NCBI GenBank assembly: GCA_002862715.1
Contig: PKDV01000088.1
Coordinates: 1-35,691, forward strand
Reading direction: 5' to 3'
From: Flavobacteriaceae bacterium
GTDB lineage: Bacteria > Bacteroidota > Bacteroidia > Flavobacteriales > Flavobacteriaceae
Length of the DNA: 35,691 bases
The position numbers were made by a program, and so were the translations under genes. Under the pieces are notes generated by a model. The model searched no databases. It was not told the origin of the DNA and worked only from the letters and a program-made list of their open reading frames with translations. This document shows, in pieces, positions 1 through 35,691 of the stretch. The stretch's first letter is position 1. The number at the start of each line of letters is the position of its first letter.

Positions 1-116
1 CTGTTGGTTTTTATGTCGACAAAATCAAATATGGTAGTAAGCTTAGTAGAGATGAAATAGCAAGATATCGGGTAGCAAAGGATGAGTATATTCCTTTGTG
101 TACAAAAACTAAATAG
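1..116 (+). CDS. 3' end of an unidentified protein, truncated by the window start
   Basis: Frame 3 is open from the edge to TAG at 114-116 (VGFYVDKIKYGSKLSRDEIARYRVAKDEYIPLCTKTK*); the other two + frames stop earlier. No family recognised. Confidence 0.4.
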   Translation, partial: VGFYVDKIKYGSKLSRDEIARYRVAKDEYIPLCTKTK

Positions 117-1104
117 AATCATATTTAAAATTGCTAGATTTAACAATTTTAAAGTTTTTATTTTCAGAAATAATCCACATTGCATCAACATTCTCTAAAG
201 TACTTACTAATTTTTCACCCTCATTTAATGGCATAGCCATTAATGCGGTCGCATATGCATCTGCTAACATTGATGATTCCGCAACTACAGTCGCGCTTAA
301 TATATTACTTTTAACAGGCAGACCATTTAAAGGGTTGATTGTATGGACATATTTTTCTCCAGAATTTTTATCAATTTTGTATTTTCTGTAATTTCCAGAA
401 GTAGCCATTCCCTTACCCCTGATTTGAATTGATGATATAAAATCTATTGACTGTTTTTGAAGAGGTTTATCGATGCCAATTGTCCACATAGTACCCCTTA
501 AAGGATTTATTCCCTCTGCAAATACTTCTCCTCCAATTTCAACCAGAAAGTTTTTATAACCTAATTCTCTTAACTCTTTCGATATTATATCGACTGCATA
601 TCCTTTAGCAATTGCATTAAAATCAATATATGTTCTCTTATCGTCTTTTTTAATTGTGTTGTTGTTACTTATTTTGATTTTTGAAAAACCAGTAAATTCG
701 AGTAGGCTGTCAATTACCTTCGCATTCAAGCTATTAATTGGCTCTGAGGGTCCAAACCCATAAGCATTAACCAATGAACCAACAGTTGGATCAAAATAGC
801 CATTCGATTGCTGCCAAACTAACTTTGAGGCATTGAAAACATTTTCAAAATCTGTATCGATTTCAACTTGATTACCAATATTGATATTACTTATGATAGA
901 ATTTTCAACATAGGTGGACATAGATTTATTAATCCTTAGAACAATAGATTCAACCAATTGCTTTATTTGTAATTCATTATCGCTTTGTAAAATTATTGAA
1001 TACGTAGTTCCAAAAGCAAAACCATTGTATGATTTGAGCTCTGAAACTTTATTGCATGAATTAATTAAAAAAATAATTACAAGAATTCTAGCCACCAAAG
1101 TCAT
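109..1104 (-). CDS. apbE: FAD:protein FMN transferase, ApbE family lipoprotein
   Basis: N-terminal lipobox-like segment (IFLINSC); ApbE-type motifs (FGTTYSI, DFNAIAKGYAVD, GGEVFAEG, ATSGNYRKY, HTINPLNG, ADAYATALM). Last gene of the nqr operon. ATG at 1104 preferred over the TTG at 1107. Confidence 0.93.
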   Translation of the reverse strand: MTLVARILVIIFLINSCNKVSELKSYNGFAFGTTYSIILQSDNELQIKQLVESIVLRINKSMSTYVENSIISNINIGNQVEIDTDFENVFNASKLVWQQSNGYFDPTVGSLVNAYGFGPSEPINSLNAKVIDSLLEFTGFSKIKISNNNTIKKDDKRTYIDFNAIAKGYAVDIISKELRELGYKNFLVEIGGEVFAEGINPLRGTMWTIGIDKPLQKQSIDFISSIQIRGKGMATSGNYRKYKIDKNSGEKYVHTINPLNGLPVKSNILSATVVAESSMLADAYATALMAMPLNEGEKLVSTLENVDAMWIISENKNFKIVKSSNFKYDSI

Positions 1105-2383
1105 CAAATCTTACATTCTCAGGAGGGACACCAAAATCTTCAGCCATCTTTTCTACAGCTTGATTCATTAAAGGAGGACCACAAAAATACACTTCAATAT
1201 CTTCAGGTGATTCATGGAAATTTAAATAATTATCAATAGCTACTTGATGAACAAAACCTATAAAGCCATCTCCCTCACCATCCAAACTCTCTCTAACCTT
1301 CCAATTATCTTCCTCTAGTGGTTCTGATAGAGCGACATAAAATTTAAAATTCTTGAAATCTTTCTCCAAAGATTTAAAATGATCTAAATAAAACAATTCA
1401 CGTTTTGAACGACCACCATACCAAAAAGTTACTTTTCTCCCCGTTTTTAATGTTCTAAATAGATGATATAAATGAGAACGCATTGGAGCCATTCCTGCAC
1501 CACCACCAACATATAGCATTTCTGCATCAGAATGATTAATGAAAAATTCTCCATATGGTCCAGAAATTGTGACTGTATCACCAGGTTTTTTTGAAAAAAT
1601 ATACGACGAAGCAATTCCAGGGTTCACATCAGCCCACCCACCTTTTTTTGAATCATAAGGAGGTGTTGCAATACGTACATTCAACATAATTTCTTTTCCT
1701 TCAGCAGGAAATGAAGCCATTGAATAAGCACGTTCAACTGAATCACTATTTTTCATTTTTAAATCCCACAACTTAAACTTATCCCATTCTAATTTAAACT
1801 TTTCAATGTCATCAGGGTGTTCATCAGGGTGAGCAGAAATATCAATATTTTTGTAGTCAACCTCACATTTTGGAATCTCAATTTGAATATAACCTCCAGC
1901 TTCATATTTCATTTCCTCAGGAATTTCAATCACAAATTCCTTTATAAATGAGGCAACATTCCAGTTTCTTAAAACTTTCGCCTCATATTTTTTTATACCA
2001 AAAACTTCCTCGGGTACCTCAATTACCATATCATCCTTGACCTTTACTTGGCATCCCAATCTCCAACCATCAGCAATTTCTTTTCTTGAGAAATGTGGGA
2101 CTTCAGTTGGTAAAATCTCCCCACCTCCCTCTTTTATAATACACTTACACTGAATACAAGTACCACCTCCTCCACATGCAGATGGAAGAAAAATCTTGTT
2201 ATCTCCAAGAGTAGATAAAAGGGTACCACCAGAGGATACTTCAACGTCCTTCTCTCCGTTAATTAGAAGTTTTACTGGCCCAGAAGGTAATAATCTTGCT
2301 TTGACTCCTAGAAGCATTCCAACCAATAAAAAAATAATCGTTAAAAAAACTGCTATACTTGTAAATACAACTGTAAAATCCAT
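1088..2383 (-). CDS. nqrF: Na+-translocating NADH:quinone reductase subunit F
   Basis: N-terminal TM helix, 2Fe-2S ferredoxin motif CGGGGTCIQCKC, FAD/NADH reductase domain (RAYSMASFPAE, GGGAGMAPMRSHL, CGPPLMNQAV). Confidence 0.97.
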   Translation of the reverse strand: MDFTVVFTSIAVFLTIIFLLVGMLLGVKARLLPSGPVKLLINGEKDVEVSSGGTLLSTLGDNKIFLPSACGGGGTCIQCKCIIKEGGGEILPTEVPHFSRKEIADGWRLGCQVKVKDDMVIEVPEEVFGIKKYEAKVLRNWNVASFIKEFVIEIPEEMKYEAGGYIQIEIPKCEVDYKNIDISAHPDEHPDDIEKFKLEWDKFKLWDLKMKNSDSVERAYSMASFPAEGKEIMLNVRIATPPYDSKKGGWADVNPGIASSYIFSKKPGDTVTISGPYGEFFINHSDAEMLYVGGGAGMAPMRSHLYHLFRTLKTGRKVTFWYGGRSKRELFYLDHFKSLEKDFKNFKFYVALSEPLEEDNWKVRESLDGEGDGFIGFVHQVAIDNYLNFHESPEDIEVYFCGPPLMNQAVEKMAEDFGVPPENVRFDDFGG

Positions 2384-2385
2384 AT

Positions 2386-3000
2386 CTATAATTTAATTCC
2401 CATAAAACTCATGAAACCTATCGCCATAAGTCCAGTGATAATAAAGGTTATACCCAAACCTCTGAGCGGAGCTGGTACATTAGAGTAAGATATTTTTTCT
2501 CTAATTGCAGCAATTGCGACAATTGCAAGAAACCAACCCACTCCAGATCCAAAACCATAGACACCAGCTTCGGTAATGTTAGTAATATCTTTAATTTTTA
2601 TAAAAAGTGAACCACCCAATATAGCACAATTAACAGCTATAAGTGGTAGAAAAATTCCTAACGAGCCGTATAAGGACGGAGAAAATTTTTCCATAATCAT
2701 TTCCACTAATTGAACCATAGAAGCAATTACAGCAATAAACATAATTAGGCTCAAAAAATTTAAATCAAGTTGGGCAAATTGAGTACCAGCCCAACTTAAG
2801 GCACCTGGCTTTAAAATATATTCGTAAAGTAGGAAATTGATAGGAACGGTAACTGTAAGAACAAATGTAACAGCTAAGCCCATACCAATTCCGTTTTTCA
2901 ATGTTTTTGAAATTGCTAGGTAAGAGCACATCCCTAGAAAATAAGCGAAAACCATATTTTCTATGAAAATGCTTTTGACAAAAAGATTAATTAAGTCCAT
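2386..3000 (-). CDS. nqrE: Na+-NQR subunit E
   Basis: 204 aa hydrophobic Rnf/Nqr protein ([45 protein letters not shown]); operon position. Confidence 0.96.
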
Positions 3001-3002
3001 TA

Positions 3003-3695
3003 TTAATTTTTTTCAATTAGTTTTCTATTTCTAGCTCTTTGAGCCCAAATAATGAGGCCTAAAGTTATTAAAGCCATTGGAGACAGCAACATAAATCCAT
3101 TATTCAGATAACCAAATTCGTCATAAATAAATTGTGGAATAACTTGAATGTCAAATAGCTTTCCAGATCCTAAAAGTTCTCTGAAAAATGCAACAGCTAT
3201 TAACATGAAACCATAGCCAAAAGCATTACCGACTCCGTCCAAGAATGATTTCCAAACCCCATTTCCTAAAGCAAATGCTTCTAGCCTACCCATTACTATG
3301 CAATTAGTAACTATTAGACCAATAAAAATTGAAAGCTGCTTGCTAACATCATAGGCGTAAGCCCTCAACACTTCATCCACAAGAGCAACCAAAGATGAGA
3401 TAACAACAAGAAAAACAATAATTCTAATTCGATTAGGAATTAAATTTCTAAGCAAAGAAATAATTACGTTACTACAAGCCATAACAAAAATTACAGACAT
3501 TGTCATTACAACTGCAGGTTCTAACTGCACTGTTATTGCAAGTGCAGAACAAATGCCTAAAACTTGTACAGTTATTGGGTTATTGTCATCCAAAGGGTCG
3601 CTAAGAAGTTTTCTATTTTTTTTGGAAAATAGCGGTTCTTTTTCTTTAGAAATAAAAAGAATTGAAGTATTTTTTTTGGGACTTTCTTTAGACAT
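3003..3695 (-). CDS. nqrD: Na+-NQR subunit D
   Basis: Membrane protein with NqrD signatures ([43 protein letters not shown]); operon position. Confidence 0.96.
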
Positions 3696-3713
3696 TATTC
3701 AATATTTTTAAAA

Positions 3714-4433
3714 TCAGATAATTAAGTTTATTTTCATATATGAAATGTAATTTTCTAATCTTTCATAAATCATGTCGGTAACACCATCTCCAGTAATTGT
3801 TGAACCTGAGATTGCATCTACTTCGTGATCATTTTTATCTTTATTTTTTGGATCATTATTACCCTTGAGAACAGTTATACCAACGAACTCACCATAGGAA
3901 TTAAAAATTTTTTCATCAACAAAACTGTTTTTAAACCAGTCTTTTGTAATCTCTGCACCTAAACCTGCCGTCTCACCCTTGTGGTCAAACGACACCCCTT
4001 TGACAGTGTTAAAATCACTTTGAAAAGAAATATATCCCCAAATTGCATCCCACAAACCAAAGCCCCGCAGTTCAACAATGTAAAATTTTTCATCATCAAT
4101 CTCTGCAACGTAGAGTGGGAAATTTTGTAAGTTCTTTTCTTTTTTAATTTCTTTTACTAAATCAATATCCTCAAAGGGGTTTAATGCTGAATTTACTGAA
4201 CCATCTGACTTTACAGCAAGTTGTTGCGTAATAATTCTATCATAGTATTTCTGAGCATCTTCTCTTGAAACATCAACACCAACAGTAGATAAAATATTTT
4301 TCATTTTTTCATTTCTAATATTTTCATTTTGTAAGTCCTTTAGAGAACTTGATGTAAAAGCCAGTACTGAAGCAACTATAACTACCATAACTGCAGCAAA
4401 ACCAAAAGTATATATGTTTGAATCTCTATTCAT
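3714..4433 (-). CDS. nqrC: Na+-NQR subunit C (covalent FMN-binding)
   Basis: Single N-terminal TM; FMN-binding domain (FDHKGETAGLGAEI) and covalent FMN motif DAISGSTIT; operon position. Confidence 0.95.
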   Translation of the reverse strand: MNRDSNIYTFGFAAVMVVIVASVLAFTSSSLKDLQNENIRNEKMKNILSTVGVDVSREDAQKYYDRIITQQLAVKSDGSVNSALNPFEDIDLVKEIKKEKNLQNFPLYVAEIDDEKFYIVELRGFGLWDAIWGYISFQSDFNTVKGVSFDHKGETAGLGAEITKDWFKNSFVDEKIFNSYGEFVGITVLKGNNDPKNKDKNDHEVDAISGSTITGDGVTDMIYERLENYISYMKINLII

Positions 4434-5581
4434 TAAACAGGTTTAATGTTTGAAATCATTCTCTTTTTTCTTCTTTTAATATTGCTTTCTACAACATAAT
4501 GATCAATTGTCGGAGCAAATACATTCATTAATAAAATTGCTAACATAACTCCCTCTGGGTATGCAGGATTGAAAACTCTAATTAATATGCACAAAATTCC
4601 GATTAGGATTCCATAAATCCATTTACCTTTGAGAGTTTGAGCAGCAGATACTGGATCTGTGGCCATAAAAACTATCCCAAAAGCAAAACCTCCCACTATA
4701 AGTTGGTTATACCAAGGAAACGACATTAACGCGTTTGCTCCCCATAAATTAAAAAGGAAGGCAGTAACAGCAGCACCTAAAATACTACCAACCATAATTC
4801 TCCAACTAGCGACTCCTGTTATTAGTAATATTAAAGCTCCAATTAACACCCAAAAAGTTGAAGTTTCAGCGATAGAACCTGGTATTGAGCCCATGAACAT
4901 TTGACTAAACATATATTCTGTATTATTTCCAGATGCTAAACTTCCCAATATCGTTTCACCTGATATTGCATCAACGTTTGATGCCTCAGAAACCCAAACT
5001 TTATTTCCGGACATATAAGTTGGATAAGCAAAAAATGCAAAAGCACGTGCTGTTAAAGCTGGATTTAAAATATTCATACCTGTTCCACCAAAAGCTTCTT
5101 TTGCAACTAATACGGCAAAAGCTACTGAGAGGCCAACCATCCAAAGTGGGATATCAACTGGCATAATCATCGGTACTAAAAGTCCAGTAACTAAGAAACC
5201 TTCATTAACTTCATGCCCACGATACACTGCAAAAGCAAATTCAATAATTAGACCCACAGCGTAGGAAACAATAATCATCGGAATAATTTTTTCTGACCCG
5301 TGAAGGAAACATTCAAAAAAAGATGGTTGTATACCGGTTTGAATAAAATATTGGTAACCCGTATTATAAATACCATAAATCAAAACAGGTATTAAAGCAA
5401 TAATAACAGTTACCATTGTTCTCTTCATGTCCACAGCATCTCTAATGTGAGCACCCTTTTTAGTAGTGTGATTTGGAACAAATAAAAAAGTATCAAAAGC
5501 ATTTATCGCGGGCGCAAAACGCTCGAACTTCTCACCCTTTTCAAAGGGTCTTTTAATAGTGTCTAATATTTTTCTTACCAT
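4433..5581 (-). CDS. nqrB: Na+-NQR subunit B
   Basis: Polytopic NqrB/RnfD protein (GGTGMNILNPALTARAFAFFAYP, DAISGETILG, MATDPVSAAQT); operon position. Confidence 0.96.
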   Translation of the reverse strand: MVRKILDTIKRPFEKGEKFERFAPAINAFDTFLFVPNHTTKKGAHIRDAVDMKRTMVTVIIALIPVLIYGIYNTGYQYFIQTGIQPSFFECFLHGSEKIIPMIIVSYAVGLIIEFAFAVYRGHEVNEGFLVTGLLVPMIMPVDIPLWMVGLSVAFAVLVAKEAFGGTGMNILNPALTARAFAFFAYPTYMSGNKVWVSEASNVDAISGETILGSLASGNNTEYMFSQMFMGSIPGSIAETSTFWVLIGALILLITGVASWRIMVGSILGAAVTAFLFNLWGANALMSFPWYNQLIVGGFAFGIVFMATDPVSAAQTLKGKWIYGILIGILCILIRVFNPAYPEGVMLAILLMNVFAPTIDHYVVESNIKRRKKRMISNIKPV

Positions 5582-5590
5582 ATAAAAAAT

Positions 5591-6943
5591 TTAACCTACC
5601 TCATTAATCATTAAATCCAATGCATCTCTTATTATTTCTTGTGCTTCAATTTTCGAAGAACTAGTGTAATCAATCAATGCAAAATCTTCTGGTGCAACTT
5701 CATATATACCTAAAGCCTCCATCTTGTCAATATTTTGTGCCATGCATTCCTTTAATAATTGCATTGGGAGAATATCCATTGGCATGACTTTCTCCATCTC
5801 ACCTGTAACAACCAATGCACGTTCCTCCCCATTCATGTTTGTATCAAGTGAATAGGTTTTTTTTGGCATTAACCATGACAAAGATGTCCTCGACATACTA
5901 AAAATATTAGATCCAGTGAAAGGTAGCCAACCAAACATCCTGTAATAATTGCCTTCTTTAATTAATGAAATTGTATCATTATAAAACCCAATATTCTCGT
6001 CAATACCAACTGTATTTCCAGTTAATACATTTCCATTTATTATTCTCACAGGTGAATTAGAATTAACACCAACTTGTTCGACAAGTGGCTTGATTGCAGA
6101 ACCAATGGTAACTTCAAAATAACTTGGAAATTTTACAGCGGGTCCAACCACTGCTATTGTTCTGCGTGGGTTAAATTCACCATTTTTGAAAAAACTTCCA
6201 ATGAGAGCAACATCCTGTGGGTTTATAACCCAAACTATATCACCTTTATTGATAGGGTCAATGTGATGAATTTGAACTCCAACATTGCCTGCGGGGTGTT
6301 TTCCATTGATTTTGTGTAATTCAACTCCTTCAATTTTGTTCAAAAAAGATTTTTCAAGATGAGAAACGCACAGATTAATTTTTTTAGTAAGTTTTTTTAA
6401 GACTTCAATACCTAGCTTGAAGTCATTTTCTTTACCCTGAAGTGAAAAATTTACATCGGCTCCCAGTGGTGCAGTTGATAATGCGGAAATAAAAATGGAC
6501 TTGGGATATAAATTTGGATCTGCTACAATATCATATGGTCTTTGCTTAATAAAAGGCCAACAACCAGATGAAAATAATAGTTTTTTTATATCGTTAGGTG
6601 TAATTTTGGAAAATGAAGGTATTTTGTGCTTGAGAGCTGACTTTTTTTTATTTCCAATTATCTCAATTGATAAAATTTTTCTTCTAGCACCTCTGATTAT
6701 ATTACTAATCCTTCCACTTGATGGTGAAACAAACATAATCTCAGGGTTAGATTTTGAATAAAATAAAGGCTGGCCTAAGGATATTTCATCACCTTCTTTA
6801 CACATCAGTTTTGGGGTAATCCCGTGAAAGTCTTTGGGATATATTGCAAAAGATTTTGAAGGAGTAAACGTATTTAGTTTTTTCTTTGCTTCTCCTCTTA
6901 GTGGTATATTTAAACCTTTTTTCAAGGTTATATCCATATACAT
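5591..6943 (-). CDS. nqrA: Na+-NQR subunit A
   Basis: NqrA features (KGLNIPLRGEA, HPAGNVGVQIHHIDP, GERALVVTGEMEKVMPMDILPMQLLK). Start may be Met3 at 6937. Confidence 0.95.
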   Translation of the reverse strand: MYMDITLKKGLNIPLRGEAKKKLNTFTPSKSFAIYPKDFHGITPKLMCKEGDEISLGQPLFYSKSNPEIMFVSPSSGRISNIIRGARRKILSIEIIGNKKKSALKHKIPSFSKITPNDIKKLLFSSGCWPFIKQRPYDIVADPNLYPKSIFISALSTAPLGADVNFSLQGKENDFKLGIEVLKKLTKKINLCVSHLEKSFLNKIEGVELHKINGKHPAGNVGVQIHHIDPINKGDIVWVINPQDVALIGSFFKNGEFNPRRTIAVVGPAVKFPSYFEVTIGSAIKPLVEQVGVNSNSPVRIINGNVLTGNTVGIDENIGFYNDTISLIKEGNYYRMFGWLPFTGSNIFSMSRTSLSWLMPKKTYSLDTNMNGEERALVVTGEMEKVMPMDILPMQLLKECMAQNIDKMEALGIYEVAPEDFALIDYTSSSKIEAQEIIRDALDLMINEVG

Positions 6944-6945
6944 GT

Positions 6946-6966
6946 TTTGTTAATTCTTTTAACAAA
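6946..6966. repeat. Perfect 8-bp inverted repeat, 5-nt spacer (TTTGTTAA-TTCTT-TTAACAAA), just upstream of nqrA
   Basis: Arms 6946-6953 and 6959-6966 read from the sequence. Confidence 0.7.
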
Positions 6967-6970
6967 TTTA
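6963..6970 (-). promoter_or_regulatory. Putative Bacteroidota -7 element (TAnnTTTG) for the nqr operon
   Basis: Minus strand reads TAAATTTG upstream of nqrA; no clear -33 TTTG seen, so weak. Confidence 0.35.
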
Positions 6971-7114
6971 AAGTACTGAACGATAAAAAAGAAGTTTTTG
7001 TATTTAAAAATTATGTAAAATAAAAAAGTAAATATGGTTTGTTTAACTTTGAAAAAGATACACTTAAATAAAATATCCCTCTTAACCTGTAAAAATTTAA
7101 AATCTTATTTCATA

Positions 7115-8350
7115 TTGAAAATTTCTGTTAAACAAAAATTATTGTTCTTATTAATATTTTTTCAGTGTTTTTCTCAAAATTCAGAAAAATTTGAAAGACC
7201 AAGTAATATTAAGTCTGTAATTTTCTATGTAGATGATATACAAGCGTCTTTACCGATTTTAGAAATTAACCAAAAACTGACATTAAAATTTGATGATTTA
7301 AGAGCTAACGATGAGTTTTATTATTACACTGTGGAAAGGGCTGACGCCGAATGGAGAAAAAGCAGGCTTGTTAAAAGTGAATATATTGATGGTTATGATG
7401 ATATAAGAATCAAGGATTTTGAATACTCATATAATACCATTCAAAATTATATAAATTACAGCTTAGAATTACCAAACTCGAATACCAAAATTACAAAAAG
7501 TGGAAACTATTTTTTAAAAATTTTGAATAGTAATCGAGAGACTGTATTAATTGAAAAATTTATAGTAATTGACAAAAAATCAGACTTTTCAGTAAAAATT
7601 AAAAGGACAAGGAACCTACAACTTATTGATACACACCACAGTGTTGAGTTTTCGTTCAACTATGCTAAATTAAAAATACAGAGACCTGAATCACAATTAA
7701 AATTTTATATAATTCAAAACAATATTTGGAAAACCATGACCAATGCAGGATATCCAACATTTAATAATTATAACAAACTTGATTTTCAATACGCTGATGA
7801 TAGAGTTTTTGAGTCAGGCAACGAATATCATTTCATAGATATTCAAGATTATAGAATTCCTGGAGGTAATATTTATAAAATTTTTAAAGGCGAAACTTAT
7901 TCAGCTGTAATCAATTACAATGTTTTAAGATTAAACCAAAATTATACTTACAATCCAGATATTAATGGTTCATATTTAGTAAATACGTTCAACGGAACTG
8001 ATTCTAACACTGAAGCTGATTACATTGAAGTTTTATTTTTACTGGAAGGCAATGAATTAATTAACAAAAAAGAAATATTTATCGTTGGAGATTTTAATCA
8101 ACATAAAAAAAGTAAATCAAATATGCTAAAATACAATCCGACAACTAATTTTTTCGAGGGTAAAATTCTTCTTAAGCAAGGAATTTATAATTACAAATAC
8201 GTTTCCAACGAGCATGAAAACTCGATATCTGGTAGCTTTTGGCCGACTGAAAATAACTATAGCGTTATTGTTTATCTTAGGAGGCAAGGTGCAATTTGTG
8301 ATGAGGTGATTGCCATGGGCTATGGTAATTCCAAACAAATTGGTATTTAG
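7115..8350 (+). CDS. T9SS Plug-like protein (DUF5103 family)
   Basis: Signal peptide KISVKQKLLFLLIFFQCFSQ followed by a DUF5103-like N-terminus (SVIFYVDDIQASLPILEINQKLTLKFDDL, ERADAEWRKS). Track ORF starts at 7034; the in-frame TTG at 7115 gives a cleaner signal peptide. Confidence 0.75.
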   Translation: MKISVKQKLLFLLIFFQCFSQNSEKFERPSNIKSVIFYVDDIQASLPILEINQKLTLKFDDLRANDEFYYYTVERADAEWRKSRLVKSEYIDGYDDIRIKDFEYSYNTIQNYINYSLELPNSNTKITKSGNYFLKILNSNRETVLIEKFIVIDKKSDFSVKIKRTRNLQLIDTHHSVEFSFNYAKLKIQRPESQLKFYIIQNNIWKTMTNAGYPTFNNYNKLDFQYADDRVFESGNEYHFIDIQDYRIPGGNIYKIFKGETYSAVINYNVLRLNQNYTYNPDINGSYLVNTFNGTDSNTEADYIEVLFLLEGNELINKKEIFIVGDFNQHKKSKSNMLKYNPTTNFFEGKILLKQGIYNYKYVSNEHENSISGSFWPTENNYSVIVYLRRQGAICDEVIAMGYGNSKQIGI

Positions 8351-8402
8351 CTAAAATCATTACATTAGACTAAATTATTTTATAATTAATCTGTGATTTG
8401 AT

Positions 8403-10028
8403 ATGATTAATAGTTTTTTTAATGTTCCAAAACCCAAAAATGAGCCAGTTTTAAACTATAAAAAAAATAGTCCTGAGAGAAAATCTGTATTGAATGAATA
8501 TGACAAACTATTTAATACAAAAATTGATATCCCATTATATATTGGAGATGATAAAATATTTTCAAAAAAAAGAAAAAAAATTTTTCCTCCTCATAACCAC
8601 AAACATGAACTTGGATCTTACAGTATTGCTGAGAAATTGGATGTCAAAAATGCAATAAAAAGTTGCCTAAAGTCTAAAGAAAAATGGGAAAATTTGTCAT
8701 TTGAAAATAGGTCCTCTATTTTTTTAAAAGCAGCTGATTTAATTTCTGGAAAGTATAGATTTAAAATTAATGCAGCAACAATGCTTGGACAATCTAAAAA
8801 TATATATCAAGCTGAAATTGATGCTGCATGCGAATTTGCAGATTTTTTGCGTTTTAATGTTTTATTCGCGTCACAAATTTATTCGAACCAACCAATTCAA
8901 AGTAATGGAGTAATAAACAGGCTCGAATACCGAGCTCTTGAAGGCTTTATTTACTCGATTACTCCATTTAATTTTACTGCAATTGCTGGTAATTTGTGTG
9001 CTGCACCTGCTCTAATGGGTAATGTTGTTGTTTGGAAACCTAGCGATTATCAAATTTACTCAGCTAATGTAATAATGGAAATTTTTGAGGAAGCGGGTTT
9101 ACCAAGCGGAGTTATTAATATGATATCTGGAGATCCAAATGAAATTTCTGAAATTGTTCTGTCTCATAAAATGTTTTCAGGACTTCATTTCACAGGTTCA
9201 ACTGAAATTTTCAAAATTCTTTGGAAAAAAATTAGTAACAACCTAACGAAATACTTGAACTACCCCAGAATTGTTGGGGAGACTGGTGGTAAAGATTTTA
9301 TTCTCGCACACAAGACAGCAAAAATTGATGAATTAGTTACTTCAATAATTAGAGGTGGTTTTGAATTTCAAGGACAAAAATGTTCAGCAGCTTCTAGAAT
9401 TTATTTGCCAAAATCTATTTCTAAAAAAGTAATTGAAAAATTAAAAGATAAATTATCAGAGTTATCCATTGGTTCGCCAAATGACATGAACAACTTTATT
9501 ACATCAGTTATTCATGAAAAATCTTTTGATAAAATTGTTGATTATATTGAAAATGCAAGAAAAGACAAAAATGCAAATATAATTTATGGTGGGACATATG
9601 ATAAATCAATTGGTTACTTTATAAAACCAACTCTAATATTAACTGAAAATCCAAATTACATAACAATGCGTGAAGAAATTTTTGGTCCAGTCGTAAGCAT
9701 TTTTGAGTATGAAGATGAAGATTTTAATAAAACCTTAGATCTAGTAAATAATACTTCAAAATATGGACTAACAGGTGCAATTTGTTCTCAAAATAGAAAC
9801 ATTATTAAACATGCTACAGAAATTTTAAAAAATGCAGCTGGCAATTTTTATATCAATGATAAACCTAGCGGTGCAGTTGTTGGTCAACAACCTTTTGGTG
9901 GAAGTCGGGCATCAGGTACAAATGACAAGGCAGGATCATATTTAAATTTACTCAGATGGGTTTCTCCAAGGTTAATTAAAGAAACCTTAAATCCACCTAG
10001 TAATTACAAATATCCTTGCATGGACTAG
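8403..10028 (+). CDS. pruA: L-glutamate gamma-semialdehyde dehydrogenase (1-pyrroline-5-carboxylate dehydrogenase)
   Basis: 541 aa ALDH-fold protein; SITPFNFTAIAGNL, VGETGGKDFILAH, catalytic FEFQGQKCSAASR, GQQPFGGSRASGTNDKAG. Confidence 0.92.
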   Translation: MINSFFNVPKPKNEPVLNYKKNSPERKSVLNEYDKLFNTKIDIPLYIGDDKIFSKKRKKIFPPHNHKHELGSYSIAEKLDVKNAIKSCLKSKEKWENLSFENRSSIFLKAADLISGKYRFKINAATMLGQSKNIYQAEIDAACEFADFLRFNVLFASQIYSNQPIQSNGVINRLEYRALEGFIYSITPFNFTAIAGNLCAAPALMGNVVVWKPSDYQIYSANVIMEIFEEAGLPSGVINMISGDPNEISEIVLSHKMFSGLHFTGSTEIFKILWKKISNNLTKYLNYPRIVGETGGKDFILAHKTAKIDELVTSIIRGGFEFQGQKCSAASRIYLPKSISKKVIEKLKDKLSELSIGSPNDMNNFITSVIHEKSFDKIVDYIENARKDKNANIIYGGTYDKSIGYFIKPTLILTENPNYITMREEIFGPVVSIFEYEDEDFNKTLDLVNNTSKYGLTGAICSQNRNIIKHATEILKNAAGNFYINDKPSGAVVGQQPFGGSRASGTNDKAGSYLNLLRWVSPRLIKETLNPPSNYKYPCMD

Positions 10029-10642
10029 GAAATTGGAATAAAAATAATTTTTTTTGTTTTAAAAAATTCCTCAGAATAATCTGAAGATATTTCATAAATT
10101 TCAGCCTTACACAATCCCTCAAGCTCTTTTTTTAAATCACCACCTTTAAGTAAAATCAATCCATGTTTTTTATTTTTTGATTTTTTTATTTTATTATTAG
10201 CCCAACTAAGTAATGTTTTTGTATCAGCTACAGATCTGCAAATCAAATAATCATATTTTTTTTTAACAAATTCTAATCTTATAGATTTTGTAGTGATATT
10301 TTTTAAATTCAAACTTTTTATTACATCATTCACAACAAATATTTTCTTTTTTTTTGAATCAATTAATGTAAAATTCACGTGAGGAAATAATATAGCCAAT
10401 GGTATTCCAGGAAAACCTCCACCAGTTCCAACATCAATTATATTTGTGTCATTTGAAAAATGTTTAAACTTTGCTATTGACATTGAGTGCAGTACATGTC
10501 TAACATAGAAGTTTTTAAAGTCATTTCTTGAAATGACGTTGATTTTATTATTCCAAAAAGCATAAATATCATAAAGAGATGTAAATTTTTCTCTTTGGAT
10601 TTCCGTTAGGTTAGGGAAATATTTAAAGACTTCTTGAACCAT
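10025..10642 (-). CDS. rsmG: 16S rRNA (guanine-N7) methyltransferase RsmG
   Basis: IIDVGTGGGFPGIPLAILFPH SAM motif plus RsmG-like N-terminus. Track start is a TTG at 10654; ATG at 10642 (MVQEVFKYFPNL) more likely. Confidence 0.93.
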   Translation of the reverse strand: MVQEVFKYFPNLTEIQREKFTSLYDIYAFWNNKINVISRNDFKNFYVRHVLHSMSIAKFKHFSNDTNIIDVGTGGGFPGIPLAILFPHVNFTLIDSKKKKIFVVNDVIKSLNLKNITTKSIRLEFVKKKYDYLICRSVADTKTLLSWANNKIKKSKNKKHGLILLKGGDLKKELEGLCKAEIYEISSDYSEEFFKTKKIIFIPIS

Positions 10643-10726
10643 TATACTTAACAAAAATAAGTAAGATGTTAATTAAATTTTTTATTCATTAATATTGAAC
10701 AATTTATATTTATAAAAAATTTATAA

Positions 10727-11917
10727 ATGAAAAAATCTTTATCAAATAGAATAAAAGAATTACCAGCATCTGCCACACTTGAAATGTCTGCAAAAGCAAG
10801 AGAACTAAAAAATAGTGGAATCGATATTATTGGGTTAAGTGTTGGGGAGCCTGATTTTGGAACTCCAAGTTTTATTAAAGATTCAGCCATAGATGCAGTT
10901 AATCAGGGATACAATTCTTACACCCCTGTAGATGGTTACTCAGAGTTAAAAGAATCAATCATTTTTAAATTTAAAAGAGATAATAATTTAGTTTATGAAA
11001 AAAATCAAATAGTTGTTTCAACTGGTGCTAAACAGTCAATTTATAATGTAATTCAGGTCCTTATCAATCCAGGAGATGATGTTATTATTTTCTCGCCATA
11101 TTGGGTGAGTTACTCTGCTATGGTCACATTGGCTGGGGGGAATCCAATTGATTTGAAATCGGATATTAGCTCTGATTTTAAAGTTAGTCCCAAACAACTG
11201 GAGGAGGTTATAACTCCTAATACCAAACTAATCTTATTAAACTCACCGAATAACCCTAGCGGATCAATTTACTCTGAAAAAGAATTAAAAGATCTCTCAA
11301 ATGTAATTTGTAAATATCCAAATACTTATGTAATGTCTGATGAGATTTATGAACATATCTATTACGATAATTATAAACCATTTAGCTTCGCGGGAATTGA
11401 TAAAATGTATGACAAAACAATTACTGTCAATGGTTTATCCAAAGCATACGCTATGACAGGTTGGAGAGTTGGTTACATAGGTGCCCCAGAATGGATTGCT
11501 AAAGCATGTACCAAATTACAAGGTCAAACAACAAGTGGAACAAATTGTATAGCCCAAAGAGCGGCAATTACAGCCCTCAAATCACCACTAAGTAAAATTA
11601 AATATATGATTGATGAGTTTAATTTTAGAAGAAACAGAATCTTGGATTTAATAAAAGATATCGACGGTTTCAAAATAAATAGACCTAAGGGGGCTTTTTA
11701 CGTTTTTCCTGACATTTCAATTTTTTTTGGCAAATCTATCAATGGTACGGAAATCAAAAATGCTACAGATTTTTCGCTATTTCTTCTTGAAAAAGCAAAT
11801 GTTGCTACAGTAACTGGAGACGCATTCGGTTGCCCTAATAATATTAGAATTTCATATGCTGCTTCACTTGAAAAGATTGAGGACGCATTGAATAGAATAA
11901 AAAATGTTTTGAATTAG
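10727..11917 (+). CDS. PLP-dependent class I/II aminotransferase (aspartate aminotransferase-like)
   Basis: GLSVGEPDFGTP, NSPNNPSGSIYS, SDEIYEHIYYD, NGLSKAYAMTGWRVGY. Confidence 0.93.
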   Translation: MKKSLSNRIKELPASATLEMSAKARELKNSGIDIIGLSVGEPDFGTPSFIKDSAIDAVNQGYNSYTPVDGYSELKESIIFKFKRDNNLVYEKNQIVVSTGAKQSIYNVIQVLINPGDDVIIFSPYWVSYSAMVTLAGGNPIDLKSDISSDFKVSPKQLEEVITPNTKLILLNSPNNPSGSIYSEKELKDLSNVICKYPNTYVMSDEIYEHIYYDNYKPFSFAGIDKMYDKTITVNGLSKAYAMTGWRVGYIGAPEWIAKACTKLQGQTTSGTNCIAQRAAITALKSPLSKIKYMIDEFNFRRNRILDLIKDIDGFKINRPKGAFYVFPDISIFFGKSINGTEIKNATDFSLFLLEKANVATVTGDAFGCPNNIRISYAASLEKIEDALNRIKNVLN

Positions 11918-13401
11918 CTTTTACTCCAAAAATGTGGGGTGAACAAAATTAAAACTGTAAATAACTCTAATCTTCCAATCAACATCAAAATTGAACACCA
12001 TATTTTAGAGCTTATTGATAAATTCGAAAATGTTTTTGAAGGGCCAACATCACCTAAACCTGGGCCAACATTTCCTAAAGAACTTGCTGCCCCTCCAATT
12101 GAAGTTGTAAAGTCTGAGCCCAATAAACTCAATACACCAGCACCAATAATGAATAGCAATAAATACATAATAAAAAAACCAAGGACTTTATAAACTATAG
12201 TTTGATCAATAGTACTATTATTAAACCTTACCATTAGAATAGCATTAGGGTGCAATGCTCTTTTGAACTCAAGAAATCCATTTTTAATTAATAACAAGTG
12301 ACGCATGACCTTTACACCACCTGAAGTAGAGCCAGTGGAACCTCCTAAAAACATCAAACCAAAAAACAACATAGTTATAAATGGAGACCAAGACGTAAAA
12401 TCAGCTGTAACTAATCCAGTAGTTGTTATAACTGCAACAATTTGAAATAAAGCATGCCTAAATGAATTTTCAAAATAACCAAAGGGAGTATTATCTGAAG
12501 CGGAATAATAACCATTATTTACTAGAGAAAAAAATACAATAATAGTAAACAGAAAAATAAATCCAGTATACCATCTAAATTCGGTATTAGAAAAAACACT
12601 TTTAAATTTTCCACATATAAAGTAATAAATTAAAACAAAATTGCTTCCTGCTAAAATCATAAAAAATATAGTTGTGTATTGTATGGATGGTATGTGATTC
12701 CAAAAAGCTAGACTTGAATTTTTGGTAGAAAATCCTCCAGAAGCCATGGTACTCATAGCATGATTTATAGCATCAAAAAATGGCATACCAAAAATGTAAA
12801 GTAAAATTGTGTTAAGAAAGGTTAGGATAACATAAATTAACCATAATCTTTTTGCTGTATCACTTATACGTGGGTGTAATTTATCAGAGGCTATTCCAGT
12901 AGCTTCAGCATTAAATAGTTGCATTCCACCAATCCCTAGCAGTGGGAGAATCGCAATTGCCAAAACAATAATTCCCATACCACCAATCCAATGAGTCAAT
13001 GATCTCCATAGTACAATACTTTTTGGAAATGATTCAATGTCATTTATTACAGTTGCACCTGTTGCAGTGTAGCCAGACATAGTTTCAAAAAAAGCATCAT
13101 AAAAAAAAGGTAACGACCCAGTGAATAAAAATGGTAACATGCCAAAAACTACCATCAAAAACCATCCAATTGAGACTATCAAAAATCCTTCTCTTTTTTT
13201 TATTCCTATTTTATGATTTTTAGTAAAATAAAAAAGAAAAAAACCACACGAAATATTTATCAAAGTTGATTTTAAAAATCCAGCAGTTGCTCCATCATCG
13301 AAAAAATAACTTGAAAAAGTTGCAATAGCCATAAATAGACCATTAAACAGAACTAAAATTCCTAAAAAACGAAATATAATTTTGAAGTTTATACCAAACA
13401 T
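11914..13401 (-). CDS. trkH: Trk-type potassium uptake membrane protein TrkH
   Basis: Polytopic SKT-family protein (FFETMSGYTATGATV, SLTHWIGGMGIIV, GGSTGSTSGGVKVMR). Track start 13467 overlaps trkA; ATG at 13401 abuts it. Confidence 0.93.
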   Translation of the reverse strand: MFGINFKIIFRFLGILVLFNGLFMAIATFSSYFFDDGATAGFLKSTLINISCGFFLFYFTKNHKIGIKKREGFLIVSIGWFLMVVFGMLPFLFTGSLPFFYDAFFETMSGYTATGATVINDIESFPKSIVLWRSLTHWIGGMGIIVLAIAILPLLGIGGMQLFNAEATGIASDKLHPRISDTAKRLWLIYVILTFLNTILLYIFGMPFFDAINHAMSTMASGGFSTKNSSLAFWNHIPSIQYTTIFFMILAGSNFVLIYYFICGKFKSVFSNTEFRWYTGFIFLFTIIVFFSLVNNGYYSASDNTPFGYFENSFRHALFQIVAVITTTGLVTADFTSWSPFITMLFFGLMFLGGSTGSTSGGVKVMRHLLLIKNGFLEFKRALHPNAILMVRFNNSTIDQTIVYKVLGFFIMYLLLFIIGAGVLSLLGSDFTTSIGGAASSLGNVGPGLGDVGPSKTFSNLSISSKIWCSILMLIGRLELFTVLILFTPHFWSKS

Positions 13402-13402
13402 C

Positions 13403-14752
13403 TTAAAGAAAGAGTTGTTCAACTTTTCTGATAGCTTGTGGCTGAGAGCAAACCAATACCAAATCATCTTTTTGAATGATAAAGTTTCCTAGAGCAATTA
13501 TTCCCTTACCATCTCTAATAACACCTCCTATAGTAGCTTTTTTTGGAAAACTTAGTTCTTTGATTTCCTTTCCAATAACCTTTGAGCCCTCGTGTACCTT
13601 AAATTCAACAATTTCCGCATCCATATTATTTAATTTTGCTAAATCTACTACCTCTCCCCTTCTAACGTATCTAAAGATTGTGTTAGCGGTAAGCATTTTT
13701 TTGTTGACTAAGCTGTCAACGCCAATTGATTTTGTTAAATCAAAATAATCCATGTTTTCAATTAAAGCAATAATTTTTGGTACATCTTTGGACTTAGCCA
13801 TTAAACATGACATAATATTTGTTTCAGAATCATTCGTTACACCCAGAAAAGCATCCATTTTTTCGATATTTTCTTCGATTAAGAGTTCAACATTTCTTCC
13901 GTCACCGTGAATAACTAATGTCTCTGGTAATTTTTCAGCCATTTCGATAGCTTTTTCTTTATCGAACTCAATTAATTTAACATTAATACCTGAATTTGAT
14001 AAAAATTCTGCTGTCTTAAATCCAACCCTCCCACCACCAAGAATCATTACATTTTTGATTTTATTTTTTACCTCCCCTGTTAAACTATAAAGTTCTGACA
14101 CACCTTTTGGTAAAGTAGTAAAATAGACATGATCGCCTAACTCAAAGGTTGTATTTCCCCTTGGAATTAATGTATTCTCGGAATTTTTTCTTCTAATTGC
14201 TATCGGCATAAAATGAACTCCAGGAAAAACCTCGGCAGCTTCGCGAACGGATTTTCCAATGAAAGGTGCATTTTCTTCCAAGGTTGTTCCCATCATGGTT
14301 AGGGCTCCATTTTCAAATTCATGACTATTTTCAAATGCGGTTTGATTAATTAGTAACTGAATTTCTTCAGCAGCAAGTTCTTCAGGAGATACTAATTCAT
14401 CAATTCCTAAAGATTTAAAATCAACATCATTTTTATACTTTTCAAATTCAATATCAGTCACTCTTGCGATTGTTTTTTTACAACCTAACTGTTTTGATAA
14501 CAAACAACACATCAAATTTGTTGTTTCAGATGGAGTAACAGCAATAATCATATCAGATTTATCAATTTGAGCCTTTTTCAAAGTAGCTAGTGCTGAAGGA
14601 TCGCCCTTAATTGCGCGAATATCCAAATGATTATCCGCATAATTTAGAGATTCTTTGTCATTGTCTATTAATGTTATGCTTTGCGATTCGAAAGAAAGTA
14701 GTTTTGCTAAATGAAAACCAATGTCACTGGCGCCTGCGATGGCAATATTCAT
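13403..14752 (-). CDS. trkA: Trk potassium uptake NAD-binding protein TrkA
   Basis: Two RCK/TrkA_N modules (MNIAIAGASDIGFHLAKLL; VMILGGGRVGFKTAEFL) with TrkA_C domains. Confidence 0.95.
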   Translation of the reverse strand: MNIAIAGASDIGFHLAKLLSFESQSITLIDNDKESLNYADNHLDIRAIKGDPSALATLKKAQIDKSDMIIAVTPSETTNLMCCLLSKQLGCKKTIARVTDIEFEKYKNDVDFKSLGIDELVSPEELAAEEIQLLINQTAFENSHEFENGALTMMGTTLEENAPFIGKSVREAAEVFPGVHFMPIAIRRKNSENTLIPRGNTTFELGDHVYFTTLPKGVSELYSLTGEVKNKIKNVMILGGGRVGFKTAEFLSNSGINVKLIEFDKEKAIEMAEKLPETLVIHGDGRNVELLIEENIEKMDAFLGVTNDSETNIMSCLMAKSKDVPKIIALIENMDYFDLTKSIGVDSLVNKKMLTANTIFRYVRRGEVVDLAKLNNMDAEIVEFKVHEGSKVIGKEIKELSFPKKATIGGVIRDGKGIIALGNFIIQKDDLVLVCSQPQAIRKVEQLFL

Positions 14753-14772
14753 CGATTTAATATTATTTTATG

Positions 14773-14780
14773 CAAATATA
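14773..14780 (-). promoter_or_regulatory. Putative -7 promoter element of trkA-trkH
   Basis: Minus strand TATATTTG (TAnnTTTG) about 20 nt before the trkA ATG; -33 element not clear. Confidence 0.4.
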
Positions 14781-14891
14781 ACAAGTTTAAATTCTGTGAA
14801 ATTACATGATTATACTTTAAAATAGTAAACGTTTTTGAAGAAAAAACAATATTTACAATATTAATTTGTTATAGATGTTAGACATTGAATT

Positions 14892-15605
14892 ATGAAATAC
14901 TCACCAATATTAATTTTTTTTTTACTTCTGCAGACATTATATAATTTAAATGCACAAAACAAAAAACTAGAAAATTTGAGACTAGATGATTCCAAGAGTG
15001 TGAGATTTGGATATTATTTAGGAATTAATTTTTATAATTTAAAAAACAATTATTTTGAAACTAACAACAGTCAAACTTTTAATTTGGCTGTTAAAAGCAA
15101 GCCTGGATTTGATGTTGGTTTGATAGCTGATCTTCGTTTGAATAATTTTTTTAATATTAGATTTCATCCTGGTGTAGCATTTGTAGAAAGGGAAATAAAA
15201 TTTCCATTTTCAGAAGAACAATTTTCAGAAGCTTTAATTAACCGTGTTGTTAAATCAAACTATATTAGATTTCCATTAGGATTAAAATTTAATACAAGAA
15301 GAATTGGAAATTTTAGACCTTTTATTATGGGTAGTTTTTCTAAAAACATTAATTTGTCAAGTAATGAAAAAAGTATTGAGGATAACACAAGCGGTACATT
15401 TAGAATGAAAAATAATGTTAATGGATGGGAGTTTTCAATTGGAACTGAAATTTATCTTCCATTTTTTAAATTTACGCCATCAGTTCATGGCTTTTTTGGA
15501 TTAACCAACGAAATTTTAAAAGACAATGATGAAAACAGTCCATTCACTAGATACATTAAATCTATGAAAAGCAGGGGGTTTTTTTTAAGATTCACTTTTG
15601 AGTAG
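14892..15605 (+). CDS. porT: PorT-like outer-membrane beta-barrel protein (T9SS)
   Basis: Signal peptide (ILIFFLLLQTLYNLNAQ), 237 aa beta-barrel (RFGYYLGINFYN, NYIRFPLGLKF, RPFIMGSFS); next to a TrmH-family methyltransferase and an Omp85 gene, remembered as common flavobacterial porT context. Confidence 0.75.
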   Translation: MKYSPILIFFLLLQTLYNLNAQNKKLENLRLDDSKSVRFGYYLGINFYNLKNNYFETNNSQTFNLAVKSKPGFDVGLIADLRLNNFFNIRFHPGVAFVEREIKFPFSEEQFSEALINRVVKSNYIRFPLGLKFNTRRIGNFRPFIMGSFSKNINLSSNEKSIEDNTSGTFRMKNNVNGWEFSIGTEIYLPFFKFTPSVHGFFGLTNEILKDNDENSPFTRYIKSMKSRGFFLRFTFE

Positions 15606-16326
15606 AATTGAGTCTTCTGTAAATTTCTGATACAATAATTGAAGTTGAAGATGCTACATTCAAACTCTCAACAACCGAAATTCCACTTGAGGGAATTTTA
15701 ATTTTCAAGTCGATTAAATCTGAGATTTTTTTTGAAATACCATGACTTTCGTTACCAAAAACAAAAAAAACATTCTTAGGAATTTCTGTATTGTAAATAT
15801 CTAGACCACTTGTATCAGCCCCAATAATACAATATTGATTCTGTTTAAAGTATTTATCCAAGTTAAGATAACTAACACAAACCTTACTGAGTGAGCCCAT
15901 ACTTGCTTGAACAACTTTTGGATTAAAACAATCAACTGTATCTTGAGAGCAAATTAAATGTTTAATTCCAAACCACTCACACACTCTGATAATTGTTCCT
16001 AAGTTACCAGGGTCATTAATACCATCTAGAGCTATATTTATTTTCTGTTTAACAAATTTTTTTGGTTTAGGTAACTCAAATGCAGCCCAAACCATGGAAG
16101 GAGAACTGTGATTACTTAATTTATTTAATTCTTTGGGGCTAATTAAACTAACGTTGAAAGGATAATTTTTTGTGTCAAGTGATGCAAAACAGTGAACCGG
16201 ATTAATACCACTTTTAATAATCGTATCAATGCACCTTACACCCTCTGCTGAAAAAAGATTGTACTTTTCCCTATACTTTTTTAGATTTAATTTTCTAAGT
16301 TTTGCAAGAGTTTTTTTGCTAACCAC
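15592..16326 (-). CDS. TrmH/SpoU-family RNA 2'-O-methyltransferase
   Basis: SpoU motifs (ALDGINDPGNLGTIIRVCEWFG, FVFGNESHGISKKI, SLNVASSTSIIVSEIYR); GTG start. Confidence 0.93.
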   Translation of the reverse strand: MVSKKTLAKLRKLNLKKYREKYNLFSAEGVRCIDTIIKSGINPVHCFASLDTKNYPFNVSLISPKELNKLSNHSSPSMVWAAFELPKPKKFVKQKINIALDGINDPGNLGTIIRVCEWFGIKHLICSQDTVDCFNPKVVQASMGSLSKVCVSYLNLDKYFKQNQYCIIGADTSGLDIYNTEIPKNVFFVFGNESHGISKKISDLIDLKIKIPSSGISVVESLNVASSTSIIVSEIYRRLNSTQK

Positions 16327-16361
16327 CTATTTGATGTATTTTTGAGTTAATTGAAATACAC

Positions 16362-18860
16362 TTGACAAAGATTACAACAAAAATAAAGTTAATTTTTTTT
16401 TCTTCCGTTTTCATGCTTGGTTGTTCCATTTCAAAAAATATTCCAAGTGAAAAATTTTATCTAGAAAAAAATATAGTCATGGTTAATGGGGAAAAAGCTT
16501 CCGATAGCATTTTAAAAATTTTAAACTCGAAACCAAACAAAAAATTTTTAGGAATTCCTTTAAAAACTATGCTATACAATTCTGCAAGAAATAATTCAGG
16601 TAAAAAGTTTGAATATTGGTTAAATGAAAAACCAAAAAGAAAAAAAGTTTTAACAGATATTTTTTCAAAAAAACAATTGGATAGAATTAAAAAATATAAA
16701 ATGGATTTCCAGAATTGGAAAAAGAGAAATGGTAGTGCTCCAGTGCTTTCTGATTCCATCTCTAGGCTGCAAAATAAATTAAACTTAAAATCATATTTTT
16801 CTAATCAAGGATTTTTTAACAGTAAAGTAAAAACAAATTATATTTCTAAAAATCAAAGAGGCATTGATATATATAAAATTGAAACTAACAACCCTTATAC
16901 TCTAGATTCAATATTTTTCAAAACAAATAATCTAGTTTTAGACTCTATTTACAAATTAAGTTATCATAACAAATTACTAATTAATGGTAAAAAATTCGAA
17001 ACAGTTGATTTTGAAAATGAACGCAACAGAATATATAATTTATTCAGGAATTCAGGAATTTATGATTTTCAATTAAACTCCGTTAATTTTGATGTAAAAA
17101 TTGACTCCACCTCGAAAAGCTTTGATTTACCAGTTGTTATAAATGTTAGAAATAAAGTTGAAAACATAGAGGGTGTTCAAAATGAAATTCCTTATCAAAT
17201 TTCTAAAATAAATGAAGTAAAAGTATTTATAGGAAAAGATGATTCACAAGATTTTAACTTCATAGAAGACTATGAAGATCTTTCCATTTATAGCGAAAGC
17301 AAGCTAAAATATAATAAAGATTTGCTGAGAAACAATATTTCAATATTTAAAGATGATGTTTACAGTGATTCGGCTAGAAACGAATCAATAAATAAACTTA
17401 ACAGTTTGAAAAACTTTAATTACCCAACAATTATTTACACTTACAAAAATGACAATTCAAAAAATTTGAACGCGGAAATTTTTTTGAGACCTAAAGATAA
17501 ACACTCTTTATTTTTTGGCTTAGATTTTACACAATCTGATATTATTCAAAATGGAGTAGCATTCTCCACCGGTCTAAGTTCAATTAATATTTTTAGAGGG
17601 GCTGAAATATTAGAAGTTGGTTTAAGAGGATCAATTGGAAAATCAGGGCGAATTCCGATATCTGAAGTTGCGTGGGATTTGAAAATGAGTTCACCTAAAC
17701 TTTTGTTACCAAAACTAAACTTGTTTAAAGACCAATATAATTCAGTACAAACATTATTCAGAGTTGGTTCAGCTGTTCAAGAAAATATCGGATTAGATAA
17801 ACAAAATTTTAGCGCTTCAATTGAATATAAATGGAAATTAGCTAATAAAGGGGTATTTACATATTCACTTTTTGATATTGAGTTTGTTAAGAATAAAAAC
17901 AAAAATAATTTTTTTGGTGTCTACACTAATTCTTACGAAGAACTTAACAGAATTTCATTTTTAACAAATACAAATCAATCTTATTATTTAAATAATCGAT
18001 TGATTATTCCAAGTGGCACAGCTTTATTTATTGGTGATGTATTAAATGGAGATACAAACATTAGTTCTGATGACAATTCTTTTCAAAGAATTAAGCTAAT
18101 AGAAGAAAGAAGAAAAAGACTTACTCAAAATAATTTAATAGTTAGTTCAGGCATACAATATTTTAAAAAATCTTCTCCTAGTATGATTAATAAAAATTTT
18201 TCTCAAGTTAGATTTAGTTTTTCTTGGGCTGGAAATCTGTTAAGTCTTCTTTCAAGTTCAATAAATTTAAAAAAAATTGATGGTGAATCTGTAATATTCG
18301 ATGTACCATTTAGTCAATACTTAAAGCTAGAAACTAGTTATATAAAACATTTAGAAATTAATAATCAAATTTTAGCTTTTCGAGGATTCTTTGGTGCTGC
18401 TGTTCCTTATGGAAATTCAAAAAATATTCCTTTCAATAGGTCTTTTTTTGGTGGCGGAGCCTACGACAATAGAGCTTGGGAAGTTTATAGACTAGGGCCT
18501 GGTTCAAGTAATACAGGAAACGAGTTCAATGAAGCAAATTTAAAATTAGCATTTAATTTAGAATATAGATTTGATGTTTTTGGTTCACTAAAAAGTGCTT
18601 TATTTATTGACGCTGGAAATATTTGGAATTTAAATGACAATATAAATGATTCGGCAAGAAGTTTTGATGGATTCAAAGATTTAAGTGAGTTAGCCATAGG
18701 TACTGGTTTTGGTTTTAGGTATGATTTTGGTTTATTTCTTTTTAGGCTTGATTTAGGGTTTAAAACTCATAATCCAGTTTTACCAATAGGTAAAAGATGG
18801 AATTTAAATTATAATTTAAAAAATGCTAACCCAACAATTGGAATTAATTATCCTTTTTAG
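16362..18860 (+). CDS. Omp85/BamA-TamA superfamily lipoprotein, TamL-like
   Basis: 832 aa; lipobox-type N-terminus (IFFSSVFMLGCS), POTRA-like region, C-terminal barrel (FGGGAYDNRAWEVYRLGPG, FRYDFGLFLFRLDLGFK). TTG start. Confidence 0.85.
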   Translation: MTKITTKIKLIFFSSVFMLGCSISKNIPSEKFYLEKNIVMVNGEKASDSILKILNSKPNKKFLGIPLKTMLYNSARNNSGKKFEYWLNEKPKRKKVLTDIFSKKQLDRIKKYKMDFQNWKKRNGSAPVLSDSISRLQNKLNLKSYFSNQGFFNSKVKTNYISKNQRGIDIYKIETNNPYTLDSIFFKTNNLVLDSIYKLSYHNKLLINGKKFETVDFENERNRIYNLFRNSGIYDFQLNSVNFDVKIDSTSKSFDLPVVINVRNKVENIEGVQNEIPYQISKINEVKVFIGKDDSQDFNFIEDYEDLSIYSESKLKYNKDLLRNNISIFKDDVYSDSARNESINKLNSLKNFNYPTIIYTYKNDNSKNLNAEIFLRPKDKHSLFFGLDFTQSDIIQNGVAFSTGLSSINIFRGAEILEVGLRGSIGKSGRIPISEVAWDLKMSSPKLLLPKLNLFKDQYNSVQTLFRVGSAVQENIGLDKQNFSASIEYKWKLANKGVFTYSLFDIEFVKNKNKNNFFGVYTNSYEELNRISFLTNTNQSYYLNNRLIIPSGTALFIGDVLNGDTNISSDDNSFQRIKLIEERRKRLTQNNLIVSSGIQYFKKSSPSMINKNFSQVRFSFSWAGNLLSLLSSSINLKKIDGESVIFDVPFSQYLKLETSYIKHLEINNQILAFRGFFGAAVPYGNSKNIPFNRSFFGGGAYDNRAWEVYRLGPGSSNTGNEFNEANLKLAFNLEYRFDVFGSLKSALFIDAGNIWNLNDNINDSARSFDGFKDLSELAIGTGFGFRYDFGLFLFRLDLGFKTHNPVLPIGKRWNLNYNLKNANPTIGINYPF

Positions 18861-18896
18861 GACAAATTTTCTTTTCTATTTTTACAAAAAAATTAA

Positions 18897-19967
18897 ATGT
18901 CTAAATACAAAATCGATCCTGGCGTAGCTACTGGAGATGATGTTAAAAAGATTTTTTCATTAGCAAAAGAAAAAGCCTTTGCCTTACCTGCTGTAAATGT
19001 AGTTGGAACAAATTCAATCAATGCTGTACTTGAAACTGCTGCTAAATTAAATTCTCCGGTTATAATTCAATTTTCAAACGGTGGAGCACATTTTAATGCT
19101 GGAAAAAGCTTACAAAACAAAAATCATGAAACTTCTATTGCTGGTGCAATTTCTGGAGCACAGCATGTTCATTGTGTTGCAAAAAATTATGGTGCAACAG
19201 TCATTCTGCACACGGACCACGCTGCAAAAAAATTACTTCCATGGATTGATGGTTTATTAAAAGCAAATAAGGAAAATTTAGACAGGAATGGTAAAACTCT
19301 TTTTAGTTCACATATGATTGATTTATCAGAAGAACCCTTAATTGAAAATATTGAAATATGTAAAAAATATCTCGCTAAAATGTCTAGAATGGGCATGACC
19401 TTAGAAATTGAATTGGGCGTTACTGGTGGCGAAGAGGATGGAGTTGATAATACTGATATTGATAGTTCAAAATTATACACACAACCTGAAGAAGTAGCCT
19501 ATGCCTATGAGGAACTTATAAAAATTAGTGATAAATTTATAATTGCTGCTGCCTTTGGAAATGTACATGGCGTATATAAACCAGGAAATGTTTTATTAAC
19601 CCCAAAAATTTTAAAAAATTCTCAGGAATATATTTCTAAAAAGTTTGGTGTGAAAAAAAATACAATTGATTTTGTTTTTCACGGTGGTTCCGGATCATCA
19701 ATTGATGAAATACGAGAGGCAATTGATTATGGTGTAGTAAAAATGAATATTGACACAGACTTACAGTATGCTTACATGACCGGAGTTAGAGATTATTTTA
19801 ATTTAAATAAAGATTACTTAAAATCACAAATAGGAAATCCTGAGGGAAGTGATTTACCAAATAAAAAAATTTACGATCCTCGCGTTTGGTTGAGGGAAGG
19901 AGAAAAGTCCTTTGTAACTAGGCTCGAAAAGGCTTTTTATGATTTAAATAACGTAAATACATTATAA
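18897..19967 (+). CDS. fbaA: Class II fructose-bisphosphate aldolase
   Basis: TVILHTDHAAKKLLPWIDGLL, EIELGVTGGEEDGVDN, FHGGSGSS, MNIDTDLQYAY. Confidence 0.96.
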   Translation: MSKYKIDPGVATGDDVKKIFSLAKEKAFALPAVNVVGTNSINAVLETAAKLNSPVIIQFSNGGAHFNAGKSLQNKNHETSIAGAISGAQHVHCVAKNYGATVILHTDHAAKKLLPWIDGLLKANKENLDRNGKTLFSSHMIDLSEEPLIENIEICKKYLAKMSRMGMTLEIELGVTGGEEDGVDNTDIDSSKLYTQPEEVAYAYEELIKISDKFIIAAAFGNVHGVYKPGNVLLTPKILKNSQEYISKKFGVKKNTIDFVFHGGSGSSIDEIREAIDYGVVKMNIDTDLQYAYMTGVRDYFNLNKDYLKSQIGNPEGSDLPNKKIYDPRVWLREGEKSFVTRLEKAFYDLNNVNTL

Positions 19968-20003
19968 TCTTTTTGTACTTATATTTGGATTAAACTTTGT
20001 TAT

Positions 20004-20852
20004 ATGGCCTGGTTTCGGCGAAAAGAAAAGGGTATTCAAACAAAAACCCACGAAAAAAAAGATACCCCTCAGGGCTTGTGGTACAAATCTCCCACTGGGA
20101 AAATTATTGATACTGAAGAGTTAGCTAAAAATTTTTATGTCTCACCTGAAGATGGTTATCACGTAAGAATTGGAAGTAGTGAATATTTTGAAATAATGTT
20201 TGATGGAAAATATAAAGAACTTTTCAAGGGCATTAAGTCAAAAGACCCTTTAAAATTTGTTGACACAAAAAAATATTTAGATAGAATTAAGTCTGCTCAG
20301 AAAAAAACAAATTTAGAGGAAGCTGTCCGCGTAGCTTATGGAAACTCAAGTGGAAAAAAAATTATTGTTGCCTGCATGGATTTCAGTTTTATTGGTGGCT
20401 CTATGGGCTCTGCTGTTGGTGAAAAAATATTTAGGGCAATAGATTATAGTATGAGAAATAAAATTCCTTTGGTTATTATTTCTAAGTCTGGTGGCGCGAG
20501 AATGATGGAAGCAGCGTTATCTCTAATGCAAATGGCAAAAATATCTGCAAAATTATCTCAACTTTCTGAAAAGAAAATCCCATATGTTTCTGTTTGTACT
20601 GACCCCACTACAGGTGGAATAACAGCATCATTTGCAATGCTTGGTGACATTAATATTTCTGAACCTGGCGCTCTAATTGGCTTCGCAGGGCCAAGGGTGG
20701 TTAAAGATACCACCGGGAAAAACCTTCCTGATGGGTTTCAAACATCAGAGTTTGTGAAAGATCATGGCTTTCTAGATTTTATTACTCATCGAAAAGATTT
20801 AAAATCCAATATTAATTTATATTTAGATTTGATATTAAACAGGAGTATTTGA
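20004..20852 (+). CDS. accD: Acetyl-CoA carboxylase carboxyltransferase subunit beta
   Basis: [61 protein letters not shown]. Confidence 0.96.
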
Positions 20853-20880
20853 TAAAAATATTTTTTTAAAACTATTATTC

Positions 20881-20888
20881 TATATTTG
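20881..20888 (+). promoter_or_regulatory. Putative -7 promoter element upstream of rpsO
   Basis: TATATTTG matches TAnnTTTG 31 nt before the rpsO ATG; -33 poorly placed. Confidence 0.4.
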
Positions 20889-20918
20889 CGGCAAAATTAA
20901 TAGTGTATTTAAAATTCT

Positions 20919-21188
20919 ATGACAATAAACAAACAAACTAAAGCAGATATTTTTAAAAAATTTGGCAAGTCTGCAAAAAATACTGGAAGCACTGAAGGGC
21001 AAATTGCTTTGTTTACTGAACGAATTAGCGAACTATCATCACATCTTAAACAAAACAAAAAAGATTTCAATACTGAAAGATCTTTGGTAATGTTGGTTGG
21101 AAAACGTAGAAATCTTTTAAATTATTTAAAAAATAAGGACATAGTAAGATACAGGGAAATTATAAAGAGTCTTGGGATAAGAAAATAA
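20919..21188 (+). CDS. rpsO: 30S ribosomal protein S15
   Basis: 89 aa; NTGSTEGQIALFTERISELSSHLK, LVGKRRNLLNYLKNKD; upstream of pnp. Confidence 0.98.
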   Translation: MTINKQTKADIFKKFGKSAKNTGSTEGQIALFTERISELSSHLKQNKKDFNTERSLVMLVGKRRNLLNYLKNKDIVRYREIIKSLGIRK

Positions 21189-21195
21189 ATGTTTC

Positions 21196-21235
21196 TATAG
21201 TTTAATTGGTTTACGAATTCAACACAACAACTATA
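21196..21235. repeat. Inverted repeat in the rpsO-pnp intergenic region (TATAGTT ... AACTATA)
   Basis: Arms 21196-21202 and 21229-21235 are perfectly complementary. Confidence 0.5.
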
Positions 21236-21251
21236 ATTCTAATTAAAAAAT

Positions 21252-23420
21252 ATGAAACCTGAAATTAAAAAATCTGAAATAAAACTAGATTCCGAACGCA
21301 ACATCATTTTAGAAACTGGAAAACTTGCAAAACAATCCGATGGGTCTGTTGTTGTAAAATGCGGTGATTGTATGTTATTGGCAACTGTAGTTTCTTCAAA
21401 GCATGCTTTAGATGTTGATTTTTTACCTTTAACTGTTGATTATCGAGAGAAGTTTGCTTCTGCAGGAAGATTTCCAGGTGGTTTTTTCAAAAGAGAAGCT
21501 AGACCGAGCACTGAGGAAATTTTAACAATGAGACTAGTTGATAGAGTTCTCAGACCCCTGTTTCCAAAAGACTACCATCACGAAACGCAAATAATGATAC
21601 AACTTATGTCTCATGACGAAAATGTAATGCCAGATTCTTTGGCTGGATTAGCAGCGTCTGCAGCAATTCAACTGTCAGATATTCCATTTGAAGAACCTAT
21701 TTCTGAAGTTCGTGTAGCTCAAATCGGAGGAAAATTCTACATAAACCCCTCAAAAGAACAACTTGAGTCTTCTAATCTTGATATTATTATTGGTGCAAGT
21801 AATGATTCCGTAACGATGGTTGAAGGTGAATTTGATGAGGTCAGTGAGGAAGATATGGTTGATGCAATAAAATTTGGTCATGAAGCCATTAAAAAACAAA
21901 TTAATGCTCAATTAGAATTAGTAAAAAAATGTGGTGTTTTACAAAAAAGAGAGTATGAAAAAGAATTAGTTGATAAGAATTTACAAAAAAAGGTTCGTGA
22001 TTTCGTGTATGATAAGTGTTGCGCAATAGCAAAAAAAGGCTTAAATAAAGAACAAAGAAGTGATTCGTTTAGTGAAATTAAAGACGATTTAGTTAACCAA
22101 TTTGATGCAACAGAATTAGATGAAAAAGAAGATGAAATTTTAAAATATTTTTCGGCTGTAAAAAAAGAAGCAGTTAGAGAAGTTGTTCTTTCAGAGGGAT
22201 TGAGATTAGATGGAAGAAAATTTGATGAAATTAGACCTATTTGGTGTGAAGTTGATTATTTACCCTCAACACATGGTTCTTCCATTTTTACTAGAGGTGA
22301 AACTCAAGCGCTCGCCACAGTCACTCTTGGCACAACAAGGGAAGCTAATATTATTGATTTACCAACGAATCAAGGGGAAGAAAGCTTTTACCTTCATTAC
22401 AATTTTCCTCCTTTCAGTACTGGGGAAGCAAGGCCTCTAAGAGGAACTTCAAGACGTGAAGTTGGTCACGGTAATTTAGCACAAAGAGCACTAAAGAAAG
22501 TTATTCCCAATAATTGTCCATACACAGTTAGAATTGTTTCTGAAATTTTAGAATCCAATGGTTCATCCTCAATGGCAACTGTATGTGCTGGATCATTAGC
22601 TTTGATGGACGCTGGGATACAAATATCAGATACTGTTTCTGGTATTGCAATGGGACTTATCACAGATGGAAAAAGATTTGCTGTTCTTTCTGATATATTG
22701 GGTGATGAGGACCATTTAGGTGATATGGATTTTAAAGTTACTGGAACTTCAAAGGGAATTACCGCATGTCAAATGGATATAAAAATTAAAGGCCTGAGTT
22801 ATGAGATTTTAACCAAGGCCTTAATGCAAGCACGCAAAGGGCGCCTTCATATTCTAAAAAAAATTGAAGAAACCATTGCAAAACCAAATAACAATGTAAA
22901 AAATCATGCTCCAAAAATAATTGTCGAACGAATTCCTAATGAATTTATAGGTCCATTTATTGGAACTGGGGGAAAAGCAATTCAAGAGCTACAAAAAGAA
23001 ACTGGTACTACAATTGTTATTAATGAAGACCCATTAACAGAAGAAGGAATTGTTGAAATTTTAGGTGTGAGTCAAGAAGGTATTGATAAAGTTTTAGTAA
23101 GAATTGAAGCCTTAACATTTAAACCTAAATATGGTGAAACATATGAAGTTCAGGTAATAAAAGTTTTAGATTTTGGTGCAGTAGTTGAATATACTGAAGC
23201 CCCCGGGAATGAAGTTTTATTGCATATAAGTGAAATAGCTTGGGAAAGAACAGAAAATGTTTCCGATGTTTTAAAAATTGGTGATGTTTTTGATGTAAAA
23301 TATTTTGGTATTGATAAAAAAACTCGCAAAGAGAAAGTTTCTAGGAAGGTCCTAATTGAAAAGCCTAAGGGATATGATGACAAAAGAAGAAACTTTAGAG
23401 AGAAAAGTGAAAAAAAATAA
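21252..23420 (+). CDS. pnp: Polyribonucleotide nucleotidyltransferase (PNPase)
   Basis: Two RNase PH domains ([42 protein letters not shown]), KH ([19 protein letters not shown]) and S1 domains. Confidence 0.98.
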
Positions 23421-23473
23421 TTTTTTTGAAACTTTTTTTGTTCTATTCCGTATAACTATTGTAAAGATTTAAT

Positions 23474-24337
23474 ATGAGACAATTAAAAATAACAAAACAG
23501 GTAACTAATCGTGAAACGGCGTCTTTAGATAAATACCTTCAAGAAATCGGAAAGGTAGATTTAATTACTGCAGAAATGGAAGTTGAATTGGCCCAAAGGA
23601 TAAAAGCTGGGGACCAAATCGCCTTAGAAAAATTAACTAAGGCCAACCTAAGATTTGTAGTTTCTGTAGCTAAGCAATATCAGAATCAAGGTTTGACTTT
23701 ACCTGACTTAATTAACGAAGGTAATTTGGGACTTATAAAAGCTGCAAAAAGATTTGATGAAACAAGAGGTTTTAAGTTTATTTCATATGCTGTTTGGTGG
23801 ATTAGACAATCTATTCTTCAAGCTCTCGCTGAACAGTCGAGAATTGTGCGACTTCCCTTAAATAAAATTGGCTCAATCAATAAAATAAATAAAACATATG
23901 CATTTTTAGAGCAAGCTCATGAGCGTGTACCCTCGGCTGAAGAAATAGCAAAAGAACTTGATATGACTATTTCAGATGTTAAAGAGTCTATGAAAAATTC
24001 TGGTAGACATGTTTCAATGGACGCTCCTTTAGTGGAAGGTGAGGACTCAAATCTCTATGATGTACTTAGAAGTGGAGAATCACCTAACCCCGATAAAGAT
24101 TTGATGCATGAGTCTTTAAGAACAGAAATTGAAAGATCATTAGATACTTTAACACCTCGTGAGGCAGATGTTATAAGACTTTATTTTGGTTTATCAAATC
24201 ATCATCCAATGACACTTGAAGAAATTGGAGAAACTTTTGATTTAACTAGAGAAAGAGTTAGACAGATTAAGGAAAAGGCAATTAGAAGATTAAAACATAC
24301 ATCAAGAAGCAAAATTTTAAAAACATATCTGGGTTAA
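23474..24337 (+). CDS. rpoD: Primary sigma-70 family RNA polymerase sigma factor
   Basis: 287 aa; regions 2-4 ([72 protein letters not shown]). Confidence 0.95.
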
Positions 24338-24987
24338 TGTCTTTAACTAAAATTGCTCCATCAATATTAGCTGCAAATTTTTCAAACTTAGAAGCCGAAA
24401 TAAATATGGTTAATAAAAGCCAGGCAAGTTGGCTTCATGTCGACGTGATGGACGGAAATTTTGTTCCGAATATTTCCTTTGGTACTCCAATTATCGAGGC
24501 AATTAATAAACATGCTAAAAAACCATTAGATATCCATTTAATGATACATGAACCCGTAAGGTATATAGAAAAGTTTGTGGAGCTGAAAGCAGAAATCATT
24601 ACTGTTCATATTGAAGCTTGTTCTAACTTACCTCAAACTATAAAAAAAATTAAATCTTTCAATACAAAAGCAGGTGTAGCAATAAATCCTGAGACTGATG
24701 TATCAAAACTGAATGATATAGTTGATCTTATTGATTTGGTTTGTATCATGAGTGTTAACCCTGGATTTAGTGGACAAAAATTTATTGAAAAAACATATGA
24801 AAGGCTAGAAAAAATAAAGTCAATTGTAGGAAATAATACACTTATAGAAATTGATGGGGGGTTAAATAACATTAATGCAAAAATACTTTCAGAAATGGGA
24901 GCGAATGTTCTTGTTTTTGGTAATTATATATTTAAGTCAAAAAATCCATTAGAAATCATTAGCGAATTAAATAAGAATATTAATTAA
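24337..24987 (+). CDS. rpe: Ribulose-phosphate 3-epimerase
   Basis: IAPSILAANFSNLEAE, HVDVMDGNFVPNISFG, MSVNPGFSGQKFIE; ATG overlaps rpoD stop as TAATG. Confidence 0.96.
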   Translation: MSLTKIAPSILAANFSNLEAEINMVNKSQASWLHVDVMDGNFVPNISFGTPIIEAINKHAKKPLDIHLMIHEPVRYIEKFVELKAEIITVHIEACSNLPQTIKKIKSFNTKAGVAINPETDVSKLNDIVDLIDLVCIMSVNPGFSGQKFIEKTYERLEKIKSIVGNNTLIEIDGGLNNINAKILSEMGANVLVFGNYIFKSKNPLEIISELNKNIN

Positions 24988-24997
24988 AAAATACTTT

Positions 24998-26014
24998 ATG
25001 GTTTTAGTCACTGGAGGTCTTGGATACATTGGTTCACATACAGTAGTCTCGCTTCAAGAAATTGGGTTAAAGACATTGATAGTTGATAATTTATCAAATT
25101 CAACCAAAAACGTTCTTAATGGTATCGAAAAAGCCTGTGGCACTTTACCAAAGTTTTTTGAAATGGATTTGGTGAACCGTAACCAAGTAAAAAGCCTTTT
25201 CAAAAACAATAAAATTGATGCTATTATTCATTTTGCTGCATATAAATCTGTTTCTGAAAGTGTTAATTATCCAGTAAAATATTATGATAATAATATTAAT
25301 TCATTACTGAATCTTTTAAAAGAAGTTGAAAATGTAGAAAAAACTTTTCCATTTATTTTCAGTTCATCCTGTACTGTTTATGGAGACTCTGATAAGCAAC
25401 CACTTTCTGAAAATTCAGAAATAAAAAAAGCATTTTCTCCATACGGAAATACTAAACAAATTTGTGAAGAAATCATTATTGATTTTTGTAAAGTAAATTC
25501 AAATATTAAGCCCGTTTTTTTAAGATATTTTAATCCCATTGGTGCACATCACTCAAACGAGATTGGTGAATTGCCTTTAGGTAAACCACAAAATTTGGTT
25601 CCTTTTATTACTCAAACTGCTGCGGGATTACATGACGAGCTAATTGTATTTGGTAATGATTATAATACTCATGATGGTACAAATATCAGGGACTATATCC
25701 ATGTTGTAGATTTATCAAATGCTCATGTTAGTGCTTTAAATTTCGCTGAAAAGAAAATGAAAAATAAATATGAGATCTTCAATGTTGGAACCGGACACGG
25801 ATTTAGTGTTTTAGATGTCATAAAAACCTTTGAGAAAATTTCAGGTGAGAAATTAAATTTTTCTTTTGGAAAAAGAAGAAATGGGGATGTTACATGTGCA
25901 TACGCAAACTGTGATAAATCAAAAAAAGAGTTGGGCTGGAAATGTGTTCACAGCCTTGATGATGCCTTACAATCTGCATGGAACTGGGAAAAAAAAATCA
26001 GAAAAATCGATTAA
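24998..26014 (+). CDS. galE: UDP-glucose 4-epimerase
   Basis: SDR motif VTGGLGYIGSHT, FSSSCTVYG, SPYGNTKQICEE, RYFNPIGAH, DGTNIRDYIHVVDL. Confidence 0.95.
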   Translation: MVLVTGGLGYIGSHTVVSLQEIGLKTLIVDNLSNSTKNVLNGIEKACGTLPKFFEMDLVNRNQVKSLFKNNKIDAIIHFAAYKSVSESVNYPVKYYDNNINSLLNLLKEVENVEKTFPFIFSSSCTVYGDSDKQPLSENSEIKKAFSPYGNTKQICEEIIIDFCKVNSNIKPVFLRYFNPIGAHHSNEIGELPLGKPQNLVPFITQTAAGLHDELIVFGNDYNTHDGTNIRDYIHVVDLSNAHVSALNFAEKKMKNKYEIFNVGTGHGFSVLDVIKTFEKISGEKLNFSFGKRRNGDVTCAYANCDKSKKELGWKCVHSLDDALQSAWNWEKKIRKID

Positions 26015-26091
26015 ATATCATCAATGAAAAGATGATTCAAAAATGTTGATTTTATTTAATATGTCTATATTTATAAATACAATTCCTGAAA

Positions 26092-27879
26092 TTGGCATCT
26101 TTAGAAAAACATAATCAACCTCTCGACAGTAGACTGGCTAAACATCTACTCAGAAGAGCATGTTTTCACTATTCTCAGGAACTTTTAAATGAATCTGAGG
26201 GAAAAACTCCAGAACAAGTTTTATCAATCTTAAAAAAAAACAAAGAGTTTTTTTGGGACTGGCCTTATGATGTTGTACCGTATGGACAAAATACGTCATG
26301 CCCGGGTGAAACACACGCTTCATGGCTCGAAGACCCTAGTTGGTCTAACAGTAAATATTCTTGTGGACAGAACAGAAAAAGAGCTATTGTAGCTGGGTGG
26401 TGGTGGTTTAATATGATTCGACAAAACAACATTTATGATAAGCTTACATGGTTTTTATTTACAACTTTTACATTATCCAAAGATGATGGATCGGGAAAGT
26501 CAGCCCATTTCTTTGATTATTTGAATCTTCTATCTTTTTACTCTGATAAAAGCATTAAAACTCTTGCAAAAAAAATAACCTTTGACAATTCGATGCTTTA
26601 TTATTTGGACAATTCCGACAACAGCAAAACCAGCCCAAATGAAAATTATGGAAGAGAATTCTTAGAGCTTTTTACTATTGGTAAAGGTCCACAGATTGGT
26701 GATGGAGATTATACAAATTACACAGAACATGATGTTGTTATGGCTTCTAAAGTTTTTACCGGCGTAAGACTTAAACCAAACAGAGATACATTTGATTCTG
26801 AAACTTCTGGCTCGCCGCACTATCCTAATGGAATTCCATGTGGATATATACAAATCAATAGGCATGAAACTTCTAATAAAACTTTTAGTCATGCATTTAA
26901 CAACACAACAATTAATGGTGGCTCTAACGAAAATTCGATTCGCCAAGAATTAGATGATTTTGTTGAAATGATTTTTGAGAAAGACGAAACTGCAAAAAAT
27001 TATGTAAGAAAGCTTTACAGGATGTATGTAAAAAGTGAATGGGACGACGAAATTGAACAAGATATAATTTCACCTTTAGCAAATCAACTTAAAAATAATG
27101 GATATAATTTGATTGATACTTTAGAAACCCTTCTTTGTTCAAAACATTTTTTTGATTTAGATGATTCAAATTCAAATGATGAGAACATAGGTGCTATGAT
27201 AAAAAGTCCTTTGCAATATATAAGCGAAATTATAAGCCTTTTCAAAATTCAAATACCTGATGCTAGTGCAACTCCACCTGAAATTGGAAAAACCCTTGAC
27301 AATGATGACGAATTATACAATTTTTACAGATTTTGGTATTGGTTTTTACATAATAGTTTTTTTGTTTCAACTGGAATGGGTTTTTTCGCTCCCTCGACTG
27401 TAGCTGGATATGCTGGTGATTATCAAGGACCAATGTATGATAGAGCATGGTTTAATTCTAATACATTATTGGGTAGATATAACACAATTTTATCTTTTAT
27501 TGGTAAAAGTTATAATGGAGATAACAGAAATGGTAATGACCAAATTGCAGGAAAATTTGTAACTAATACTGGAAATTATTACTACAGAAGAATTTGGACA
27601 ATTTTTAATTGTGTAAGTTTTATTGCAGAAAACTTTTCTAATCCATCTGAACCAAAAACTTTAATTGAAGACATTTCAAAACTTTTGTATTGCGAATTAA
27701 TTGATGACGATAGAATTGATTATTTTAAAAGGTTTTTAGTTCCTGATAGTGAGCCTGATTACTATTGGACTGCCGCCTGGAATGATTATTTATCTAGCAA
27801 TGATGACACACAAGTTAAACTAAGGATAAGCCAGTTGCTAATTCATATGACTAATGCACCAGAGTTTCAAACAATGTAA
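26092..27879 (+). CDS. DUF1800 family protein
   Basis: N-terminus LDSRLAKHLLRRACFHYS, NYGREFLELFTIG, TNYTEHDVVMASKVFTG, VRKLYRMYVKSEWDDEI; directly followed by a DUF1501 gene, the usual partner. TTG start; in-frame stop at 26074-26076. Confidence 0.85.
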   Translation: MASLEKHNQPLDSRLAKHLLRRACFHYSQELLNESEGKTPEQVLSILKKNKEFFWDWPYDVVPYGQNTSCPGETHASWLEDPSWSNSKYSCGQNRKRAIVAGWWWFNMIRQNNIYDKLTWFLFTTFTLSKDDGSGKSAHFFDYLNLLSFYSDKSIKTLAKKITFDNSMLYYLDNSDNSKTSPNENYGREFLELFTIGKGPQIGDGDYTNYTEHDVVMASKVFTGVRLKPNRDTFDSETSGSPHYPNGIPCGYIQINRHETSNKTFSHAFNNTTINGGSNENSIRQELDDFVEMIFEKDETAKNYVRKLYRMYVKSEWDDEIEQDIISPLANQLKNNGYNLIDTLETLLCSKHFFDLDDSNSNDENIGAMIKSPLQYISEIISLFKIQIPDASATPPEIGKTLDNDDELYNFYRFWYWFLHNSFFVSTGMGFFAPSTVAGYAGDYQGPMYDRAWFNSNTLLGRYNTILSFIGKSYNGDNRNGNDQIAGKFVTNTGNYYYRRIWTIFNCVSFIAENFSNPSEPKTLIEDISKLLYCELIDDDRIDYFKRFLVPDSEPDYYWTAAWNDYLSSNDDTQVKLRISQLLIHMTNAPEFQTM

Positions 27880-27882
27880 AAA

Positions 27883-29538
27883 ATGAGAAGAAGAGAATTC
27901 ATTAAACTTTCTGCATCAGCTTCAGCCCTAGGTTTACTTCCATCAGAAATTGGAAGGACTCTTAAAGCTCTAAATGGCTCCGTTAATTGTGATACAACAA
28001 ACAGAAGGCTTGTTCTTATAGAACTAAAAGGAGGAAATGACGGTTTAAATACAATAATCCCAATGGATAACTACAGTTATTATAAAAATTCTCTGAGGCC
28101 AGATATACATATTCCAGTCAATTCTAGTAATTATAATTCTTTAGTTGTTGATTCATCTTTATCAGGTAGCCTTCAGGACTTAGCATTTAATCCTGCACTA
28201 CTAATTGGAAATAATCAGGGTTTTAAAGGACTCTATAATGCTGGAATGTTAAGAATTATGCAGTCAGTTGGTTACCCTTCACAAAACAAAAGTCATTTTG
28301 CATCAATTGATTTGTGGGCTACAGGAAATGATGGAAATAGTTGGGATAACGGAAAGGAAAGTGGTTGGATGGGTAGATTTATGGAAAATGCGTATGCTGA
28401 AGTATTCCCCACTAATTATCCATTTGCTATCCAAATGGGCTCGAACAATACTTGGCTTGGTTTCCATGCTGAGCATGAACATGGACTGGCATTAAATATT
28501 GAGGGGCAAAACTCTGAGAATTTTTATACAATTTTAAGTGGATTGGCTGGACAAGCTCCAACTAATATACCAAATACTCACCACGGAGATGAAATTAATT
28601 ATATAGTTCAAACGGATGCTTTTTCAAATACATACGCAAATTCAATTGAAACAGCATACAACAACGGCTCTAACTATAATGATTCCGCATATTATCCAGA
28701 CACAGACTTATCTAATCAGTTAAAGACTGTTGCCAGATTGATTAGAGGAGGAATTGAAACAAAAATATTTTTAGTCACTATTGGAGGTTTTGATACTCAT
28801 AACAACCAAAACCAATCAAATAATGATATTAATGGTAGACATACTGAACTAATTAAAGAGCTTTCTGGAGCTGTTGATGCATTTGTCAGTGATATAAATT
28901 CAGATTCAATTGGCGATGATATTGTGGGTTTAACTTTTTCAGAATTTGGGAGAAAAGCCAAGCAAAACAATAACAGGGGAACTGATCACGGAGAAATTGC
29001 TCCTATGTTTGTTTTTGGAAAGCCAGTCAAAGGCGGAATTTCTGGAAATAATGTTGACTTAAATGAGGCCAATTCAAATAATAATTGGCAAATTCAAACT
29101 GTCCAATATGACTACAGACAAGTGTTTTCTACATTAATGCAAGACTTCTTAGGTGCTAATGATAGTGTTATTGACAAAACTTTTTTTGATCATACAAATC
29201 AAGTAAGTTTTTCTGATAAGAAAATTAGTGATATTATAAAACCAAATAGTAAATTGGACCCATCATGCTATTCTCTGGGAATTTCGGATGTAAAAAATTC
29301 TAATAATTTGATAGTTTATCCGAATCCAGCTGTAGGGTTATTATTTATTAAAAGCAGTAATTTAAAGGAAGCTGAATATTCATTATACTCCTTAGACGCA
29401 AAATTGGTAATGAGAAATAAGTTTAACTTTATTTCTGGTGAACATAAAATTGATATATCAAATGTTAATAGTGGAACATACCTTTTTGAACTATCAAGCA
29501 ATTCAAAAAAAACTTATAAAAAAATTATTATTAACTAA
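27883..29538 (+). CDS. DUF1501 family protein with Tat-like signal and T9SS type A C-terminal sorting domain
   Basis: N-terminus MRRREFIKLSASASALG; LVLIELKGGNDGLNTIIPMDNY, TIGGFDTHNNQ, SEFGRKAKQNNNRGTDHGEIAPMFVFG; C-terminus NNLIVYPNPAVGLLFIKSSN...GTYLFELSSNSKKTYKKIIIN. Confidence 0.9.
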   Translation: MRRREFIKLSASASALGLLPSEIGRTLKALNGSVNCDTTNRRLVLIELKGGNDGLNTIIPMDNYSYYKNSLRPDIHIPVNSSNYNSLVVDSSLSGSLQDLAFNPALLIGNNQGFKGLYNAGMLRIMQSVGYPSQNKSHFASIDLWATGNDGNSWDNGKESGWMGRFMENAYAEVFPTNYPFAIQMGSNNTWLGFHAEHEHGLALNIEGQNSENFYTILSGLAGQAPTNIPNTHHGDEINYIVQTDAFSNTYANSIETAYNNGSNYNDSAYYPDTDLSNQLKTVARLIRGGIETKIFLVTIGGFDTHNNQNQSNNDINGRHTELIKELSGAVDAFVSDINSDSIGDDIVGLTFSEFGRKAKQNNNRGTDHGEIAPMFVFGKPVKGGISGNNVDLNEANSNNNWQIQTVQYDYRQVFSTLMQDFLGANDSVIDKTFFDHTNQVSFSDKKISDIIKPNSKLDPSCYSLGISDVKNSNNLIVYPNPAVGLLFIKSSNLKEAEYSLYSLDAKLVMRNKFNFISGEHKIDISNVNSGTYLFELSSNSKKTYKKIIIN

Positions 29539-31195
29539 AATTGTAGAAGTAGCATTTTTTTTGTTTTTTGCTACTATTTCATTACAGTTGGTTAATGGTC
29601 AATCGAAAAAAAAACCAAACATCGTTTTTATTGTAATTGACGATTTAAACGACTTTCCTGAAGGGTTTTATGGCCATCCACAAGCTAAAACGCCACATAT
29701 AAAGGCTTTGGGTAATTCAGGTGTACGCTTCAAAAATGCATATTCAAATAATCCAATGTGTGGACCCTCTCGTGCTAGTTTGTTTACTGGAGTCTATCCG
29801 CATAATTCATCACATTTTTGGATGAAACCATGGCTAGAAAATGACGTTTTAATTAACACAAAAACAATTATGGAAAAATTTAAGGAATCTGGATATTATG
29901 TGGTTGGTAGTGGTAAAGTTCTTCATCACAACAAACTTGATGTATGGACAGAATATAAATATAAAGCTGATTATAGTCCTTTTGTCTATGCTGGTGATTA
30001 TAATTCAGAAAAGAAACCTATTTCACACCCTGATGTACCTGCTCCATTTCGTACCAATAGAATTGTCGATGGGCTGAACATGGGAGGTGGTTTCATTGAT
30101 GGTTCATTTGGACCAATGAAAAATTTTGGAAAACAAACATTCAATGGTGAAAGGCTGTGGTGGGTCTATGGTGGCTTCAGGAGTGGAAAAGAATTAAAGT
30201 ACATTAACGAAGAAAATCGTGATTTAACCCCAGATGAATTAAATGCAGAATGGGCACATGATAAACTTTTGGAATTAGCAGAAAAACAAAATCAAAAACC
30301 CTTCTTTTTGTCTGTAGGTTTTCTTAGACCTCATACACCGCTTATTGTACCTCAAAAATACTTTGATATGTATCCGCTCGATAGTATTAAATTAGTTAAC
30401 ATTCTACCTAGGGATAAAGATGATACATTTCTCCATATGGTAGATCAGTTCGAAACTAAAAAAAGAAGAACTCGTTCAGTTGAAATGTTTGAAAATCTAA
30501 TAGCATCTTATGAAAATCCGCTTGAGGGACTCAAACGTTTTACTCAAGCATATTTAGCTTGTGTGAGTGCTGTCGATGACAATGTAGGTAAGGTAATTAG
30601 CGCTATTAATAATAGTTCACTTAAGGACAATACAATAATTATTTTGACGAGCGATCATGGCTGGACTATGGGACAAAAAGACCATATTTATAAAAATTCG
30701 CTGTGGGAAGAAAGTACAAGAGTTCCCCTTATTATACGTGTTCCAAGCATTAGTGCTCCAAACTCCATAGTGAATCATCCTGTTTCATTAATCGATTTAT
30801 ATCCAACTATGCTTGAACTTGCAGGAATTAACAATGAAACAAAAAAAAATAACAAGGGACACGAACTTGATGGATATTCTTTAGTCCCTTTTATAAAAAA
30901 TCCTTTAACAACAAATTGGGATGGTCCAAAAGGAGCCTTATCAGTAGTTTACAGCTCCGATATAAATCAATATATACCGCAAAACCACCACTATTCAATA
31001 GTAACAAAAAATTTTAGATACATTGTCTATAATACTGGACAAGAGGAATTATATGATAGAATAAGTGATCCAGATGAACATGTAAATTTGATTTATAAAA
31101 ACTCTCATCCAGAAACTAAATATCTTAGAGATTTGATAAAAAGTATTACTTACCCAATGATTCCACAAGGAATAAGTTTGGTTGAAAACAAATAA
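29438..31195 (+). CDS. Secreted type I sulfatase (iduronate-2-sulfatase-like)
   Basis: KPNIVFIVIDDLND, formylglycine signature CGPSRASLFTG, GSGKVLHH, TSDHGWTMGQKDHIYKNSLWEESTRVPLI. Signal-like KKLIKKLLLTKIVEVAFFLFFATISLQLVNGQ; exact start unresolved. Confidence 0.92.
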   Translation: MNIKLIYQMLIVEHTFLNYQAIQKKLIKKLLLTKIVEVAFFLFFATISLQLVNGQSKKKPNIVFIVIDDLNDFPEGFYGHPQAKTPHIKALGNSGVRFKNAYSNNPMCGPSRASLFTGVYPHNSSHFWMKPWLENDVLINTKTIMEKFKESGYYVVGSGKVLHHNKLDVWTEYKYKADYSPFVYAGDYNSEKKPISHPDVPAPFRTNRIVDGLNMGGGFIDGSFGPMKNFGKQTFNGERLWWVYGGFRSGKELKYINEENRDLTPDELNAEWAHDKLLELAEKQNQKPFFLSVGFLRPHTPLIVPQKYFDMYPLDSIKLVNILPRDKDDTFLHMVDQFETKKRRTRSVEMFENLIASYENPLEGLKRFTQAYLACVSAVDDNVGKVISAINNSSLKDNTIIILTSDHGWTMGQKDHIYKNSLWEESTRVPLIIRVPSISAPNSIVNHPVSLIDLYPTMLELAGINNETKKNNKGHELDGYSLVPFIKNPLTTNWDGPKGALSVVYSSDINQYIPQNHHYSIVTKNFRYIVYNTGQEELYDRISDPDEHVNLIYKNSHPETKYLRDLIKSITYPMIPQGISLVENK

Positions 31196-31204
31196 TTTTT
31201 TTAA

Positions 31205-31251
31205 AATTAGTACACTTGCTTTTGGTTTTTTTTAATTAGTATTTTTACTAA
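31205..31251. promoter_or_regulatory. Candidate operator region upstream of the AraC regulator: direct repeat AATTAGTA x2 plus inverted repeat TTAGTA-TTTT-TACTAA
   Basis: AATTAGTA at 31205-31212 and 31234-31241; inverted repeat at 31236-31251. Confidence 0.35.
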
Positions 31252-31261
31252 AACTCTCTTG

Positions 31262-32131
31262 ATGCAACTTAAATACTCAATAACTGAAAATGATGAAAAT
31301 CAAAGTTTTTTTGCTGAGCGTAAGACCATCCCTTATTTTGGTGTTGATTGGCATTATCATGAAGAATATGAATTGCTATACCCAATAATTGGAACTGGAG
31401 TAAGAATTGTTGGCGACAGTATGGAATATTTCAACGAAAACGAATTGGTTCTTTTAGGAAGTCAATTACCACATCTATTTAAAAATGAAATAAATGATTC
31501 CTCCAGAGAGGTTGATTATATTGTTATAAAATTTAAACCATATATAATAAATGCATTTGTGGATAATTTTCCAGAATTTTATAAAATAAAACAAATGCTA
31601 GAAATTGCCAGAAGAGGACTAATTTTTGAATCTATGGATAGTTATCTTCTGCTAAAGGATATAACTAGAATTTGCGAGTTAAGAGGTGCTGATCGCATAA
31701 TTCAGTTATTAAAAACTTTAGTTAAACTATCCAATATTAATCAAAGAAGATGTCTAGCTTCAGAAAATTTCTATCCTACTACTGGTAATGCTGATAAGGT
31801 GGACCGCTTACAGCGAGTAATTAATTTTATTGCTAAAAATTATGTTAAAGAAATTAGTCTAAAAGAATTATCAGACCTAACATTCATGACAACAAATTCA
31901 TTTTGCCGATTCTTTAAAGAACGTACTGGTAAAACTGCTTTTCAATTTCTTCGAGAATATCGAATTAGCAGGGCATGTCAAATGATTATAAACAGTAGAA
32001 AATCAATATCACAAATTTGTCATGATACAGGTTTTAACTCTTTTTCAAGTTTTAATAGAGTTTTTAAGTCAGTTAAGGGGCTTTCGGCAAGCGAATATAA
32101 AAGCAAATATAAAAGACTTAATAATTTATAA
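31262..32131 (+). CDS. AraC family transcriptional regulator (cupin sensor + HTH)
   Basis: Cupin N-terminus (DWHYHEEYELLYPIIGTGVRIVGD); AraC HTH (ISLKELSDLTFMTTNSFCRFFKERTGKTAFQFLREYRISRACQMI, ISQICHDTGFNSFSSFNRVFK). ATG at 31262 preferred over TTG at 31259. Confidence 0.93.
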   Translation: MQLKYSITENDENQSFFAERKTIPYFGVDWHYHEEYELLYPIIGTGVRIVGDSMEYFNENELVLLGSQLPHLFKNEINDSSREVDYIVIKFKPYIINAFVDNFPEFYKIKQMLEIARRGLIFESMDSYLLLKDITRICELRGADRIIQLLKTLVKLSNINQRRCLASENFYPTTGNADKVDRLQRVINFIAKNYVKEISLKELSDLTFMTTNSFCRFFKERTGKTAFQFLREYRISRACQMIINSRKSISQICHDTGFNSFSSFNRVFKSVKGLSASEYKSKYKRLNNL

Positions 32132-32133
32132 TC

Positions 32134-33177
32134 TCAGTTTAGACTGTTGGAATACCCAAGAACAATTGATGCAATTATAAGAACAGCCAATCCAATTAAT
32201 AATAAATTAAAAGGTTTTTTAGCATCCCTCCACTCTCCAGCATTGTATGCCCATATGTTACTAACAATTAATGATAAACCTAATAACATTGGCCATCCAA
32301 CAATATTACCAAGATTATTGTCTGAAGCACCATTCATTAATGCAGCGCCTTGGCCGTACAAGCCAAGTGCAGCAAACCAACAAAGTCCAGCAATAATAGA
32401 CCACATGTATGCTTTTTTAGAACCTGAAATTGAAAAGTTTGACCAGCTTTTATTCTTAAAAATTAATACTAAACTATATGAAGCATTCATTGCATAAGCT
32501 CCAATAAATACGATAAGCCAAGCAATTAAACTTGCATTGCGTCCATTAACTCCATAGTTATCAGCTATAGTAGTAACATCATCATTCACATTTGTATGAC
32601 CAACAGCCAAAAGAGATGAAAGAATTCCACAAACAACTGCAATTCCAATACCTTTTAAAATATTTCCACCCGAAAGTGAAGAATTTCCTTGAAGTTTGTC
32701 CCTGTCAATTCCAGCTTTTGCAGTAATCACAACACCAATTATTGTAATAACTAGTCCCGATATAACGTAAGGAAATTGTGGTAAACTTGTTGCATTTTCG
32801 TTCTGTAAAAGCGGAATAAGTGCTCCAAGCGTTCCAGCTATTCCCATTACAATACCCATTGTTAATGATAGACCAATGTAAGGAACGCTAACTCCAAACA
32901 TTATTCCTCCAATTCCCCACAAAAAACCAAATAAAATTGCTATATAAGCTGCATGTTTTGCAATGGGATCGGAAAAAACATCAATTATAATTGGACTAAC
33001 GTTTGGTACTGAAATAAATGTCCACAAAAGAGGAAATAGTACCATAGCAACAGTGACGTGTACTAACCACCATGACTCCCACTTTAAAGGTGACATATAC
33101 TTCATTCCAACTCCAAATGAACCTTGAAATATACTTGCAATAATTACGAGTAAAAAAGGTAAAATAATTAAATCCAT
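32134..33177 (-). CDS. RhaT-like (L-rhamnose/H+ symporter family) sugar permease
   Basis: About 10 TM segments; IIASIFQGSFGVGMKYMSPLKWESWWLVHVTVAMVLFPLLWTF and FGFLWGIGGIMFGVSVPYIGLSLTMGIVMG resemble RhaT. Substrate inferred. Confidence 0.75.
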   Translation of the reverse strand: MDLIILPFLLVIIASIFQGSFGVGMKYMSPLKWESWWLVHVTVAMVLFPLLWTFISVPNVSPIIIDVFSDPIAKHAAYIAILFGFLWGIGGIMFGVSVPYIGLSLTMGIVMGIAGTLGALIPLLQNENATSLPQFPYVISGLVITIIGVVITAKAGIDRDKLQGNSSLSGGNILKGIGIAVVCGILSSLLAVGHTNVNDDVTTIADNYGVNGRNASLIAWLIVFIGAYAMNASYSLVLIFKNKSWSNFSISGSKKAYMWSIIAGLCWFAALGLYGQGAALMNGASDNNLGNIVGWPMLLGLSLIVSNIWAYNAGEWRDAKKPFNLLLIGLAVLIIASIVLGYSNSLN

Positions 33178-33178
33178 A

Positions 33179-33943
33179 TTATAGTTTTAGTTTATTAATA
33201 ATGTTTGTGTATGCATCCATGATAATGCCAACATCGACAGAATAGGCAATGTACTGAACACCAATGTCAGACCATATTTGAACATCATCGGGACTCTCAC
33301 AAAAAGTCCCAATAATTTTATTGCAATCTTTTGCTAATTTCACTGATTCCTTCATTTTATTAATAACATCTGGATGATTTATCTGTCCAGGGAATCCACA
33401 TGATTGCGATAAATCGTATGGGCCAAGAAAAATTACATCAATATCATCAATTCCCATAATTTCTTTTAAATTATTTATACCATTAATTCCTTCGATATGT
33501 ACAATTGTTAGAATTTCAGAATTTGCAGAATCAAAGTATTTATTTTTATTTAATTTTGAGTACGACGCACTGCGCACGTACCTACACATTCCGCGGTCTC
33601 CTTTGGGATAATAATAACTTGAATTAACTACTTTTTGTGCATCTAACACATTATTTATCTGTGGAACTTGTACTGACTGTACACCGATGTCAAGTATTTG
33701 TAAAATATTAGTCGGACTATTTTCTCGAATTCTAACTACCACTTCTAAACCATGCGATTGAGCAGCATTTAAAAGATTTTGAATAGACTCAATACTTAGT
33801 GGACCATGTTCCATATCAAGAATAACAAAATCAAAACCTGCCAGGGCTGATATTTCAACTAAACTAGTTGAGCTAATTTTACAAAAAGGGCCAATTACTG
33901 AATGTCCATTAATTAGTTTTTCTTTGAGTTTATTTTCTTTCAT
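33179..33943 (-). CDS. HpcH/HpaI family aldolase (2-keto-3-deoxy sugar-acid type)
   Basis: ALAGFDFVILDMEHGPLSIESIQNLLNAA, GVQSVQVPQINN, GDRGMCRYVRSASYS, FLGPYDLSQSCGFPGQINHP. Confidence 0.9.
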   Translation of the reverse strand: MKENKLKEKLINGHSVIGPFCKISSTSLVEISALAGFDFVILDMEHGPLSIESIQNLLNAAQSHGLEVVVRIRENSPTNILQILDIGVQSVQVPQINNVLDAQKVVNSSYYYPKGDRGMCRYVRSASYSKLNKNKYFDSANSEILTIVHIEGINGINNLKEIMGIDDIDVIFLGPYDLSQSCGFPGQINHPDVINKMKESVKLAKDCNKIIGTFCESPDDVQIWSDIGVQYIAYSVDVGIIMDAYTNIINKLKL

Positions 33944-33944
33944 T

Positions 33945-35381
33945 CTAAAGTGCTATTGAAACTCTTTTTTTTACTAAATAATCATCGAGTGCCAGGTGTG
34001 AGCAATCGTGCCCAATGCCACTGTTTTTGATTCCACCATGTGGTAAATATATCGCATATTTTACTCCATTTACTTGTACTTCGCCAAACGAAAGTTCTTC
34101 TGAAAAGCGTTGAATTCTTTGATTATTATTTGTAAAAATATATGATGCAAGTCCATATTCAGTATCATTAGCGAGGGACAAAACATCATCATCATTTGCA
34201 AACTTCATAAAAGGGGCTATGGGTCCAAATGTCTCCTCTTTAAAAAGTAGCATTTCGGTTGTCATCTCAGAAATAACTGTGGGTTGAATCCAGTTTCCTT
34301 CCTCTTTTCCTTTTGGAATTTTCCCTCCAGCTAATAGAATTCCGCCCTTTTTAATCGCATCATCTATCAAAACAAACATACGATCTCTGTCTTTTTTTGT
34401 TATCATCGGACCCATATCTGGCTTTTCATTAATTCCAAAACCTAGTTTTATTTTTTTAACTCGATCCACATATTTTTTTAAAAAAATTTCGTAGATGCTA
34501 GTGTGAATGAAAAATCTGTTCGCAGCAACACAAATTTGCCCACTATTACCAAATTTCAAAGCTATTGCCAAATCTAGTGCCTTCTCAACGTCTGCATCCT
34601 CAAAAACTATAAATGGTGCGTTTCCACCCAACTCCATGCTCAATCTTTTAATGGATGTTGCGCTGTCCGTAATAACCTTTTGACCTGTAGCTGTTGATCC
34701 AATCATAGTTAGTACGGCAGGAATCTTACTTTTACTCAAGGTTGTTGCAACTTCTTCTGTTGGACCAGATAATATATTAACTACACCGGCTGGAAAATCA
34801 ATATCATGAAGAATTTCACCCAACACATAAGCAGAAAGTGGAGACAAGGGTGAAGGTTTAATTATAATGGAACAACCAGAGGCTAGAGCAGGTCCGAGTT
34901 TGAAGCCAACATTTAGAAGTGGAAAATTCCATGCCAAATAGGCCACTACAACTCCAGCAGGTTGTTGAATCATTTTATGAGTATGTGTATTTTCATAATC
35001 TGGGATTTGCTCATCTCTTAAGTTTTTCATTGCATTAGGATACCACTCTAGGGCATTGGTGATAGCTTCAATATCTTCAAAAGCTGCCTCATAGGTTTTA
35101 CCCATTTCATAAACTATAGACAATCTCAAAATATGTTCTTTTTCAATGACAGCGTCACGAAGTTTTAGCATCCACTTAGTTCTTTCTTCTAAAGACAATT
35201 TAGACCAATGTTTAAAACCATTTATCGCAGAGATAAGTGCATTTTCAGCATCTATCTTTCCAGCTTGCGCTACTTGAGCTATTGGCTTACCATTTGCAGG
35301 ACAAATCACATTCGATTTAGTCATTAGCTCGCCTTTAATTAGCTTACCACCTATATACATTTTTTTATAACCAAATTCCAT
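33945..35381 (-). CDS. NAD(P)-dependent aldehyde dehydrogenase (succinate-semialdehyde/lactaldehyde dehydrogenase-like)
   Basis: AYLAWNFPLLNVGFKLGPALASGCSIIIKPSP, MELGGNAPFIVFEDAD, FGNSGQICVAANRF, EETFGPIAPFMKF. Track start 35414 overlaps the upstream gene; ATG at 35381 preferred. Confidence 0.92.
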   Translation of the reverse strand: MEFGYKKMYIGGKLIKGELMTKSNVICPANGKPIAQVAQAGKIDAENALISAINGFKHWSKLSLEERTKWMLKLRDAVIEKEHILRLSIVYEMGKTYEAAFEDIEAITNALEWYPNAMKNLRDEQIPDYENTHTHKMIQQPAGVVVAYLAWNFPLLNVGFKLGPALASGCSIIIKPSPLSPLSAYVLGEILHDIDFPAGVVNILSGPTEEVATTLSKSKIPAVLTMIGSTATGQKVITDSATSIKRLSMELGGNAPFIVFEDADVEKALDLAIALKFGNSGQICVAANRFFIHTSIYEIFLKKYVDRVKKIKLGFGINEKPDMGPMITKKDRDRMFVLIDDAIKKGGILLAGGKIPKGKEEGNWIQPTVISEMTTEMLLFKEETFGPIAPFMKFANDDDVLSLANDTEYGLASYIFTNNNQRIQRFSEELSFGEVQVNGVKYAIYLPHGGIKNSGIGHDCSHLALDDYLVKKRVSIAL

Positions 35382-35388
35382 ATAAAAA

Positions 35389-35691
35389 TTATTGCAATAA
35401 TTCTTTAATATCAACTACCCCGATGTTATGATTTACAAATTTGTGTAGTTCGTCTTCATTAACTTCTAGGCCGAGCCCAGGTGAACTAGGTACTTGAATT
35501 TTTCCATTTTTCATTTCTAATTTAGGAAATGTAAGCTGCTCACGCAATGCATTTTCGGTTTGATCGAATTCCAATAAAAAATCTGGGCTAAACATTCGTC
35601 CAGGAAGTGATTCCAAATTTGAAATAAAATGTAATGCGACATGTATTCCTATAGAACTACCCCATGTGTGAGGAACTATATCAACTCCATA
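35389..35691 (-). CDS. C-terminal part of an enolase-superfamily (mandelate racemase/muconate lactonizing-like) sugar-acid dehydratase, truncated by the window edge
   Basis: Frame is open to the edge: YGVDIVPHTWGSSIGIHVALHFISNLESLPGRMFSPDFLLEFDQTENALREQLTFPKLEMKNGKIQVPSSPGLGLEVNEDEL. The track start at 35616 is an internal TTG. Confidence 0.85.
   Translation of the reverse strand, partial: YGVDIVPHTWGSSIGIHVALHFISNLESLPGRMFSPDFLLEFDQTENALREQLTFPKLEMKNGKIQVPSSPGLGLEVNEDELHKFVNHNIGVVDIKELLQ

Follow-up and report, generated by a model that had tools for sequence, protein, structure and literature searches.

The window analysed here is a stretch of 35,691 nt, one complete contig of a 1.37-Mb assembly that is 87% complete. 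It contains three closely packed genes, for a DUF1800 protein, a DUF1501 protein and a sulfatase, which the initial annotation had proposed as a single secreted system. The question raised by this locus is which of these genes form a functional unit. The neighbourhoods of related genes, the export signals and the predicted folds were compared, and the favoured reading is a unit of two genes, DUF1800-DUF1501, which make up a gene pair of a known kind.

Gene content and the conserved pair

The genes from the pair to the right end of the window are as follows:

26092..27879, + strand: DUF1800 protein of 595 aa with a TTG start, without an N-terminal signal and without a T9SS tail (PF08811, E 1.5e-57)
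27883..29538, + strand: DUF1501 protein of 551 aa with the twin-arginine motif MRRREFIKLS and a T9SS type A tail at residues 478-551 (PF07394, E 3.6e-18; PF18962, E 2.3e-14)
29438..31195, + strand: type I sulfatase of the Cys type (CGPSR), start codon uncertain (PF00884, E 6e-50)
31259..32131, + strand: AraC-type regulator, between the sulfatase and the sugar-catabolism genes (PF12833, E 7.6e-20)
32134..33177, - strand: RhaT-like sugar symporter (PF06379)
33179..33943, - strand: HpcH/HpaI-type aldolase (PF03328, E 1.3e-32)
33945..35414, - strand: aldehyde dehydrogenase (PF00171, E 2e-138)
35389..35691, - strand: C-terminal part of an enolase-superfamily dehydratase, truncated where the contig ends (PF13378, E 2.5e-09)

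The three packed genes, their common + strand and the 3-nt gap between DUF1800, for which TTG is the only start codon, and DUF1501 were found as first described. The overlap of DUF1501 with the sulfatase depends on the start chosen for the latter, being 101 nt (GTG 29438), 77 nt (ATG 29462) or 53 nt (TTG 29486), and since that start is uncertain the overlap itself is uncertain. The tight packing, with its short gap and overlapping frames, suggests that the sulfatase is co-transcribed with the pair in this genome. A promoter and terminator scan gave no more signals than were found in shuffled sequences.

Of the 70 Flavobacteriaceae loci that contain this kind of DUF1501, 69 have DUF1800 as the gene immediately before it; the sole exception is L144, where the gene is short and the locus is cut by a contig end. 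A second search gave the same order in 23/23 evaluable loci; a few genomes are possibly common to both sets. The two genes were on the same strand in 69/69 cases with a median gap of 7 nt, and the window likewise has PF08811 directly upstream of PF07394, on the same strand and with a short gap, which is how the pair was defined. DUF1501 is present in 69 of the 121 sampled Flavobacteriaceae genomes, that is, in more than half, and DUF1501 and DUF1800 also occur in other phyla.

The pair is recurrent and has no established function, as had been stated initially. Among the papers accessible without subscription, none was found that gives DUF1800 or DUF1501 a function, and few name either family. 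Both families were described beside bacterial chitin synthases, in a predicted shared operon whose DUF1501 has a twin-arginine motif (PMC5122149). Our locus is similar in that both families again occur together, but the window contains no chitin synthase, its DUF1501 has a T9SS tail, and its sulfatase neighbour is local. The chitin synthase operons also contain a gene named "sugar epimerase" (PMC5122149). In the window, the upstream GalE gene was considered as a member of the unit and rejected, as it was not beside the pair in related loci. Other galactose-type genes, recognised from their sequences, are located near the pair in L021 and L037.

Beyond DUF1800 and DUF1501 themselves, the neighbourhood has no generally conserved member. 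The recurrent neighbours of the pair are housekeeping genes: methionyl-tRNA synthetase (metG) at +1 in 24/88 loci, and an aldehyde dehydrogenase, taken for PruA, at -2 in 12/88. In a Tenacibaculum locus (L035, 6582-12357) the genes on either side of the pair are relatives of the window genes 8403-10028 and 10025-10654; in the window itself these two are direct neighbours. The corresponding slot, between a PruA-type aldehyde dehydrogenase and rsmG in Tenacibaculum-type genomes, is empty in the window at 10025-10028, 16 kb from the window pair. The position of the pair has therefore shifted during evolution.

Export signals of the two proteins

Export signals were judged by motif pattern and hydropathy. 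The RRx[FLM] motif was found within the first 45 residues of 66/70 DUF1501 proteins, compared with 4/317 other proteins with a hydrophobic N-terminus from the same loci, and in 0/69 DUF1800 proteins. A hydrophobic N-terminus was present in only 5/69 DUF1800 proteins and absent in 64/69. T9SS tails were detected on at least 19/70 DUF1501 and on 0/69 DUF1800 proteins. In a Bacteroidota-wide sample, to which one betaproteobacterial and one verrucomicrobial genome also contributed loci, R[RK]x[FLM] was found in 33/33 evaluable downstream genes.

By motif and hydropathy the window DUF1501 has the features of a Tat substrate, with the twin-arginine motif before the h-region and TatC present in this genome. 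The proposed T9SS export of this protein was confirmed at the level of its type A sorting tail (PF18962 as listed above; TIGR04183), which also matched the structure of a T9SS substrate (8glk, E 2.1e-5). Tat and T9SS signals on DUF1501, with usually none on DUF1800, suggest that DUF1800 hitchhikes on DUF1501. Tat hitchhiking, in which a signal-bearing subunit brings along a partner that has no signal, is established for other complexes, such as E. coli PaoABC (PMC4273604) and the Ni-Fe hydrogenase (cited in PMC9251779). The DUF pair resembles these complexes in having neighbouring genes, one partner with a twin-arginine signal and the other with none, but its complex and co-export are predictions, it adds a T9SS tail, and some of its DUF1800 members have a signal of their own.

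Based on the distribution of signals and on the precedent of other complexes, co-export of a DUF1800-DUF1501 complex is favoured, and we give even chances to the reading in which this complex is the functional unit and the sulfatase belongs to the adjacent sugar locus. DUF1800 and DUF1501, which were modelled as single chains, would fold and associate in the cytoplasm, and the complex would cross the inner membrane through Tat on the DUF1501 signal, with DUF1800 as the hitchhiker. In flavobacteria with the tail, T9SS would then move DUF1501, and perhaps also DUF1800, to the cell surface, where DUF1501, as a metal-dependent enzyme of the alkaline phosphatase superfamily, would be a hydrolase or transferase with a phosphate- or sulfate-ester substrate. 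Tat export followed by T9SS would be an unusual route, for which no paper was found in the literature.

Some DUF1800 proteins carry a Sec-type or lipoprotein-like signal peptide of their own (5/69 in the family and several elsewhere), so hitchhiking is not universal. These signals also bear on a rather unlikely alternative, that the pair stands alone without hitchhiking and each protein is exported or retained separately, DUF1800 acting for example as a cytoplasmic chaperone or maturase for DUF1501 before Tat. Such a role would be in line with the first position of DUF1800 in the gene order and its lack of export signals in most flavobacteria; moreover, Tat substrates often require maturation in the cytoplasm. 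However, in the lineages whose DUF1800 has its own signal, this protein acts outside the cytoplasm.

The DUF1800 N-termini of L178, L179, L183, L185 and L191 contain RR-like motifs (MNRREFF, MDRRTTF, MHRRSFL), mostly without a following hydrophobic stretch, and look as if they were decayed Tat signals. The AF2 model of the window DUF1800 was confident and all-helical (pLDDT 80, pTM 0.85). No fold relative in the PDB was better than E 2, and a search by sequence detected no solved relative.

Co-export of the pair is a hypothesis that merits a test. With export signals as a rule only on DUF1501 and no generally conserved third gene, what had been a vague guess of glycan processing becomes a direct test of co-export and of alkaline phosphatase-superfamily chemistry.

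The sulfatase and its neighbours

The third gene is a type I sulfatase, as initially annotated, with a PF00884 domain and the C/S-x-P-S-R formylglycine motif in the form CGPSR: NPMCGPSRASLFTG. Its closest PDB match was 6hhm, an S1_7 ulvan sulfatase, which suggests a possible ulvan-type substrate. The best ortholog among 40 relatives (64%) was found on contig C9 of genome G004, whose DUF pair is on another contig, C13. Next to this ortholog lie genes for RhaT (59% to the window RhaT), an aldehyde dehydrogenase (56% to the window copy) and an enolase-type dehydratase (48% over the compared region). Further flanking genes encode two beta-helix proteins, a KDPG-type aldolase, a PfkB kinase and a GH2 enzyme.

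To the right of the sulfatase and the AraC-type gene, the window contains RhaT, the HpaI-type aldolase, the aldehyde dehydrogenase and the dehydratase end, from which we infer a putative deoxy-sugar or sugar-acid catabolic locus that borders on the DUF pair. Given these genes and the context of the ortholog, the three-gene arrangement is probably a junction. Judged by gene context, the sulfatase is a neighbour that we assign to the sugar-catabolism locus on its right and place outside the DUF pair. The sulfatase frame has no ATG near the signal peptide (29438-29560), unlike the G004 ortholog. The rearrangement that placed the window sulfatase next to DUF1501 may have altered the 5' end of this gene.

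The closest relatives of the window DUF1501 are those of L020, L021 and L022, with 64-67% identity. A gene for a formylglycine-generating enzyme directly follows DUF1501 in L020, in L021/L137, which apparently come from the same genome, in L022 and in L144. The active site GGSFLCHxSYC of this enzyme was read in L020, L021 and L022, and sulfatases are located downstream within about 3 kb in L020 and L022. The formylglycine-generating enzyme at +1 may reflect a single arrangement passed on within a clade rich in sulfatases. In the genome analysed here, the end of contig C61 (L210, 6627-7097) carries a fragment of this enzyme with 70% identity. It is conceivable, but improbable, that in this clade of marine Flavobacteriaceae with small genomes the pair was recruited to the use of sulfated glycans. 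The +1 slot would then hold either the formylglycine-generating enzyme (four sister loci) or a sulfatase (here), and the Tat- plus T9SS-addressed DUF1501 would be an alkaline phosphatase-superfamily enzyme of new specificity working with them at the surface.

Neighbourhood counts led us to reject the sulfatase as a conserved third member: none of the 70 Flavobacteriaceae loci and none of the 23 related loci has a sulfatase at the +1 position of DUF1501. With a sulfatase HMM applied within the 20-kb loci, 1/276 genes near the pair was a sulfatase versus 1/689 further away in the same loci (Fisher p = 0.49). The neighbourhood enrichment that the initial annotation had expected was thus not found, and the 20-kb stretches around most pairs contain no sulfatase at all. 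The genome contains a single DUF1800 and a single DUF1501 but 17 sulfatases, some of which are clustered, and because there are 17 in 1.37 Mb a chance sulfatase neighbour is plausible.

These counts, together with an ortholog linked to sugar-catabolism genes instead of the DUF pair, make it very unlikely that the three genes form one secreted system jointly processing sulfated or phosphorylated glycans at the cell surface, in spite of the tight packing, the fold superfamily that DUF1501 and the sulfatase probably share, the sulfatase activator (formylglycine-generating enzyme) at +1 in the sister loci and the sulfatases 2-3 kb away in two of them. The cassette is not supported as a general system. 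The three-gene arrangement is a local and largely ordinary feature of this genome, and should not be taken for a system.

Fold and putative active site of the DUF1501 protein

The PF07394 match of the window DUF1501 covers only profile positions 244-351, and the search by sequence found a solved relative for the T9SS tail region only. In a Foldseek search with the model (pLDDT 70, pTM 0.71), the matches besides T9SS tails were mainly sulfatases, the lipoteichoic acid synthase LtaS and YejM, with E about 1e-4 and TM-scores of only 0.2-0.4. In profile comparisons, the planctomycete-type DUF1501 (full-length PF07394, ~490 aa) matched the sulfatase profile with E 2.3e-5 and a probability of 76%, while the match of the window type was weak (probability 4.8%). 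The sulfatase was nevertheless the best match of the window type among local families, save DUF1501 itself, the planctomycete-type DUF1501 and one hit to the signal peptide only. These matches suggest that DUF1501 probably has an alkaline phosphatase-like core, with moderate support because the TM-scores are low.

The predicted likeness to alkaline phosphatases thus has moderate support for the core and does not extend to the canonical metal site. The motifs GGFDTH, SEFGR and GTDHG, first noted in this protein, are real and conserved and hold most of the invariant columns. In the alignment with sulfatases, SEFG or GEFG replaces the SDHG metal motif, and GTDHG or DHH follows further on; the canonical Asp-His was not found at the aligned position. 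The DUF1501 site is therefore altered and non-canonical. Compared with type I sulfatases and other members of the superfamily (6hhm, LtaS, YejM), the window sulfatase is a typical CxPSR member, while the DUF1501 model matches the folds of these proteins, with an alignment at the C-terminal metal-ligand strand, but differs from type I sulfatases in SEFG, in the separate GTDHG motif and in having no CxPSR.

Residues D304, H306, D368 and H369 are invariant, and D53, S137, H138 and E354 nearly so (E354 in at least 90%); S137 could be the nucleophile and D53 the first ligand. A degenerate, non-catalytic binding or scaffold component with this fold, to which the change from Asp-His to Glu-Phe in the profile alignment might point, has little probability, as the conserved residues resemble a maintained active site.

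The planctomycete-type DUF1501, a label that presumably reflects where the type is common, shares with the window protein the Pfam family, the twin-arginine motif and the EFGR and DH motifs. It differs in being unpaired with DUF1800 in the ten loci examined, and a lipoprotein-like gene of ~1100 aa lies upstream in the three loci checked. Many Flavobacteriaceae contain several DUF1501 copies, with up to nine matches per genome, mostly of this full-length type and unpaired with DUF1800 (L146-L155).
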